This document shows, one piece after another, positions 1 through 64,000 of a stretch of 64,000 nt of DNA. Position 1 is the first letter of the stretch, and the number at the start of each line of letters is the position of its first letter. The stretch covers positions 2,144,936-2,208,935 of the forward strand of contig NC_007796.1 of NCBI RefSeq assembly GCF_000013445.1, written 5' to 3'. The position numbers and the translations under genes were made by a program. This DNA comes from Methanospirillum hungatei JF-1 (GTDB lineage Archaea > Halobacteriota > Methanomicrobia > Methanomicrobiales > Methanospirillaceae). Below the pieces are notes generated by a model. The model had not been told where the DNA came from and searched no databases. It worked only from the letters and a program-made list of their open reading frames with translations.

Positions 1-16
1 ATGCCTTCACAGTAAT

Positions 17-403
17 ATGCAAACTCAATCCTCCTCATTTGACTGGGAAGAATATATTGAATTAGCGAAGCAATTACAACAAAATCCTATTCCAAATGCT
101 CTATATCATACTGCTCTGTATCGGGCCATTGTAAGCAGAGCATACTATGGTGCATTTATGTATTCACGAAGGAGGGCTGAAAGAATCATAGGAGCTTTTT
201 CAGGTGTTAATATCCACGAACAAGTGATTGATTATTATAGTAATTCTGAATCAAAAAATCACCGAAAAGCAGGAACCTTTCTAAAAGTATTGAAAGATAA
301 ACGGGTTGAATGCGACTATTTTGATCACCTTACGGAAGATCCAAAAAGGATGGCTGATATATCAATAAAACTCGCAGATACTATAATTAATCTCATTCTG
401 TGA
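17..403 (+). CDS. HEPN-domain protein
   Basis: A small, mostly helical protein of 128 residues that looks like a HEPN-domain protein. The segment at about residues 36-52, with the pattern R-x4-SRAYYGAF, is the conserved helix of this family, and a second helix near residues 95-105 carries RVECDYFD. HEPN proteins are often RNases or the RNase half of toxin-antitoxin pairs; an R-rich stretch followed by a histidine (RRRAER to IHEQ) could be the catalytic R-x4-6-H-like motif, although the spacing is longer than usual. Its stop overlaps the GTG start of the next gene by four bases, so the two are probably co-transcribed. The family is fairly sure; the function is inferred. Confidence 0.65.
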   Translation: MQTQSSSFDWEEYIELAKQLQQNPIPNALYHTALYRAIVSRAYYGAFMYSRRRAERIIGAFSGVNIHEQVIDYYSNSESKNHRKAGTFLKVLKDKRVECDYFDHLTEDPKRMADISIKLADTIINLIL

Positions 404-1158
404 CTGAAATGCACTTCCAAACCTCATACAGTCGGACCAGGATAAGAGATATGCATGAAGCAATCTTTAACTTCTTAGAAATAAAAAGGAAGGATGTCTG
501 GAGTATTCCGCTCACGATGCTTCAGGAGGTCATCATCAATGCTCTTGTCCATGCAGATTATTCACAGATAGGAGTACCGATACGGTTGTCATTCTTTGAT
601 GACCGGATTGAGGTGGAAAATCCCGGCATTCTCCTCCCTGGTATGACGATTGAGGATGTGAAGTCCGGGGTGTCGAAGATCCGGAACCGGGTGATTGCCC
701 GGGTGTTTCGGGAGTTAGATCTGATTGAACAGTGGGGGAGCGGGTTTCGCCGGATACTTCAAGAGGCTTCGGATTTGGAGCTTACCGAACCGGTGATCGA
801 GGAGATCGGGATGCGGGTCCGGGTGAGAGTTTTTCTCTCTGAAGAACTGGTGATTCATACCGAGGGACTAAGTAGGGACCAAGTTGGGACCAAGTCGGGA
901 CTCAGTCCTTCCGGCAGGGACCAGGTTGATCTGAATGATGAGCAGCGAATGGTCTTGCAGAAATGCATTCAGGAGTCCGGAATTACAGACCTGATGGCGG
1001 TGGTACAGAGAACCAACCGGAGTACGTTCAGAGAAGCGGTGATCAATCCGTTGCTGGATAAGGAGCTGCTGGAGATGACGATACCAGATAAACCAAACAG
1101 CAGTAAGCAGAAGTACCGGATTACCCCGAAAGGAAAGGATCTTCTGGCAATTATATGA
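400..1158 (+). CDS. ATP-binding/winged-helix transcriptional regulator, N-terminally shortened
   Basis: The protein matches the C-terminal part of RecG-like or AlbA_2-type regulators (HATPase_c_4 domain plus winged helix). An N-box-like EVIINALVHADYS lies at about residues 43-55, followed by DDRIEVENPG and a G-rich segment ending in IEQWGSGFRRI near residue 118. The last 75 residues look like a winged helix. Full-length relatives usually carry an AlbA/Schlafen-type domain of roughly 130 residues in front; here only about 25 residues precede the ATPase part. The GTG start overlaps the stop of the HEPN gene. It may be a truncated relic or a shortened functional form; the sequence alone does not decide. 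Confidence 0.6.
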   Translation: MTEMHFQTSYSRTRIRDMHEAIFNFLEIKRKDVWSIPLTMLQEVIINALVHADYSQIGVPIRLSFFDDRIEVENPGILLPGMTIEDVKSGVSKIRNRVIARVFRELDLIEQWGSGFRRILQEASDLELTEPVIEEIGMRVRVRVFLSEELVIHTEGLSRDQVGTKSGLSPSGRDQVDLNDEQRMVLQKCIQESGITDLMAVVQRTNRSTFREAVINPLLDKELLEMTIPDKPNSSKQKYRITPKGKDLLAII

Positions 1159-1177
1159 AAATAAAGGAAAAAAGTGT

Positions 1178-1456
1178 ATGAATATTATTCCCTCTCATGA
1201 ATTCATCACCCACCGGGTAGCGAATTCAATGTGTCATCAGGATTCCGGACTGATGGACAGGTATGTCTGGATGTCTGATAGTCTGACCTTCGATCATATC
1301 CTTTTTACTGAAAATAACTATGCAGATCGAAGATATTCGATACTACATGAACAAAAACAGATCTTTGCATCGGGGGATATACTGTATCTTCAACCTGAAA
1401 AACTGGGGCTGAATATCCTCATGGAGCGAAGGCTGATAGAAGAGGGAATATCATGA
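1178..1456 (+). CDS. hypothetical protein
   Basis: An open frame of 92 residues just after the regulator gene. I do not recognise the family. It is soluble, has no signal peptide or membrane helix, and is rich in I, L, H and E. Its last codons overlap another ATG whose frame ends after only 13 residues, immediately before the broken pglX remnant. This arrangement suggests that the stretch is scar tissue between the regulator and the BREX genes, so the ORF could be a residue of a larger gene. It is listed because it is open, intact and follows its neighbour by only 19 bases. Confidence 0.3.
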   Translation: MNIIPSHEFITHRVANSMCHQDSGLMDRYVWMSDSLTFDHILFTENNYADRRYSILHEQKQIFASGDILYLQPEKLGLNILMERRLIEEGIS

Positions 1457-1588
1457 GAAATGACAGGATCAGGTCAGGGTTTGGATGTGTGTAAGAGGAA
1501 AAGATATGGTAGATACGAAGAGTAATAATCCGGTTCCGAATTTTTATCGGGCATCGGCAGAGGATTTTAAGAAGATTCCGGGAAGTCC

Positions 1589-1596
1589 TATTGCTT
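1589..1596. repeat. target site duplication, left copy (TATTGCTT)
   Basis: Eight bases, TATTGCTT, lie directly before the left end of the IS1-family element and recur at 2694-2701 directly after its right end. Removing one copy plus the element restores the continuous pglX reading frame (SPIAYWVTD), which confirms the insertion point. IS1 elements usually make duplications of 8-9 bp. Confidence 0.9.
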
Positions 1597-2693
1597 GGTA
1601 CTGGCCTCCTTTAGAACTGAACATGGTAGTTTAAAAACTCACTCCAATTCCAAAGATGATCAGTAATACTTTCTAACATTGCTGGAGACTTGTGACTACT
1701 TTTTACTTCGATAAAATTATGCACAAATTGAAAGATATTTAGCGCTGAAATGAATCTATTGAGTTTTTTTGAAAAAGAGGCAGTTTTCCTTCCAAAACGG
1801 CTCAATCGTTGTCTGATTTTATTATTGTAGCCCTCAATGACTGAGGTAGAGATTGCTTTACTATCTGGATTTCCCATAATTTTCTCTCGAATGACATAAA
1901 CAAGTTTATTCTTCTCTTTTACTTTGATCACCTGACCATAATCCAAGCATGGCTCACAATATAATTCAGGTAAACAAATGCTATATTGGACGTTTCCATC
2001 AGTAAAAATCGATATTTTGTTTTCTGGCGTTGGAAGTTCCATTCGGTTAAAAAATCGAACTAACATATCTGCACAAGTATCAATATTTCTTTTTCCAGAT
2101 TCAAATGCTAAAAATAATCCAGAATCCCTTTTAAAACAAGTATAGGACCAACAATCACCTAATTCTTCAGAGTCAGTTGTTAGGAGATTCTTGTTTTTTT
2201 TTGAACAAACTCCCAAATTTCATCCATCTCACAATCCCCCGCGGAAATGTCATGAATAAAATAATCGTTGAGTTTTTCAGCATGTTCACCGATTAAGTGA
2301 TAATATCGAGATATAGTGTCGCGATGGTGTCCGGTAACTCGAGATACTCCTCGAATTGAAGTTTTTTCAGTCGAGTGTTTCGCAATTATGAGAACAGCAG
2401 TTCGTGGTAAACGAGAATCATACAGAGGAGTATTTTTAGTTTCAATAAAAAAACGTCGACAGTGATGGCAATAGTACTGTTGATTGCCTGCAGAATTATG
2501 CCCATTTTTAGTAATATTCTTTCCATCTTCAATTTGAAAATAAGTACAATCCGGATTTTGACACGTAATCAATATAGGACCACGTTTTCCAACCATGAAA
2601 ATAATTATATCTAAACTTATATTAATTTTTAGTACATAAAATTTAATACTTTATTTGCACTTAGTATTACCAGCTTGCTAACAGGGCACTACC
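1597..2693 (-). mobile_element. IS1-family insertion sequence, about 1.1 kb
   Basis: The element is bounded by imperfect inverted ends: the left end begins GGTACTGGCCT and the reverse complement of the right end begins GGTAGTGCCCT. The 8-bp direct repeat TATTGCTT flanks it. It encodes a two-frame IS1-type transposase on the minus strand. At 1,097 bp it is longer than bacterial IS1 (about 770 bp), as many archaeal IS1 relatives are. It sits inside pglX. The intact transposase frames and the exact target duplication suggest a fairly recent insertion. Confidence 0.9.
1611..2596 (-). CDS. IS1-family transposase (InsA/InsB', joined by -1 frameshift)
   Basis: The first frame (2596 down to 2180, 138 residues) resembles InsA: an N-terminal zinc finger with C-x4-C and CHHC cysteines at about residues 12-45, then a helix-turn-helix. 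The second frame (2216 down to 1611) carries the catalytic part: FTDGN holds the second acidic residue, and the C-terminal [16 protein letters not shown] matches the IS1 signature around the last catalytic glutamate. DEIWEF at the end of frame one supplies the first aspartate. The frames overlap at nine A residues followed by C (2194-2202), which fits the A-AAA-AAC slippery site of IS1. A -1 slip there gives one fused protein of about 325 residues. The frameshift is inferred from family knowledge. Confidence 0.88.
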
Positions 2694-2701
2694 TATTGCT
2701 T
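2694..2701. repeat. target site duplication, right copy (TATTGCTT)
   Basis: This is the right-hand copy of the 8-bp direct repeat flanking the IS1-family element; see the left copy at 1589-1596. The pglX frame resumes within this repeat. Confidence 0.9.
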
Positions 2702-4365
2702 ATTGGGTAACCGATAGAGTAAGAGAAATATTTACTCAATCCGTTCCATTATTTGATATTTCAAGCGTAGTCTGTGGTATGACAACAGGAGATAACAATA
2801 TTTTCGTTCGAAATTGGTTTGAAGTTTGTGATAATAAATGCGGGTGGGGAATCTCTAACCCAGAGGAAGCAATTGTTTCTGGAAAAAAGTGGTTTCCATA
2901 TAATAAGGGTGGAGAATTTCGTAAATGGTATGGAAATAATACGCATTTAGTAAATTGGGAGAATGATGGTTCAGAAATAGTAAAATCGGGTCGAGCATAT
3001 CCAAGATCACGCCATCTATATTTTAAAGAGAATATTACCTGGACCTTTATTAGTTCCTCGAAATTTGGAGTTCGAATTTCAAATAAAGGATATATTTTTG
3101 ATATGAGTGGATGTTGTGCATTTCCCAAAAAAAATAGTCAATATTTTCCGATTGTTGGTTTTTTATGCACAAAAATTACCTTTGATTTATTAATGACAAT
3201 GAATCCTACATTAAATTTTCAAGTAGGAAATGTAGGTGTTTTACCTTGGTTAGAGGAAAAAATTAGCATTTTTAGTGATAAAATCACATCAACGGTGAAA
3301 AAAATCATTACTATCTCTCGTCAAGACTGGGACTCATACGAAACCTCCTGGGACTTCACCACCCTCCCCCTCATCTCCCCCGAATACCTCTCTCCGACCA
3401 TCGAAGCCTCCTACCAGAAACTCCGCTCCCATTGGCAGGAGATGACCACCGAGATGAAAGAACTCGAAGAGGAGAACAATAAAATATTTATCGAAGCCTA
3501 TGGCCTGCAGGACGAACTCACCCCTGACGTCCCCCTCTCCGAGATCACCCTCACCTGCAACCCCCATTACCGGTATGACGCCAGTAAACCGGAAGAGGAA
3601 CTCGAAGCCCTCCTCCGAACCGATACCATCAAAGAGCTCATCTCCTATGCCGTCGGGTGCATGTTCGGGCGGTACTCACTGGACAAACCAGGCCTTATCC
3701 TCGCAAACCAGGGAGAGACCGTCGAGGATTACCTGAAACAGGTACCACACCCCACATTCAGACCTGACGATGACAACATCATCCCGGTCCTTGATGACGA
3801 ATACTTCCCTGATGACATCGTAGGCAGATTCAAAAATTTCCTTAAGATCGTATTTGGAGAGAAGACCCTCTCCCAGAACCTTGATTACATCGCCCAGGCA
3901 TTGACCGGAAAGAGCACACCCTCACCAGAGAAGGTCATCAGGGACTACTTCCTCAAGGACTTCTTTAAAGATCACGTCCAGCGATACAAGAAACGGCCCA
4001 TATACTGGATGTTCTCATCCGGAAAGCAACAGGGATTCAATGCCCTCATCTACATGCACCGGTACAATAAGACGACGCTCGCAAAGATGAGGACCGATTA
4101 CCTCCTTGAACTCGAAGCAAAACTGGATGCAGAACTCACCGCTTTGAGTGAGGACCCGGTGAAGAACAAAGCACGGATATCCAAGATCAAGAAGCAGATC
4201 GATGAGATGAAAACGTGGGATGAACTCCTCAACAACAAGGCACTTGCACTCATCGAGATAGACCTTGATGACGGCGTTGTTGTCAATTATGCAAAGTTTA
4301 AGGGACTGGTCCGGGCGATATGAACTCCCAGGAATCAGGAGAGAAAGACCGGGGAGAGGGAAATT

Positions 4366-6987
4366 ATGGCTATTCTGAGTATTGAGAAGACAACCGCTGC
4401 AATCCTGGAGAAATTTAAAACCCTCTCTGAATTTGAGACCAGAAAGATCGTCTTCTGGTACGACGGGGAACAGACCGCCGGGGAAGAGGACCTGACCCAT
4501 ATCAGAGAGGCACTCGGAGAGCAGGGCATTCGGATGCATATCCTGAACGGGAATTATTTTGCCACCAAAAAACTCCTTGAACATGAAGATATCACATCAT
4601 CCTACCTCATCTACTCAGCCCAGCCTGAACCAGACTATGAGAAGAACTGGCTATTAGACATCCAGCTCTACTCCGAACGGTTCGAAAACAGCCGGATATC
4701 AGATATCAAGGCAGAGATAGGAATCGAAGGATATGACCTTGATCCCTTCCTTGGAGCCAACCAGAAATTCTTCTCGAATAAGAGACGTGCCCTTGGATTT
4801 AAGAAGTTCTATGAACCAGCCTGGAGAGAAGAGGACTGCATCAGGGGAATACTCGCCGTTCTCTCGAATGCATCCGCCCCGGACGTCCGTGAGATAATAA
4901 AGTCGGTCCTGATGGGTTCCCTTCATGAAGATGAGAATACCCTCTGGGAACAGATAGCAAAGTTTGACCTCACCGAACGGTTCTGGGAGATAGTGCGGAA
5001 ACAATTCGGGTATTACCAGGAGAGCCCGACCCTGAAAAAATTATTCCTAAGTCTTCTCATCACCCACATCGACCGGAATGCCACCCTCCCGCTCGGCCAC
5101 CTGGAACAGTTCGTCAATGCAAAACGACAAGGAAATGAATGTGAGTTATTCATCTCCGGATGGATGCATCACGCCCGGGATTCAGCCCGATTTGACAGCT
5201 ACTGCACCGACCTCCTGACGGAACAGGATAAAAAACTCGAGAAAGAACTGACCTCCATCGTGGATAATGAACGAATAGAAGGCTATCTGAATCCCGAAGC
5301 ACCTGACATCTTTGACAAGAGCATCATCAGAAAGATAGTATCAACCCTCTCCGATGGCGGGCAGGACTATGACAAGTACCTCTCCTGGATCGAAGCACGA
5401 AAGACAAAACACTACTTCCATGAGTTTGAGGACATTTACGCTGCCCTGGTATCTGCAATAAACCTCATCCGGCTAGCAGAGCAGTGCGAAGAAGAGAAGA
5501 TCCTCGCAGCTACCCCTCATGAACTCTTCCGGACCTATACTGACCGGTATTATCTCCTTGACTATCAGTACCGGAAATTCTACACCTCTTATGACAAAAC
5601 CAGCGATAAAGACATCTTAAAAACCCATATCCGGGAGATTGTCGAGCGGCAGTACCTCCATATCACCCAGAAGATCCAGATGAAATGGAGTGACCTTATC
5701 ACGGCACAAGACCGGACCAGCTGGGGAGTTGAACTCATAGAGCCCCAGGAACAGTTCTATACCGCCCATGTAGATAAGATCATCTCCAGAAATGACCGTG
5801 ATAAAGTGGCGGTCATCATCTCCGATGCCATGCGGTACGAGGTAGCCGTTGAACTAAAAGAAAACCTCAATAAGAACACAAACGGCACCATTGAACTCAC
5901 TTCTATGGCCGGATGTCTCCCTTCATATACCAAACTTGGGATGGCGGCACTCCTTCCTCATACCATACTTGAATTTCAAAAAGAACACATCCTCGTTGAC
6001 GGAATGAACGCTGATGGCATTGAAAACCGGGAGAAAATTCTCACCAGGACCAAAGAGGAGTCGATTGCACTCCGGTTCAAAGAGCTCCGTGAGCTCAGAA
6101 GAGATCAAGCCAGGGAAAAAATCAGGGGAAAGCGGGTGATATATATCTACCACAATAAGATAGATGATACCGGAGATAACCAGCAATCCGAAGATGAAGT
6201 GTTCAAAGCCGCTGATGAAACAATCCAGGAGATTGAAGACATGGTAAACCGCCTGGTCAATTCCCTGAACATCAGTAACATCATCATCACGGCAGATCAC
6301 GGATTTCTCTATACCCGTAATGCCCTTGAAGATATCGATGTCATTGATGTAGCCGGATTTGACAAAGATCAATTCATCTCCTCAAACAAGCGGTTCATCA
6401 TCAGCAGTGAAAAGACCAACCTCATGAACACCCATCGCTTTCTCATGGATTATATCTCAGATGAACAAAAAACGCTCTATATCTACACACCCTATGCAGA
6501 TCTCAGGTTTAAAATGGCCGGAGGCGGACGAAATTTCGTCCATGGCGGATTGTCCTTACAAGAGATAGCAATCCCGGTGCTCCTCTATAACCACAACAAA
6601 TCCCTGTCAGACCTTGATAAAAAGGGTATTGAATATGGAAAGGTTGGCATCACCCTCATCGGACAGAGCAGGAAGATAACGAACAACCCATTCAAAATTA
6701 CCCTGTTCCAGACCGAAAACGTAACCGAGAAACGAGGACACCTCAAATGCAGGATTGCCCTCTATGATAACTCCGGTGCCAGAGTCAGCGATGAAAAGGT
6801 CATTCTGGCCGACAGAACCACAGATGATCCAAACCAGAGAAAAATAAATATCACCCTGACCATGGACAGCAAAATTAAAAATGGTATATACATCCTGAAA
6901 GCCATAGATGAAGATGTGAAAGCAACATTCCGCGATGTCCTCGAGATACCCGTTGAAGTTGATATTTTGATACCCGATGATTTTTAA
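4366..6987 (+). CDS. pglZ: BREX type 1 protein PglZ (alkaline phosphatase superfamily)
   Basis: A protein of 873 residues, close to the usual BREX-1 PglZ length. PglZ is a core BREX component with an alkaline-phosphatase-type fold whose exact reaction is unsettled. The PglZ domain occupies about residues 475-740. It contains IISDAMRYE near residue 483, an ADHGF metal-ligand motif near residue 643, and GGGRNFVHGGLS near residue 717. The N-terminal 450 residues are helical and family-specific. The ATG follows a GGGAG-rich ribosome binding site and lies 42 bases after pglX, so it belongs to the same operon. Codon use is homogeneous and GC-rich. The frame is intact, in contrast to the broken pglX. 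Confidence 0.93.
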   Translation: MAILSIEKTTAAILEKFKTLSEFETRKIVFWYDGEQTAGEEDLTHIREALGEQGIRMHILNGNYFATKKLLEHEDITSSYLIYSAQPEPDYEKNWLLDIQLYSERFENSRISDIKAEIGIEGYDLDPFLGANQKFFSNKRRALGFKKFYEPAWREEDCIRGILAVLSNASAPDVREIIKSVLMGSLHEDENTLWEQIAKFDLTERFWEIVRKQFGYYQESPTLKKLFLSLLITHIDRNATLPLGHLEQFVNAKRQGNECELFISGWMHHARDSARFDSYCTDLLTEQDKKLEKELTSIVDNERIEGYLNPEAPDIFDKSIIRKIVSTLSDGGQDYDKYLSWIEARKTKHYFHEFEDIYAALVSAINLIRLAEQCEEEKILAATPHELFRTYTDRYYLLDYQYRKFYTSYDKTSDKDILKTHIREIVERQYLHITQKIQMKWSDLITAQDRTSWGVELIEPQEQFYTAHVDKIISRNDRDKVAVIISDAMRYEVAVELKENLNKNTNGTIELTSMAGCLPSYTKLGMAALLPHTILEFQKEHILVDGMNADGIENREKILTRTKEESIALRFKELRELRRDQAREKIRGKRVIYIYHNKIDDTGDNQQSEDEVFKAADETIQEIEDMVNRLVNSLNISNIIITADHGFLYTRNALEDIDVIDVAGFDKDQFISSNKRFIISSEKTNLMNTHRFLMDYISDEQKTLYIYTPYADLRFKMAGGGRNFVHGGLSLQEIAIPVLLYNHNKSLSDLDKKGIEYGKVGITLIGQSRKITNNPFKITLFQTENVTEKRGHLKCRIALYDNSGARVSDEKVILADRTTDDPNQRKINITLTMDSKIKNGIYILKAIDEDVKATFRDVLEIPVEVDILIPDDF

Positions 6988-6999
6988 ACGTGATGTGAC

Positions 7000-9063
7000 A
7001 TGACTGACCTGACACCCGAACCACTACCGGAACAGAGCGATGATCCTGATACAGATAGGAAGCTTAACACCTGGTTTCCCGGCAGGGTGGTCAGAAAAGA
7101 CCTCACCATAAAACTCAAAGGGTCCAATAATGTCCCGGTCTATGTCCTTGAATACCTGCTTGGATCCTATTGTGCCACCGATGATGAATCACTCATAGAA
7201 GAAGGAGTCACAAAAGTAAAACGGATTCTGGCAGACAATTACGTCCGGCCTGATGAAGCTGAACTTATCAAATCCAGAATCAGGGAGACCGGGTATTACA
7301 CCGTCATTGATAAAATAACCGTCCGGCTGAATGAAAAGAGGGATGTATATGAAGCAGAGTTCTCATCCCTTGGAATCAAGGAGATAGAGATTGAACCGGA
7401 AACAATCAGAAGATATGAGAAATTGCTCGGGGGTGGGATCTGGTGCATCGTAAAGATGGAATATATGTCCGAAGGATCGCGATCACCCTTTGTCATCGCA
7501 AGTCTCAAACCGATTCAGATCCCGAACATGGATATAAATGAACTCATCGACCGGAGGAAATACTTCACCAAAGATGAGTGGATCGATATACTACTCCGGA
7601 CCGTCGGGATGGAACCGGACACCCTTGATTATACGGTAAAATGGCACCTGCTCCTGAGGCTTGTACCCCTGGTTGAAAATAATTACAACCTTTGTGAACT
7701 TGGGCCGAGAAGCACTGGCAAATCCCATGTATACAAAGAGATATCCCCAAATTCAATCCTCATCTCCGGAGGACAAACCACCGTCGCAAACCTCTTTTAC
7801 AACCTAAGCTTACGACAGGTCGGACTTGTCGGGCTCTGGGATGTCGTTGCTTTTGATGAAGTAGCCGGAATCAGGTTCAAGGACAAGGATGGCATCCAGA
7901 TACTCAAGGATTACATGGCATCCGGTTCATTTGCCCGGGGAAAAGACCAGATCAATGCAAATGCCTCAATCGTATTTGTCGGAAACGTCAATGAAAGTAT
8001 CCAGTCCTTACTCAAGACCGCCCATCTCTTTGCTCCGTTCCCTGATGCAATGAACAATGACAGTGCCTTTTTTGACCGGATACATTACTATCTCCCCGGT
8101 TGGGAAGTTCCCAAATTCAGACCTGAACACTTCACCATGCGGTATGGATTCATCGTGGATTACCTGGCCGAATACCTCCGTGAGATGAGGAAACGTTCGT
8201 TTGGTGACACTATCTTCAAATACTTCAGATTTGGCAGTAACCTGAACCAGCGTGACACCATAGCCATCAAGAAAACCTGTTCCGGTCTTTTAAAACTCAT
8301 CTACCCGGATGACAGTGCCACAAAAGAAGATGTTCGTGAGATACTGGAATATGCCCTTGTCGGACGGAGAAGGGTAAAAGAACAACTCAAAAAAATCGGG
8401 GGCATTGAGTTTTACGATGTCAACTTCTCTTATTTCGATAACGAAGAAGGGACCGAGCATTTCGTGACAGTCCCGGAGAGCGGAGGGAGTAAGTTAATCC
8501 CCGAAGGTATGACCAAACCAGGTCAGGTATATTCAGTAAGTCGAAATGAAGAGGGTAAAATAGGAGTATATAAGTTTGAGCTCCAGGTTATACCCGGCTC
8601 TGGAAAATATGAAAAATCGGGTCTTGGATCAAATATGAAAGCAAAGGAATCAGTCCAGACCGCTTTTCATTATTTCAAAGCCAATGCAAAGTCTGTAAGC
8701 CAGAGCATCTCCACCAAGGAACGGGATTATCAGCTCCATGTGCAGGATCTCATGGGTGTTGGGATATCAGATGAACTGGCTCTTCCGGCTTTCATCAGTC
8801 TCTGTTCCGGTGCTCTTGGAAAACCGGTCCATGAGTCGATTGTCATTCTTGGGACCTTCACCATCGGTGGCTCGGTGAGCACTATTGATAATCTATCCGA
8901 TCTCCTTCAGATTGCTCTTGATGCCGGGGCAAAAAAAGTCCTGATACCGATCTCATCAGCAGGAAAGATCTCGGTTGTTCCCCCTGACCTCTTCAGCAAA
9001 TTTCAGATATCATTCTATGAAGATCCAGTCGATGCGGTGTATAAATCGATTGTATTGTCGTAG
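7000..9063 (+). CDS. brxL: BREX protein BrxL (AAA+ ATPase with Lon-like domain)
   Basis: A protein of 687 residues typical of BrxL, the Lon-related AAA+ component of BREX. A Walker A motif, GPRSTGKSH, lies near residue 235, a Walker B-like VVAFDEVAG near residue 285 and sensor-like GNVNES near residue 328. The last 150 residues form the Lon-protease-like domain. In this domain I cannot see the G-x-SA serine box or the GGLKEK lysine of active Lon; the aligned stretches read ISDELALPAF and IDNLSDLL, so peptidase activity is doubtful. The gene starts 12 bases after pglZ, in the same operon. It is the last BREX gene here. Confidence 0.92.
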   Translation: MTDLTPEPLPEQSDDPDTDRKLNTWFPGRVVRKDLTIKLKGSNNVPVYVLEYLLGSYCATDDESLIEEGVTKVKRILADNYVRPDEAELIKSRIRETGYYTVIDKITVRLNEKRDVYEAEFSSLGIKEIEIEPETIRRYEKLLGGGIWCIVKMEYMSEGSRSPFVIASLKPIQIPNMDINELIDRRKYFTKDEWIDILLRTVGMEPDTLDYTVKWHLLLRLVPLVENNYNLCELGPRSTGKSHVYKEISPNSILISGGQTTVANLFYNLSLRQVGLVGLWDVVAFDEVAGIRFKDKDGIQILKDYMASGSFARGKDQINANASIVFVGNVNESIQSLLKTAHLFAPFPDAMNNDSAFFDRIHYYLPGWEVPKFRPEHFTMRYGFIVDYLAEYLREMRKRSFGDTIFKYFRFGSNLNQRDTIAIKKTCSGLLKLIYPDDSATKEDVREILEYALVGRRRVKEQLKKIGGIEFYDVNFSYFDNEEGTEHFVTVPESGGSKLIPEGMTKPGQVYSVSRNEEGKIGVYKFELQVIPGSGKYEKSGLGSNMKAKESVQTAFHYFKANAKSVSQSISTKERDYQLHVQDLMGVGISDELALPAFISLCSGALGKPVHESIVILGTFTIGGSVSTIDNLSDLLQIALDAGAKKVLIPISSAGKISVVPPDLFSKFQISFYEDPVDAVYKSIVLS

Positions 9064-9129
9064 GATAAAAGAAATATCAAGCCCTATTTATAGAAATCAG
9101 TCATTGGGGTTAGGTTCTTTGAAATATCA

Positions 9130-9231
9130 TTATCTCCCATACCCCTCCGGCACATCCTCAAACTCACCCCAGGTAAACCAATCACTTCCCCCCACTATAT
9201 CAGACCACCAAAGAGCCAGGAAATACTTCAT
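9130..9231 (-). CDS. possible small acidic, tryptophan-rich protein (33 aa)
   Basis: A frame of 33 codons starting MKYFLALWWSD and ending EDVPEGYGR. Its composition (four tryptophans, acidic tail) looks protein-like. It is too short for family assignment and could be a fragment of a larger gene disrupted near the BREX/IS boundary. I see no clear ribosome binding site. Confidence 0.25.
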   Translation of the reverse strand: MKYFLALWWSDIVGGSDWFTWGEFEDVPEGYGR

Positions 9232-9305
9232 GAAAAAACATTTGATTCATACGCGGGAGGTAAACCCGCCCGACTCATCATGAACATACGGGAACCCAGG
9301 ATAAC

Positions 9306-9542
9306 TTACTTTTTTAATGCTGAACCCCTGATCGTAAACGAACCACCGTGAAGATTGATCCATTTCGGCTCAACAACACCAATATGCTGGCCACACGTAC
9401 AATAAACGTCATTTCCTCTCCTGATGGTATAATCAGAGGAAATCCGCGAATGCCAGTGGTGCAGGAGTCTGCCTTTTCCAATCTTCTGGTATCGGAATAG
9501 TTTTCTTCCGCAGGCAGCACAATAAACCGTAATAATTCGTAC
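9306..9542 (-). pseudogene. small zinc-ribbon protein ORF without a recognisable start codon
   Basis: The frame reads VRIITVYCAACGRKLF, then LLHHWHSRIS, then VYCTCGQHIGVVEPKW, ending in a lysine-rich tail (about 79 residues). CAAC and CTC form a likely zinc-binding ribbon. The frame is open upstream to a stop near 9660 but has no ATG, GTG or TTG before the cysteines; the codon at the expected start is GTA. A mutated GTG start or an upstream frameshift would explain this. An overlapping ATG frame of 93 codons in a different register lacks these motifs. It is probably a decaying or atypically initiated gene; the function is unknown. Confidence 0.45.
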
Positions 9543-9822
9543 CCATGTAAGACAGCTTTGTAGATTAATCCAGATCTTGAGGCATAATTTTTCAATAATT
9601 CTTATTACACTGTATGTCTTATCATGAAGATAGAGATACTTCTCTGATCCATTTCTTTAACCCAGACGCGCAAATGTCTCACAATAGTGGTCTAAACTAC
9701 AATCATTGAAACTTCAAAGAGGCGATAGAAAAAAAAGAGAGAATTACGAGTATTTTCCGGTTTTTTAACGATAACTAATAGTACATAACCCTCCTTCAGA
9801 CTATCGATCCGAAGATAAAGAC

Positions 9823-11181
9823 CTACAAAATTTCAGAAAATTTCAATGAGAGAGTTTCTTTTATGTTGCGGCTTTTTGCAAGGTGCCGCAGTGATTTTTC
9901 TAATTTAACCCATCGTTTGTTTACGTTCCCTTTGCCAAATAAATTTTGATTCAAAACACTCAAAAACTCCAATCCTTTCTCTGAAAATACTTTTGACCAT
10001 AACATCGGGGTATATTTTCCTTTATCATTTTTTCGAGACGTAGATACAATCCAGGAAAACAGATCTCTGCTAATAATAAACCGTAGTAACATGGAATAAA
10101 TGTGAATAAACGCCATTGGCTCATTTCCGAGAAACATTTTTCCAAGGTCGTAATCCCCTTTTAATTCCTTAAAAATAAGTTCAATCACCCAACGAAATCG
10201 GTATAAATCATAAATATCATCAGCCGAAAATAACTCTTTACTGATATTTGTGATATAGAGGTGCCATTTTTCAGTAAGAGGATTCCAGGTACAAATTACC
10301 CTGAATTCTTGAAAAATTGGAGTTTTAATTTTGTTAATCCGCTTGTCTCCAACATGAAATGAACAAATGAGATCATAAACTCCTTTTTTTGGCATTAGAT
10401 CTAAAAAATCGTAGCCATTAATGCTTTTAAAACGAATATGATCAACAATTGATGTTATTTCAGAAGGTCCTGAATTGATTGAAACAACCTTAAAAACAGC
10501 ATTGCTTTTTATTCTACTAACAAAAAAACCTCCATATTGTTGAATTTTAGAGAAAATTTTTAGAGAATAGTATCCCAGGTCGTTTATTAGGAGAATATTC
10601 TCTATTTCAGGTCCAATTTTTAACATCTTAGAGTCATGAACCCTTTCTGTTGTTATAATTGCATTTTTTACTGAATTAGAAACAACACTATAAATTGCAT
10701 GGATCTTTAATCCAGCAGATTCATCGCGAGAACGTGCTGCAGGATGCAATTCATAGAGTTTTTTACTAATTCGAATAATACTGCTGTCTTGAACTAAAAT
10801 ATCTTTGAAACCCCCTACAATTCCCTTTAAATGAGCAGGAGACTGATGAACCATTTGATCTATATAATGTTCCATCAGTGATTTCAGAAAATCTACTAAT
10901 TTTAAATTAAACCGCTTCCTGAAACTTTGGTTACGAATTGAGGTTAGTATCTTTGGATTATCATCAAGGTCAATATAATGACGATGGATCTCGTCTAATG
11001 TGGGTTTCATATGACTGCTGACTCCAAAAATGAGGGTAAATATCAAAAGAACAGGATCGAGTTTCCTTTTTCTCTGCATAAATCCTGTTTCCCGAGCTGT
11101 CTTTTCAATAAAATCAAAGGTAAATTTTTGAAATACCCAAGATTTTAGGTTTTTTAGACACTTAGAAGAAGGCTTCTTCAT
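9823..11181 (-). CDS. IS4-family transposase
   Basis: A DDE transposase of 452 residues. Likely catalytic aspartates lie at about 132 (LVQDSSIIRI) and 201 (LLINDLGYY). The IS4 signature Y-(2)-R-(3)-E-(6)-K is exact at Y327, R330, E334 and K341. The frame is intact, so the enzyme may be active. Codon use is AT-rich compared with the surrounding chromosome, as in the IS1 element. I could not find convincing terminal inverted repeats or a target duplication, so the ends of the element are not set; the true element is probably 1.5-1.6 kb. A GC-rich hairpin stands directly before the start codon. Confidence 0.9.
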   Translation of the reverse strand: MKKPSSKCLKNLKSWVFQKFTFDFIEKTARETGFMQRKRKLDPVLLIFTLIFGVSSHMKPTLDEIHRHYIDLDDNPKILTSIRNQSFRKRFNLKLVDFLKSLMEHYIDQMVHQSPAHLKGIVGGFKDILVQDSSIIRISKKLYELHPAARSRDESAGLKIHAIYSVVSNSVKNAIITTERVHDSKMLKIGPEIENILLINDLGYYSLKIFSKIQQYGGFFVSRIKSNAVFKVVSINSGPSEITSIVDHIRFKSINGYDFLDLMPKKGVYDLICSFHVGDKRINKIKTPIFQEFRVICTWNPLTEKWHLYITNISKELFSADDIYDLYRFRWVIELIFKELKGDYDLGKMFLGNEPMAFIHIYSMLLRFIISRDLFSWIVSTSRKNDKGKYTPMLWSKVFSEKGLEFLSVLNQNLFGKGNVNKRWVKLEKSLRHLAKSRNIKETLSLKFSEIL

Positions 11182-11192
11182 ATTCTTTAGGT

Positions 11193-11218
11193 CGCCCGAC
11201 GGTGCTCACCGTAGGGCG
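11193..11218. promoter_or_regulatory. GC-rich interrupted hairpin 5' of the IS4-family transposase
   Basis: CGCCC-GA-CGGTG-CT-CACCG-TA-GGGCG folds into a two-part stem of ten G-C/T-A pairs with a 2-nt mismatch and a very small loop. It stands out in AT-rich surroundings. It lies 12 bases before the transposase start codon. It may lower translation from read-through transcripts, as protective hairpins do in some IS families, or act as a terminator. Both roles are inference. Confidence 0.4.
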
Positions 11219-11811
11219 GCGCCGAAAATATATAAAGGTATCGATTTGTATTTGAAAATGTATTCTTGATAAGTAACACTGATTTTGGCTCTGTTAGGTA
11301 TCAGGCCATAAAGCTGTCATGCATGAATTCGTACCAAGAATATTGCTGTAGAGATGTATTAGTGATAGTGTGTTATTGATTGATGAGGGTAAAAAATCCT
11401 CAAATGTTTATTGATAGTTTCAAAAATATTAAAAAAACCTGATTTGTTGGAAGGGGGTTTTCGTTATTTTCTATAAGAAAGCACCGAATAGACTCGGGAT
11501 TATGAGAGGGGACGGGAATTTGCTTTTGGATCTGAAAAGAAGATTTGGAATATCGCTGATTGGTTTATTTTTTCATCGATTACGTGTACTGTATCTCCAG
11601 GGATTGATTTTAACATCCTTGTCACCTTTCAGTAAGGAATCGAAATTATATGGTTCAAAAAAATTTTCTTTGAAGATACATTCAATAAAAAAGTGGATCT
11701 TGTCATTGAAGATGGCAAAAAAACCAGGATAAGATTGAATCATACGGGAAAGGGTATTTGCATGAGAGATTTGGTCCTGTAGAGGGATTTCAGGCTCTCC
11801 ATTTCCAGGAT
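11219..11811. other. AT-rich stretch without a convincing gene
   Basis: A 76-codon plus-strand frame near 11502-11732 is rich in lysine and leucine and resembles no family I know. The stretch probably includes the outer flank of the IS4-family element and decayed DNA before the toxin gene. No RNA gene is evident. Confidence 0.4.
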
Positions 11812-12055
11812 CTATTTATAAACTGAATCTCTATGTTCAAACGTATGAAGGATCAGATGATCGTGAGTATATTCATATAATATCCTAAATGGAGGGACCC
11901 TAACACTCCTCATCCCAGCAAGCTCATATTGTAAGGGTTTACCAACGTCTGGATTTTCGATGATCTTCTCAACAATTTTTTATTTTTACCTGTAACCCCT
12001 TATCCCGGATCTTTTTAAGACACCTTTTGAATTCTTCAGTGTATTCTATCTGCAT
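11812..12055 (-). pseudogene. RelE/ParE-type toxin with a 1-nt frameshift
   Basis: The start reads MQIEYTEEFKRCLKKIRDK and continues, after a +1 shift in an A-run, as KIVEKIIENPDVGKPL, then AGMRSVRVPPFRILYEY and HTFEHRDSVYK. The R-x-R-V-x3-R-I-L-Y-E-Y core and final H-R-x-x-V-Y-K are typical of RelE-superfamily mRNA interferases. Without the shift the product stops after 28 residues. The break falls at TAAAAAATTG (near 11967), so it could be a true mutation, a sequencing error or slippage. The ATG lies two bases after the stop of the adjacent antitoxin gene, as expected for a toxin-antitoxin operon. Confidence 0.75.
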
Positions 12056-12056
12056 G

Positions 12057-12272
12057 TTATTCCCAGATACTATCGAGATCATCCGGACTGGAAATGGAAT
12101 GGGTCCTTCCGGCAAGAACGTCTTCTCTTGAACGCTGAATCTGCTCCATTAAATCCGGCGTATTAAGAATTTCAATCGTTTCAATAACCTCTTCAAATTC
12201 TGATTGTAATCGTTTCAGTCTTGAAAATGCCTCTGAACTGATTATGACGGGTCCTGGTGTGGTTTCGTCCAT
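12057..12272 (-). CDS. antitoxin of RelE-type toxin-antitoxin pair
   Basis: A protein of 71 residues with a helical dimerisation region and a C-terminal tail, REDVLAGRTHSISSPDDLDS, of the kind seen in archaeal RelB-like antitoxins that wrap a RelE toxin. It lies directly upstream of the frameshifted toxin with a 1-base gap between the genes. If the toxin is dead, this antitoxin is an orphan. The family assignment rests mainly on the tail and gene order. Confidence 0.65.
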   Translation of the reverse strand: MDETTPGPVIISSEAFSRLKRLQSEFEEVIETIEILNTPDLMEQIQRSREDVLAGRTHSISSPDDLDSIWE

Positions 12273-12442
12273 ATTCTTTCCTAGTTACTGAATTGATCAA
12301 TTGGGAATTTATAGGTAATATTGAACCAGATCACTGCCCGCATCGCGAAGATCAAAACTGATGCTCTCCCTATATTCATTTTTCAAAAAGCCAGCAGAGA
12401 TAAGAATTTTTCTCACTCGTGGACATCAATGAATGACATATA

Positions 12443-12595
12443 AGCATCCGGGCACCATCATCCGGAGCATTTGACACACCCATTGCAAACATTCTTGCAA
12501 ATGAAGCCCTTGAAACAGCCATAAGGGGAACCGCCTCCCACGACAGTTCAGAGGATGGATTCAGGATCACCCTCAAGTGCCATGCAGCATCCGGG
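12443..12595 (+). pseudogene. internal fragment of cassette gene A (third copy)
   Basis: The frame reads SIRAPSSGAFDTPIANIL and continues to TLKCHAASG, closely matching residues of the 168-codon gene A at 14817 and its second copy at 16828. It starts and ends inside the gene, has no start or stop of its own, and joins directly to an hsdM fragment on the opposite strand at 12595/12596. It is more diverged than the other two copies are from each other, so it is probably older. Confidence 0.85.
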
Positions 12596-12873
12596 GCCTG
12601 GTCAATAACCCCTTTGAGCTCGTTCGCCTCAGCGAGCTTTCCGATGATCTGATTGATCTTATCCCCTATCTCCGGATTTCCCTTAAGAGCAACCATGTCG
12701 GAGAAACTCCCACCAGAAGGAACTTCGATTAATGCCTTCTTATCTCCGGCATATTTATCCGACACATACTTGACGAAGAGGAGGACGAGCACATAATCTT
12801 TGTATTGGGATGCATCCATACCTCCCCGGAGTTCATCGCAACTCTTCCACAGTGAGTTATAAAGTTCTGATTT
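12596..12873 (-). pseudogene. hsdM: type I restriction methyltransferase HsdM, 5' fragment
   Basis: The frame gives ELYNSLWKSCDELRGG, then MDASQYKDYVLVLLFVKYV, ending KGVIDQA, which is the N-terminal domain of HsdM, the methylation subunit of type I restriction systems. A stop precedes it by a few codons, and its original start is missing. The fragment ends exactly where the other hsdM fragment (13756-14193) begins in the normal protein (between DQA and DFN), yet on this strand it lies downstream of that fragment, so the halves are permuted. It is fused to an antisense piece of cassette gene A. Confidence 0.88.
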
Positions 12874-12920
12874 TTAACCATTGAGGAAAATTTCAAGTTC
12901 CACCATAATAAATATCCTAT

Positions 12921-13145
12921 ATGGAAGTCGGGAAGGTAGCAGATAATGGACACATCTTCATCCCTTTACCATTAAGAAAAAAATATAATCTTAATGATGG
13001 GGACACGATACTCCTGGAAGAACGTGAAAATGGCCTTTTGCTCATACCCTGCTCGAAACTATCTGTGCTCATGGGTGCATATAATGAAGACGGACTATTG
13101 GACGATCTGGAAAAATTAAGAAAACAGGAACGTTCTTTGGTATGA
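12921..13145 (+). CDS. AbrB/VapB-type antitoxin
   Basis: A protein of 74 residues with an AbrB-type swapped-hairpin N-terminus: VGKVADNGHIFIPLPLRKKY followed by LNDGDTILLEE. The C-terminal third is acidic and helical, as in antitoxins that bind a PIN partner. Its stop overlaps the start of the PIN toxin by four bases (ATGA). VapB-type antitoxins usually repress their own operon. The module stands between the two hsdM fragments on the opposite strand. Confidence 0.85.
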   Translation: MEVGKVADNGHIFIPLPLRKKYNLNDGDTILLEERENGLLLIPCSKLSVLMGAYNEDGLLDDLEKLRKQERSLV

Positions 13146-13531
13146 ATTATCTTTTTGATACACATGCACTCATCACCTTATTTCACAACGAACCAGGTCA
13201 TGAAATAGTTCAATCGATCTTTGAGGAGATAGAGAATGGAAAGGCAGATGGTTTTATTTCAACCGTTACACTAACCGAATTGAAGTACCTCTATTTTAAA
13301 AGATTTGGAGAAGATGAGTCAGAAAAACGTTTACATCCTATCCTCACTTCTAATCTTACAATAATTCCGGTAACAATTTCAATTGCCCTGTCGGCTGGAT
13401 CCATCAAAAAAGCAGGTATTTCGCTAGCAGATGCCATTATTGCGTCAACTGCCCGGGAAATTCAGGCTGTAGTTGTAACTGGTGACACACATTTCTCTGA
13501 AATGGGAATTGAGATGAAAAAATACATGTGA
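13142..13531 (+). CDS. vapC: PIN-domain toxin (VapC family)
   Basis: A PIN-domain RNase of 129 residues. The metal-binding acidic residues are visible: D6 in LFDTHAL, E40 to E45 in VTLTELKY, D97 in SLADAIIAS and D115 in TGDTHF. VapC toxins cleave tRNA or rRNA and are held inactive by VapB. The gene overlaps its antitoxin and appears complete. The RNA target cannot be told from sequence. Confidence 0.88.
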   Translation: MNYLFDTHALITLFHNEPGHEIVQSIFEEIENGKADGFISTVTLTELKYLYFKRFGEDESEKRLHPILTSNLTIIPVTISIALSAGSIKKAGISLADAIIASTAREIQAVVVTGDTHFSEMGIEMKKYM

Positions 13532-13755
13532 AGCCTAGTCATAAACCGATATATAATAATAGGTAAATACGATTCATCAGGTCCAAGGGATATCATCGTT
13601 ATGGCGTTCAAAACCAGAACCTTGAAAGACCAGTTTGTTGACGTCAACAAAATGTTTTTAAATCCTGTATTTTGTATTTTACCTGTTTCAAGGCTTATTT
13701 CACACTTTCCACTCTCAGATAGTGACACCATTTAGTATATGGTTGTTCTCCTCTC

Positions 13756-14193
13756 TCATACCACAACCCCCATCCACTTCAGATGCCCCTTGGTGGTATT
13801 GTCCTTCTCCTGCAGGTAGATGGTAAGAGCATTCGGATCCGCATTCGCCCCTTTCAGAATAAGCGATCCGGACCCTCCTGTCGGATCATAGATGGTCTGA
13901 CCCCGTTTCGTCTCCGAAGTAATCCCGATGACCTTTGCCATGATCCGGGAGATCTCCGAGGGCGTGAAGAAGTTCCCTTTACTCTTCCCCGAATCTTTAG
14001 AAAAGTTGCTGATCAGGTATTCATAGGCATCACCAGGGGGATCGTCACATTCCGCCCGGTTGGAAATGAAATCAAGATCAGGGTTCTCGTATATCGCGAT
14101 GAGTTTTGTGAACCGGTCTACCTTCTCCTTCCCTCTCCCCAGTTTGTCATCAAAGTTAAAATCAGACTTGTCATCCCATACGACTTCAATCAT
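13756..14193 (-). pseudogene. hsdM: HsdM central fragment fused to the first residues of a toxin
   Basis: The N-terminal nine or so residues, MIEVVWDDK, match the start of archaeal RelE-like toxins and overlap the upstream antitoxin's stop. From DFNFDDKLGRGKEKVDR on, the sequence is HsdM: FFTPSEISRIMAKVIGI and the SAM-binding YDPTGGSGSLI are clear. It ends soon after QEKDN, without the NPPF catalytic part, so it cannot methylate DNA. Together with 12596-12873 it makes up one hsdM gene broken at a single point, with its halves now swapped in order. Confidence 0.87.
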
Positions 14194-14392
14194 TCAGGTC
14201 AGTCCAAAGCTCCTTAAAACCTCCTGATTGAACATTCCCTGATGCAACATTGGATAAAGCTTCTTTAGCTCGTAATGCCAGGGCATTTCGTTTCCTGTCC
14301 CGTATCCTGCTCTGGACAACTGAAATAAGGTACTCCTGGTCATCCATTCCAGGTTCATCTATTTCATCAAGAATAACATCACGTGCTGGCAT
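14186..14392 (-). CDS. orphan antitoxin-like protein
   Basis: A protein of 68 residues with a basic helical middle and a tail, RAKEALSNVASGNVQSGG, of the same style as other archaeal RelB-like antitoxins. Its stop overlaps by eight bases the ATG of a toxin whose coding sequence is replaced after about nine residues by an hsdM fragment, so the partner toxin is gone. It was once the first gene of a toxin-antitoxin operon. Confidence 0.6.
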   Translation of the reverse strand: MPARDVILDEIDEPGMDDQEYLISVVQSRIRDRKRNALALRAKEALSNVASGNVQSGGFKELWTDLND

Positions 14393-14816
14393 ATACCTCT
14401 ATGAGATCGACTTTACTATAGATGTTACGTACGGGATATAAAGCATACCTGACCCACTTGAAATCACGGGGATCTTATTACGACGAATCGGTTAAAAATG
14501 AAACTTAGGGTTTTTTTCAACATGTCCTTAGCCATTAAGCCCTAAAGAAAACCCTGCCCAACCGAAAGGCTTAGCCATTGTGAGATCGGAATTTTCCAGA
14601 CAGATCGTGATTCCTGTCATCAATACCCTCTGATAACCTGGAACAACCCAAAAGCTCTGAACTCTTCATATACCTTTGATATTTTCACACCAGCGTTTTA
14701 CAAACCCAACCAAACCTGATTCAGACCATCCTATTCCCATTTTTTCACCTCAATTTTTAACCACCTCTATCCTGCCATCGACCTTGTATGGTCACACCCG
14801 TGACAGGAGAAAAACA
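14393..14816. other. intergenic stretch before the A-B-C cassette
   Basis: No gene or RNA is evident. The last 60 bases lead into cassette gene A and include a weak TATA-like ATTTTTAA near 14752 and an AGGAG ribosome binding site. The promoter for the first cassette copy should lie here. Confidence 0.4.
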
Positions 14817-15320
14817 ATGGCAGATTTTGTCGCAAAGTCAACCGTGAAATCAGCCGAACGGATTCTCGCAACACCGTTCGCAAACAAGGAAGCAATGAAC
14901 ACCATCATCGGGACCATCCTTTCCGATAACCCCTGGGGATGTACCCCATACCTGTCCGGAGGAGAAAACCTCCCGGCAGTCCAGAAGAGTGCAGAAAACT
15001 ACACAGGGACCGTCATATACGAAAACAATGACGGAAAACAGGTCGGACGGATCAGTATCCGGGCACCATCATCCGCAGCCTTTGACACAACCATCGCAAA
15101 CATCCTTGCAAACGAGGCCCTGGAAACAGCCATAGGAGGAACCGCTTCCCATGACAGTTCAGAAGATGGGTTTAGTGTCACCCTCAAGTGCCATGCAGCA
15201 TCCGGGGAACTCTACAATGTCGCCTTCAAGCGGGATAAGGTAACCGTCTCCAGTTTTGAAGCGGACAGCATCCTTTCCACCATCGAGACATGGGCAGATA
15301 CGGTGCCGGCTCTGGCATAA
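14817..15320 (+). CDS. cassette gene A, copy 1: hypothetical soluble protein
   Basis: A protein of 167 residues that I do not recognise. It starts MADFVAKSTVKSAERIL after an AGGAG ribosome binding site and lacks a signal peptide and membrane helices. The middle has an alternating pattern (TGTVIYENNDGKQVGRISIR) suggestive of beta strands, and the end is acidic and alanine-rich. It is the first gene of a three-gene cassette (A soluble, B exported, C membrane). A nearly identical copy, lacking the first residues, lies 2 kb downstream, and a third fragment lies at 12443-12595. Upstream frames that would extend it at the N-terminus have no coding character. Confidence 0.7.
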   Translation: MADFVAKSTVKSAERILATPFANKEAMNTIIGTILSDNPWGCTPYLSGGENLPAVQKSAENYTGTVIYENNDGKQVGRISIRAPSSAAFDTTIANILANEALETAIGGTASHDSSEDGFSVTLKCHAASGELYNVAFKRDKVTVSSFEADSILSTIETWADTVPALA

Positions 15321-15346
15321 TCCCCCCATTATTTTGTGGTGATGAC

Positions 15347-15901
15347 ATGAACCGGGGATGTGCGATTGGATGTATTCTGCTGCTCATAGCCGGATTCGTG
15401 GGTGCAGACTCGATATCATCAACCATCATGTGTGACGGGGCATCATGGGTCTCATCTTCTGTCATCGGACAGGGGCAGACCTATGCAGCACACCTCTTTA
15501 CTACCAGTATTGCTTCGATTATAAGAGAGTTACAGGTAAATAACGGGAAGGTAGAGACCGTCACCGTTGCTGATTCGTCTGGTCCTATGGGAATTGATGA
15601 GTACTCCGGGCAGGAAGCAAATCAGACCCCGAAAAAGAGCGGATGTGTATTTGAGATTTCTGAAAATCGGACCAGAATCGAGGATGAGATCAGGTATACC
15701 GGGCTTATGAAGTCCGGCCTGTATACATCATCGAGGGATCTTACCTCATCAGAGACATCAGCAACAACGATGGTCAACGGGACCGGGTTGATTCTTGCCC
15801 GTGCATCGTCACAGGACCAGAGCAATGAGACCTTCTATACCAGTGATGTTGCAGGCAGGCTGAATATGACCGAACGGATTGTATTCAGAGATGATGAGTG
15901 A
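15347..15901 (+). CDS. cassette gene B, copy 1: hypothetical exported protein
   Basis: A protein of 184 residues beginning MNRGCAIGCILLLIAGFVGA, a clear signal peptide, followed by a Ser/Thr-rich mature domain with three NxT/NxS sites and a few cysteines. No known family is seen. The start was set by the signal peptide and a GGTGAT ribosome binding site eight bases upstream; an upstream ATG would add an unlikely proline-rich leader. It follows gene A by 26 bases and overlaps gene C by four. The downstream copy is almost identical at protein level, so duplication is recent or maintained by gene conversion. Confidence 0.7.
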   Translation: MNRGCAIGCILLLIAGFVGADSISSTIMCDGASWVSSSVIGQGQTYAAHLFTTSIASIIRELQVNNGKVETVTVADSSGPMGIDEYSGQEANQTPKKSGCVFEISENRTRIEDEIRYTGLMKSGLYTSSRDLTSSETSATTMVNGTGLILARASSQDQSNETFYTSDVAGRLNMTERIVFRDDE

Positions 15902-16059
15902 GTATTGACCTGATTGTTGCAGGAATATCCATTGGGATCGGTCTTGTAAACGCCGGGGCTGTTGCTGGGATGTACCTACACATGGTACGCCCCGGAATAT
16001 GGTGTGTACCATCCGGGCAGGAGAGGACGGGGAGGTACGGATCGATGATCTGTATTTAA
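15898..16059 (+). CDS. cassette gene C, copy 1: small one-helix membrane protein
   Basis: A frame of 53 codons starting at a GTG that overlaps the stop of gene B (GTGA). The first 30 residues, including SIDLIVAGISIGIGLVNAG, form one hydrophobic helix, followed by a basic tail. The second copy diverges just before this stop and runs 40 codons further, so the end of one of them is altered. The translational coupling to gene B and conservation in both copies support a real small gene; the function is unknown. Confidence 0.5.
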   Translation: MSIDLIVAGISIGIGLVNAGAVAGMYLHMVRPGIWCVPSGQERTGRYGSMICI

Positions 16060-16126
16060 ACCGGGTGAAACCCTTATTTCCGTCCCTTTTTTTATTCCTG
16101 AAGAGAAGTCAACAACAAAACAACCA

Positions 16127-16561
16127 TTATGATTCTTGGATTGGGGGATTGATTATCTCCAAAAAATCTACTCTGGAAAAATCTGAATCGTTTGTCACAA
16201 TCTTTCCAAGCCCATACTGTTTACATGAAGCTGCAATAAGAGCATCATGAGGCATTAAATGATAGGTATTCATAATCTGAAAGATATAACTCCCTGAATG
16301 TGATGGTAGATTGATAAAAATTGAGAAGAGATCTTGTAAATCATCAGAATCTATGCTGATATAAGGTAATTTTTCTCGTATTCTTTTTGATGATAACTGA
16401 GTTTGAGCCCTTAGAAAACCCAGAATCACTTCTGAGTAAACAATATCATTGATATATCCCTGGATAATACCCATTTCAACTTTTTCAATATATTCTGAAG
16501 CAAGGGAGTAATTACCAGTGAGATGATAGAGGAAAATATTTGAATCAAAAAAGGCTTTCAT
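16127..16561 (-). CDS. PIN-domain toxin
   Basis: A PIN-fold protein of 144 residues. Acidic residues expected for the metal site are seen at FFDSNIFLY (D6), at SEVILGF near E44, at PHDALIAA (D103) and at TNDSDF (near D122). It probably cleaves RNA when freed from its antitoxin. The start overlaps the end of the DUF104-like antitoxin gene by 17 bases. The module lies between the two cassette repeats in the opposite orientation, so it may have arrived with the event that separated or duplicated them. Confidence 0.85.
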   Translation of the reverse strand: MKAFFDSNIFLYHLTGNYSLASEYIEKVEMGIIQGYINDIVYSEVILGFLRAQTQLSSKRIREKLPYISIDSDDLQDLFSIFINLPSHSGSYIFQIMNTYHLMPHDALIAASCKQYGLGKIVTNDSDFSRVDFLEIINPPIQES

Positions 16562-16733
16562 CTTCTATCTCATCAATAATCTTTTCAATCGAGTTTGAGG
16601 ACATTATTCCTTTCGTTTTTCTCGTAATAGTGCCCTGAATGATTATCGTTGCCTTTGTTTTATCTGCGAGATCGGGTTTTTTTAGTGGTTTAAAAACTCC
16701 GTCCTCATATATCGCTTCAATAATTTCTCCCAT
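16545..16733 (-). CDS. DUF104 (AF2212-like) antitoxin
   Basis: A protein of 62 residues beginning MGEIIEAIYEDGVFKPLKKP, the signature of the archaeal DUF104/AF2212-like antitoxin family. The C-terminal tail is acidic and would contact the PIN toxin encoded directly downstream with an overlap. Antitoxins of this type are usually paired with PIN toxins in archaea, which matches the gene order here. Confidence 0.85.
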   Translation of the reverse strand: MGEIIEAIYEDGVFKPLKKPDLADKTKATIIIQGTITRKTKGIMSSNSIEKIIDEIEDESLF

Positions 16734-16827
16734 AAAGCATCAGGTGAATTTTTACATATTAATATACGTATCAAAGATATACAAGTTTCATTGTAGGTAC
16801 AGGCCAGATTTCAGGACATAGTCAACT

Positions 16828-17304
16828 GTGAAATCAGCCGAACGGATTCTTGCAACGCCGTTCGCAAACAAGGCAGCAATGAACACCATCATCGGGACCA
16901 TCCTTTCCGATAACCCCTGGGGATGCACACCATACCTGTCAGGAGGGGAGAACCATCCGGCAGTCCAGAAGAGTGCGGAAAACTACACCGGGACCGTCAT
17001 ATACGAAAACAATGACGGGAAACAGGTCGGACGGATCAGTATCCGGGCACCGTCATCCGCAGCCTTTGACACCATCATCGCAGACATCCTTGCAAATGAA
17101 GCACTGGAAACCGCCATAGGGGGAACTGCTTCCCATGACAGTTCAGAGGATGGGTTTAGTGTCACCCTCAAGTGCCATGCAGCATCCGGAGAACTGTACA
17201 ATGTCGCCTTCAGGCGGGACAAGGTAACGGTATCCAGTTTTGAAGCGGACAGCATCCTTTCCACCATCGAGACATGGGCAGATACAGTGCCGGCTCTGGC
17301 ATAA
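16828..17304 (+). CDS. cassette gene A, copy 2, 5'-truncated
   Basis: The protein has 158 residues if translation begins at the GTG, which corresponds to residue ten of copy 1. The native start and ribosome binding site are missing because the repeat begins inside the gene, so expression is uncertain. The rest matches copy 1 almost residue for residue (for example Thr to Ile at FDTIIADIL). It could be a pseudogene kept intact by youth or by gene conversion. As in copy 1, genes B and C follow. Confidence 0.6.
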   Translation: MKSAERILATPFANKAAMNTIIGTILSDNPWGCTPYLSGGENHPAVQKSAENYTGTVIYENNDGKQVGRISIRAPSSAAFDTIIADILANEALETAIGGTASHDSSEDGFSVTLKCHAASGELYNVAFRRDKVTVSSFEADSILSTIETWADTVPALA

Positions 17305-17330
17305 TCCCCCCATTATTGTGTGGTGAAGAC

Positions 17331-17885
17331 ATGAACCGGGGATGTGCGATTGGATGTATTCTGCTGCTCATCGCCGGATTAGCCGGTGCAGACTCGATAT
17401 CATCAACCATCATGTGTGACGGGGCATCATGGGTCTCATCTTCGGTCATCGGACAGGGGCAGACCTATGCAGCACACCTCTTTACTACCAGTATTGCTTC
17501 GATTATAAGAGAGTTGCAGGTAAATGACGGGAAGGTAGAGGCCGTCACCGTTGCTGATTCGTCTGGTCCTATGGGAATTGATGAGTACTCCGGGCAGGAA
17601 GCAAATCAGACCCCGAAAAAGAGCGGATGTGTATTTGAGATTTCTGAAAATCGGACCAGAATCGAGGATGAGATCAGGTATACCGGGCTTATGAAGTCCG
17701 GCCTGTATACATCATCGAGGGATCTTACCTCATCAGAGACATCAGCAACAACGATGGTCAACGGGACCGGGTTGATTCTTGCCCGTGCATCGTCACAGGA
17801 CCAGAGCAATGAGACCTTCTATACCAGTGATGTTGCAGGCAGGCTGAATATGACCGAACGGATTGTATTCAGAGATGATGAGTGA
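17331..17885 (+). CDS. cassette gene B, copy 2: hypothetical exported protein
   Basis: A protein of 184 residues, nearly identical to copy 1, with the same signal peptide apart from AGLAGADS for AGFVGADS, and only a handful of other changes. The GGTGAAGAC leader in front of the ATG preserves a ribosome binding site. Expression could come from read-through or from a promoter within gene A. The function is unknown; see copy 1. Confidence 0.68.
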   Translation: MNRGCAIGCILLLIAGLAGADSISSTIMCDGASWVSSSVIGQGQTYAAHLFTTSIASIIRELQVNDGKVEAVTVADSSGPMGIDEYSGQEANQTPKKSGCVFEISENRTRIEDEIRYTGLMKSGLYTSSRDLTSSETSATTMVNGTGLILARASSQDQSNETFYTSDVAGRLNMTERIVFRDDE

Positions 17886-18163
17886 GTATTGACCTGATTG
17901 TTGCAGGAATATCCATTGGGATCGGTCTTGTAAACACCGGGGCTGTTGCTGGGATGTACCTACACATGGTACGCCCCGGAATATGGTGTGTACCGTCCGG
18001 GCAGGAGAGAACGGGGAGGTACGGATCGATGATCCGTTTTGAACCGGCAAAACCCTTTTTTTGCTCGATCATCATCTTCGGTCAAGATTCGTACCGGAGG
18101 GGAACGGGGGAGGCCGGACCAGTTCGGTACGGAAGAATGACTCTGCAGCCTCATCGTGGATGA
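17882..18163 (+). CDS. cassette gene C, copy 2: small membrane protein
   Basis: The GTG start overlaps the stop of gene B. The first 50 residues equal copy 1 (one hydrophobic helix then a basic stretch). After the shared part the frame stays open for about 40 more residues, RFEPAKPFF onward, in a region where copy 1 has a stop. Because the extension lies largely beyond the end of the repeat, it may be accidental read-through. The true C-terminus is uncertain. Confidence 0.45.
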   Translation: MSIDLIVAGISIGIGLVNTGAVAGMYLHMVRPGIWCVPSGQERTGRYGSMIRFEPAKPFFCSIIIFGQDSYRRGTGEAGPVRYGRMTLQPHRG

Positions 18164-18257
18164 GATCATCTCAAAGCCATTATACTTATCAATCTCATTC
18201 TGTGACTGGATTAACCCCCTCACCTCTCATGACACGAACGATCGCATACATCCATTG

Positions 18258-18773
18258 CTATACTCCAAGAGTCTGCTGCCCGTACCTGAACACCTGCTGC
18301 TCCTCACATATAAAGAGCGGAGTCTGCGACAGGGCGTACCGGGGAGACGTCTGCACCCACTGAACCGGCCCGATAAATGGCTGAAGAGTCCGGATAACAT
18401 AATTCACCCTCACCGACAGAAGAACTGCGGCCCCCCTCTTTCGGGAATAATTCTTACAGACCTCTCCAAAGGCTCTAATCCGATCAGGATCATCCATAAA
18501 CCATTCATCACAGTACTCAATGAGGAGCAGAGAACCTTTCGCCCCTGAAATATATGCCATCAGGTCATCAAACCCCAAAACCAGTACATATGAGATATGC
18601 CGGTCAGGGTGTTCCTTCAGTAATCTGGTCCCTGAGTTCCCGTGCAGGTATACGACCGATCTGAATGCCCCTGCTGCATCCGGAAGCGCTGCCTGAATAA
18701 CGTCTCGGGGAGCGATGTAGACGGAAAATTCCCACGGGGCAAGCGTTGTCAGATAGGATGGCAGCGATATCAT
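18258..18773 (-). CDS. hypothetical protein, weak RecA-fold resemblance
   Basis: A protein of 171 residues beginning MISLPSYLTTLAPWEF. It has no signal peptide or membrane helix. Hydrophobic strands ending in acidic residues (GSLLLIEYCDEWF near residues 80-92) followed by RGAAVLLSVRVN recall the Walker B and following strand of KaiC/RadA-like ATPases, but no Walker A is present. I cannot assign a family. It stands alone and convergent to the cassette, with GC-rich coding character like the chromosomal genes. Confidence 0.5.
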   Translation of the reverse strand: MISLPSYLTTLAPWEFSVYIAPRDVIQAALPDAAGAFRSVVYLHGNSGTRLLKEHPDRHISYVLVLGFDDLMAYISGAKGSLLLIEYCDEWFMDDPDRIRAFGEVCKNYSRKRGAAVLLSVRVNYVIRTLQPFIGPVQWVQTSPRYALSQTPLFICEEQQVFRYGQQTLGV

Positions 18774-18884
18774 ACTCTGATGGTCGGCATGATGACCATA
18801 TAAACTTCAGGGGTGCAGGGTGAAAGTGAAAATGTTTCTGAAATACCCATAAAAACGTTTAGAAAGAAAAAAAAGATGAAATTG

Positions 18885-19253
18885 TCAGATATCTCCCATG
18901 GCCAGGGAGATGCCCTTTCTGATATGTTCAAGACCCTCTTCATGCCTGCCTGTCTTCCGGAGGGTCATTCCCTTATTATACCATGCCTCAGCATTGTGGG
19001 GATCGCACTCAAGAGCGGATTCATAACACCTGATCGCCTCAGAATAATTCCCCATCAGGTCCAGAACATTCGCTTTTGAATGTAATGCCCGAACATTTGC
19101 CGGATCTTCCTTAATAACCTTGTCATACAGGTTCAGGGCAAGCTGATAATCCCCTGCCATCTTACAGTTCTGTGCATCACGAAGAGCACACTCGATATTT
19201 GGATTCAGTTTCGTAAACGTCCTTTCTTGTGATACGATAGCATCTATTGCCAT
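18885..19253 (-). CDS. TPR-repeat protein
   Basis: A protein of 122 residues made mainly of tetratricopeptide repeats: about two and a half units with patterns such as GDYQLALNLYDKVIKEDP, GNYSEAIRCYESALECDP and AWYNKGMTLRKTGRHEEGLE. TPRs bind partner proteins. The start MAIDAI was chosen because GAGAAGAGGG lies at the right distance; an ATG nine codons upstream lacks a ribosome binding site. No partner gene is obvious nearby. Confidence 0.8.
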   Translation of the reverse strand: MAIDAIVSQERTFTKLNPNIECALRDAQNCKMAGDYQLALNLYDKVIKEDPANVRALHSKANVLDLMGNYSEAIRCYESALECDPHNAEAWYNKGMTLRKTGRHEEGLEHIRKGISLAMGDI

Positions 19254-19681
19254 TGTCAATCCCTCTTCTCCTGGTTCCATGACCACTGTCCCAAAAAAGT
19301 GCCAGCCACACATCTGGCCTGGTACCCTCCTGTTCTCCTGGAGTTCTCTCTCCCAGGGTCCTGCAGGAGAGCAGGATGGTATCCATATTTCTGGGATGAA
19401 TGACCATGGAACTCGCGATACGTTAAGAATTTGCCAATCAATTGCGCAAAACAGATCTGCACATCACCGTTGCATTCAGTAATGCCATGCAATACCATGG
19501 CAAGGGAACAGAAGCACTATAGGGGATATGGTAAAGCATACGAGAAGGACGAAGAAAAACGGGAGATTTGGAGACACATAAGGAACACCCAATCATAGCG
19601 TAGGCATATGGTCTCAAAAACCCTGACCTCCATATATCAAACTATATATCACCGAAGGATGTATAGGGTACTCTGTCTGAT
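19254..19681. other. intergenic stretch without a convincing gene
   Basis: Short frames on both strands lack coding character or known motifs. The last 40 bases contain an AT-rich ATATATCA segment that could hold the promoter of the following receiver gene. Confidence 0.4.
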
Positions 19682-20131
19682 ATGCCTGAAAAGCCAATCC
19701 GGGTGCTCCATGTTGATGATCAGCGTCTGTGGAGATCAACAGTTTCAGATTATCTCACCCTTTTTGGAGATTATGAGATAACCTCTGCAGAATCCGGAGA
19801 ACAGGCCCTTGACTTACTGCGCACGAACCCTTTTGATATCATCATATCAGATTATCAGATGCCGGAGATGAATGGCATTGAATTTTTGCACCTGGTTCGA
19901 AAGCGTGGAACATCAACACCCTTCATCTTTCTCAGCGGAATCAGGCAGGAAGATATCGAAGGGGATGCAAAAGAGTCTGGTGCCGATTTTTACGTGATGA
20001 AGACCGGTGATCCATCCATTGTCTTTTCAGTTCTGAGTGAAAAGATACATCAGGCCATTACCCGGTATACAACCGTTCAGGCTGTCATGAATACCCAGAT
20101 GGAAGATTCCGTGCCATCTTCATTTCTCTGA
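19682..20131 (+). CDS. stand-alone response regulator receiver
   Basis: A single receiver domain of 149 residues. The acidic pocket is at VLHVDDQ (D12, D13), the phospho-acceptor at IIISDYQMPEMNG (about D57), the conserved Ser/Thr at FIFLSG and the Lys at VMKTG (about K106). No output domain follows, only a short tail. It would be phosphorylated by a histidine kinase, perhaps one of the PAS kinases in the window, but no kinase is adjacent. It lies 24 bases before the aldo/keto reductase gene on the same strand. Confidence 0.9.
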   Translation: MPEKPIRVLHVDDQRLWRSTVSDYLTLFGDYEITSAESGEQALDLLRTNPFDIIISDYQMPEMNGIEFLHLVRKRGTSTPFIFLSGIRQEDIEGDAKESGADFYVMKTGDPSIVFSVLSEKIHQAITRYTTVQAVMNTQMEDSVPSSFL

Positions 20132-20155
20132 ATAACACCCTCCTATGAGGAGAAG

Positions 20156-21397
20156 GTGATTGATATACTCTGCCGGGAAGTACCACGGACACAGGAAAAA
20201 CTCCCGATCCTTGGATTCGGGTGTATGCGATTTGTTGAAAAGAATGGTTCCATCGATGAGGAACGGTCAAAAGCCCTGCTTCGGTATGCAATAGACAAAG
20301 GCATCACTCATCTTGACACCGCCTGGATCTACCATCACGGACAGTCGGAATCATTTCTTGGCAGGGCCCTTGCAGACGGGTACCGGGAGAAGGTAACCAT
20401 TTCAACAAAACTTCCACATTGGCTGGTAAAATCCAGGGAGGATATGGATTTCTTTTTAAATACACAGCTAAACCGGCTCAATACGAATTATATCGACTAT
20501 TATCTCATCCATTCCATAGGACGGGAGAGCTGGGACCGGATGAAGGCATGTGGGGTTTTGGAGTTCCTTGATACGGCAAAAGCAGATGGACGGATCAAAC
20601 ATACCGGATTTTCATTCCATGAAGATACAAAGACCTTTAAAGAGATCGTGGATGCATACCCCTGGGATTGCTGTCTGATTCAGTACAATATCATCGATGA
20701 GTTCAGTCAGGCAGGGCGGGAGGGCCTGACATATGCAGCACAAAAGGGCCTGGCAGTCTTTATCATGGAACCCCTGCGTGGCGGAAAACTTGCAAGGAGT
20801 CCCCCCGGTGAGATCGCACATATATGGGAACAGGCTCCGGTAAAGCGGACTATGGCAGAATGGGCGCTCCGGTGGCTCTGGGATCAGCCTGAAATCACCA
20901 TGGTCCTGTCGGGGATGAATGATTTTGCACAGGTGGATGAGAACTGCCGGACTGCAGAGACCGCGTATCCGGGAAGTCTGACTGCAGAGGAGCAAAGTGT
21001 CATCAGGAGGGTCAGCGATACCTGGCATTCGCTGATGAAAGTGCCCTGCACCGGATGTCAGTACTGCATGCCCTGTCCGTTTGGGGTAAATATTCCCTCC
21101 TGCTTTGAGATGTACAACAATCTCTTCATGTTCGGGGATACCTGGCGAACTAATGCCGTGTATGCTGCCCGTCTGGGTGGGGTTATGAGCGGATATTCGG
21201 TTGCATCTGCCTGTGTCGGGTGCGGGGCATGTCTTTCTGCCTGTCCCCAGGGGATTCATATCCCGGAGAGACTCAAAGAGGTATCAGACCGGCTTGAAGG
21301 TCCGTTCTTTCAGGTGCTTGTCCTGGGAGCGAAGATTGCCCTTCCCATCATGCGACGGTTCGCATTCCTGAAAAACAGTAAATGGATGAATTGTTGA
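20156..21397 (+). CDS. aldo/keto reductase with C-terminal [4Fe-4S] domain
   Basis: A protein of 413 residues. The N-terminal 290 residues form an aldo/keto reductase barrel with the catalytic tetrad visible: D54 in HLDTAWIY, Y59 in the same segment, K82 in STKLP and H118 in YYLIHS. The C-terminal 110 residues carry two ferredoxin-type cysteine clusters, CTGCQYCMPCPFG and CVGCGACLSACPQG. Such fusions are common in anaerobes and probably pass electrons between ferredoxin-like centres and a carbonyl substrate, which is unknown. The start is a GTG preceded by GAGGAG. Confidence 0.9.
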   Translation: MIDILCREVPRTQEKLPILGFGCMRFVEKNGSIDEERSKALLRYAIDKGITHLDTAWIYHHGQSESFLGRALADGYREKVTISTKLPHWLVKSREDMDFFLNTQLNRLNTNYIDYYLIHSIGRESWDRMKACGVLEFLDTAKADGRIKHTGFSFHEDTKTFKEIVDAYPWDCCLIQYNIIDEFSQAGREGLTYAAQKGLAVFIMEPLRGGKLARSPPGEIAHIWEQAPVKRTMAEWALRWLWDQPEITMVLSGMNDFAQVDENCRTAETAYPGSLTAEEQSVIRRVSDTWHSLMKVPCTGCQYCMPCPFGVNIPSCFEMYNNLFMFGDTWRTNAVYAARLGGVMSGYSVASACVGCGACLSACPQGIHIPERLKEVSDRLEGPFFQVLVLGAKIALPIMRRFAFLKNSKWMNC

Positions 21398-21758
21398 TGT
21401 CCTGAAAACGATTAAATGTAAACTTTTTTTAAGTCTTATCTGACAAGAATATCATGGTCCGATGCTTCAAAAACCATGAGATAAACCTGACATACTCCTC
21501 AGTAGGGTCCGGAGGGCGGGGAGCAATCATGTTTCAGAGAATTCCTAACAATATACGCAGGTGTGTATAAGAATATAAAGGATTATACCCAAGTAGGTAC
21601 TTGTTGATAGCATATTCGTTCAGGGGGGCCGGCCGGCAGACCCTGCTGAATTACCAAGTGATTTCATAAGATGAGAGAAAATGCCGGGTTTTTCGGTGGG
21701 GATGGAGCGCTTCGGAAGGAGTATGTCCATACCGGTTTCATGCAGACAGGTGGTTTAG
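21398..21758. other. intergenic region with likely cheW promoter
   Basis: It contains AT-rich TATA-like blocks (for example near 21570-21585, TATAAGAATATAAAGG) and a GGTGGT ribosome binding site just before cheW. A 44-codon frame from 21671 overlaps the cheW start but lacks any recognisable feature. Confidence 0.4.
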
Positions 21759-22283
21759 ATGGTTCTGGCAGCAACACAAACGGCAGGGGTAACAACAAAT
21801 GAGCATGGAAACGAGGAGGTTCAGGTCGTCGAGTTCATCATTGGTGACGACAAGTTTGCAGTCAACCTCTTTGATGTCAAGGAGATTGTCGAAGCATCCA
21901 AGATAACACCACTCCCTCATGCACCGGCATACATCAGGGGAATTATCGACCTCAGAGGGGAGATCACAACTATTGTGGACCTTCGCCAGCTCCTGAAGAT
22001 TACAAAAGGAAAATCCGGAGATACCGAAGACCTCCGGTTCATTGTTCTTGATGAGTCGGTAACTGACGGAAAGACCGGGGTTGTAGTGGATGAAGTCACC
22101 TCGGTTCTGACCGTGAATGTGGCCGATATCGATCAGACCTCTCATGGGGCCGGTGAAGACTCTCATATCCTCGGTGTCATTAAGAAGGATGTTGGTGAGA
22201 AAGGAGAGAGTAAGAAAGAACTGGTCATCTGGATTGACATGAGCGGGCTTATCAGGGAAGCGGGGGGAATTTCCCAATCCTGA
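21759..22283 (+). CDS. cheW: chemotaxis coupling protein CheW
   Basis: A protein of 174 residues with the CheW SH3-like double-barrel pattern: QVVEFIIGDDKFAVNLFDV, then EASKITPLPHAPAYIRGIID and LRGEITTIVDLR, and a C-terminal strand with VIWIDMSGL. CheW links chemoreceptors to the kinase CheA. The N-terminal 20 residues are an extra Ala/Thr-rich tail. No cheA or other che genes are adjacent; a large chemoreceptor is encoded at 57165. A GGTGGT ribosome binding site precedes the ATG. Confidence 0.93.
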   Translation: MVLAATQTAGVTTNEHGNEEVQVVEFIIGDDKFAVNLFDVKEIVEASKITPLPHAPAYIRGIIDLRGEITTIVDLRQLLKITKGKSGDTEDLRFIVLDESVTDGKTGVVVDEVTSVLTVNVADIDQTSHGAGEDSHILGVIKKDVGEKGESKKELVIWIDMSGLIREAGGISQS

Positions 22284-22296
22284 TTTAGATACTGAT

Positions 22297-23541
22297 TCAG
22301 ATTTTCTCCGGAATTTTCAACTTTTTTAACAGAGTATCCGTAGCAAGTGCCCCGGTTGAGAACGCGGCCTGCAGGTTGTACCCGCCGCAGTCTCCGTCAA
22401 TATCAAGAACCTCGCCGATACAGTACAGACCCGGTAGGATTCGGGACTCCATGCTCTCTTTTCTCACCTCATCAAGGGACACTCCTCCCCGTGAGACCAT
22501 CGCTTCATTCTCTCCGCCCGGTTTCATCTCCTGAACCGGGTATTCAAGTAGCATTGGTATCAGCCGGTTTCTCATCTCCTTAGGAAATTGCGCACAGGTC
22601 ATATCAGGGGGAACTTCTGCCAGTTCCATGATCAATCTCACAAACCGGTCTGGAAGCGGAATGCTGGTTAGGATGGTCTTTACCTGTTTCACCCCGCCTG
22701 ATGAGAAACGGGAAATCAGGCCCTCCCTGGCGGAATTGATATTCGTATACTGAATGAATGAGACCCTGAGCTCATCCCCGGCCCTGAAATATCTGGACAT
22801 ATCAAGGATTCCAGGCCCGGAAAATCCCGTGTGAGTGATAAGAAGATCTCCTCGTGCTTCATGAACCTTCTTCTTCTCCCGGTACAGAGTGAGCGGTACC
22901 TGAGAGAAGGATATACCGGAAAGGTCCCGGAAGGGAAAATTCTGAGTATGGATCGGTGTCAGGGCAGGACCTGGTTCTGCAATCGTATGCCCGAGAGCCT
23001 GTGCAAGGGTATAGCCGTCACCGGTGGATCCCGTTACAGGATAGGTATATCCCCCGGTTGCGAGCACAACTCCGGTACTATGATAGGTATCTGTCCGGGT
23101 GGTAACCGTAAATCCGGAGATGTCATGACTGATGGTATGCACCGGCTCGCTGGTATGGATGATGACACCGGCCTCATTCGCTTCTTTGAGCAGGACATTG
23201 AGGATATCCCGGGCCTTTCCTGATTCAGGAAAATACTTACCATTCCCGTCATCACGAAACGGCACTCCCCGGTCCTGGAAAAAGCTGATGAGCTTGACAT
23301 TTGAGAAGTGCATCAGGGCAGGTCTGATAAATCTCCCATGATCCCCGTAATGGGATGTGAATTCAGATATCGGTCCGGTATGGGTAAGGTTACATTGACC
23401 TGAACCGGATAGGAGAAGTTTTCTCCCGCAGGTTGGCATCTTTTCGAGGAGAAGGGTCTTGCACCCCCCTTTTCCTAAAAGGAGAGAGCAGAAAAGTCCT
23501 GCCGGCCCTCCCCCGATGACGATGACGGCATACTGATTCAT
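22297..23541 (-). CDS. NAD(P)/FAD-dependent oxidoreductase, BaiN/HI0933 family
   Basis: A flavoprotein of 414 residues with an N-terminal Rossmann motif VIGGGPAGLFCSLLLGKGG, an RKLLLSGSGQCNLTH segment typical of the HI0933/YhiN family and a closing DIDGDCGGYNLQAAFSTG that contacts FAD. The length is normal. Members reduce unsaturated substrates or have unknown roles; the substrate here is not known. It is convergent with cheW, 13 bases away. Confidence 0.9.
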   Translation of the reverse strand: MNQYAVIVIGGGPAGLFCSLLLGKGGCKTLLLEKMPTCGRKLLLSGSGQCNLTHTGPISEFTSHYGDHGRFIRPALMHFSNVKLISFFQDRGVPFRDDGNGKYFPESGKARDILNVLLKEANEAGVIIHTSEPVHTISHDISGFTVTTRTDTYHSTGVVLATGGYTYPVTGSTGDGYTLAQALGHTIAEPGPALTPIHTQNFPFRDLSGISFSQVPLTLYREKKKVHEARGDLLITHTGFSGPGILDMSRYFRAGDELRVSFIQYTNINSAREGLISRFSSGGVKQVKTILTSIPLPDRFVRLIMELAEVPPDMTCAQFPKEMRNRLIPMLLEYPVQEMKPGGENEAMVSRGGVSLDEVRKESMESRILPGLYCIGEVLDIDGDCGGYNLQAAFSTGALATDTLLKKLKIPEKI

Positions 23542-23614
23542 GCACGTATCCTGGAGATAAAGGGGATTATATCAGGAGCGGTGAACCACGGCATCCCGGA
23601 AACAGGGTTCAGGA

Positions 23615-24616
23615 TTATATCTCCCCGAATTTGAAGTTATCAAAGGCGACATGGACCGGCTGTTCTTTGATAAATCCCTGTTCTGCCAGGCGGGATACAA
23701 AGAACCCGATATCCCCGTGGGTAAGGGATGTGTCAGAAATGGCCCTGACCATCTTCCCGTTGATATAGAGGCTCAGCGTATTTCCTTCAGCCTTGATCCC
23801 GAGCCGGTTGGTTTCATACCCCTTATTCAGAATATAGGTCTCGGTCAGGGGAATCATCTCATACACCTTTCCGTCCATGTGTTTCCTGACCGTGAACCAG
23901 CCACGGCCATTGATTCCGAATGAGTAGTAGTTCCCGTTATCAAACCGGAAGATCATCCCGTACTGACCGGTGAGCGGGCCTGAATCAAGCCGCGTTTCTA
24001 CCTCTGCAACGAAATCTGTGACATCCTTTCCGAGAAGGGCACGGTCGGAGAGGTCCTCTCCCTTCTGGATCATGTGATACTCTCCCCCGGAGTAATACTT
24101 CAGGAACGTATCACTTTCATACGATCCCCACCCGCTCTCTTTATCTGAAAAGTTGTCAAACTGGGTGTATCCGGTCCCTGACTGAACATCTGGTGTCGGC
24201 TTTGGAGTCTCGATTATTTCCCTGGTTACTTCAGGCGTAATCTCCGGAACCTGGACTGATGTCTGGTCAGGAGGGGTGGATGGCAGAAAGAACACCGCCA
24301 GGATAAGGATGATTCCCACACCGATTATCCCTGCAAGAAAAGCCATATCCCGGTTTGCCGGTAGCGGAATCTGCATCCGTTTTCTTCCGGCAGGCTCTTC
24401 GAACTCTGCATCAGGCTCCAGTACCGGTCCTTTCAGTGGTTTTGCTTTTGGTTGTGGCTTTTCTGGGATGATATCATCTGAGAAGAGATCATCATACGGA
24501 GATATCGGTTCTACGTGTGGTGCGGGTTTATCATCTATTGGCATGGCACAATATGCACAGGTCCGGGCATCCGGTCTGTTCTCTTTTCCACATGACGGGC
24601 AGGAAACCTTCTTCAT
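23615..24616 (-). CDS. zinc-ribbon, membrane-anchored protein with LamG-like domain
   Basis: A protein of 333 residues. It starts with a zinc ribbon (CPSCGKENRPDARTCAYC), then a long acidic/proline linker, one membrane helix at about residues 92-111 (FLAGIIGVGIILILAVFF), a Pro/Thr stalk, and an outer domain of about 190 residues whose pattern (GQYGMIFRFDNGNYYSFGI, NTLSLYINGKMV) suggests a concanavalin/LamG-like jelly roll. The ribbon would be cytoplasmic and the jelly roll outside. The start overlaps the end of the upstream ornithine cyclodeaminase-type gene by four bases, so they form an operon. The role is unknown. Confidence 0.75.
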   Translation of the reverse strand: MKKVSCPSCGKENRPDARTCAYCAMPIDDKPAPHVEPISPYDDLFSDDIIPEKPQPKAKPLKGPVLEPDAEFEEPAGRKRMQIPLPANRDMAFLAGIIGVGIILILAVFFLPSTPPDQTSVQVPEITPEVTREIIETPKPTPDVQSGTGYTQFDNFSDKESGWGSYESDTFLKYYSGGEYHMIQKGEDLSDRALLGKDVTDFVAEVETRLDSGPLTGQYGMIFRFDNGNYYSFGINGRGWFTVRKHMDGKVYEMIPLTETYILNKGYETNRLGIKAEGNTLSLYINGKMVRAISDTSLTHGDIGFFVSRLAEQGFIKEQPVHVAFDNFKFGEI

Positions 24617-25587
24617 TCTCTCACTCCGATAATGCCCGGTGTTACGGCATTCTGCATAAATGGCAGGTCAATGGTTCTTCCCTTTCCTATTGCGAGGTGG
24701 GCTGCTGCAAGATCGGTAATAGACAGCCCGGTTGAGTCAAAAACCGTGACTGTGCCAGGGGAGGGTTTTGGGATCGACCCGGTCAGCACCTTCCCAAGCG
24801 TTCCGGTTATCTGCGAGGGGGTATATATCCCCTCACTGATTGGCACATTCACCTCTCCGGAATGGATGGCCTGGTCCATGTCATCCACGAACACATCCGC
24901 TCTTTTTAGTATTGCGGGATCAAGTTCCTGTTTTCCTGGAGCATCGGCCCCCATGGCATTGATATGAGCCCCGTCAGAGATCCACTCATCCAGAATGATC
25001 GGGATTTTCGAAGGGGTTACGGTCAGAAGGACATCGGCCCCTGCAGCGGTTTCAATATCGGTGGGTCGTATAGGGAGATGAGAATACCGCTGTGCAAACT
25101 TCTCTGCATGAGAGGCTGACCTGGACCATACCAGCACTTCTTCCGGTTCAAAGACATGGGAGAGGGCCAGAAGACCGGAATCAGCCTGCCTGCCTGATCC
25201 AATAATCCCAAGGGTCCCGGATGTTTTGTGAGCCAGAGCCCTGGTTGCAACAGCTGCAGAAGCTCCGGTCCGAAGGTCAGTGAGTGTGGTTGCATTCAGA
25301 ACTGCAACAGGCATTCCGGTCGGGGGGTCCAGAAGTATCGTGACCGCCATCACGGTTGGCAGACCTGCCTTCCTGTTTTCGGGGTGGACATTCACAATCT
25401 TTACCCCGGCTGTCTGAAGGGATGGAATATATGATGGCATTGTTCTGAAATCACCCCCCGGAAGATTTACATAGACCTTCGGGGGCATAATGCTCCTTCC
25501 CGCACCGTGATCAATAAATGCAGATTCAACTGCAGCTATCAGATCACTCATCTCTATCACCTCTTCTGGCGCCGGATAGTACTGCAT
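24613..25587 (-). CDS. ornithine cyclodeaminase/mu-crystallin family enzyme (possibly alanine dehydrogenase)
   Basis: A protein of 324 residues of the Ocd/mu-crystallin family. The NAD-binding motif is LGIIGSGRQADSGLLAL near residue 135; GVKIVNVHPEN near residue 67 holds the conserved catalytic-site lysine, and INAMGADAPGKQELD is the family signature near residue 225. In archaea such proteins have been shown to act as alanine dehydrogenases, elsewhere as ornithine cyclodeaminases; the sequence alone does not separate these. It is the first gene of a two-gene overlapping pair with the zinc-ribbon membrane protein. Confidence 0.85.
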   Translation of the reverse strand: MQYYPAPEEVIEMSDLIAAVESAFIDHGAGRSIMPPKVYVNLPGGDFRTMPSYIPSLQTAGVKIVNVHPENRKAGLPTVMAVTILLDPPTGMPVAVLNATTLTDLRTGASAAVATRALAHKTSGTLGIIGSGRQADSGLLALSHVFEPEEVLVWSRSASHAEKFAQRYSHLPIRPTDIETAAGADVLLTVTPSKIPIILDEWISDGAHINAMGADAPGKQELDPAILKRADVFVDDMDQAIHSGEVNVPISEGIYTPSQITGTLGKVLTGSIPKPSPGTVTVFDSTGLSITDLAAAHLAIGKGRTIDLPFMQNAVTPGIIGVRE

Positions 25588-25704
25588 ATTAATTATTTCT
25601 CCTCTTTCTGCCCTTTTTATCCGGAGTACCCGGATATTTTCCGGTTATGTCAGGCCTGCATATATGGACCAGGATTTCCTTCTTAGTATGCTTCCTATGA
25701 TTGG

Positions 25705-26928
25705 TTATCTTTTCTCCAGCATCAGTCTAATGAGTGGAATGGCAACATCGGATTCAACATGAGTATCTGAAAAGTATGCCACATTGCTCAGAACAACAAC
25801 GCCAATCCCCTCGTCCTTTACAAATGCAATATCAGCCATGAACCGGTTGGTCTCTCCGGCCTTCAGATGGGTCTGGGGAATGCCTTCGGTCTCAAACGTG
25901 TCCCAGAAGAGCGACTGCCAGAGATCAACCTCTTCAGTAGATCGGATGGTTCGTGGATCATGTGACAAATTGACGGCTTTTCTGAGCTCTTCAGGTACAT
26001 CCAGAAACCCGAGCTGCAGGGCAAGGTAAGCTGCCATGTCATCCGCATCAGAGATGATTCCCGCTGCTGGCGTCCAGAACTCATTGTACCTGATGATCAT
26101 CCCTTCGTCATGGTCCGGGGCATACCCACGGTATCCAACTGCAGAACGCTCCAAAAGCTCAGGGTTCCACCCTGCAGCGGTGCTTTTCATCCCAAGCGGG
26201 GTGAGGATACGCTCATTCACGAGCTCCGGATAGGTTCTGTTCTGGACCCGTGCAACGATATCTCCTGCAATGGCCGTCCCTGCGTTTGAATACTCCCAGT
26301 CATCACCTGGAGATCGCGTCAGAGTCAGGTTTGAGAGCCATGCATATACCAGATCTGCCGGTATCTCCTCATATCCCCTGAAGGTTGATTCAGCCTGAGT
26401 TTCGATTGGGTCGCTCTCCTTCTGGTACCGGTAAAAATCATCAGGCACATTGGGAAGTGCTGATGTGTGGGTAGCGAGATCGGAGAGGGTAATCTCCCTG
26501 CCCTGCCATGAGGGGACGGTCACCCCCTCCGGAACATAGGTCTGTATGGGGAGAGACAGGTTTATCACACCCCGAAGCTCTGCATCGGCGAGCAATAGCC
26601 CGGTAAAGGTCTTTGAAACCGATCCAACCTCGAAAGTGGTTCGGTTGTCAGGAGCCTGACCCGTCGCACGATTAGCCATCCCAAAGGTGTAAAGGGCAGA
26701 ACCGTTCCGATCCTCCAGGATAATAACAAGGCTTGGATATGTTCCATTATCAACAAGCGGCTCTGCAATCGAGGCAACCTCCTCAGCGGAGAGCGTGGAA
26801 AATTTTCCTGGAGCAGTCATCCGCCACTCTTCCGGACTCATGAGCCCTGCCACCGGAAGGCAGACCAAAAGGAGGACGAAAAAGATGGGAAAGACCATCC
26901 TTCCGAAGCCATATTCGTTTTGTATCAT
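25705..26928 (-). CDS. beta-lactamase-family serine hydrolase (class C/S12-like)
   Basis: An exported or membrane-anchored protein of 407 residues with an N-terminal hydrophobic segment (MVFPIFFVLLLVCLPVAG). The serine hydrolase motifs are visible: S-x-x-K as VGSVSKTF near residue 102 and Y-x-N as YSNAGTA near residue 215. The family covers D-alanyl-D-alanine carboxypeptidases, esterases and peptidases. Since methanogens of this group lack murein, a peptidase or esterase role outside the cell is more likely (inference). The start overlaps the SdpI-like gene by four bases. Confidence 0.87.
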   Translation of the reverse strand: MIQNEYGFGRMVFPIFFVLLLVCLPVAGLMSPEEWRMTAPGKFSTLSAEEVASIAEPLVDNGTYPSLVIILEDRNGSALYTFGMANRATGQAPDNRTTFEVGSVSKTFTGLLLADAELRGVINLSLPIQTYVPEGVTVPSWQGREITLSDLATHTSALPNVPDDFYRYQKESDPIETQAESTFRGYEEIPADLVYAWLSNLTLTRSPGDDWEYSNAGTAIAGDIVARVQNRTYPELVNERILTPLGMKSTAAGWNPELLERSAVGYRGYAPDHDEGMIIRYNEFWTPAAGIISDADDMAAYLALQLGFLDVPEELRKAVNLSHDPRTIRSTEEVDLWQSLFWDTFETEGIPQTHLKAGETNRFMADIAFVKDEGIGVVVLSNVAYFSDTHVESDVAIPLIRLMLEKR

Positions 26929-27563
26929 GCGATCTTCTCCTTTTTCCAGACGATATACGAATAGACTACAAGATATATGGTTCCTATGATGACCGGAAGA
27001 AGGATGAAGAGGTACGCATACTCCGGTACCAGGATCCCAAGCAGGCAGAGGAGGGCGATGATAAGAAAGACGCGAAATCCGCGTTCATGAGTTTCCTTCC
27101 ATACGGTCTCGCTCTCCATGGTCCAGGGAGTCCGAATCCCGGCAAACCAGTTTGGCTTTACCCGACGGATAAAACATGCAATTCCCCCCATAAGGATGGC
27201 GAAAAGGGCCGATATAACCTGGTTCATTGGAACTTCAATTCTCAGGGCCCAGAGAATGGTGATGAGGAAGAGCAGAAAGAAGAATATATTGAGCAGCAGG
27301 ATAAGTGCGTCATATGCTCCCTGGAATTCCTGGTAGGCTTCCCATTTGGGATCATATCTGGGAAGAATAATCATCAAGAGGGTTATCCCTGCCATAAGAG
27401 CTGGAATGAGGAGGGCCCCTGGGAATACCGGCATTGTCCCGTCCACCTGACCCTGAATATTCAAGTGGGTAGGAATTTCGTCCGGAAGGATGGGGTAAAC
27501 CATGTATGCTATCCCAAAGGTCAGGAGAATGAGGATTATTGAGAGTACCCGAAGCAGCTGCAT
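26925..27563 (-). CDS. SdpI/DUF1648 family membrane protein
   Basis: A membrane protein of 212 residues with six or so hydrophobic helices. The N-terminus carries the DUF1648 pattern (YPILPDEIPTHLNIQGQVDG) and the C-terminal half the SdpI pattern, including NWFAGIRTPWTMESETVWKE. In Bacillus, SdpI gives immunity to the SdpC toxin and binds its repressor; most archaeal members are uncharacterised. It lies between the GNAT gene (4 bases upstream) and the serine hydrolase gene (overlapping), so the three probably form an operon. Confidence 0.9.
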   Translation of the reverse strand: MQLLRVLSIILILLTFGIAYMVYPILPDEIPTHLNIQGQVDGTMPVFPGALLIPALMAGITLLMIILPRYDPKWEAYQEFQGAYDALILLLNIFFFLLFLITILWALRIEVPMNQVISALFAILMGGIACFIRRVKPNWFAGIRTPWTMESETVWKETHERGFRVFLIIALLCLLGILVPEYAYLFILLPVIIGTIYLVVYSYIVWKKEKIA

Positions 27564-27567
27564 ACTA

Positions 27568-28125
27568 TTAGTTCAGCGTTCGGGCATTAGGTTCTTTTCT
27601 GCTCTCGTACCGGTCCCTGAAGAGAACATAGAGGTGCTCATCAAGGAATTGTCCATGTTTCCATATTGCTTTGGTATGTACTGCTTCGTGTTCAAATCCG
27701 CATTTTTCAAGCACCCTCATGGACGACAGATTTGTATGAAATACACCTGCCTGAATCCTGATAATATCCGTGGTTGCAAAGACTACCGGCACACATGCCC
27801 TGACTGCATCGGTCACGACCCCTCTTCCCTGATACTTTTGTGACAGCCAGTATCCAATCTCTGCTGTCCTTCTGTAAACATCCGAAAGCGGGTGAATACC
27901 GATTCCCCCGACAGCCTCCCCATCAACCTCAATTGCGAGCAGGATAGCGATTTGTTCATTCTGTGCCATTGCGATGAACCGGTCTGCATCATCTCTGGAA
28001 TAGGGGGATGGAAATCCGTCCCGCATCCATCGTGCAATATCCGGATTATTTGCATGAATAGAAAGCGAGGGGGCATCACTGACCGACCAGGTCCGCAGGA
28101 TACAGGATGGTGTACTGATATGCAT
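27568..28125 (-). CDS. GNAT acetyltransferase, RimJ/RimL type
   Basis: A protein of 185 residues from the chosen start MHISTPSCILRTWSVSDA, which has a GGAG motif at a suitable distance; the frame is open further upstream but without coding character. The acetyl-CoA site QKYQGRGVVTDAVRA (Q-x-x-G-x-G/A) is seen near residue 113, and the C-terminus, MRVLEKCGFEHEAVHTKA, is typical of RimJ/RimL-like N-acetyltransferases. The substrate is unknown. It is the first gene of the GNAT-SdpI-serine hydrolase operon. Confidence 0.88.
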   Translation of the reverse strand: MHISTPSCILRTWSVSDAPSLSIHANNPDIARWMRDGFPSPYSRDDADRFIAMAQNEQIAILLAIEVDGEAVGGIGIHPLSDVYRRTAEIGYWLSQKYQGRGVVTDAVRACVPVVFATTDIIRIQAGVFHTNLSSMRVLEKCGFEHEAVHTKAIWKHGQFLDEHLYVLFRDRYESRKEPNARTLN

Positions 28126-28265
28126 GATGGTATCTCCATTCGCATGCAGAGGCCCTGGGCTTGCGTTCAAAACAGCGCTCTGCGGATTACTACACAGAAG
28201 TTTTTCTTCTTCGCTCTCAAATATTGAACGATGAACAAACCGGAACAACCGGTTGGGAGATCTCC

Positions 28266-30080
28266 ATGAATTTTAATTTGATACCGAGTAAATTTCATTT
28301 CTCTGCCAGATACTGGTGTCTGTTCTGCATTGTTGGAGGAATTCTGCTCGCAGGTTACAATCCGGTATCCGGCGCAGAGGCCCCTGATATTACCAGTCTT
28401 TCCCCTGATACTGTGCATGCAGGATTCTCCCACCTGGTCACCCTGACCGGACAGGGTTTTTCAGAGGACATGACCATTCGTTTTGCAAAGGATGATTCTG
28501 TCCTGAATGTAACGGACGTGAAAAACCTCTCCGATACATCCGTAACCTTCCGGGTCATTGTCCCGGCTGATGCAAATCCCGGGCTGTATCAGATGATCCT
28601 TCAGTCACCATCACTGGGAGAGCACCGGTATAACCAGGTATTTCATGTCCAGCCTCCGGCAGCACCGGAGATTGTGAATATTTCACCCTCCTCTGCAATG
28701 GCAGGATCATCAGTTCCACTCCAGATAACCGGGAGATATTTCCGCTCCGGCTGTACAGTCCACATTAACCAGGATACAAGACAGATACCGCTTACCAATC
28801 TGTCAGTAAGGTATGACCAGATATCCGGAGAACTCATCCTTCCGACAGATGCCAGACCCGGCTCCTGGAACCTCTCAATAACCAACGCAGACGGGCAGGA
28901 AGCCGTCAGGTCAGAAGGATTTACCGTTATTGCTCTCCCAAAGCCTCAGATCCTTGCCATCACGCCTGACCAGGGTGACATGGATGTCCCGGTGCAGGTA
29001 GCGGTAACCGGCAGCAATTTCCTGAAAGGAGCTACCTTTTCCTTATCAAGAAATGATCTCATCGTGCAGGGAATAGACCCCGTTGTTGATTCACCTGGTC
29101 GTATCATCGGTACGGTGAAGGTTCCTGCCAGGTATCATGAGGGCCTGTGGGACCTTACCGTTACGAATCCTGATGGACAGTCTGCCAGAAAGACCAATGC
29201 CTATCTGAGTGGAGAGCCATATGCTCCCTTTAACCTGCAGATAACTCCGGTCTGGGGAATCCAGGGCACAGACCGTCAGGTTACCATCAGAGGGATGTCA
29301 TTCCTTGAAGGGGATCGGGTCACGTTGCAGCGGGGGGAAAAGACCATATCTGCAAAGAATATCACCATCGTTTCACCAACCCAGATCACCTGTACCATCC
29401 CCATTCCGGAGAATGCTGAGCAGGGGGTCTGGGACGTGGTTGTAACCAGCCGGTATAACAAGAGTGATATTCTCAAAGGCGGTTTCTCCATCTATACGAA
29501 AACATCCCTTCTCCTGTCCGGTATAGAGCCGGCTGCCGGGGAACAGGGGCAGTATCTTACCGCAACCATAGGGGGGAATAACCTTGCAAACGGGTCGTCC
29601 GTCATGCTGACCGCAAGCGGAGAGGACCAGATTCAAAGCGAATCAACTGCACTTGTCCGTCCTGATGAGCTGAAGGCCTGGTTCCATATCCCGTCAGATG
29701 CCATGCCGGATCTGTATGATCTGACGGTCATATTTCCGTCTGGTCAGAAGCTGGTAAAAACCGGAGCTTTCAGGATTCTCTATAATAACACCCCGGTCAT
29801 CGAGTCAATTGAGCCTGACCGGGCTCAGGTTGGAACTGAGGATCTGAAGATCACCGTAACAGGTAAAAATTTCGGGGATGGAGAGTATCTGAACCTGAAT
29901 CTTACCCATAATGCCACGACGATACCGGTATCTGGTGCAGTGTCATACAAAGGAACCCGGATCACCGGATATCTGACCATTCCAAACGGAACCTGGGCCG
30001 GCTGGTATGATCTGGATGTTACCAGGGATGCAGGTCGGGGAAGAAGTGCAACAAAATCAGAGATGTTCAGAGTCCTGTAG
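28266..30080 (+). CDS. secreted/surface protein with tandem IPT/TIG domains
   Basis: A protein of 604 residues with an N-terminal hydrophobic signal (CLFCIVGGILLAGYNPVSG) followed by about six immunoglobulin-like TIG repeats. Each has a start such as PDITSLSPDTVHAGF, PEIVNISPSSAMAGS, PQILAITPDQGDMDV, FNLQITPVWGIQG, LLLSGIEPAAGEQG and PVIESIEPDRAQVGT, and a G-x-N-F core. No anchor or catalytic domain is seen. Such proteins are probable cell-surface binding proteins. The start was set by GGGAG before the ATG and by the signal peptide. It is divergent from the GNAT operon. Confidence 0.85.
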   Translation: MNFNLIPSKFHFSARYWCLFCIVGGILLAGYNPVSGAEAPDITSLSPDTVHAGFSHLVTLTGQGFSEDMTIRFAKDDSVLNVTDVKNLSDTSVTFRVIVPADANPGLYQMILQSPSLGEHRYNQVFHVQPPAAPEIVNISPSSAMAGSSVPLQITGRYFRSGCTVHINQDTRQIPLTNLSVRYDQISGELILPTDARPGSWNLSITNADGQEAVRSEGFTVIALPKPQILAITPDQGDMDVPVQVAVTGSNFLKGATFSLSRNDLIVQGIDPVVDSPGRIIGTVKVPARYHEGLWDLTVTNPDGQSARKTNAYLSGEPYAPFNLQITPVWGIQGTDRQVTIRGMSFLEGDRVTLQRGEKTISAKNITIVSPTQITCTIPIPENAEQGVWDVVVTSRYNKSDILKGGFSIYTKTSLLLSGIEPAAGEQGQYLTATIGGNNLANGSSVMLTASGEDQIQSESTALVRPDELKAWFHIPSDAMPDLYDLTVIFPSGQKLVKTGAFRILYNNTPVIESIEPDRAQVGTEDLKITVTGKNFGDGEYLNLNLTHNATTIPVSGAVSYKGTRITGYLTIPNGTWAGWYDLDVTRDAGRGRSATKSEMFRVL

Positions 30081-30187
30081 GGGAGTATCACTGGTGGCTC
30101 AGATGATCCCCGTCTTTTTTCTGTTCAGGCTGGATCGAATATCGTAATACATGCAGTGATATCCGGCCCCTATGTCTTAACCGGGAA

Positions 30188-31957
30188 TCAGGACAGGCTC
30201 TGCTCCGGATGAGAAAACCGGTACATCCCTTTCGGGACGAGTATCTCAAATAAAGCACCCTTCTGATACTCCCCGGTCTCCCTGATAGTGATGTGGGTAA
30301 TGGATAATATCTCCCTCGCAAGGAACATGCCAAGGCCGGAGTTCTTTCCATACCCTTTCTCAAAGATCAAGGTTTTCTCATCAGGTGAAACTCCCATTCC
30401 ATCGTCAGCATACCTGATCACCAGGGTGTCATCCTGGATGTCATATGTACAGCAGATCCTGGTAATACCTTCACCATGCCGGATTGAGTTATCCATAAGA
30501 TTATAAAAGACCTTTCTGATGAGCGGGTCTGCGTAGACCTGGATTCCGTCAAGGGAGATAGAGAGAGAGATGTCTTTTATGATCAACTCTTTTGAAACAT
30601 TCAGGATGATATCAGATATCTCATTCCACTCCGGCTTATTCAGCCCGATATCCTGGTAGGTCCGGGTGAATTCAATCTGCTTTTTAATTGCGTTAATTGC
30701 TCCTTTTCCCATCTTCACATACTCTGAAGACTCCGGATCATGCTCCACTGCTTCGGCGATGAGCATCATAAGGCCCTGAAGCATAGTGATTTTATTCAGA
30801 ATATCATGGCGGGTGATACTGGAGAGAAGGTTTAGTTTTTTAACCGCCTCTTTAACCGCTTCTTCTGCCCGATGACGTTCAGTCACATCAATCAGTGTCT
30901 CAACAGCACCGATTATCTCACCCTGGTCATTTTTATACGGGGCAGCAAGAATGTACAGCCAGATGCCGTTCTCTTTCATCTCCGGATAATACCGGGTCAT
31001 CTCATATGCCCCATCGATGAGGTCAGACGGATGACAACTGTCACCATACAGTTCATTCAGAATCTGAAAGTTCCGGTCAAGAAGAGCATCTACAAGAAGG
31101 GGTCGTTCAGTCGGGAAAAATGCTTTCCAATGGTTTTTCGTCCCGATCATCTCTGATGCAGGAATCCCTGAAAACTTCTCAAGGGCCCGGTTCCAGGAGA
31201 TGACCGTGTGATTTTGATCGATAACGAACTGGAATGCCGGAGAACTCTGAAGAATTGCAGAAAGTCGCGCTTCACTCTCCCGGTATGCCTGTTCAGATAT
31301 TGCCAGTTTTTCGTTCTCTTCATCCTTTCTCCGGTTAATGGTGATAAATGAGAGGAAGATGGCAACAATGAGCAATGTCCCGACCAGAGGAGGAACGCCG
31401 GCATACAGGGTGATCAATGTCCAGTTTCTCGCGTCGATATCAATCCCGAAAACGCCGATAATAGTACCAGTCTTGGGATCCTGAATCGGTAACAAGCCGC
31501 TGATCCAGGTTCCCCACCGGTCGGTTGTGGGGCCTACTATCCCGGCCTTTCCTGTGGTAAATAACTCACGAACCTGGTCAGAAACCTCCGTATAATCCTG
31601 TCCTGGCGGGGAGTACCCGTCGGTTCCGGGTGATTCGGAGTCAACATAAAAAAACACACCCCCGTCATCCCGCTGCCCCATGATATATACAAACCTGCTG
31701 AGCGGTTCTGCAGCCTTGATACTGACCATCTTCTCTTTCATCGAGATATACGCGGGGTTGGTAAGATCGGCATCTGAACCATGAAAGTTCCTGATAGTGT
31801 CAAGGTCAATTCCTGCTGCGGCAAGTCTGGTTTCTGTGAGGACCTGTTCCCGAAGCTGGGCATCCTTGTGGTACATGAAGACCAGAGTCATGCATCCGCC
31901 GATTCCTATGATAACTGCAAGTATGATGATGACTCGCAGATCAATCCGGGATATCAT
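30188..31957 (-). CDS. membrane sensor histidine kinase with Cache-like and PAS domains
   Basis: A protein of 589 residues. A membrane helix near residues 8-28 and another near 190-210 flank an outer sensor domain with a Cache-like pattern (YIMGQRDDGGVFFYVDSE). A PAS domain follows (FQFVIDQNHTVISWNRAL). The phospho-acceptor histidine is in SSITRHDILNK near residue 395, the N-box in FYNLMDNSIRHGE, and G-boxes in ADDGMGVSPDEK and KNSGLGMFLAREI. The HDILN form of the H-box is frequent in methanogen kinases. No regulator is adjacent. It is divergent from thiE, sharing an upstream region with a TATA-like GATATATATC at about 31994-32003. Confidence 0.9.
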   Translation of the reverse strand: MISRIDLRVIIILAVIIGIGGCMTLVFMYHKDAQLREQVLTETRLAAAGIDLDTIRNFHGSDADLTNPAYISMKEKMVSIKAAEPLSRFVYIMGQRDDGGVFFYVDSESPGTDGYSPPGQDYTEVSDQVRELFTTGKAGIVGPTTDRWGTWISGLLPIQDPKTGTIIGVFGIDIDARNWTLITLYAGVPPLVGTLLIVAIFLSFITINRRKDEENEKLAISEQAYRESEARLSAILQSSPAFQFVIDQNHTVISWNRALEKFSGIPASEMIGTKNHWKAFFPTERPLLVDALLDRNFQILNELYGDSCHPSDLIDGAYEMTRYYPEMKENGIWLYILAAPYKNDQGEIIGAVETLIDVTERHRAEEAVKEAVKKLNLLSSITRHDILNKITMLQGLMMLIAEAVEHDPESSEYVKMGKGAINAIKKQIEFTRTYQDIGLNKPEWNEISDIILNVSKELIIKDISLSISLDGIQVYADPLIRKVFYNLMDNSIRHGEGITRICCTYDIQDDTLVIRYADDGMGVSPDEKTLIFEKGYGKNSGLGMFLAREILSITHITIRETGEYQKGALFEILVPKGMYRFSHPEQSLS

Positions 31958-32023
31958 GATGCCACCAGGTATGTATGATACTTCACGTAGGATGATATAT
32001 ATCTGCATGTCCTAAGAAAACAC

Positions 32024-32644
32024 ATGGATTGTGGTCTGTACATCATTACTGATGAGATTCTGGCTCCTGGCTGCTCACATATACAGATTGCGAAAGAATC
32101 TCTCTCCGGCGGTGCAAAAATCATCCAGCTCCGCGATAAGCGAAGAAATGCAGCAGAACTCTATGCAATTGCGCAGGAGATCCGATCGTTGTGCACTCAG
32201 CATCATGCCCGGTTCATCGTGAATGATAGACTGGACATTGCGCTTGCAGTACAGGCGGATGGCGTCCACCTTGGTCAGGATGATCTCCCCCTCTCTGCCG
32301 CCCGGTTACTGGCTCCCCGGCCCTTCATCATCGGGGTATCGGTGGGGACCGTTGAGGAAGCAGTCCTGGCTGAAAAAGGAGGGGCCGATTATCTTGGGGT
32401 AGGCCCGGTATATCCGACCGGAACAAAGGCAGATGCCGGACCGGCCGTGGGCCCGGGCCTGATTCGGAGTATCAGGGAACGGGTAGCCATTCCCATCATT
32501 GCCATCGGCGGTATCAATCTTACAAATGCAGGCGACGTCCTTGCTGCCGGTGCTGACGGGATTGCAGTCATTTCTGCGGTGATTTGTAGCCCGGATATCG
32601 CCGCCGCTTCCAGAAAATTTGCAGACCTCATGATACATTCATAA
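32024..32644 (+). CDS. thiE: thiamine phosphate synthase
   Basis: A protein of 206 residues, the usual ThiE length. It joins hydroxymethylpyrimidine diphosphate and the thiazole phosphate to give thiamine phosphate. Conserved features are GGAKIIQLRDKR near residue 28, RFIVNDRLDIA near residue 64, DGVHLGQDDLP near residue 78, GVSVGTVEEA and the pyrophosphate-binding GVGPVYPTGTKADAG. The gene is 66 bases before the Thi4-type gene, so the two pathway steps are encoded together. No riboswitch is seen. Confidence 0.94.
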   Translation: MDCGLYIITDEILAPGCSHIQIAKESLSGGAKIIQLRDKRRNAAELYAIAQEIRSLCTQHHARFIVNDRLDIALAVQADGVHLGQDDLPLSAARLLAPRPFIIGVSVGTVEEAVLAEKGGADYLGVGPVYPTGTKADAGPAVGPGLIRSIRERVAIPIIAIGGINLTNAGDVLAAGADGIAVISAVICSPDIAAASRKFADLMIHS

Positions 32645-32710
32645 ACTCCCCCCGATCTCTCCATACAGTCTGGTGCACAAAACGTAGAAATAGTTCAAAC
32701 GAGACGCAAT

Positions 32711-33475
32711 ATGGATATGACGCTTGATGAAATCACCATTAGCAGGGCAATCGTAACCGACCACCTCAACACCCTCATTGAGTACATGGAGATGGATGTT
32801 GCCGTGATCGGGGCCGGTCCGTCCGGTCTTGTCTGTGCTGCCCTCATCGCAGAAAAGGGGTTAAAAGTAGGCCTGATTGAGAAGAAATTATCCATCGGTG
32901 GCGGGATGTGGGGAGGAGGAATGATGTTTCCCCGTATTGTGGTCCAGCAGGAGGCAAAAAGGCTCCTTGACCGGTTTGGTATCAGATCATCAGAATTCGC
33001 TCCAGGGTACTACACGGCCAGATCAGTGGAAGCTGTCACCAAACTCGCCGCTGCAGCATCGGATGCAGGGGTTGAATTTTTCAATCTGACGACGGTTGAG
33101 GATGTCATGATCAAGGGAGATGGAACTCTGTCAGGTCTGGTGATCAACTGGCAGCCGGTGGAAGCGACCGGACTTCATGTGGATCCGCTCACCATTGGGT
33201 GTAAAATGACTGTTGATGCGACAGGTCATGATGCGGTAATAGCCCGGCAGGTGTCGAAAAAGTGTGGAAAACCTGATATTAAGGGAGAAGGGACCATGTG
33301 GGCAGATAATGCGGAGTCTGCCGTGGTCGCTCATACCAAAGAGATATTTCCCGGTCTTTTCGTATGTGGGATGGCGGCAAACGCGGTCTTTGGCGGTCAC
33401 CGGATGGGTCCGGTCTTTGGCGGAATGCTCCTCTCCGGTGAGGCAGCAGCAGAGCAGATCCTCAAAAGGTTCTGA
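32711..33475 (+). CDS. thi4: sulfide-dependent thiazole synthase (archaeal Thi4)
   Basis: A protein of 254 residues that makes the adenylated thiazole precursor of thiamine from NAD, glycine and a sulfur source. The FAD/NAD-binding motif is VAVIGAGPSGLVCAALIAEKG; GGGMWGGGMMFP, ATGHDAVIA and GMAANAVFGGHRMGP are family signatures. In yeast Thi4 the sulfur comes from an active-site cysteine; the equivalent position here is histidine (GLHVDPLTI, about residue 156), as in archaeal enzymes that use free sulfide catalytically. This suits a sulfide-rich anaerobic life. Confidence 0.93.
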   Translation: MDMTLDEITISRAIVTDHLNTLIEYMEMDVAVIGAGPSGLVCAALIAEKGLKVGLIEKKLSIGGGMWGGGMMFPRIVVQQEAKRLLDRFGIRSSEFAPGYYTARSVEAVTKLAAAASDAGVEFFNLTTVEDVMIKGDGTLSGLVINWQPVEATGLHVDPLTIGCKMTVDATGHDAVIARQVSKKCGKPDIKGEGTMWADNAESAVVAHTKEIFPGLFVCGMAANAVFGGHRMGPVFGGMLLSGEAAAEQILKRF

Positions 33476-33479
33476 TATT

Positions 33480-33908
33480 TCATTTTTTTTCAAATGGATT
33501 TAACGAATCAAATATACAGTCTATCTCAACCACATATGGCTTGATGTCTAGAACCGGGGATCCATCCAGAGCCTCTAGGCCGGTTACCGTGATGATCCCC
33601 TTTTCTATCTCTTCTATCCTTCCGATTGAGAGTGCAATCGGGTTTGGCCGTGCAGGTGACCGGATGGTAAACACAGGCCGGGGTTCATCCCAGTCTGGCC
33701 GTTTTGCAAAGAGGATATCCCGTTCTGCCCGATCCATCCAGTATAACACCCAGATATGGGATATCCCCTCCATGGTTCCAAGACCGGGGACGAACTGAGG
33801 ATAGATCTCGATTTTCATCGGTTCAGAGCAGGATCGCCCCTGCCGTGGTGCTGATCCCCGGCTGGTAAATGGTGAATGGATAACGCCGATTGGTTCCAGT
33901 TCTATCAT
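33480..33908 (-). CDS. tRNA (N6-threonylcarbamoyladenosine37-N6)-methyltransferase TrmO-like
   Basis: A protein of 142 residues from the internal start MIELEPIGVIHSPF. The YaeB/TsaA/TrmO beta-barrel signature is clear: GVIHSPF at the start, PRQGR, HIWVLYWMDRA, RSPARPNPIALS and DGSPVLDIKPYV. TrmO methylates t6A37 of tRNA-Thr in bacteria with SAM; archaeal members may act on other tRNAs. The start nine codons further upstream lacks family support. It is convergent with the Thi4 gene, four bases away. Confidence 0.88.
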   Translation of the reverse strand: MIELEPIGVIHSPFTSRGSAPRQGRSCSEPMKIEIYPQFVPGLGTMEGISHIWVLYWMDRAERDILFAKRPDWDEPRPVFTIRSPARPNPIALSIGRIEEIEKGIITVTGLEALDGSPVLDIKPYVVEIDCIFDSLNPFEKK

Positions 33909-33945
33909 GGTTTTCTCTCCTGTACCTCTGTGCATCGATCCATGA

Positions 33946-34440
33946 TTACCCGAACGGGTTCAGTACGAGTATCATCCCGTTCAGGAGGGTTGCAAATACG
34001 GTCCAGCACAGGTAGGGAACCAGAAGCCAGACTGCCGTTCGCGATACCTGTCTGAAATGATGTATGGTCAGGAGTATCAGGAGGATAAGAGCTAATATGA
34101 CGACAAAGCCCCCGGCTACTGACTGCATTCCGAAGAAGACAACCGACCAGAGCAGATTGACGCCAAGCTGGAGAAGAAACCAGACCGTTGCAGTCTTCAC
34201 GGTTCGTTTTTCAAACCCGTGTTTGAGAACAAGCCACCATGCCAGTCCCATCAGAATGTACAGAATGGTCCAGGCAGGTCCAAACACCCAGTTCGGGGGG
34301 CTGAACCAGGGTTTTTGCAACGTCAGGTACCAGCCAGTTATATGTGCCATGGTAAAGGAGGAACCGATGAATCCGATGATGAGAGGAAGAGCAATACAGA
34401 AGATAAAGAGGAGAGCCATGACTATCGGGCGGAATTTCAT
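33946..34440 (-). CDS. tspO: TspO/MBR family membrane protein
   Basis: A protein of 164 residues with five membrane helices. The family signature WYLTLQKPWFSPPNWVFGPAW occurs in two adjacent parts near residues 34-55, followed by WTILYILMGLAWWLV. Met at FRPIVMALLF-preceding ATG was chosen; the longer frame adds a hydrophilic leader not found in the family. TspO proteins bind tetrapyrroles and influence porphyrin handling and stress responses; the role in methanogens is unknown. Confidence 0.92.
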   Translation of the reverse strand: MKFRPIVMALLFIFCIALPLIIGFIGSSFTMAHITGWYLTLQKPWFSPPNWVFGPAWTILYILMGLAWWLVLKHGFEKRTVKTATVWFLLQLGVNLLWSVVFFGMQSVAGGFVVILALILLILLTIHHFRQVSRTAVWLLVPYLCWTVFATLLNGMILVLNPFG

Positions 34441-34686
34441 GATAGTATGGTATCGGTCTTTTATATGTTGAATATGGCGGTCGGGAAACCAAAGATTCCG
34501 ATACCTACTTAAACTCTCATAGCATGTATTACTGTCACTGGCAGGATTCAGAGGAATTTTTGTCACACCGACTAGTGCGAACGTATTGCCCTAAAATTTG
34601 TATAATAACCCTGACAGGTTTTTCGTGATGTTTTTGCACTTTTTACCGGAGATGGTCAGATAACAGAATTAGATCTACAACCAGAT

Positions 34687-34998
34687 ATTGCATCGAATTC
34701 ACAAACACCTGGAGAAGCAGATAGTGAAACCATCAGGGTCCGTCTGCCCAATAGCAGGAAAGGAGAACAGTTTGCCTATGCTGAACTGATGCTGGGCTCA
34801 TTTCATATACGGGTGCGGTGTTCTGATGGCGTGACCAGGCTTGGCAGAATCAAAGGGAAGATGAAACGCCGTGCCTGGATTCGTGAAGGCGATGTCATTA
34901 TCATTACACCCTGGTCATTCCAGGATGAAAAGTGCGATATCTCATACCGGTATACCCCTCCTCAGCGTGACTGGTTGAGACGGAACAAGTATATCTAA
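34687..34998 (+). CDS. translation initiation factor aIF-1A paralogue, non-canonical start
   Basis: The frame gives ETIRVRLPNSRKGEQ, then AELMLGSFHIRVRCSDG and KRRAWIREGDVIIITPW, the OB-fold of archaeal IF-1A, ending RRNKYI. The usual N-terminal tail (NSQTPGEADSE) is encoded in frame, but no ATG, GTG or TTG precedes it; the first ATG (34789) lies inside the OB fold. ATT at 34687, giving IASNSQTPGE, matches the family start best but has no clear ribosome binding site; ATA at 34660 has GGAG in front. It could be a second aIF-1A with a lost or unusual start. Confidence 0.7.
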   Translation: MASNSQTPGEADSETIRVRLPNSRKGEQFAYAELMLGSFHIRVRCSDGVTRLGRIKGKMKRRAWIREGDVIIITPWSFQDEKCDISYRYTPPQRDWLRRNKYI

Positions 34999-35099
34999 TA
35001 TTCTCTTCCGATTTCTTTTTCACTCTCATTTTTGCATCGTCCGGTATTATCAGCCGGGAGAGAGCAAAGGTATTTAATCTTATAAAAAAAGGGTAAAGT

Positions 35100-35381
35100 A
35101 TGTCTCCACGGGTTATTGATCCAGCTCCTGCCCGGAGATACCGGGAGAAGCAAGGCAGAATAAGTAAGGACCGGGCGCGTTATCTGGAGACGCTCCGTCA
35201 TCATCCCATGGCAACGCCCTATCCGCATCCTGCACGAAAAGCCTGGAGGAAACGTTCCGAACCAGGGCCATGGCATACTACTCACAGTCATCCCCATCAG
35301 GAAGAACTCGGCCCTCACACCAACCAGCCTGGCCCGATCCGGTTTCCGGTGGCCATTATCCTGAAGGGAAAAAGAGCGTAA
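35100..35381 (+). CDS. possible small basic protein (93 aa)
   Basis: A frame starting MSPRVIDPAPARRYREKQ, rich in Arg, His and Pro. Codon choice (CGG, CCG, CTC) resembles that of real genes here, and an AT-rich TATTTAATCTTATAAAAAA block just upstream could serve as promoter. No family is recognised and no clear ribosome binding site is seen. It could equally be a non-coding leader of the threonine dehydratase gene, which begins 54 bases later. Confidence 0.35.
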   Translation: MSPRVIDPAPARRYREKQGRISKDRARYLETLRHHPMATPYPHPARKAWRKRSEPGPWHTTHSHPHQEELGPHTNQPGPIRFPVAIILKGKRA

Positions 35382-35434
35382 GACCAAAGGGCATCATTTT
35401 TTTCGGTTCTGAAAGGAACGTTCCGGACAGGTCC

Positions 35435-36667
35435 ATGACTGACAATCTTTTTCAGGATATCCAATCAGCGGGGATAAGAATTGCTCCCCATGTGATCAGG
35501 ACGCCGCTCATCTATTCATCCACATTCTCCCGGATAACGAATGCCCATGTGTATCTTAAACTTGAAACGCTGCAGAAGGCCGGATCGTTTAAGATTCGGG
35601 GCGCTATGAACAAGATCCTCATTCATGCGAACAAGGCAGGACCAGCGGGAGTGGTCACGGCATCAGCCGGTAATCATGCCCAGGGCGTGTCTGTTGCTGC
35701 CCAGATAGCCGGCATTCCTGCAACCGTCATTATGCCGTTCTGGTCTTCCCTTTCAAAACAGGAGGCATCACGAGGATATGGGGCTGATGTTCACCTGTTC
35801 GGAAAAACCCTTGAAGAGTCGATGCAGCGGGCGAGGGAACTGGCAGATGAAGGGATGCTATATGTCCACCCGTTTGATGATCCGGAGATTATTGCAGGTC
35901 AGGGAACGATAGGGCTTGAGATCTGCGACGCTCTTCCTTCACCTGATATCGTCGTAGTGCCGGTCGGTGGGGGGGGTCTGATCTCCGGCATCAGTGTGGC
36001 GGTAAAAAACAAAGTGCCGTCATGCCGGATTATCGGGGTTCAGGTGCAGGCATGTCCCTCAGCATATCAGGCAAAATATGGGGGAGGTGAGGTGAGTGAA
36101 ACAACCGGATGGACCCTCGCAGATGGAATCCGGGTAACCAGAACCGGTACACACAGTCTTCCATACATTCGTGATATGGTTGATCAGATCGTCCTTGTTG
36201 ATGATGGGGAGATCTCGGATGCCATGCTGTGGCTCCTTGAGCGAAAGAAGATTGTTGCCGAAGGAGCCGGAACGACCCCTCTTGCAGCACTCCTGTCTCA
36301 GAAATTTTCATTCTCTCCCGGCAGCACCATCGTTCTTGTCATCAGTGGAGGAAATATCGACAGCCATCAGCTGTCCAGGGTGATCAGGCAGGCCCTTGCC
36401 AGACGGGGCAGACTGATGCGGCTTAGTCTTGTTATTGAGGATCAACCCGGCTCCCTTGCAGAAGTGCTGGCTATCATCGCACGGGAAGGAGGGAACATCC
36501 TGAAGATCAGCCATAGTGAGTGGGATATTGAACTCCCGGTTCATGAAAAGAGAATATGGATAGAGATAGAAACCCGGGGGCCTTCACACATTGCAGCGAT
36601 AGAAAAAGTCCTGTCGAATGTGGGCATTCAAACATCCGGTTTTTCTGATGAGATGACTGGAAAATAA
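35435..36667 (+). CDS. ilvA: threonine dehydratase (threonine ammonia-lyase)
   Basis: A PLP enzyme of 410 residues that converts threonine to 2-oxobutanoate, the entry to isoleucine synthesis, or deaminates serine. The PLP lysine is in KAGSFKIRGAMNKI near residue 60, the substrate loop in SAGNHAQGVS and the phosphate-binding glycines in VPVGGGGLISG. The last 80 residues form an ACT-like domain (SLVIEDQPGSLAEVLAII) that could sense isoleucine or valine. Start MTDNLFQDIQ was chosen; the frame is open upstream but without family similarity. Confidence 0.92.
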   Translation: MTDNLFQDIQSAGIRIAPHVIRTPLIYSSTFSRITNAHVYLKLETLQKAGSFKIRGAMNKILIHANKAGPAGVVTASAGNHAQGVSVAAQIAGIPATVIMPFWSSLSKQEASRGYGADVHLFGKTLEESMQRARELADEGMLYVHPFDDPEIIAGQGTIGLEICDALPSPDIVVVPVGGGGLISGISVAVKNKVPSCRIIGVQVQACPSAYQAKYGGGEVSETTGWTLADGIRVTRTGTHSLPYIRDMVDQIVLVDDGEISDAMLWLLERKKIVAEGAGTTPLAALLSQKFSFSPGSTIVLVISGGNIDSHQLSRVIRQALARRGRLMRLSLVIEDQPGSLAEVLAIIAREGGNILKISHSEWDIELPVHEKRIWIEIETRGPSHIAAIEKVLSNVGIQTSGFSDEMTGK

Positions 36668-36681
36668 TATTTCAAGCCTTT

Positions 36682-37491
36682 TCAGGCTGATATTGCCATC
36701 CGAATCGCCAGCAGGATAAGCATTCCGATAAAAAGTACCTGTAACTTCTTCTCTGACATGGTGCTCCCTGTCTTCACCCCAAACCTGACAGCAGGAATTG
36801 AGGTAAGGACCAGGACCAGGACAAACAGGAGGTTTACATACCCGATAGAGAAGGGAAAAAGACCGGTCACTCCCCATCCAAGAACGATATAGGAGACCAC
36901 CGTTCCTGACGCAATAAGGACCATGGCGGTAAGCGAGATACCTATGGATTTGTGGATATTCATTCCCAGAATTGATGTCAGTACCGGTGTCAGAATTACG
37001 CCGCCACCAATCCCAAAGAGCCCGGATGCAACTCCCACACCAATGCCGAGGATGAGGAGGATGAAATCAGTCTCCCTGACGGCATATGCACACAGATATC
37101 TGCATTGTTTGATGATCATCCACACAGCCATGAAGATCAAAAAGCCGGAGAATGCAAGGATATGAACCTGACTAGGAATGAGAACCGAGAGGGTGCTTCC
37201 TGCCATCGACCCGAGTATTCCTCCGAAGCCCAGAATGAGGGCCGGCCACCAGGTGATCTGTTTCCCGCTGAAATTTTTTATCGCTCCTGCGACTGCAGTC
37301 GGCAGAATAACGGCGGCAGAGGTGGCCACAGCAATAGCCATGGCATTATCATCATACCCAAGGTCATTTAAGAGAAAAAACATGACCGGGACCATCACGA
37401 CCCCTCCCCCGATACCAAAAAGACCGGCGAGAAATCCGGCGACAAGGCCACAGAGCAGAAGTATGATAATAATTACGATGAAGAATTCCAT
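36682..37491 (-). CDS. TauE/SafE family membrane transporter
   Basis: A protein of 269 residues with about eight membrane helices and the two family repeats, each with a GLFGIGGGVVMVPVM or GLFGIGGGVILTPVL motif (near residues 24 and 158). The family moves sulfite, sulfoacetate or related anions across the membrane; the substrate is unknown here. It is convergent with ilvA. The receiver gene lies 7 bases upstream on the same strand. Confidence 0.92.
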   Translation of the reverse strand: MEFFIVIIIILLLCGLVAGFLAGLFGIGGGVVMVPVMFFLLNDLGYDDNAMAIAVATSAAVILPTAVAGAIKNFSGKQITWWPALILGFGGILGSMAGSTLSVLIPSQVHILAFSGFLIFMAVWMIIKQCRYLCAYAVRETDFILLILGIGVGVASGLFGIGGGVILTPVLTSILGMNIHKSIGISLTAMVLIASGTVVSYIVLGWGVTGLFPFSIGYVNLLFVLVLVLTSIPAVRFGVKTGSTMSEKKLQVLFIGMLILLAIRMAISA

Positions 37492-37497
37492 GCCATG

Positions 37498-37926
37498 TCA
37501 GATGAGTTCTTCACAATTCTGGTATTTTCTCATATCATATCCACGTTCAACATGAGCACGGATTCGGGCGAGGAGAACGGTTTCGTGAAAAGGCTTGGTG
37601 ATATAATCGGTCCCGCCTGCCTCAAGGCCGGTTTCAATATTCGTATCCTCGTCTTTTGCCGAGAGAAAAATTACCGGGACAGATTTGATGGCGTCCATCA
37701 TCCAAAGCCGTCTGCAGACCTCAAACCCATCCATCCCGGGCATCATGATATCGAGTAAAATGATATCAGGCGGCCGCTCCTGTGCCATCTCCAGGGCATG
37801 GGGGCCGTCGGTTGAAGTCATAACCTGAGAGCCTGACCGGTGGAGAACCTCTGCAATTATATAGAGATTATTCTTATTGTCATCAACAATGAGAACGAGC
37901 ACATCTTCGTTTCTGATATATTCCAT
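37498..37926 (-). CDS. response regulator receiver protein
   Basis: A protein of 142 residues, a single receiver domain. Acidic pocket VLIVDDNKNN, phospho-acceptor in IILLDIMMPGMDG (about D56), Ser in PVIFLSAKDE and Lys in DYITKPF are all present. Start MEYIRNED was preferred to an upstream ATG because the added leader has no family match. No output domain is present; this type often works with a separate hybrid kinase. It lies immediately upstream of, and on the same strand as, the TauE/SafE gene. Confidence 0.9.
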   Translation of the reverse strand: MEYIRNEDVLVLIVDDNKNNLYIIAEVLHRSGSQVMTSTDGPHALEMAQERPPDIILLDIMMPGMDGFEVCRRLWMMDAIKSVPVIFLSAKDEDTNIETGLEAGGTDYITKPFHETVLLARIRAHVERGYDMRKYQNCEELI

Positions 37927-38234
37927 ATTCTCTGTTGCTGCCTGGTTGCGCCTGAATAAAATACACACGCCTCTCTGTATGGGAATGAACCGCTAGATCC
38001 ACCAGGGATCCCTGTTCTCATATCCAGATCCCCGGATGACTATTTAATGGATTCTATCTGATCATCTTTTTAGGAAATATAGAAAGATTGAGTAAAAAAG
38101 AAAACTGCACAAGATTTCACTCTCTATGTTGTTTATCAGGGTGTAATTTTCAAAAATCCATGTAATGCATGGGTGTTCAGATATCCACCTCTCTCCCCAG
38201 GTAACAGGAGATTTTATCTTGTTCAATGTGAAAT
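37927..38234. other. intergenic region between divergent genes
   Basis: It is AT-rich and without coding character. It should contain the promoters of the receiver gene (minus strand) and of the TPR/metallo-beta-lactamase gene (plus strand). No palindrome or RNA was recognised. Confidence 0.4.
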
Positions 38235-39506
38235 ATGCACGCTGATATGGCTGTAGATCCGGATGAGAGCCGGTTCGATGAGGGGATATCGCTTATTAAA
38301 GCGGGAAAGATAGAAGAAGCGATTGATATCTTTTCTGAACTGGTAGAGAAGGATGATCGGAATCATAAAGCCTGGAATGCGTATGGGGTGGCTTTATCCC
38401 AGACAATCCATAAAGAGAGTGCAATTCATTGTTTTGAAAATGCCCTGCAGTTGGATCCTGATAACAAAATCTATCAGCGAAATCTGAACAGAACAAAAAA
38501 TCCCCCTTCAAAGAAAACTATCAGAAAAAAGGCTGAACTGACACCTCATAAGTCCGGGAAAAGATGGATAGCCCCTGCTGTTCTCCTCCTTCTGGCGGGA
38601 GTGGCAGTATTAATCGTATCCGGTCTGGTGCCGGGAGTCTCGGTCTCAGATCAGGTACGCAGTCTTATTCCTGGATCAGGGCCGGTTGAGGAGGTCCCGG
38701 TCATTACACCAGAACCGGTCATCACTCCTGAAGTCACACCCGAACCAACTCCTGAACCGACACCGGTTCCTACACCCCTGCCTGAACCTGAAACCCTGTT
38801 CCATTTCATTGATGTCAGTCAGGGTGATGCAGCCCTGATACAGAGCGAAGGCAAAAACATGCTCATTGATGCCGGTCCGAAGAGCTCAGGTCCGCGCCTT
38901 GTTGAGTATCTGAAACGTCAGAATGTGACCTCCCTGGATTACGTTGTCGCGTCTCACCCGTTTGATGATCATATCGGCGGGATGGTTGATGTTCTCAAGG
39001 CCTTTGAAGTCAGGACGTATGTGGATAACGGAATGACACATACATCTGACCTGTACAAAGACGTCATAAATGCCGTAATATCAGATCAGGCGGTCAGGAT
39101 GATCGTCACTGCAGGTATGAATATTCCCTTTACCAATACGACAAAAGTGGATATTATCGGGCCGCACCGTCTGACCGGTCACCAGGATACAGACTCGCTG
39201 GTCCTCCGGGTCACCATGAATAATGTCTCCGTCATCTTTCCCGGTGATTCATCAGAAGTTCGAGGGCCTGCAACCATACTAAAACTCCCTGACCATGGAT
39301 CAGATGCAGGAATCGGTCCTATTATGAATACCAGACCTGAAGCGGTTGTCATCTCGCTGGCATCGGGCAATCCGTTCGGATATCCCCGGTCTGCAACCCT
39401 TACTGAGATTATGAAACAGGGTGCACAGGTATTCAGAACGGATGTAAATGGGACCATCGTTATCAGGACCAATGGCGAAAACTGGACCGCAAAAACGGTA
39501 CGCTGA
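38235..39506 (+). CDS. TPR - membrane helix - metallo-beta-lactamase (ComEC-type) fusion
   Basis: A protein of 423 residues with three parts. Residues 10-85 form two TPR units (AIDIFSELVEKDDRNHKAWN; AIHCFENALQLDPDN). Residues 112-130 are a membrane helix (APAVLLLLAGVAVLIVSGL), followed by a Pro/Thr/Glu stalk. From about residue 190 an extracytoplasmic metallo-beta-lactamase domain of ComEC C-terminal type follows: FIDVSQGDAALIQSEGKNML, ASHPFDDHIGGM (the H-x-x-x-DDH metal site) and VIFPGDSSE. Such domains hydrolyse phosphodiesters, possibly nucleic acids, outside the cell. ATG at 38247 is an alternative start. Confidence 0.82.
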   Translation: MHADMAVDPDESRFDEGISLIKAGKIEEAIDIFSELVEKDDRNHKAWNAYGVALSQTIHKESAIHCFENALQLDPDNKIYQRNLNRTKNPPSKKTIRKKAELTPHKSGKRWIAPAVLLLLAGVAVLIVSGLVPGVSVSDQVRSLIPGSGPVEEVPVITPEPVITPEVTPEPTPEPTPVPTPLPEPETLFHFIDVSQGDAALIQSEGKNMLIDAGPKSSGPRLVEYLKRQNVTSLDYVVASHPFDDHIGGMVDVLKAFEVRTYVDNGMTHTSDLYKDVINAVISDQAVRMIVTAGMNIPFTNTTKVDIIGPHRLTGHQDTDSLVLRVTMNNVSVIFPGDSSEVRGPATILKLPDHGSDAGIGPIMNTRPEAVVISLASGNPFGYPRSATLTEIMKQGAQVFRTDVNGTIVIRTNGENWTAKTVR

Positions 39507-39556
39507 TCTGCATCCTCATTATCGGAGAAAAGACGGGAGGTCTTCCTCTTCCCGCC

Positions 39557-41347
39557 TTATTCTATCCGGTATTTTCCTTCAGGGATCCTCATGATGAATT
39601 GTGCTCCCTTTCCTTCGGTTCCGGTCTCCTCAATGGTAATCCCGGTTATTGCAAGGATCTCCCGTGCAAGAAACAGACCAAGGCCCGTATTCTTCCCTAC
39701 TTCCCTCGAAAAAATATGCTTTTTCATGGACGGCGGAATTCCTACCCCGTCATCCTCGATGATCCAGCTCAGACTATGATCCGGATTTCTGCTCCAGGAA
39801 CTGGTAATCCTGGTGACTGTTCCTCCATGTCTGATAGCATTCTCCATCAGATTATAGATAACTTTTAAGAGAAGCGGATCTGCAAGGACGACTAATCGTG
39901 TATCGGTATCAAATTCTATGGATACCTGCCGTGTATTCACCAGTGCTGCAGAATTCTTCAGGACTGCCCTGATATCATGCCAGACTGGTTCTTTTGAGCC
40001 CAGATCCTGATAATCGCGGGTAAATTCAATATGGTGCCGGATTGATCGTGCTGCAACCTGCGATTTCTGAATAAATATCCGTGCCTCCTCTATACTGGTC
40101 TCTGTTGCGGCAAATTCCAGGTACCCGGTCAGAGCTGTCAGAACATTGAGAATATCGTGCCTGGTAATGGAAGAGAGCATGTTCAGTTTTTTATTCGCCG
40201 TAACCAGTGCATCCTCAATCCGTTTTTTCTCAGTAATATCATGAATGATTGAATAGAGGACCTGTGCCTGGTCAAGGACGATCGGCCCGCTGTGAACTTC
40301 CACCTCTCTGATCTCTCCTGATGCAAGCCGGTGCCTGAAATAAAAGAAATTGCGTTCTTCTTTTCTCGCCCGCTCCATCTCCTGAAAAATTTCATCCCTG
40401 CTAAGACAGTTAATCCTGGTAATGTCCATATGGGTCAGTTCCTCATGGGTATATCCATAATAGGAGCATGCTGCAGGATTTGCATCAAGTATCGCTCCGG
40501 TATCAGGGCTGATAATCAGCATAACCGAGTGGTTATTTGAAAAGATGCTTCTGTACCGTTCTTCACTTGATTTCAACGCCATTTCCGATTTTTTCTGTTC
40601 AGTCAGGTCCTGTATCTGCACCAGATAGCCGCCGGTAATATCAGGATATGACAGGGAAATAGGCGTTATCTGGACATGGATGTCAATCTGACCGGTCTTT
40701 GTGGTTTTGTACAGCGTATGCTGTTGTACCAGATCAAAATCGAAGCTGGTTGAATATTCCACACGTTCTCCTGTCTTTAATTGTTTGAGAGCACCTTCTG
40801 GAACATTTGGGTCCTGGAAGAGATCAAACATGGCGATCTCTTTCTGATGTACTACACCAAAGAGATCAAGACAGGCTTTATTGACCTGGAGTAATTTTCC
40901 ATCGGAGTTAAATAGTTCTATGGCAATCGGTGACTGGGTAAAGATCTCATGAAAGATGATCTCTGCCTGTTTGGATCTGATAAGGGGTATCAGTTTTTCA
41001 GAAAGCTGGTAAAATAAATCCTTTGGGGAGTCTGTCTTTACGAAATACAGGTCCGCCCCGCTGTTCAGGGCATCAATAATTACCTGGTCATTTCCCTTCC
41101 CGGTGAGGATGACAAAGGGAATTTTATTTCCTTTACTTCGAAGTGACCTGAGAAATGTAAGGCCATCTGTTACCGGCATATCAAAATCAGAGATGATGGC
41201 ATCATAGTGGTACTTTTTTAAGAGCCGCTTTGATTTTTTTACCGATTCTGACGTAGTCACTTTAAATGGTCCGGTTTTTTCAAGAAACGTTTTTGCGATT
41301 GAGCAGATCTCAGGATCATCATCAACAAAGAGCAGAGAAAAAATCAT
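39557..41347 (-). CDS. hybrid receiver-PAS-PAS histidine kinase
   Basis: A cytoplasmic protein of 596 residues. An N-terminal receiver domain (LLFVDDDPE; phospho-acceptor in AIISDFDMPVTDG, about D51; VILTGKG) is followed by two PAS domains (about 140-250 and 265-380) and a kinase core: H-box SSITRHDILNVLTALTG near residue 400, N-box IYNLMENAIRHGG, and G-boxes EDDGVGIPPSMK and GKNTGLGLFLAREI. It closely resembles the kinase at 30188 in its core. Because it begins with a receiver, it probably takes phosphoryl groups from another kinase. It is divergent from the subtilase gene. Confidence 0.9.
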   Translation of the reverse strand: MIFSLLFVDDDPEICSIAKTFLEKTGPFKVTTSESVKKSKRLLKKYHYDAIISDFDMPVTDGLTFLRSLRSKGNKIPFVILTGKGNDQVIIDALNSGADLYFVKTDSPKDLFYQLSEKLIPLIRSKQAEIIFHEIFTQSPIAIELFNSDGKLLQVNKACLDLFGVVHQKEIAMFDLFQDPNVPEGALKQLKTGERVEYSTSFDFDLVQQHTLYKTTKTGQIDIHVQITPISLSYPDITGGYLVQIQDLTEQKKSEMALKSSEERYRSIFSNNHSVMLIISPDTGAILDANPAACSYYGYTHEELTHMDITRINCLSRDEIFQEMERARKEERNFFYFRHRLASGEIREVEVHSGPIVLDQAQVLYSIIHDITEKKRIEDALVTANKKLNMLSSITRHDILNVLTALTGYLEFAATETSIEEARIFIQKSQVAARSIRHHIEFTRDYQDLGSKEPVWHDIRAVLKNSAALVNTRQVSIEFDTDTRLVVLADPLLLKVIYNLMENAIRHGGTVTRITSSWSRNPDHSLSWIIEDDGVGIPPSMKKHIFSREVGKNTGLGLFLAREILAITGITIEETGTEGKGAQFIMRIPEGKYRIE

Positions 41348-41416
41348 ACCTGGCACCCCTCGTTCATGGTATCATACTGGATGGTAAAGTATGAAACCTT
41401 ATCTTCTTAGCAGACG

Positions 41417-43354
41417 ATGATTCAAGCTGTGAATGATATGACCAGGCATATCGGATGGGTATTTGTTACATGTTTCATTCTTCTAATCTGGTGTAATGCA
41501 TCAGCTGAACCGATTTCCGGATGGCATCCCTCAGCCCGCGATTACTTTACTGTACCAGGATCAGGACAGGTAGAAAACGGAGGAGCCGTCCCGATTATCC
41601 CAATGCCGGTAGAGAATCGTACGACGCAACGTGAGAATATTTCTGCGTCTTCGGTTGGATATGCATCGGAGGGGGTGAATATCTCTGCACCAGCACGAGA
41701 AGCACGAATCCTGGTCAGGTATAATACCTCTGAAGTGTCCGCCCTTGCAGATGTGGAGATTGAAGGGGTTGCTCTCACGGAGGACCTGAGCTCCAGTCTG
41801 TCTGGTCTTGTGCTGTATTCAACCAGGGGAAAGAGCGAGGAAGAAGCAATAACTGCTCTGTCTGCCCTCCCCGGGGTTCTCTATGCCGAACCGGATTATA
41901 TCGTATCCATTGACCGGACTCCGGATGATCCTGAACTCTGGCGGCAGTGGGGGATTGCAAATACCGGTCAGGTCTACCGGGAGAATACCCCTGCCGGAAA
42001 GGCCGGTGCAGATGGAAACGTGCTCAATGCCTGGAATATGACCACCAGTTCAGGGGATGTTATCGTTGCGGTCCTTGATACCGGGATCGACTATAATCAT
42101 CCTGACCTGAAATCTAATATGTGGACCGGCTCTTCAGGAGAACACGGGTTTAATGTCATAACCCAGACACAGGATCCGATGGATGACAACGGGCATGGAA
42201 CCCATTGTGCGGGGATCATTGGTGCTGTCGGCAATAACGGGGTGGGGGGATCTGGTATCGCCTGGCAGACAAAACTGATGGCCATCAAGGCAATCGGAGC
42301 GGATGGAAAGGCATACACGTCAGATATCATCAAGGGAATCGAATATGCAACCAAGGCCGGTGCAGATATCATCAGTTGTTCTTTTGGTGGATCTGATAGT
42401 TCTCAAGGGTTATATGATGCAATAGCAGAATCTCCTGCTCTCTTTGTATGTGCAGCAGGAAACCAGGGTAAAAACAATGATCAGACACCTCATTACCCTT
42501 CATCATTCCAGCTTCCCAATATTATCGGTGTTGCTGCGACCACCTCATCCGACACGCTTGTTTCGACCTCAAATTACGGGACCACGGTTCATCTTGCCGC
42601 TCCCGGAGAGGATTTGTACAGTACAGCCCTTTCTGTGCCAGGTGGGGGACAATACCGGTACATGACCGGGACCTCACAGGCGACCGCGTTCGTGGCCGGG
42701 ATGGCATCCCTTGTGAAGAGCCTTGACAGCAGTCTCTCGAATGAGGAGATCCGATCGCTCATGATATCTCATTCAGATGCCGTCCCTGCATTACAGGGGA
42801 AAGTCGCCGCACAGGGACGGGTGAACCTTGGTGCTACCCTCGAAAGCCTTTCGGGTGAGGACGCAATTCCCCTGCACCAGGGATGGAACTTTGTATCGGT
42901 GCCACGGCCACTCGCACCAGGGAAAGACACGGCGCAGATATTTGGCCAGGTGAGCTCAGGTGGCCATTCTGTCCTTGAATATCTGCATGGAACCGGTTGG
43001 AAGACCCTGAAGGCTTCAGACCCAATCTCCATCATGACCGGATACTGGGTGTATTCCACAAAGGATGATTCAGTTCCGCTGCAGTATGCACCATCCCCCG
43101 GTATTATCAGAAAACAGATACAGAGTGGCTGGAACACCTGGAGCCTTCCGTTGAAAGAAGCAGAGAAGGCAAAGACAGCACTCTCCCCGATTCAGAGCAT
43201 CTGGAAATATGTGGTCGGGTATGACGCACCCCTTCAGCAGTATGAAAGCCCCATCCTGAATGGCGGTTCAGGAGATCAGAGTGATGAACGGCTTGTGAAA
43301 CCTCATCAGGGGTACTGGCTCTATAGTGCAGGGGAAGGGGAGATTACCGGATAA
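41417..43354 (+). CDS. subtilisin-like serine protease (S8) with C-terminal surface module
   Basis: A protein of 645 residues with a signal peptide (GWVFVTCFILLIWCNASA), an I9-like propeptide (about 95-165) and an S8 catalytic domain with the triad seen as VAVLDTGIDYNHPD (Asp), DDNGHGTHCAGIIG (His) and YMTGTSQATAFVAGM (Ser). From about residue 487 a module of 159 residues begins HQGWNFVSVPRPL and contains repeated GYW/GWN patterns; the DUF3821-like protein encoded at 47341 ends in a homologous module. An extracellular, probably surface-bound protease. ATG at 41438 is an alternative start. Confidence 0.93.
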   Translation: MIQAVNDMTRHIGWVFVTCFILLIWCNASAEPISGWHPSARDYFTVPGSGQVENGGAVPIIPMPVENRTTQRENISASSVGYASEGVNISAPAREARILVRYNTSEVSALADVEIEGVALTEDLSSSLSGLVLYSTRGKSEEEAITALSALPGVLYAEPDYIVSIDRTPDDPELWRQWGIANTGQVYRENTPAGKAGADGNVLNAWNMTTSSGDVIVAVLDTGIDYNHPDLKSNMWTGSSGEHGFNVITQTQDPMDDNGHGTHCAGIIGAVGNNGVGGSGIAWQTKLMAIKAIGADGKAYTSDIIKGIEYATKAGADIISCSFGGSDSSQGLYDAIAESPALFVCAAGNQGKNNDQTPHYPSSFQLPNIIGVAATTSSDTLVSTSNYGTTVHLAAPGEDLYSTALSVPGGGQYRYMTGTSQATAFVAGMASLVKSLDSSLSNEEIRSLMISHSDAVPALQGKVAAQGRVNLGATLESLSGEDAIPLHQGWNFVSVPRPLAPGKDTAQIFGQVSSGGHSVLEYLHGTGWKTLKASDPISIMTGYWVYSTKDDSVPLQYAPSPGIIRKQIQSGWNTWSLPLKEAEKAKTALSPIQSIWKYVVGYDAPLQQYESPILNGGSGDQSDERLVKPHQGYWLYSAGEGEITG

Positions 43355-43359
43355 TATCT

Positions 43360-44334
43360 CTAATCCGGGTAATTTCTGATAATTAACTCGTTAATATCTC
43401 CTCTTTTTTCACCAACGCTGTTGATAAACCGTTTTGCAAGTACCCGTTCAATCAGAAAATCTTTGTACAGATCATCAAAGAAATGGTCGGCTGGGTCCTC
43501 ATTTCTCGGATCAGAATTTGAGAGCATCACCTTTGCACCAGTGTTAGCCACCGCCCCATAAAAATCGCGAAGCCTGAGCTGGTCCTGCTCTGAAAACCCT
43601 TCCTGTGAGTAACTGGTGAAGGATGAGGTCTTATTTAATGGGCGATAGGGGGGATCAAGATATACAAAAGAACTTCTGTCAACATACTCAAGACAGGTGG
43701 TAAAGTCGCCCTGTATGATGGTTGTATGGGTGAGGAGGTTGGAAGCCATCAGGAGGTTTTTTTCCTGAACGATATTGGGATTTTTATACTTCCCGAATGG
43801 AACGTTGAACTCTCCTTTTGAGTTCAGCCTGAAAAGTCCGTTAAAGCAGGTTCTATTCAGAAAGAGTAACTGCGATGCCCGTTGTATGGTATGATCCCCG
43901 TATGTGTTGTAATCAAAAGAGGGTTTTTCCCGGTTCAGATCATCACGGACCTGGTAAAAGAGATTGAGCCTCTCGGCCTCAGTTCGGGTATCATATGCAT
44001 CCTGCAGTTCCTGAAGGAGCCTGATGAGGGTCTTGACATCCTGTTTTACAACCTTCCAGGTCAGGATCAACTCGCTATTGACATCACAGATGACCGCTTC
44101 TTTGATCGGATAGAGCTGGACTATATAAAAAAAGACCGCCCCTCCGCCAACAAACGGCTCAACATACCGAACGAGATCACCAGTCTCCAGAGTTTTAGGA
44201 AACCGCGGATCAAATTCATACAGGAGCTGACTCTTTCCCCCCGCCCATTTAAAAAACGGTTTTGCATATTCCTCATCGCCTTTAGTCCGTCGCCCACGTA
44301 TTGACTTTATCAGATTCTGTCTGCCTTTTTTCAT
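43360..44334 (-). CDS. DNA adenine methylase (Dam/DpnM class)
   Basis: A protein of 324 residues that would methylate adenine-N6 in DNA. The class D12 motifs are in order: KPFFKWAGGKSQLL near residue 26, EPFVGGGAVFF (SAM site) near residue 58, DVNSELI, and the catalytic FVYLDPPYRP near residue 211. No restriction endonuclease is adjacent, so it looks like an orphan methylase; its recognition site is unknown (DpnM relatives use GATC). It is convergent with the subtilase gene, five bases away. Confidence 0.93.
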   Translation of the reverse strand: MKKGRQNLIKSIRGRRTKGDEEYAKPFFKWAGGKSQLLYEFDPRFPKTLETGDLVRYVEPFVGGGAVFFYIVQLYPIKEAVICDVNSELILTWKVVKQDVKTLIRLLQELQDAYDTRTEAERLNLFYQVRDDLNREKPSFDYNTYGDHTIQRASQLLFLNRTCFNGLFRLNSKGEFNVPFGKYKNPNIVQEKNLLMASNLLTHTTIIQGDFTTCLEYVDRSSFVYLDPPYRPLNKTSSFTSYSQEGFSEQDQLRLRDFYGAVANTGAKVMLSNSDPRNEDPADHFFDDLYKDFLIERVLAKRFINSVGEKRGDINELIIRNYPD

Positions 44335-44408
44335 GAACCCTGTAGTATGTGGATCTGATAGGACATAATTCGGACGGGTTATAACTATTCAATTCATATG
44401 TATAACAA

Positions 44409-45917
44409 ATGAAGAATTTTTTTTGTCTGCTTCTGGGCCTGGTGGTAGGCGGCCTGATTCTGGCCATGCCCGGAGATCTCTTCATATCATGGGAAATTCA
44501 GGCGACGGCGGCTGTAACCACACTTATGGTCATCTGGTGGATAACAGAGGCAATGCCAATACCTGCAACCGCACTCGTCCCGCTCGTCGGGTTTCCCCTG
44601 CTCGGTGTTCTTACTCCGGCCGAAGCATCGGCGCCCTATGCAGATAAGACCATCTTCCTCTTTCTTGGCGGGTTTATCATTGCGGCAGCCATGCAGAAGT
44701 GGAACCTGCATCGAAGGATCGCCCTTACTATAATTCTTCTCACCGGAACAAGTCCGAAACAGATCATCCTGGGCTTTATGATCGCAACCGCCTTCATCTC
44801 ACTCTGGATCTCGAACACGGCGACTGCGATGATGATGATCCCGATTGCGGTGGCTATCATCGGCACTGTCGGGATGGATGTATTCAAAGAGAAGGAAAAA
44901 GATGAAGGGGTTTCTGACTTTGCAAAGGCCCTGGTCATCTCTATCGCCTATGCAGCATCGATTGGTGGTCTTGGAACCATCATCGGTTCACCACCAAACG
45001 GGATCTTCCTTGCCCAGCTCAAGACCCTGTTTCCTGATGCCCCGACCATAGGATTTGTTGACTGGATGCTCTTTGGTATCCCGCTGGTTGCCATCTTCAT
45101 CCCCCTCACCTGGTTCTGGCTTGTGTACGGACCGTTCAGGCACCTGCCTGCAAAACTTCCCCAGAGTCGTGAGATCATAACCGAAGAGCTGAAGAAATTA
45201 GGACGGATAACCACTGGTGAGCGGTGGACGTTGATCGTCTTTGTCATGACAGCTCTGATGTGGATCTTTTCAGCAACGAAAAAGATCGGTGATATCACCA
45301 TACCAGGTCTTGATATCCTCTTCCCCGGTATTGATGACTCAACCATCGCTATGTTTGGAGCGATCCTTCTCTTCATCCTGCCAGTGAGCATCAAAAACCG
45401 GCAGTATACCATGGACTGGGAGTCTGCCGCCAGGATCCCCTGGGGTATTCTCCTCCTCTTTGGTGGGGGTATCTGCCTCTCAAAGGGCTTTATCAAATCA
45501 GGCCTTGCTGATGAACTGGTAAAACACCTGACTGGTCTTTCTATTCTCAATATCCTGGTCATCATATTCCTGGTGGCGGTTCTGGTATCGTTCCTGACCG
45601 AAGTAACATCCAATACCGCCATTGCCTCGGTTATGATGCCCATCCTTGCTGTCACATCCGTCAGTCTGATGATAAACCCGATTATTCTCATGCTCACCGC
45701 AGCCCTGACTGCATCGTTGGCATTTATGCTGCCGGTTGCAACCCCGCCCAATGCCGTGGCCTATGGAACCGGGTACCTGGAGATGCGGGATATGATGCGG
45801 ACCGGTTTTATCCTGAATATGATTGGGGTTGTTCTGGTTACCCTGTTTATGTATACGGTGGTACTCTGGGCTCTTGGGATCACCTTTGAGCTACCTTCCT
45901 GGGCAGTTGCCCCCTAA
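44409..45917 (+). CDS. SLC13/DASS family anion:sodium symporter
   Basis: A membrane protein of 502 residues with about twelve helices. The two SNT motifs that bind sodium and carboxylate are present, WISNTATAMMMIP near residue 137 and TEVTSNTAIASVMMP near residue 400, as is a helix-hairpin GGLGTIIGSPPN. DASS transporters import di- or tricarboxylates or sulfate; which one is unknown. It is divergent from the adenine methylase gene with about 75 bases between, containing TATAACTATTC-like AT-rich elements. Confidence 0.93.
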   Translation: MKNFFCLLLGLVVGGLILAMPGDLFISWEIQATAAVTTLMVIWWITEAMPIPATALVPLVGFPLLGVLTPAEASAPYADKTIFLFLGGFIIAAAMQKWNLHRRIALTIILLTGTSPKQIILGFMIATAFISLWISNTATAMMMIPIAVAIIGTVGMDVFKEKEKDEGVSDFAKALVISIAYAASIGGLGTIIGSPPNGIFLAQLKTLFPDAPTIGFVDWMLFGIPLVAIFIPLTWFWLVYGPFRHLPAKLPQSREIITEELKKLGRITTGERWTLIVFVMTALMWIFSATKKIGDITIPGLDILFPGIDDSTIAMFGAILLFILPVSIKNRQYTMDWESAARIPWGILLLFGGGICLSKGFIKSGLADELVKHLTGLSILNILVIIFLVAVLVSFLTEVTSNTAIASVMMPILAVTSVSLMINPIILMLTAALTASLAFMLPVATPPNAVAYGTGYLEMRDMMRTGFILNMIGVVLVTLFMYTVVLWALGITFELPSWAVAP

Positions 45918-46145
45918 AAACCCGATTTTTTTCTTGAAAATAATAAATAAGCGCCACATTGATCTCGTTTTAGAGATATGGATCAATTTCATAAGAAACT
46001 ACTTAAAAACCGGGGCACGAGGTACTGAGAGGCTCACAGGGAATCCGGTCATATGAGTACTGGTGAAGCTATCCGTATGAAGGATTCATCTGTGACCATC
46101 TCACTCATACAATAGTGTTGTCCCGGGTGTATAATGGAGGTATCG

Positions 46146-47246
46146 TTGACGTATCGTATTTTTTCAGCAACTGTGATTCTGCTTTTGGTGGTGTCCGGAA
46201 TTGCATATGCAGACCGGCTCCCGTCACAGGTTCCTGAAAACCAGAAGATTAGTATCTCCACGATCATCGATGTGGTCGGATTCGTGTCTGACAAGTCCTA
46301 CATGTCATGGACCATCGATGATTCAGAGACACCGGTAACGACGAAACAATTGAATAGTGGGACCGGATCCACGCCGACCGTTTTGACCGATGAGCAGGTG
46401 CGGGCACTTGCTGCTGCAAAGTCAACCATAGCAGGACTTACCTACTCGGTCGGTGCAGGAAATCAGCTCTATTCACTTACCGTACCCGATTATCTGCTGA
46501 GTGATCTGGCATTGCCCAATATCGCCCCGACCGATCCCTGGTGGGGGAAGACCTGGCAGTCCATTCTGAATACACTTGATTCATCGTCGTATTCACAGAC
46601 CCAGGATACGGAATATGGCAGTATCCATGACAGTAAGCTCAATCCGGGTGAATCGATTGCTATTGTGACATTCTCAGACAGCATCATGACCAATGGCGGC
46701 CATCTCATGCTGAACAAGGATCTCGGCTTTGACTCACAGAACAAGGGGAAGGGCCTCTCAAACCTGGAGGTTGAGAAGGTACTTACTTATGAGAGCATTG
46801 ACGGTTCATTCCTTGTCGGAAGTGAGGAATGGAGTCTTGATGTTGCCGGCAATTATGCAAATACTGATGATTCTATCAGGTGTGTCTTTGCATCGGCCAA
46901 GGAGAGTGTTATTCCGGCATTCTGTAATGTGGTAAAGGCGAAGAGCGAACTTATCAACTTCAACAGCGGGCAGGTCTCTACCAAAGGCAGCCTCCGTGCT
47001 GTTGCAGCGACAAGTGATGTTCCGGCTGGTCTCTTCTATCAGATTGCAGTCACTCCGATTCCAGGTTCAGGCTCTGGATTTGCAGAGGGAACTGTAAAGA
47101 CTGAGTTCGCCGGCTCTATCATGGAAGCCCGTGGCAAGTCTGACTCTCCATCTGCAACGAACCAGTGGTCTGACAAGACGTCTGTATCCGGTGGTATCAA
47201 GAACTTCCAAAAGACGTTCGGGTACGAGTCTGGTGTTACTATCTAA
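46146..47246 (+). CDS. secreted protein of unknown function (TTG start)
   Basis: A protein of 366 residues with a signal peptide, TYRIFSATVILLLVVSGIA, cleaved probably after AYA. The mature part is rich in Ser, Thr, Gly and Asp, and no domain is recognised. The start was set at TTG because GGAGGT ends four bases before it; the ATG 12 bases earlier overlaps that ribosome binding site. It lies before the DUF3821-like gene on the same strand and may contribute to the cell envelope. Nearly neutral composition, no membrane anchor. Confidence 0.7.
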   Translation: MTYRIFSATVILLLVVSGIAYADRLPSQVPENQKISISTIIDVVGFVSDKSYMSWTIDDSETPVTTKQLNSGTGSTPTVLTDEQVRALAAAKSTIAGLTYSVGAGNQLYSLTVPDYLLSDLALPNIAPTDPWWGKTWQSILNTLDSSSYSQTQDTEYGSIHDSKLNPGESIAIVTFSDSIMTNGGHLMLNKDLGFDSQNKGKGLSNLEVEKVLTYESIDGSFLVGSEEWSLDVAGNYANTDDSIRCVFASAKESVIPAFCNVVKAKSELINFNSGQVSTKGSLRAVAATSDVPAGLFYQIAVTPIPGSGSGFAEGTVKTEFAGSIMEARGKSDSPSATNQWSDKTSVSGGIKNFQKTFGYESGVTI

Positions 47247-47340
47247 TCCTGAAACCCTCAGGATTTGCTTTTTTTAAATGAACCTGTATTCCAGGTATTA
47301 TTCTTCGAATAATCTATAATCTCATAACGCAAAACTCCCC

Positions 47341-49215
47341 ATGGTTTATATGTCTAGGGGTTATGTGTGGATCTTTTTGTTGATACTTTGTATCATGGCA
47401 ACAGGAGGATATGCGGAAGAACAACAGGTGCCGTTTGTTTCGGCCCCTTCTCTCTCGATAACGTCAGCGTCCGGGACTGATGATCCGGTCCCCGTAGCAA
47501 CAAATGAATTGAACCCGGCTGCAGGAAACCCGGTAATTCAGGCGACTAATAAGATTGTACAGGGAGATATCGTATTTATTGGTGAAGGATCTCTGGATGT
47601 TACAAGCGCGCTAAATACCGCCGGGTATATTGCCTGGTGGCAGAGCGGAAATCTCAATCCGGCAGCTCCTGACGCTGTGATCCCGGTACCAGATCCCTAC
47701 AATTTCCGTCTTGATCCTGCTGATTTTGTTCAGAAAACCGGTGACTGGTACCAGTGGGTGGATAACCAGAAAGGAGACCTGGCCTTCAGGGTGGCGGATC
47801 CGTCTCTGTATCTGGAGATCTGGGATGCCTCAACAAATACAGATGTGACCGGAAAGACCATTCCCATGGGTAATCTTGGAACATTCTGTATTGATTCCAA
47901 CCTGTATTCCATCATGAACAGGACCGGATATCTTCCTGGAGACAGTAGTATTAAGATCACGGTGACCAGCCCGTCAGGTGATTCCCTTACCTATCTGGTC
48001 GGATTGAACGGGGCGGAGCATCCACTTACCCATCTGCAGGTTGATCTTCCCAGATGGTACTGGATTGGTCAGGGGACGGATCACTCTGTTCCGTCTCATG
48101 AAGACGGGTGGAATACCTCTGTTTCCTACCCGAACGGCACTCGTATCTACCAGCCTGGGATCTATACCGTCCGTGCTGAATGTAATGTCAATGGGATGAA
48201 GAATAATTACAAGGCTCCTGACGGGTCTGATTATGTGAATAAAACCGTCTCGATGACCCACACGGTGAACCTTGTCGATGATGCGGTTGATATCCGTGCA
48301 AGCCCTGAGCTGGTTGTGCCGGGTGAGTCTTTTGCGACGATCATCACCGGTCTCCCTCATAATGAGTATTATCTCTGGATGAAAGGGACCGGGACCATGA
48401 CCGGACAGCCAGGGGATCAGCCACCGGTGATTGCACTCATGCAGGATAATGTAGTACATGATGCACCTTCGGGGCCCTATCTCATCGGTGATTATGTATT
48501 TTCTGACGGAGGAGGCAAAACCATCAGGAATGATGTCCCTCGCGATCCCACCTGGAACGGAACACAGTTCTATGGCATGGTCAAACTTGATGCGACCGGA
48601 ACCAGAACCGTTTACTGGAATACGAGTGCGGCAACAAAACCAGGTTCCTATACCCCGGCGGTTGAAAAAAGAACCCTTTCCGGGTATGTCAGTGATACCT
48701 GTATGCTCTCGGTGGATACCGGTAATGTAAGTTCATTAAATCTGTTATCCGGATGGAATTTTATCTCAACGCCGAAAACCCTGTCACCCGGCCATAATAC
48801 GATGGCAATCTTCTCCGGGATCAACTCATCAGGGCATTCCATATTTACCTATGATAGCACTACGTCCTCATGGGTTACTATGAAATCAGAAGACCCGTTC
48901 TCACCATTAACCGGGTTCTGGCTCTATTCTGTCCAACCGACGACGATACCACTTATATCTGACAATGCAACCGTTGTTCCCCGGACTCTGGTAAAGGGGT
49001 GGAACAGTATCGGCATCACCGCTCCGGACAGAATTGCTGCCACAGTTTTGCAGCCGCTCGGGGAGGCCTGGTCATATCTCATCGGGTATGATGCACAGGT
49101 TCAGCAGTACAGAAATCCGCTGGTTCTCGGAGATCCAGCAGTAAACACCACAACGCTGTATACAAAAGAGGGATATTGGATATATGTAAAAGAGAACCTG
49201 ACCTTCTCAGGGTGA
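47341..49215 (+). CDS. DUF3821-like cell-surface protein with C-terminal shared module
   Basis: A protein of 624 residues. It has a signal peptide (WIFLLILCIMATGGYAEE), then a region resembling the Methanomicrobiales DUF3821 family (IVQGDIVFIGEGSLDVTSAL, YIAWWQSGN, residues about 70-330), then Ig-like strands. The last 156 residues, from LSGWNFISTPKTL to the end, align with the C-terminus of the subtilase encoded at 41417 (GWN...GYW patterns, GYDAQVQQY versus GYDAPLQQY). It probably sits in the envelope or S-layer. ATG three codons later is an alternative start. Confidence 0.8.
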   Translation: MVYMSRGYVWIFLLILCIMATGGYAEEQQVPFVSAPSLSITSASGTDDPVPVATNELNPAAGNPVIQATNKIVQGDIVFIGEGSLDVTSALNTAGYIAWWQSGNLNPAAPDAVIPVPDPYNFRLDPADFVQKTGDWYQWVDNQKGDLAFRVADPSLYLEIWDASTNTDVTGKTIPMGNLGTFCIDSNLYSIMNRTGYLPGDSSIKITVTSPSGDSLTYLVGLNGAEHPLTHLQVDLPRWYWIGQGTDHSVPSHEDGWNTSVSYPNGTRIYQPGIYTVRAECNVNGMKNNYKAPDGSDYVNKTVSMTHTVNLVDDAVDIRASPELVVPGESFATIITGLPHNEYYLWMKGTGTMTGQPGDQPPVIALMQDNVVHDAPSGPYLIGDYVFSDGGGKTIRNDVPRDPTWNGTQFYGMVKLDATGTRTVYWNTSAATKPGSYTPAVEKRTLSGYVSDTCMLSVDTGNVSSLNLLSGWNFISTPKTLSPGHNTMAIFSGINSSGHSIFTYDSTTSSWVTMKSEDPFSPLTGFWLYSVQPTTIPLISDNATVVPRTLVKGWNSIGITAPDRIAATVLQPLGEAWSYLIGYDAQVQQYRNPLVLGDPAVNTTTLYTKEGYWIYVKENLTFSG

Positions 49216-49219
49216 TGGG

Positions 49220-50203
49220 TTATCGGTTTAATTTTATTTTATTTCCTTTCAGTCTGACAATCTCTAATTTTTTCAGATCTTCCACGACCTGCTTTACATA
49301 CTCTGGTGATATGTTGAAAAACAGTACTGTTCTCGTTCCTTCGAGCTGCTTCTCCTGGATCTCCTGAACAGCTCTGATGAGGTCCTCTACTGTCTCTGCC
49401 TTTGTCCTACTTAAGATATGGACGATATGCTCAACAATCTCCTGTTTCACATAAATGGCCTGAAGAATGATTGCAATACTCTCGTTTGATATATCACTGT
49501 TTTCAAGTTCGTCATGAAACTGTTCCACATCAATTTTGAAAATTAATTCCGGACCTGCATGCACATTATATTCCAAATCTGCATTCATCAGCTGAACAAG
49601 GGTAATATTGAATGACTCCAGCTCCTCCTCACTCGGTATAATTCCGGAAGTTGGTTGGAATGTGTAGAAAAGCTCTTCTGCGGGGATAATCTTCCGAATG
49701 ATCATTTTTTTATCTTGAATGGAAATGAGCTCATTATCCAGGAGCACTTTATTCCTCATAATTGCAGCAATCGTTGGATTTACACCCACCTCATCCTTGT
49801 TAGCCAGCTCAGCATCGTGATCATACACAACATCGCCTTCTTTCAGCTCTTCAAGGGTTTTTATAGCATTATCCCGATCGAGGGTAAGGATGGCGAGAAT
49901 TTTCTCGACTGCTTCAAGGTCCTCTTTTATATCCTCGATTGCCTCATTTTCATACTGATCATCCGGGGTATCCTGGTTCTCCTCCTGGACTTTTCTCATC
50001 TCATTCTCCAGGTCCTGGGTCAATTCTTCCCTGCAGTGAACAAGATAGGAATGAATATTGTCAAATGTTCCTTTCACCCTGATTGAAAAGCGTGACGATG
50101 AAACCGGTTCGATTCTCGTTGAAATGTCACTTTTTCGTAAAAATTTCGTAAGTCTTTCTGCGTCTTCAAGATTTTCGCATGTAAAAGTATGGCCTAACAC
50201 CAT
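49220..50203 (-). CDS. hypothetical coiled-coil protein
   Basis: A protein of 327 residues from MVLGHTFTCENLEDAE; an ATG 23 codons upstream is possible but its leader looks non-coding. It is acidic and helical, with an N-terminal alpha/beta part (about 1-70), a charged coiled-coil middle (about 75-140) and a C-terminal part ending in a winged-helix-like segment (YVKQVVEDLKKLEIVRLKG). No enzyme motif is seen. A regulatory or nucleic-acid-binding role is possible. AT-rich codons compared with its neighbours. Confidence 0.65.
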   Translation of the reverse strand: MVLGHTFTCENLEDAERLTKFLRKSDISTRIEPVSSSRFSIRVKGTFDNIHSYLVHCREELTQDLENEMRKVQEENQDTPDDQYENEAIEDIKEDLEAVEKILAILTLDRDNAIKTLEELKEGDVVYDHDAELANKDEVGVNPTIAAIMRNKVLLDNELISIQDKKMIIRKIIPAEELFYTFQPTSGIIPSEEELESFNITLVQLMNADLEYNVHAGPELIFKIDVEQFHDELENSDISNESIAIILQAIYVKQEIVEHIVHILSRTKAETVEDLIRAVQEIQEKQLEGTRTVLFFNISPEYVKQVVEDLKKLEIVRLKGNKIKLNR

Positions 50204-50330
50204 ACCATATGTGTCTGCTCTATGAGGTGATAAGCAGGATCTATTGCAGGTTTCCCACTGCTCATATCCCATCCCCGATGGCTTTTAGGGAGGACAGGTT
50301 CATGAGATATCCTGTCTAACTCTGTTCCTC

Positions 50331-51716
50331 ATGTATAGTCAGACCGAAAAATCGGTCCTTCTCCTTATATCATCACTGGCATCATTTCTGGTTCCCTATA
50401 CCGTATCTTCATTAAATGTCGCTTTGCCAGCAATTGGTTCATCATTTGGCCTCGATGCTGTAACCCTTGGATGGGTCACTACAGCATATCTCCTCATTGC
50501 TGCAGTATTCATGCTCCCGTTTGGGAAACTTGCGGATATATATGGAAGAAAACGGGTTTTCATCATTGGTACTATTCTCTTTGCTATCGGATCGCTTCTT
50601 GCAGCGATATCATGGTCAGGATCGGTGATCATCATCGCACGGATGATCCAGGGGCTTGGCGGTGCAATGGTCTTCTCTACTTCCATGGCGATTGTAACCG
50701 TTGTTTTCCCTCCTGGTGAACGGGGGAGGGCGATTGGTATTATTACCGCAACGGTATATGCAGGCCTCTCACTTGGGCCGGTCCTCGGTGGGTTTCTGAC
50801 GCAGATGTATGGATGGCCCTCAATATTTATTGTTAATGTCCCCCTTGCTCTGATTGTTGTCGTGCTGACCATTCTCTTCCTGCATGATGAATGGAAGGAT
50901 CTGAAAAGCGGGTTTGACTCTGGGGGTGCTGTCCTCTATGGATGTATGCTCATGGGGATTATGTATGGCCTGACCGTTCTTCCTTCCCCGGCCAGTATTC
51001 TCTGGATAGGGGGCGGGGTGGCAGGAGGGTATCTCTTCTTCAGGTGGGAACAAAAACAGGAACGGCCACTTATCAGGCTGTCAACGTTCAGAACGAACCG
51101 GACCTTTCTCTGCTCCAATGTGGCTGCCATGATCAATTATGCGGTTGTATTTGCCGTGGGATTTCTCGTGAGCCTGTCACTTCAATACACACGTGGCTTT
51201 GATCCGGCTACAACCGGTATGATCCTGTTGGCACAGCCCCTGGTCCAGACGGTCGTCTCTCCTCTGGCCGGAAAAGCATCGGATTCAGTTGAACCTGCCA
51301 TCATAGCAACGCTGGGTATGGCTGCCACGACCATCGGACTTGGAGTGCTGCTGATTGTGCTGCCGTCCGGTTCTGTTCTTTGGATTCTCGCCGGTCTTGT
51401 CATCCTAGGTCTTGGATACGGACTCTTCTCTTCACCGAATACGAATGCAATAATGAGTTCTGTTGAGGTAACCGATCTGGGAATGGCATCAGGGATGGTC
51501 TCAACCATGCGGACAGTCGGGCAGCTCATCAGCCTTGCCATCGCGATGATGGTCTTTTCGGTCGTGATCGGAACGGTAGAGATAACTCCTGATGTCTACC
51601 ACCAGCTGGAACAGAGCACATCAATAATCTTTATCATATGTATCGGGCTTGGAATTCTGGGAATATTCACGTCATATGTCAGAGGAACGGTCAGGAACCA
51701 TGAGAGTGAAGAGTAA
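50331..51716 (+). CDS. MFS drug efflux transporter, DHA2/EmrB type
   Basis: A protein of 461 residues with about 14 membrane helices. Motif A appears as GKLADIYGRKRVF near residue 66, motif C-like GLSLGPVLGGFL near residue 147. The first residues, VLLLISSLASFLVPYTVSS, form helix 1. The family exports drugs and other small molecules with proton antiport. It is divergent from the coiled-coil protein gene. No regulator is adjacent. Confidence 0.92.
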   Translation: MYSQTEKSVLLLISSLASFLVPYTVSSLNVALPAIGSSFGLDAVTLGWVTTAYLLIAAVFMLPFGKLADIYGRKRVFIIGTILFAIGSLLAAISWSGSVIIIARMIQGLGGAMVFSTSMAIVTVVFPPGERGRAIGIITATVYAGLSLGPVLGGFLTQMYGWPSIFIVNVPLALIVVVLTILFLHDEWKDLKSGFDSGGAVLYGCMLMGIMYGLTVLPSPASILWIGGGVAGGYLFFRWEQKQERPLIRLSTFRTNRTFLCSNVAAMINYAVVFAVGFLVSLSLQYTRGFDPATTGMILLAQPLVQTVVSPLAGKASDSVEPAIIATLGMAATTIGLGVLLIVLPSGSVLWILAGLVILGLGYGLFSSPNTNAIMSSVEVTDLGMASGMVSTMRTVGQLISLAIAMMVFSVVIGTVEITPDVYHQLEQSTSIIFIICIGLGILGIFTSYVRGTVRNHESEE

Positions 51717-51731
51717 TTCCGGTTCTATGGG

Positions 51732-53177
51732 TTATAATACCCATTCATGCCCGTGTTTTTTCAGATATTCCCGTCGTTCCCTGTAGTCCGGCATCATTCT
51801 CTCTACGGTATTCCAGAAACGGGGTGAATGGTCAGGGTGAATTTTGTGGGCCAGTTCATGAAGAACCACATATTCAATGATCCGTTGTGGTGCCATACAG
51901 AGCCGGAGGTTTAAGATGATACTCTTTGATGTGCATGCTCCCCACTTTGTCTTCTGATCCCGGGTTTTTATCTGGGGAATGGGCACGTTGAGCAGGGCAC
52001 CATACCGGGTGAAATACGGGAGTGCAAACAGAGAGAGCTGCTCTGCAAAGAACGCAGAAACAACCTGTTTTACTGCCATTTTTGAGTTATAATCGGTGAA
52101 ATCTGCCGGAACGGTAATGAGTAATTCATCCCCCTGTCGCGAATAGGACAATTCATATCCCCGCTTGATTCTGATGGTGATTGATTCATCCAGAAAAGGG
52201 AAGACCTCTCCGTCCTCATAGGTCCGTTTCAGAGGAAGGGGCCGGACGCTTCCGATGGTATGGGTATACACCCACTCTGCATTCTGGGTCATAAATGCAT
52301 GAATGTGAGTCACGGATCCATGGGGTGGGGATACAACACAGACTTCACGGTCCCGGTTTACCTTGATTGTGGTCCGTTTCGCACGGGGGTTTCGTTTTAT
52401 CGTATAGGGTATGGTATGCCCCTCCCAGGTGACATGCCCGGCATCTCCCCCCGCTGTGTTTGCAGACCCCCCCTGCAGAATGCTCCCTTGTTGGATCTCC
52501 GGCACCTGAACTCCGATTTTTGGTGCAATCCATGACTTCCTGCTCTCCACAAAGGCAGTAATGGTATCAGTTGGTGCATTGTAAGGGGCAGAGACTTCAA
52601 TGGTTCCATTCCCATGCACCTTCAGAGTGATCCGTTTGTTCCGGGTGCTGCGGGAGATCTGATACGGGATGGGTTTTTCATTGATTTGTACTGTATGCTC
52701 TTCCCTGGAAGGGGGACAGTCCGGGCGGGTGCAATAGTATTCCCGGTATATCCACTCTTTTTCAGAGGTGAGAAACCGTTTTATGTCTTCTTCTGTGGCA
52801 TTCCCGGGGTTTTCAACCTCGACTCTCCCATCAGGGTATATTGACAGATAGAGGGTTTTTCTCCGTGGATTGAGGACAACGGAGTAAGGGATATCATATC
52901 CCCTGATATGGATCGTTCCGCCGGTGAATGATGGGGTAGGTTTTTGTGTGCCGGCAGGTTTTGTACCCTTCCAGGTGAGATAGTTTTGGACGCCTTTTCG
53001 GAGTTCCTCTTTGGATAACCCGTATGGGGCCTGTATGATAATACGGGTATCAGAAACCGGGCTGTACTGGATCTCGTTCTGGTCTTTTCGATATGATACC
53101 AGAACCTGAATGGCTTTTCCATTCATCTGCAATAGTATCTTTTCAATGGAGATCTCCGGATCAAATGTGCTCTGCAT
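51732..53177 (-). CDS. YgjP/DUF45-type zinc metalloprotease with tandem N-terminal domains
   Basis: A protein of 481 residues, about twice the usual YgjP length of 230-240. The C-terminal 160 residues are the catalytic part: TKWGACTSKSIILNLRL and the zinc motif VVLHELAHKIHPDHSPRFW (HExxH plus a third His). In front are several copies of the small N-terminal domain, each with a shared pattern: IPYSVVLNPRRKTLYLSIYP, IPYQISRSTRNKRITLKVHG and IPYTIKRNPRAKRTTIKVNR, each followed by an F...W helix, plus a more diverged copy at the N-terminus. The substrate is unknown. Confidence 0.9.
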   Translation of the reverse strand: MQSTFDPEISIEKILLQMNGKAIQVLVSYRKDQNEIQYSPVSDTRIIIQAPYGLSKEELRKGVQNYLTWKGTKPAGTQKPTPSFTGGTIHIRGYDIPYSVVLNPRRKTLYLSIYPDGRVEVENPGNATEEDIKRFLTSEKEWIYREYYCTRPDCPPSREEHTVQINEKPIPYQISRSTRNKRITLKVHGNGTIEVSAPYNAPTDTITAFVESRKSWIAPKIGVQVPEIQQGSILQGGSANTAGGDAGHVTWEGHTIPYTIKRNPRAKRTTIKVNRDREVCVVSPPHGSVTHIHAFMTQNAEWVYTHTIGSVRPLPLKRTYEDGEVFPFLDESITIRIKRGYELSYSRQGDELLITVPADFTDYNSKMAVKQVVSAFFAEQLSLFALPYFTRYGALLNVPIPQIKTRDQKTKWGACTSKSIILNLRLCMAPQRIIEYVVLHELAHKIHPDHSPRFWNTVERMMPDYRERREYLKKHGHEWVL

Positions 53178-53471
53178 AGCTGGTGTCAGTGTTTTCGATG
53201 ATAGAGGTGGTCAGTCAGAAGACATAATCATGGTCAATTGTGTGCAGGAAAGCATGCCGACAGGTGAGCGCATGTCCAGTGGAAAGAAAGGGATATATAT
53301 ATGAATGTGAATGAAGCATATCGACGTGAAATCATCTCAATTTTGATGCGTGCATGCTTTTTGGAAGAACTTGATCTGTTCGCTAGGGACGATGTCAGGT
53401 AGATGGTTTGGTATGTGGGTGTCCGGTAGATGTCCGGTGGAAAGCCTCTCATGACAGGATGCAAAAGGGGA

Positions 53472-54128
53472 TCAGAAAAACCAGTAAACTTCCGGTTCAC
53501 CCGCAGGACTTTCGGTGTTCTCCTGCAACTCTTCATGAGGATATCCGATAGCAACGCCGGCGACGGCATACTTTCCGGCTGGCAGATGGATGAGGGAGAA
53601 AAATTCGGATCTTCTGGAAAGGTATGAGATACCGGGTATCAGATGAACTCCAAGATGATGGAATGTGGCAGAGATCCAGAGGTGTGAGACTGCAAATGCC
53701 AGGGATTCCTGTTCGACTGGCGGGAATCTTCGCTCCTCGGTGATGATAATGATGATTGGTGCGGATTTGAAACTGGATATTCCCGTTGTTTCGAAATTTT
53801 TGAGCATCTGAATATAATTTCCCGGTCCTTCCGGGGTATACGCACGCCATCCGAAGAAAGAGATGAGTTCATCACGGGTGGTTTCGATTGCCCTTTTGAG
53901 CACCTCTTCCAGGTTATCACATGAAGGAGTTCCGGTCCTGAAGACAAAGAATCTGCGGAGATTCGGAACTACTGGTTCAGGATACGGGTAGGGAGCCTGA
54001 AAGCCGGCATGGATCACCTGATGGAGTACCGGATCTGATGGAACTCTGGCTGAAAAAACATATACCGGTTTACAGAGGATATGGGGGTGCTCACTGCTTT
54101 TCATTGGTACATCATCGTAGGGTATCAT
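53472..54128 (-). CDS. nitroreductase-fold protein
   Basis: A protein of 218 residues from MIPYDDVPMKSSEHP. Several segments fit the FMN-dependent nitroreductase fold: an N-terminal helix with APYPYPEPVVPNLRRFFVF, SAPIIIIITEERRFP, ESLAFAVSHLWISATFHHLGV (the family's dimer helix) and AVAGVAIGYPHEE. The usual S-R-R start motif is replaced, so the enzyme could be a divergent member or not bind flavin. It lies alone on the minus strand, divergent from a PAS fragment. Confidence 0.6.
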   Translation of the reverse strand: MIPYDDVPMKSSEHPHILCKPVYVFSARVPSDPVLHQVIHAGFQAPYPYPEPVVPNLRRFFVFRTGTPSCDNLEEVLKRAIETTRDELISFFGWRAYTPEGPGNYIQMLKNFETTGISSFKSAPIIIIITEERRFPPVEQESLAFAVSHLWISATFHHLGVHLIPGISYLSRRSEFFSLIHLPAGKYAVAGVAIGYPHEELQENTESPAGEPEVYWFF

Positions 54129-54191
54129 TCTGCGTCTTTCTTCTGTCGTAGAACGTATGGTGATGCATTGAGCCAATCTGTTTTACGGATA

Positions 54192-54200
54192 TTTATATAT
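54192..54200 (+). promoter_or_regulatory. TATA-like element before the PAS fragment
   Basis: TTTATATAT is a good archaeal TATA box about 35 bases before the ATG of the PAS fragment. It suggests that a full gene once started here. Confidence 0.4.
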
Positions 54201-54234
54201 GGCCCTTAGATCATTATCACATCATTGATGTACC

Positions 54235-54390
54235 ATGACTAGGATGGATGGCACTATTATTGAACAACTTTGTCCAAAGATGCTGGATGAAGTTCCTGTA
54301 GCGGTTCTCCTTATTGAAAACGGTATGTTTGTGTACTGCAACAGGGTTGCAGTCGATATGTTCCATGCAACCACACGTTATTATTGGTAA
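54235..54390 (+). pseudogene. truncated PAS-domain gene
   Basis: The frame encodes 51 residues: MTRMDGTIIEQLCPKMLDE, then VPVAVLLIENGMFVYCNRVA and VDMFHATTRYYW. The part IENGMFVYCNRVAVDMF is the N-terminal third of a PAS domain as found in sensor kinases. The frame stops just inside the 3' end of the MATE gene, which faces it. It is probably the 5' remnant of a PAS histidine kinase lost by deletion; the promoter and start remain. Confidence 0.65.
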
Positions 54391-55787
54391 CGGAGAAGTC
54401 GTGATAGATACACTCTTGCCCAGATGAATGCAAGTGTCCCACCTAGGATGTCACCGGCAACAATACCCCACCAGATTCCGTGTTCTCCATACCCCAGAAC
54501 TATTCCGAACAGGTAGGCAAATACTGCGATAAAGAGAAGGTTTCTGAATATATTCAGGGCAAGTGAGGTCATTCCTTTCCCAACTCCCTGAAAGAGGGAC
54601 CCTGACATGATACCCGGTGGGACGAAGGGGTAAAAGAAACACATCGTTGCAAGGAATGCTGCAATGGATGGTGCAAGATGGATACTCTCCGGTGAATAGG
54701 TGAATATTGTTGCTATCTGGTTTGAAAAAAGCCAGGTGATGACGGAGAGGCTTATCGCTACCATGAGCCCCGTTTTTACCGAGTAGTTGAGAATAACAGG
54801 CAGTTTCTCATATCTTCTGCCACCAAACGCCGCTCCGGCCACTGATATGACTGATGTGCCGATTGCAGCGAGGGGTATGATGGCAAATATGACGACCCGC
54901 CATCCTGCAGCATATACGGCAACCGCATCTGTTCCGGCAACATGAACGAGCAGGCCATTAATGATGATTGCCAGAAGTGACATCAGGAAAAATTCAAGGC
55001 TGGCAGGAATTCCTACGCTGAGGATATCCCACATGGTCTGTCTCTGATATATAAATGATCTCCGGGAGACTGATATATACGTGTCCTTCTTTCCAAAAAA
55101 CCAGTATACGAGGATAATTGCCACAAATACCTGTGATATGACCATCCCCCAGGCAGCTCCTGCAATACCCATTCCTGCGGTGTAAATGAGCAGGGGATCG
55201 AGGACCATGTTCATGAGGGCCGATACTGCCATGAGGTACATCGCCCGTTTTGTATCTCCCTCGGCACGCAGGATTGAAGACCCCACACTCGTGAGCAGAA
55301 GCAGGATTGTACTCCCAAATACTACTCTTCCGTATTCCCCACAGAGCCCTGCTGTCTTTCCTGCTCCGAACAATAGTGCTATGTCCGTGGTCCAGATGAC
55401 CAGCGGTATCGTAACTAGGGCAGATATGATGACTGTCAGGATGATTGCATGAAAAGCAGCGTTGTTCGCTCCCTGAAGATCTCCTGCTCCTATCTTCCGT
55501 GCGATTGCAGAGGTTGTTCCTGCCCCAAGACCATTTCCAAGACCGATAAGTACCAGAAAGAGCGGGGAGATAAATCCGACTGCCGCCAGTGCATCTGATC
55601 CAAGCCCTGCAACCCATATGGCATTGACGATGTTATAGGTTGAATAGAGCAGCATAGCGATGATCAGCGGTCCTGATAATTTTCGAATCGCTTTCTCCGG
55701 TTCACCCAGAAGAAGTGATACTCCGACAGTCTCCTCCTTTTTCATCGCTGGTAGGTTTATCTCATGTATATCTGTATTCGGCTTCAA
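54381..55787 (-). CDS. MATE-family efflux protein
   Basis: A protein of 468 residues with 12 membrane helices in two halves. Typical segments include GPLIIAMLLYSTYNIVNAIW near residue 40 and PASLEFFLMSLLAIIINGLL near residue 256, the start of the second half. MATE transporters export drugs or metabolites using sodium or proton gradients. Its start overlaps the stop of the marR-like gene by four bases (ATGA), so the regulator and pump form one operon, probably induced by a ligand of the regulator. Confidence 0.93.
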   Translation of the reverse strand: MKPNTDIHEINLPAMKKEETVGVSLLLGEPEKAIRKLSGPLIIAMLLYSTYNIVNAIWVAGLGSDALAAVGFISPLFLVLIGLGNGLGAGTTSAIARKIGAGDLQGANNAAFHAIILTVIISALVTIPLVIWTTDIALLFGAGKTAGLCGEYGRVVFGSTILLLLTSVGSSILRAEGDTKRAMYLMAVSALMNMVLDPLLIYTAGMGIAGAAWGMVISQVFVAIILVYWFFGKKDTYISVSRRSFIYQRQTMWDILSVGIPASLEFFLMSLLAIIINGLLVHVAGTDAVAVYAAGWRVVIFAIIPLAAIGTSVISVAGAAFGGRRYEKLPVILNYSVKTGLMVAISLSVITWLFSNQIATIFTYSPESIHLAPSIAAFLATMCFFYPFVPPGIMSGSLFQGVGKGMTSLALNIFRNLLFIAVFAYLFGIVLGYGEHGIWWGIVAGDILGGTLAFIWARVYLSRLLRYQ

Positions 55788-56248
55788 TTCTCTCCCTCAA
55801 GTGCCCGAATTGTTTGTATGCTTGACGATGCAACCTGCCTGAGTAATACTTGCAGGTGCTCTTTCTCCTCTTTTGTGAGCTGACAACTGACTGCCTGTTC
55901 CCATTCCTGGTCAATAGCCATGATCTCAGGGGCTATCTGGTATCCTTTCCTGGTGAGTGAAAGGCGGAATGCACGGCGGTTATCCGGGTCAACACGCCGT
56001 GAGATGTACTCTGCATCCTCCATTTTTTTTACCGTCCGGGCGATGGTGCCTTTATCAAGGTGAAAGTACTTGGCCATGGTATCCTGGGTAATGTCAGGAT
56101 GTTTGATCAGGCACATAAAAACCGGGTACTGACCTGCTGATAATTTAAACGGCTTTAATCGTTCATTTAGAAAGATAACCCGTGCTCTGTTGATGATGGA
56201 TAACAGTGGTCCGGGTGGAAGTGATGATGGAAGTGGTGAATCAGACAC
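55784..56248 (-). CDS. MarR-family transcriptional regulator
   Basis: A protein of 154 residues with the MarR winged helix: LSAGQYPVFMCLIKHPDI, TQDTMAKYFHLDKGTIARTV (recognition helix) and YISRRVDPDNRRAFRLSL (wing with the conserved D-x-R-x2). It probably represses its own operon with the MATE pump and releases DNA when it binds a ligand. A palindromic site stands 31 bases upstream of its start codon, in the expected operator position. Confidence 0.92.
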   Translation of the reverse strand: MSDSPLPSSLPPGPLLSIINRARVIFLNERLKPFKLSAGQYPVFMCLIKHPDITQDTMAKYFHLDKGTIARTVKKMEDAEYISRRVDPDNRRAFRLSLTRKGYQIAPEIMAIDQEWEQAVSCQLTKEEKEHLQVLLRQVASSSIQTIRALEGEN

Positions 56249-56278
56249 GTGTACAGGTGTTCATTGGTGCCATATAAT

Positions 56279-56306
56279 GTTGCTTATGCAACAGTTGTGT
56301 ATGCAA
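56279..56306. promoter_or_regulatory. palindromic operator candidate for the MarR-MATE operon
   Basis: GTTGCTTATGCAAC is a 14-bp inverted repeat (arms GTTGC/GCAAC), followed after one base by a related half-site GTTGTGTATGCAA. The location just upstream of the marR-like gene and the size fit a MarR-type binding site. Occupancy by the regulator is inferred. Confidence 0.5.
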
Positions 56307-56331
56307 TAAAAAGGAAGTGTTATTTTTTCCG

Positions 56332-56499
56332 TTAAATATTCAGTCCGATCTTGATCTCTTCATGATCAGGGATTGATATGTTCCCTTCAGTTGAAGCGAT
56401 AGTGATAGACTTTCCTGACTTCGATTCTCCATAATCCTTACTGATATCAACAGTGATGGTAAGGATATTCCCGTCTACCTTTATGTCAACATTCTTTAT
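56332..56499 (-). pseudogene. small beta-rich protein ORF without a canonical start
   Basis: The frame reads IKNVDIKVDGNILTITVDI, then SKDYGESKSGKSITIAST and IPDHEEIKIGLNI. It resembles a small family of about 60 residues that I believe is widespread in methanogens and unassigned. No ATG, GTG or TTG lies in frame before IKNVD; only ATA codons occur. It is either started at ATA or has lost its start. It runs in the same direction as the adjacent hypothetical gene. Confidence 0.45.
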
Positions 56500-56563
56500 A
56501 TGATATGATAGGCATGAGAATATTTGGAGTTTTTCTCTCCCGGATATTCTCTCGTGTATCTGG

Positions 56564-56923
56564 TTATTCAGTAAATGTCAGTTTGAATATCTCACTGTCA
56601 AAGATTTTCGTTCCGGGTCCTGCATCTGCGGCTTCTGAAACCGGCGCAAAGATCTGGAACCTGAGTGTATGTTCTCCTTTTTTCCGGTATTTGAGTGGAA
56701 TGTCGAAGAAGTTTGTTTCCTTTCCATCATTGCTCAGCCATTCATGCACCAGTGAGATCTCCTCTTCATCAACAAAAATTTTGGTAATTACTTTCTGGCG
56801 TTGTTTTGCATCATGTCGGATCTGGTAAAAAAACCGGGAATCACTGACCGGGGTGGTGAGGGATTTTTGAGGATCTACATCTCCTGCCTTTGTTGTCCAG
56901 AATCCATGAATTCCTATCTCCAT
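56564..56923 (-). CDS. hypothetical beta-sandwich-like protein
   Basis: A protein of 119 residues starting MEIGIHGFWTTKAGDVDP. Strand-like segments (KVITKIFVDEEEISLVHEWL, then FDIPLKYRKKGEHTLRFQIF) suggest an all-beta fold. There is no signal peptide, and no family is recognised. Opposite-strand frames in the same place lack coding character. It stands before the small start-less beta-rich ORF on the same strand. Confidence 0.6.
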   Translation of the reverse strand: MEIGIHGFWTTKAGDVDPQKSLTTPVSDSRFFYQIRHDAKQRQKVITKIFVDEEEISLVHEWLSNDGKETNFFDIPLKYRKKGEHTLRFQIFAPVSEAADAGPGTKIFDSEIFKLTFTE

Positions 56924-57107
56924 ATGAGGTCACCAGTTATCTGTTTGCTTATAGGCTGATAATACCATTGGATATTCATGCAGGGAATATGCCGTCTGAT
57001 TTGAAAAAAATCCCACCCTATAATGACTATGTGTAGAGAATGTGTTTTCCTGTCATCACCAGATTACCGGTATTGAATTGCTTCTTAAATGTCTGACATA
57101 AAGAGAA

Positions 57108-57116
57108 TTATAAATA
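57108..57116 (+). promoter_or_regulatory. TATA-like element before the chemoreceptor gene
   Basis: TTATAAATA lies about 50 bases before the ATG of the chemoreceptor gene, a suitable place for an archaeal TATA box followed by a short leader. Confidence 0.45.
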
Positions 57117-57164
57117 GAGTCTTGGATAATAGATGTCTGCCTGAAAACGTATAGGAATCATCCG

Positions 57165-59678
57165 ATGAAGCACATTTCATGGTTTGATTTTCGATCAATC
57201 AAACAAAAAATCCTGTTTTTTGGTGGATTCGCCTTACTCCTTGTAGCAGCATGTATTATTGGGTATGCAGCGTTTGCTCTGAATTCAGAAGCGATGAATG
57301 CTGCTCATGATGAGATGAACAGCATAGCAGAACGTGAGGCAGCATATATCGGGAAAGTTCTGGAAGAGCCGTATTTTACTGCCTCAAGTACTGCATCAGG
57401 TCTTGCAGGGATACGGGAGAAGAACTCTCATTTTGCCAGGACCGATGTGATCTCCTTATTGGAGGGCATATTAAAGGATCACCCGCTTTATAATGGCATA
57501 TATACCATCTGGGAACCTGGCGTATTTGACGGGCTGGATGAGCAGTATAAACTCCGGGAAGGATATGACAAGACCGGCAGACTTCGGATCTACTGGTACC
57601 GGGATGCAGACGGAACTCTTGTCAGGAAAATGTATGATGAAACAACAAAGGATCCCGGATCATACTATGATATCCCAAAAAAGACCGGCAAGGGTGAGCT
57701 CATAGAACCCTACCTTGAAACCATGCAGAATCCACCGGTTCTCATGGCCTCGGTGTCATTACCGGCGATGATGAATAACACGTTTGCCGGTATCGTGGCG
57801 ATAGACATCGCTCTGACTGATATTGAAAAGATTGCCGATTCTCTCGACCTGTACTCAGGGACCGGGAAGATGGTGGTGCTCAGTCATGAAGGGCTGATTG
57901 CAGGAGCCTCCGGCGATCAGGATGTAGCAGGAAGACCCTTCTCTGAAATTGCTGCTTCGCTTGGTCTTCCACAGGAGATCATCCTTGATGCCGTTTCATC
58001 AGGTGAGAAGAGAACCTTCTCATACAATGGATTCATTGGATCGATAAGCCCGGTGATTGTTGGTGAAGCCCCAACCCCCTGGAGTGTTGTGGTCTATGCC
58101 CCGGCAGATGTAGTGACGAGAAAGGCGACTGAACAGACGATCATACTCATTATAATCGGTATCGTGTTCTCCATATTCGGTCTCTTCCTGCTCTTCCTTG
58201 TTGCCCGGTCCATATCCCGACCTATTGAAGAGATTACGTCTGTCGCTCATGATCTCTCCCTGGGAGATATCAGCACCCAGGTGACGATACAGCAAAATGA
58301 CGAAGTAGGAAGGCTTGCCGATGCGTTCAGGATCCTTACGAAGAACCTGAAGAACAATGCAGAGTCTGCTGAACGTATCGCTGCAGGTGATCTGAAATTC
58401 AAAATTGAAGCGGCCAGCGAGAAGGATGTGCTGGGTAATTCAATGATCCGGATGAAAGAGACATTATCTGGTGTTACGGCTACCATGAACCATCTGGCAG
58501 GAAAGGCAGCATCAGGTGATCTCTCGGTCAGAGGGGATGCTGATTCATTTTCCGGAGAATTTGCACTTATTATCAGGGGAGTGAATGCAACGCTTGATGC
58601 AGTTATCGCTCCCCTGCATGAGGCAATGCGTCTTGCCAGGCAGTATGCGGATAATGACTTTTCAGCCAGGTTTGATCCCACCGTGCAGACAACCGGTGAT
58701 TTCGTCTCATTCAGGGACGCGATGAATAGTATTGGTATTCAGGTGACAAAGACCATTCAGAACATACAAAACAGGATGGTTGAACTGACTGCAAGCACTG
58801 AAGAGGCACAGGCATCGGCAGATGAGGTTGCCCGGGGTTCATCTGTCGTCGCTGAACATGCAGAATCGGTTTCGGTCAGGGCTGACCAGGGAAGCGAAGC
58901 CACGAGCCATATTCTCCATGCCATGGAAGATCTCTCTGTTGCGGTGTCAGATGTTGCAATACGGAGTGAATCGGTCTCAAAGCTCACTGAAAAAGGGAAT
59001 GATATCAGTAAACAGGGTCAGAAACTTGCATCTGCAGCCAGTCAGGGGATGGAAGGGATACGAAACGCAACCGGCGACCTGAACCGGATAATCCTCTCCA
59101 TCCAGGAGCAGATGACCCAGATAAATAATGTCATTGCAATCATCACCGGAATTTCTGATGAGACAAATCTGCTTGCACTCAATGCGGCAATTGAGGCTGC
59201 ACGTGCCGGGGATGCAGGGAGAGGATTTGCGGTTGTGGCTGATGAGGTTAAGGATCTTGCCATGGAGAGCCATGCTTCAGCCGAGAAGATAGAAGAGATG
59301 ATCAGAAACCTCCAAAAGGAGTCTTCCAGGGCATCTGATCTCATGAGCAGGGCTCATTCCCAGGTTGAACTGGGGTATGAGGCAGTTGGTCAGAGCCTTA
59401 CGTTATTTGGAGATATTGCCGGTATGCTGGAACAGATCGCCCGCGATGTAAGCGACGTTGCTGCGTCATCTGAAGAAGAAGCAGCGTCAGTTTCTGAAAT
59501 TACAAGAAATATTGAGCATGTTGCCTCACTTATCAAAGAGACCGCAGACAGTGCAGTATCCAGTGCTGCAGTATCACAAGAGACCTCGGCTGCAGTAGCT
59601 CAGATACGAAAAGTTGTTGAACATGTGAACAGCGTTGTTGCTTCCCTGCAAAAGGAGATCGATCAGTTCACCATCTGA
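57165..59678 (+). CDS. methyl-accepting chemotaxis protein with dCache sensor
   Basis: A chemoreceptor of 837 residues. Membrane helices at about 15-38 and 322-345 flank a periplasm-like dCache domain ([18 protein letters not shown] near residue 110; [17 protein letters not shown] near residue 205). A HAMP domain follows (about 346-400), then a second HAMP/PAS-like linker (about 405-550) and the signalling domain with hairpin tip [21 protein letters not shown] near residue 664. It would signal through CheW and CheA to the archaellum. Its ligand is unknown, but dCache domains often bind amino acids or other small molecules. Confidence 0.94.
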
Positions 59679-59731
59679 TCCATACCGCCCCTTTATTGCG
59701 GATGATAGGAAAACGTAACTGCTATCAAAAA

Positions 59732-61498
59732 ATGAAAATTTTTCTTTTTTCCTCACACGTTCGCTCTCATCTCATACTGGTACTTTTCATTGTTCTGAGT
59801 GGGATTGGAATTTGTGGAGTCAATGCTGATCCATCATATGATACTGCTCTTTCTCTGATTCCTGAAGAACTGGAATGGATCTCTGCTCATCCTGTTATCA
59901 GGATCTGCCCTGACCCCCATTATCCCCCGTTTGAAATGCTCACGTCTGATGGCGGGTATCAGGGAATATCTGCCGATCTCCTCAGGATCATCGCCGAACG
60001 TGCCGGACTTACCCTTGAGGTCGTGCCATGTGAGAACTGGAGCCAGTGTATAGAGAAAATTCGGAATCGAGAGGTCGATATCCTTGGTGCTGTGTTTATT
60101 TCAGACCTTCGCTCAGGGTATCTCTCTTATACTGATCCCTTTTACTCGTCTCCACTTGAGATCATCACCAAAAACACCGCCCCTTCCGATCTAACGCTGG
60201 CCGATCTCTCCGGAAAGTCAGTTGCAGTCGTGGATGGATATACATCACATCTCCTCCTGGTGACACATTATCCAGATATTCATACCGTTGTTGTTCCTGA
60301 TGTCCCATCCGGACTTGAAAAGGTCGTGTTCGGCTCTGCTGATGCGTTTCTTGGTGATCTGGCAACCGCAGCCTATCATACGGAAAAGTCAGGGTTTACC
60401 AATCTCCAGATATCAGGGGAGGGTTCTTTTGCGAATAATACCCTGCAGAGCCTTGCCTTTGGGATTCGAAGTGATCAACCGGTTCTTGTATCAATACTCA
60501 ATAAAGGGCTGCATACTCTCTCTGATGCAGAAAAGAAACGCATATTCTCCACCTGGATACCTGCATCACTCGTCCCGCCCCTGATAAGCCGGGAGATTCT
60601 CATTGCAGCAGGGGGGATCATTGCCTTTTTCTGCATCATCATCGTTGGGTTTTATGTCTGGAACAGGTCTCTTCAGATGGCGGTCGACGAGAAGACCAGG
60701 CAGCTTGTGGCAGAGCTCGATGAGCGGAAAAAGATTCAGAATGAACTCCAGAATAAAAATGATGAACTATCCGCGGCATATGAAGAGATTACCGCGACGC
60801 AGTATGAACTAAAGCAACAGTATCTGCAGCTGATGCAGAACCAGGAGGAACTCAGGCAGCAGGAACGTACGTTAAGGCAGATCCGGTTCTCTATTGATCA
60901 GAGCCATGATATGATGTTCTGGCTTGATATGACAGGTAAAATTCGTGATGTCAGCGGAAGTGTCCACTCTGTTCTTGGATATTCACATGAGGATCTTGAA
61001 TCTTTGGATATTTCGGCGATAGATCCAAAATTTACGATAGATTCAGGACTTGAAGTCTCCGGATTGGAACACCCTGTCCCGGTCAGATATGAGACAGAAT
61101 TTATAACAAAAAGCGGAAAATCGCTCATGGTTGAAGTATCGCTTATCTCCTATGAATATGCTGACGAGACCATGATTCTATTATCAGCCCGTGATATCAG
61201 TGAACGGAAGATGATGGAAGACCTGAAGAAAAAGGCATTCACGCAGATTGATAAAAATATCGAGCAGTTTGCAATCTTAAACGATCAGATACGAAATCCG
61301 CTCACGCTCCTCATGATTTACGCAGAAGAGATGGGTACAAAGGACGAAGCAAAAATCATGGAACAGATATCCAGGATTGATCAGCTGGTTGATAAACTGG
61401 ATAAGGGGCTTTTAGAATCAGAAAAGGTCCGGGGGTTTCTCCGGAGATATTATGAACACACATCTGATACCCGGGAACCACTTGAGGATACCTGGTAA
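59732..61498 (+). CDS. solute-binding (SBP_bac_3) - membrane - PAS sensor without kinase core
   Basis: A protein of 588 residues from MKIFLFSSHVR. A signal helix is followed by a family-3 solute-binding domain (about 45-280; IRICPDPHYPPFEML, GISADLLRIIAERAGL), a membrane helix (about 292-315), a coiled coil, a PAS domain (about 390-495) and a short helical end. The end, FAILNDQIRNPLTLLMI, looks like an H-box helix in which the histidine is replaced (NDQIRNP), and no ATPase domain follows. It therefore probably signals by protein contact rather than autophosphorylation. It lies 53 bases after the chemoreceptor gene, in the same direction. Confidence 0.85.
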   Translation: MKIFLFSSHVRSHLILVLFIVLSGIGICGVNADPSYDTALSLIPEELEWISAHPVIRICPDPHYPPFEMLTSDGGYQGISADLLRIIAERAGLTLEVVPCENWSQCIEKIRNREVDILGAVFISDLRSGYLSYTDPFYSSPLEIITKNTAPSDLTLADLSGKSVAVVDGYTSHLLLVTHYPDIHTVVVPDVPSGLEKVVFGSADAFLGDLATAAYHTEKSGFTNLQISGEGSFANNTLQSLAFGIRSDQPVLVSILNKGLHTLSDAEKKRIFSTWIPASLVPPLISREILIAAGGIIAFFCIIIVGFYVWNRSLQMAVDEKTRQLVAELDERKKIQNELQNKNDELSAAYEEITATQYELKQQYLQLMQNQEELRQQERTLRQIRFSIDQSHDMMFWLDMTGKIRDVSGSVHSVLGYSHEDLESLDISAIDPKFTIDSGLEVSGLEHPVPVRYETEFITKSGKSLMVEVSLISYEYADETMILLSARDISERKMMEDLKKKAFTQIDKNIEQFAILNDQIRNPLTLLMIYAEEMGTKDEAKIMEQISRIDQLVDKLDKGLLESEKVRGFLRRYYEHTSDTREPLEDTW

Positions 61499-61519
61499 GT
61501 ATTCTATAGGGGTTCCTTT

Positions 61520-62560
61520 TTAGACGTATGAATTAACCCGGTTATTTAGAGCAAAGCTCCATCTCTTGTCACTGGTTTGGATTATCACGGTTTCATCCTC
61601 TTTTTTCACGATGATGCTCCCTGCATGGACTGCCTGATGATGGGGGGCACAGAGGGTGAGCATGTTCTCTGCCAGGTCTTTTCCCTGCCTGGATAATGGG
61701 ATTATATGATGAACTTCAACCGGTCCTGTCGTCTCTTCACCCATGGCAGAACAGATCTGGCAGCAGTTTCCATGGAGGTTCTTTACAAGATATGCCAGAT
61801 ATCGGTTCCTTTTCGTCTGCATCGGAAGAATTCTCCGTTCCTCCTCCTGAATCAGAGAATGAATATCTCTTCCTGCCTTTTGCGCTTTCATGAATACGTG
61901 ATGGTATCGTCGCTCTGAGGGTGGTTTTGTGATCGTTCCTGCGGCCTGTATGAGGACATCCCGCTCCTGCCCATAAGGGTTTACTTCCTCTTCATTTTCA
62001 GGAAATACATCCAGTAATCTTAGAATAAGTAGGGGATCTCCGTTCTCTATCCGGTCCCTGATAGTGGGTTTATTCAGAATTGCATCGAGCACTTGGCGGC
62101 TATTGACCGGAATGAGCCCGAATCGTTCCCACCATTCAAGAATGATCCCCAGTTCCACCTGGTCAGAAATCAGAAATTTCAGCCTCCCCCGCTTATTTAA
62201 GACCATGTTTGCCAGGGCATCTGCAGCATTCAGGTTGATCAGGTTTTGCAGATCCGGGTTACTCTTGAAGAATATCTGGATGATCATGGCAATCCATCCA
62301 AAATCAGGTGAATATGGTCCTTCGGCCCGATGAAAGAGGTATTCAAGATAGGCAATGGAGGAGGATGGAACACCCAGTACCAGATCATCTGATTTGGCAT
62401 GTCCTGCGGTGCATCTCTGAATCGCGGTCCGGATATCAGAACCGGTTATGAATTTGCCAATTCGGATCTTCTCTGTGAGGCTGTCAAAACATGGAATGCA
62501 GTCACGCCAATGCACCGGTTTCATCTCTTCTCTGTGATGTTTGTTTTTACTCACCGCCAA
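61520..62560 (-). CDS. HNH endonuclease-domain protein
   Basis: A protein of 346 residues. The C-terminal 75 residues form an HNH domain: CQICSAMGEETTGPVEVHHI, LAENMLTLCAPHHQAVHAG, with CxxC pairs for zinc and the catalytic HH. The N-terminal 250 residues are helical and unassigned. Such proteins may cleave DNA, possibly mobile or defence DNA, but no methylase partner is adjacent. The start overlaps the end of the upstream metallo-beta-lactamase gene by 14 bases, so the two are co-transcribed. Confidence 0.82.
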   Translation of the reverse strand: MAVSKNKHHREEMKPVHWRDCIPCFDSLTEKIRIGKFITGSDIRTAIQRCTAGHAKSDDLVLGVPSSSIAYLEYLFHRAEGPYSPDFGWIAMIIQIFFKSNPDLQNLINLNAADALANMVLNKRGRLKFLISDQVELGIILEWWERFGLIPVNSRQVLDAILNKPTIRDRIENGDPLLILRLLDVFPENEEEVNPYGQERDVLIQAAGTITKPPSERRYHHVFMKAQKAGRDIHSLIQEEERRILPMQTKRNRYLAYLVKNLHGNCCQICSAMGEETTGPVEVHHIIPLSRQGKDLAENMLTLCAPHHQAVHAGSIIVKKEDETVIIQTSDKRWSFALNNRVNSYV

Positions 62561-63485
62561 AGTGAAAGGTTGTCCCGACTGTACTGAATACGAAGGCGTG
62601 TGGCATTGCCTGGGCCATGGAGACCTGGGCCTCCCACCCGGTACAATGAACAGGTATGATGCATGCAGGCTTTATCTCCTGCAGGGCCAAGATGGTGTCT
62701 GGAATGATATTTTTGAAATACGGACCTGATAGGTGGAAACCCCCCATGATTGCGTAAACAGTATCAATGCCGGTTATCTTTTGTGCATACCTGACCGAAT
62801 TGATTATTCCTGCATGGGCACAACCTGATATGACAATAAGACCCCTCTCTTTGAGGTGAATGATAAGTGCCTGATCATCACGGAAAACGTCTTTTACAAA
62901 TGAATCTCCCTCCCTTGCTTCAAGAACCGGAGAACCCTGCTCAAACGGAGTTATTCGTTCAATCTCTCCGGTAAGCAGAATCTTCTGATTCGCAATCAGT
63001 GAGGGTTCTGTAGACAGGGAGAGTATGCCGCCGGCGTGGGTGACTTTATCGGCAGTCATTGAAGGAAGCGTGGTATACGTGCCATCAGGCCTCTTCTTTC
63101 TCCTCATGGAAAATGCTGCCGGATGGAGATGAACCGGAATACGACAGGATGACTGACGAAGAACGTGGAAAAGAGCACCGATATGATCGAAATGTCCATG
63201 ACTGATGACCACTTCACTGATCTCATCCAGATCAATCCCTAATGTTTTCGCGTTCTCTATGAAGGCCGTTTCTGTAGTCCCGGCATCCATAAGGATAGTA
63301 TGGATCTTCTCCCCGGATCGTACCCTGATCAGAAATGATAACCCATGTTCGGCAAAAAGGGTCTTTCCATCAGAGAGTAATGGCCGGCGAATAAGAGAAT
63401 TCTGCTCCACCATGAGGAGATCAGTGTAATTATCGACCAGGACGGTTACATCCACACGGTCAACCGGACGTAATAGATATGTCAT
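62547..63485 (-). CDS. metallo-beta-lactamase-fold hydrolase (MPTase-like)
   Basis: A protein of 312 residues with the metal motif VISHGHFDHIGAL near residue 93, SGCAHAGIINSV near residue 220 and a C-terminal PVHCTGWEA. This pattern fits the 7,8-dihydropterin-6-methyl-4-(ribofuranosyl)aminobenzene-phosphate synthase-like group linked to methanopterin, but the group is broad and the reaction here is unconfirmed. It is the first gene of a pair with the HNH protein. Confidence 0.85.
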   Translation of the reverse strand: MTYLLRPVDRVDVTVLVDNYTDLLMVEQNSLIRRPLLSDGKTLFAEHGLSFLIRVRSGEKIHTILMDAGTTETAFIENAKTLGIDLDEISEVVISHGHFDHIGALFHVLRQSSCRIPVHLHPAAFSMRRKKRPDGTYTTLPSMTADKVTHAGGILSLSTEPSLIANQKILLTGEIERITPFEQGSPVLEAREGDSFVKDVFRDDQALIIHLKERGLIVISGCAHAGIINSVRYAQKITGIDTVYAIMGGFHLSGPYFKNIIPDTILALQEIKPACIIPVHCTGWEAQVSMAQAMPHAFVFSTVGTTFHFGGE

Positions 63486-64000
63486 AGAATCACAAATTTT
63501 GTCTAATTATCTCTCATATGGAAAAATAAGTCCTTCTTTTGTACTCTGACAGTGCAGTCAGAGGTTGGTATGCAGACATCGCAGGACGCTGAAAAAATAT
63601 TTATACTATTGTGACAATAATACAGATTGTAACCTGCCTGTAGGAATTATCAGAGATCTGGCAGGATTTTGTGGATGGATGCATGAGGTGAAAATAGGTC
63701 TGATCTTCTCATCAGTCTCCATCCATTCATATTTTTTCTTTTCTGATCTGAATATCCTCTGATTACGGAAGACTATCATTAAATATAGTTTAATATCATA
63801 CTATCTGCATTAATCCAGAAAGTTTGACGTAACCTATAAAGTGGATATCAAGTACAGGTTTTGGAATAGCCAATGGTTCATATTGATTATTTCATAACCT
63901 TTTGTCAGGCACTCTCATCATCTGAACAGATTCACCTGTCATAAACATGTCATAATATCATGACCTCTGGAATGTGTGTCGATACAAATGTCTCATATTA
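63486..64000. other. terminal intergenic region
   Basis: AT-rich, with TATA-like blocks (for example ATATTTATACTATT near 63597-63610). A 65-codon plus-strand frame near 63565 has no family similarity or clear ribosome binding site. No RNA gene is recognised. Confidence 0.4.

Follow-up and report, generated by a model that had tools for sequence, protein, structure and literature searches.

What sequence feature is shared by two otherwise unrelated secreted-type proteins encoded near each other in Methanospirillum hungatei JF-1, and what might it do for them? The window, i.e., the whole stretch of 64,000 nucleotides that we analyzed, spans positions 2144936-2208935 of a single 3,544,738-base contig. 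One of the two proteins is a secreted-type subtilase of 645 aa (41417..43354, forward strand; PF00082 at residues 214-453, E 1.7e-58), with a hydrophobic stretch at its N-terminus and no downstream membrane helix by hydropathy. The other is a secreted-type protein of 624 aa (47341..49215, forward strand) with an S-layer-type DUF3821 domain (PF12863 at residues 74-288, E 5.3e-71), whose 239.2 bits against a cut-off of 23 place it in that family; the NCBIfam S_layer_MEMAR profile (NF041431) covers only residues 64-464 with 237.8 bits, below its cut-off of 600.

A conserved module with two homologous halves

A sequence-only reading of this DNA had proposed that both proteins end in one and the same module, and alignment bears this out. 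Copy A (residues 484-645 of the subtilase; 42866..43351, forward strand) and copy B (residues 466-624 of the DUF3821 protein; 48736..49212, forward strand) align over 153 columns with 37% identity (subtilase residues 486-636 versus DUF3821 residues 468-615; E 9e-30), at a local score of 297 as against 32 ± 6 (maximum 56) in 1000 shuffles. A genome-wide search recovered 15 full copies and one decayed fragment, the latter comprising a second half of 79 aa at 1453357-1453596 with frame breaks upstream of it. The motifs singled out in that reading (GWNF, GYW/GFW..YS, a second GWN, W.Y..GYDA..QQY and GYW.Y) are all present and aligned over the 15 genomic copies, with eight invariant columns (G9, W10, N11, G91, W92, A105, W116 and Q127 in copy A numbering); the poor profile alignment that it had allowed for as a contrary outcome did not occur.

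Through profile-profile comparison, we found the two GWN...GYW blocks to be homologous to each other (hhalign E 2.7e-10, probability 96.8), pointing to an internal duplication as the origin of the approximately 160-residue module. In copy A, the first half-repeat (GWNF...GYWVYS) lies at 42866..43108 and the second (GWNT...GYDAPLQQY...GYWLYS) at 43109..43351, both on the forward strand and with approximate boundaries from the half-versus-half comparison; the second half-repeat of copy B (48985..49212, forward strand) was placed with equally approximate boundaries by alignment and the same comparison. Part of the C-terminal tail shows conservation when counted back from the stop: in 50 modules filtered to below 70% identity, leucine occupies position -6 in 34, alanine position -4 in 30, isoleucine position -3 in 31, and serine or glycine position -2 in 36. 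The last six residues read LAAISA, LAAIGA or alike in register with the stop codon in many carriers (e.g., L063, L096, L106, L109 and other relatives).

The module is rich in tryptophan and tyrosine. Structure prediction, which the sequence-only reading had proposed as a check, gave a confident all-β AlphaFold2 model for copy A (pLDDT 96.0, pTM 0.89). Sequence and structure searches recovered no credible family for it in Pfam, NCBIfam, PHROGs or the PDB; the module is an uncatalogued domain. Against the PDB, its model had no Foldseek match at E ≤ 0.001 and a best VIA-align Z of 4.6 over 69 residues, and we assign it to no known PDB fold, as neither kind of search yielded anything credible. Weak Pfam matches on single modules to Kelch_1 (E 0.0018) and Malic_M (E 0.0078) were likewise set aside for want of consistent support. 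Searches of phages, plasmids and viral contigs found no close relatives. The predicted fold of a "putative hemin binding protein" from an uncultured marine phage (BFVD A0A8D9C8P8) does resemble that of the module (Foldseek E 1.1e-4, TM-score 0.68 on the query); however, identity is 14%, the match lies inside a 587-residue protein, and the annotation is itself putative. A single-query search of genome contigs with the module recovered three Methanospirillum-related loci only, and a literature search of incomplete coverage found no described GWN domain.

Carriers are diverse, apparently secreted, and bear the module at their C-termini

As had been noted for the two window proteins, the module follows N-terminal regions of unrelated kinds. 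The carriers in the host genome include five subtilases, a papain-type protease that also has lectin-like, NosD and PKD domains, PKD proteins, a further two proteins that combine PKD with propeller-like repeats (the repeats judged by eye), three DUF3821 proteins, of which two have PKD domains as well, a cohesin protein, and a protein extending scarcely beyond a signal and the module. Of 81 distinct ORFs from the host genome and relatives, a few of which are fragments, 80 have just 1-5 residues between the module and the stop. In the exception (L108, from a relative), it is N-terminal, ahead of a metallo-β-lactamase domain with 32% identity to a window protein (38235-39506) that has a membrane helix and TPR-like repeats in place of the module; in that protein the metallo-β-lactamase domain is of the ComEC type, and the helix and TPR-like repeats were judged by eye.

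Complete carriers nearly all begin with a hydrophobic stretch, and no carrier has a membrane helix after the module: by a simple window measure of hydropathy (rather than SignalP), values beyond the N-terminus peak at 1.7, under those of a usual membrane helix. With the exception of L097:1442-4012, the few ORFs that apparently lack a signal are explained by the start chosen, by gaps or by fragmentation. By these features the carriers look secreted, and cytoplasmic carriers, the other contrary outcome that had been envisaged, were not encountered.

The module alternates with other C-terminal devices

The 11 DUF3821 ORFs of the host genome differ in their C-termini: one has a PGF-CTERM, three a membrane helix (identified by eye), three the module, and four nothing obvious, with none combining the module and an anchor. 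The PGF-CTERM profile (PF18204) has a single match above its cut-off in this genome; it falls on the ORF presumed to encode the main S-layer protein, which is reported to bear this element in M. hungatei (PMC11641113). Like the module, PGF-CTERM/archaeosortase substrates are C-terminally marked, secreted archaeal surface proteins, the main S-layer protein of M. hungatei among them; however, PGF-CTERM is a processed short motif with a membrane helix, whereas the module is a soluble folded domain of about 160 residues. The module also falls outside the PGF-CTERM definition (a PGF motif followed by a membrane helix), as it has no helix and only 1-5 residues to the stop. Among subtilases, the window protein and a second one from the host genome are 43% identical over the catalytic part, with one ending in the module and the other in a dockerin; homologs in relatives end in the module, in dockerin-like repeats, or in neither. 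Judged by these architectures, the module alternates with a membrane helix or PGF-CTERM in DUF3821 paralogs and with dockerin in subtilases.

The N-terminal domain of the cohesin-bearing carrier (L011) scores 24.6 bits with the cohesin profile PF00963 in the full protein and 22.4 for the domain alone (cut-off 24.1), and its predicted fold matches solved cohesins (Foldseek E 4.3e-11); profile, if marginal, and modeled fold together identify it as a cohesin. Upstream of the L011 ORF, and sharing 4 bp with it, lies one whose product ends in a dockerin-like sequence (L023:4282-6881); two Asp/Asn-rich EF-hand-like repeats are visible in that sequence, and the PF00404 scores of 21.0 and 18.1 bits lie below the cut-off of 22.9. 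This pair has the layout of a minimal scaffoldin-like system in a methanogen, with the module putatively in the place of SLH. As in SLH-bearing cellulosome anchoring scaffoldins, a cohesin is fused to a C-terminal domain presumed to attach to the surface, here next to a protein with a dockerin-like end; unlike them, L011 is archaeal, has no SLH match, and would attach through the module. A dockerin-like sequence is also seen C-terminal to MspA-like sheath-core repeats (profile i-E 3.6e-12) in another host-genome ORF (L171:1480-3006; at about 999.9 kb).

Links to the sheath, and distribution beyond it

Two DUF3821 S-layer paralogs, Mhun_0425, with about 100 extra N-terminal residues, and Mhun_0424, have been reported in enriched sheath preparations (PMC11641113). 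One module-bearing DUF3821 ORF (L013; 488530-492240) has such an N-terminal extension, its domain starting at residue 143; the ORF adjoining it upstream (L016) also bears the module, which the DUF3821 ORF next in line upstream lacks. By gene position and the extension of about 100 residues, from which we tentatively assign the tags, these two carriers fit Mhun_0425 and Mhun_0424. Within the window, the DUF3821 carrier adjoins a 370-aa ORF with two cysteines and no module (46134..47246, forward strand) that shares 56% identity (E 2.7e-110) with the ORF presumed to be MspA on the same contig (2536906-2538024), and is by this homology assigned to the MspA family as a putative sheath-protein paralog. 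Its length and its two cysteines match the description of WP_011448920.1 in PMC6242892, and it is probably this protein, which is named among the proteins listed with purified sheath (PMC6242892). The pair of MspA paralog and DUF3821 carrier is kept in M. hungatei M59 and M. stamsii Pt1; in two other congeners, the subtilase and the MspA paralog persist with no DUF3821 carrier adjoining the latter. Directly 3' of the MspA paralog is a terminator-like hairpin with a T run (47245-47265), of a kind whose number is about that expected by chance. We do not claim an operon, given this intervening hairpin and the retention of the pair by only some congeners; adjacency is not proof of co-transcription.

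The module occurs in 116 of 232 genomes of the order Methanomicrobiales, with 7-15 copies per Methanospirillum genome, and MspA homologs in 52, all in the host family. In that family, 46 genomes have both, six (all incomplete) MspA only, four the module only, and 52 neither (Fisher p 5e-19, taking the counted genomes as the whole family), an association in which shared ancestry is a confounder. Methanoregula is noted to lack sheath proteins (PMC11576556). Outside the host family, 66 genomes from four other families have the module with no detectable MspA, one of 31 tested distant module-bearing genomes has MspA, and diverged full-length forms, mostly C-terminal too, are found across the phylum. 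With half of the order carrying the module, many genomes without MspA, and diverged forms phylum-wide, it is not specific to the sheath, and we rejected a sheath-only role as its general function.

A probable envelope-attachment domain

We favor, as reasonably probable, the interpretation that the module is a folded C-terminal domain for non-covalent attachment to the envelope. Secretion-type N-termini, the C-terminal position, the duplication, the all-β model and the exchange with membrane anchors and dockerin are supported computationally; from them we infer envelope binding, its partner and its non-covalent nature. The argument draws on the joining of the module to unrelated secreted N-termini, in 15 full copies within one genome; the near-invariable C-terminal placement, hydrophobic N-termini and stop-registered tail; the alternative C-termini of DUF3821 proteins, never with module and anchor together, and of subtilases; the anchoring-scaffoldin layout of the cohesin-module protein beside its dockerin-like neighbor; and the two carriers that fit the paralogs from sheath preparations. 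Mechanistically, an N-terminal signal peptide would export the carrier, whereupon the tandem β domain at its extreme C-terminus could bind an outer-envelope component non-covalently, be it a protein of the S-layer, sheath or plug or a glycan on such a protein, and the bound module would hold the enzymatic or structural part of the carrier on the cell surface with neither a membrane helix nor archaeosortase processing. The earlier suggestion of a surface-anchoring or sorting domain of these methanogens stands in part: surface association is well supported, if circumstantially, by the secreted and unrelated enzymes and surface proteins, the strict C-terminal position, the alternation with anchors and dockerin, and the two sheath-fitting carriers; anchoring or sorting is a further step that we infer, and restriction to sheathed methanogens does not hold.

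The N-terminal module of L108 counts against envelope attachment, as does the fact that such a domain could equally bind a substrate or partner cell. An outward-acting lectin-like or protein-binding domain, targeting carriers to substrates or partner cells instead of the cell's own envelope, would suit the aromatic-rich all-β fold and its presence on proteases and adhesion-type PKD proteins, but we consider it unlikely, as S-layer-type proteins and the cohesin scaffold are carriers with no obvious substrate, and typical binding modules take varied positions where this one is strictly C-terminal. The same strictness, with the tail in register with the stop codon, could instead signify that dedicated machinery reads the module as a transport or sorting signal and perhaps cleaves it off. 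The parallel would be the type IX secretion C-terminal domains, which are likewise folded β domains that form the very end of numerous unrelated secreted proteins, but those belong to another phylum, whereas the carriers come from an envelope with no outer membrane and show no sign of cleavage; further, none of 15 modules tested matched type IX or other named C-terminal sorting domains in NCBIfam or Pfam at E up to 1. As export over a single membrane needs only ordinary N-terminal signals, and the closing residues are part of a predicted strand such that tail conservation may be structural, we regard a sorting signal as quite improbable.

Binding confined to the sheath or spacer plug, through MspA-type protein or the plug lattice, would account for the co-occurrence in the host family, the window carrier next to an MspA paralog, and the two carriers fitting sheath-associated paralogs (PMC11641113); in light of the ancestry behind that co-occurrence, the 66 genomes from four other families and the single distant genome with MspA among 31, we deem it very unlikely. 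Finally, the short linker to the subtilase domain and the confident stand-alone fold would be compatible with a mere structural cap or folding aid with no binding role, a notion made scarcely credible by L005 (258 aa) and L054 (226 aa), which are essentially a signal peptide and the module and leave nothing to cap.

Envelope attachment could form part of something larger: an undescribed, phylum-wide archaeal protein-display system, in which secreted proteins would be held on a specific envelope receptor by a soluble C-terminal domain, with cohesin-dockerin pairs as an extension and with S-layer paralogs and plugs tied in this way to the sheath in Methanospirillum, is a speculative extension that we hold to be possible but doubtful. 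The way in which S-layer, sheath and end plugs connect in Methanospirillum is an open question (PMC11641113, PMC6242892). The carriers make up a short list of candidate envelope proteins, on which both of the S-layer paralogs proposed as the bridge to the sheath apparently figure, and the module makes this connection testable with one recombinant domain. If envelope attachment is true, the module would add a non-membrane means by which archaea retain secreted proteins at their surface.
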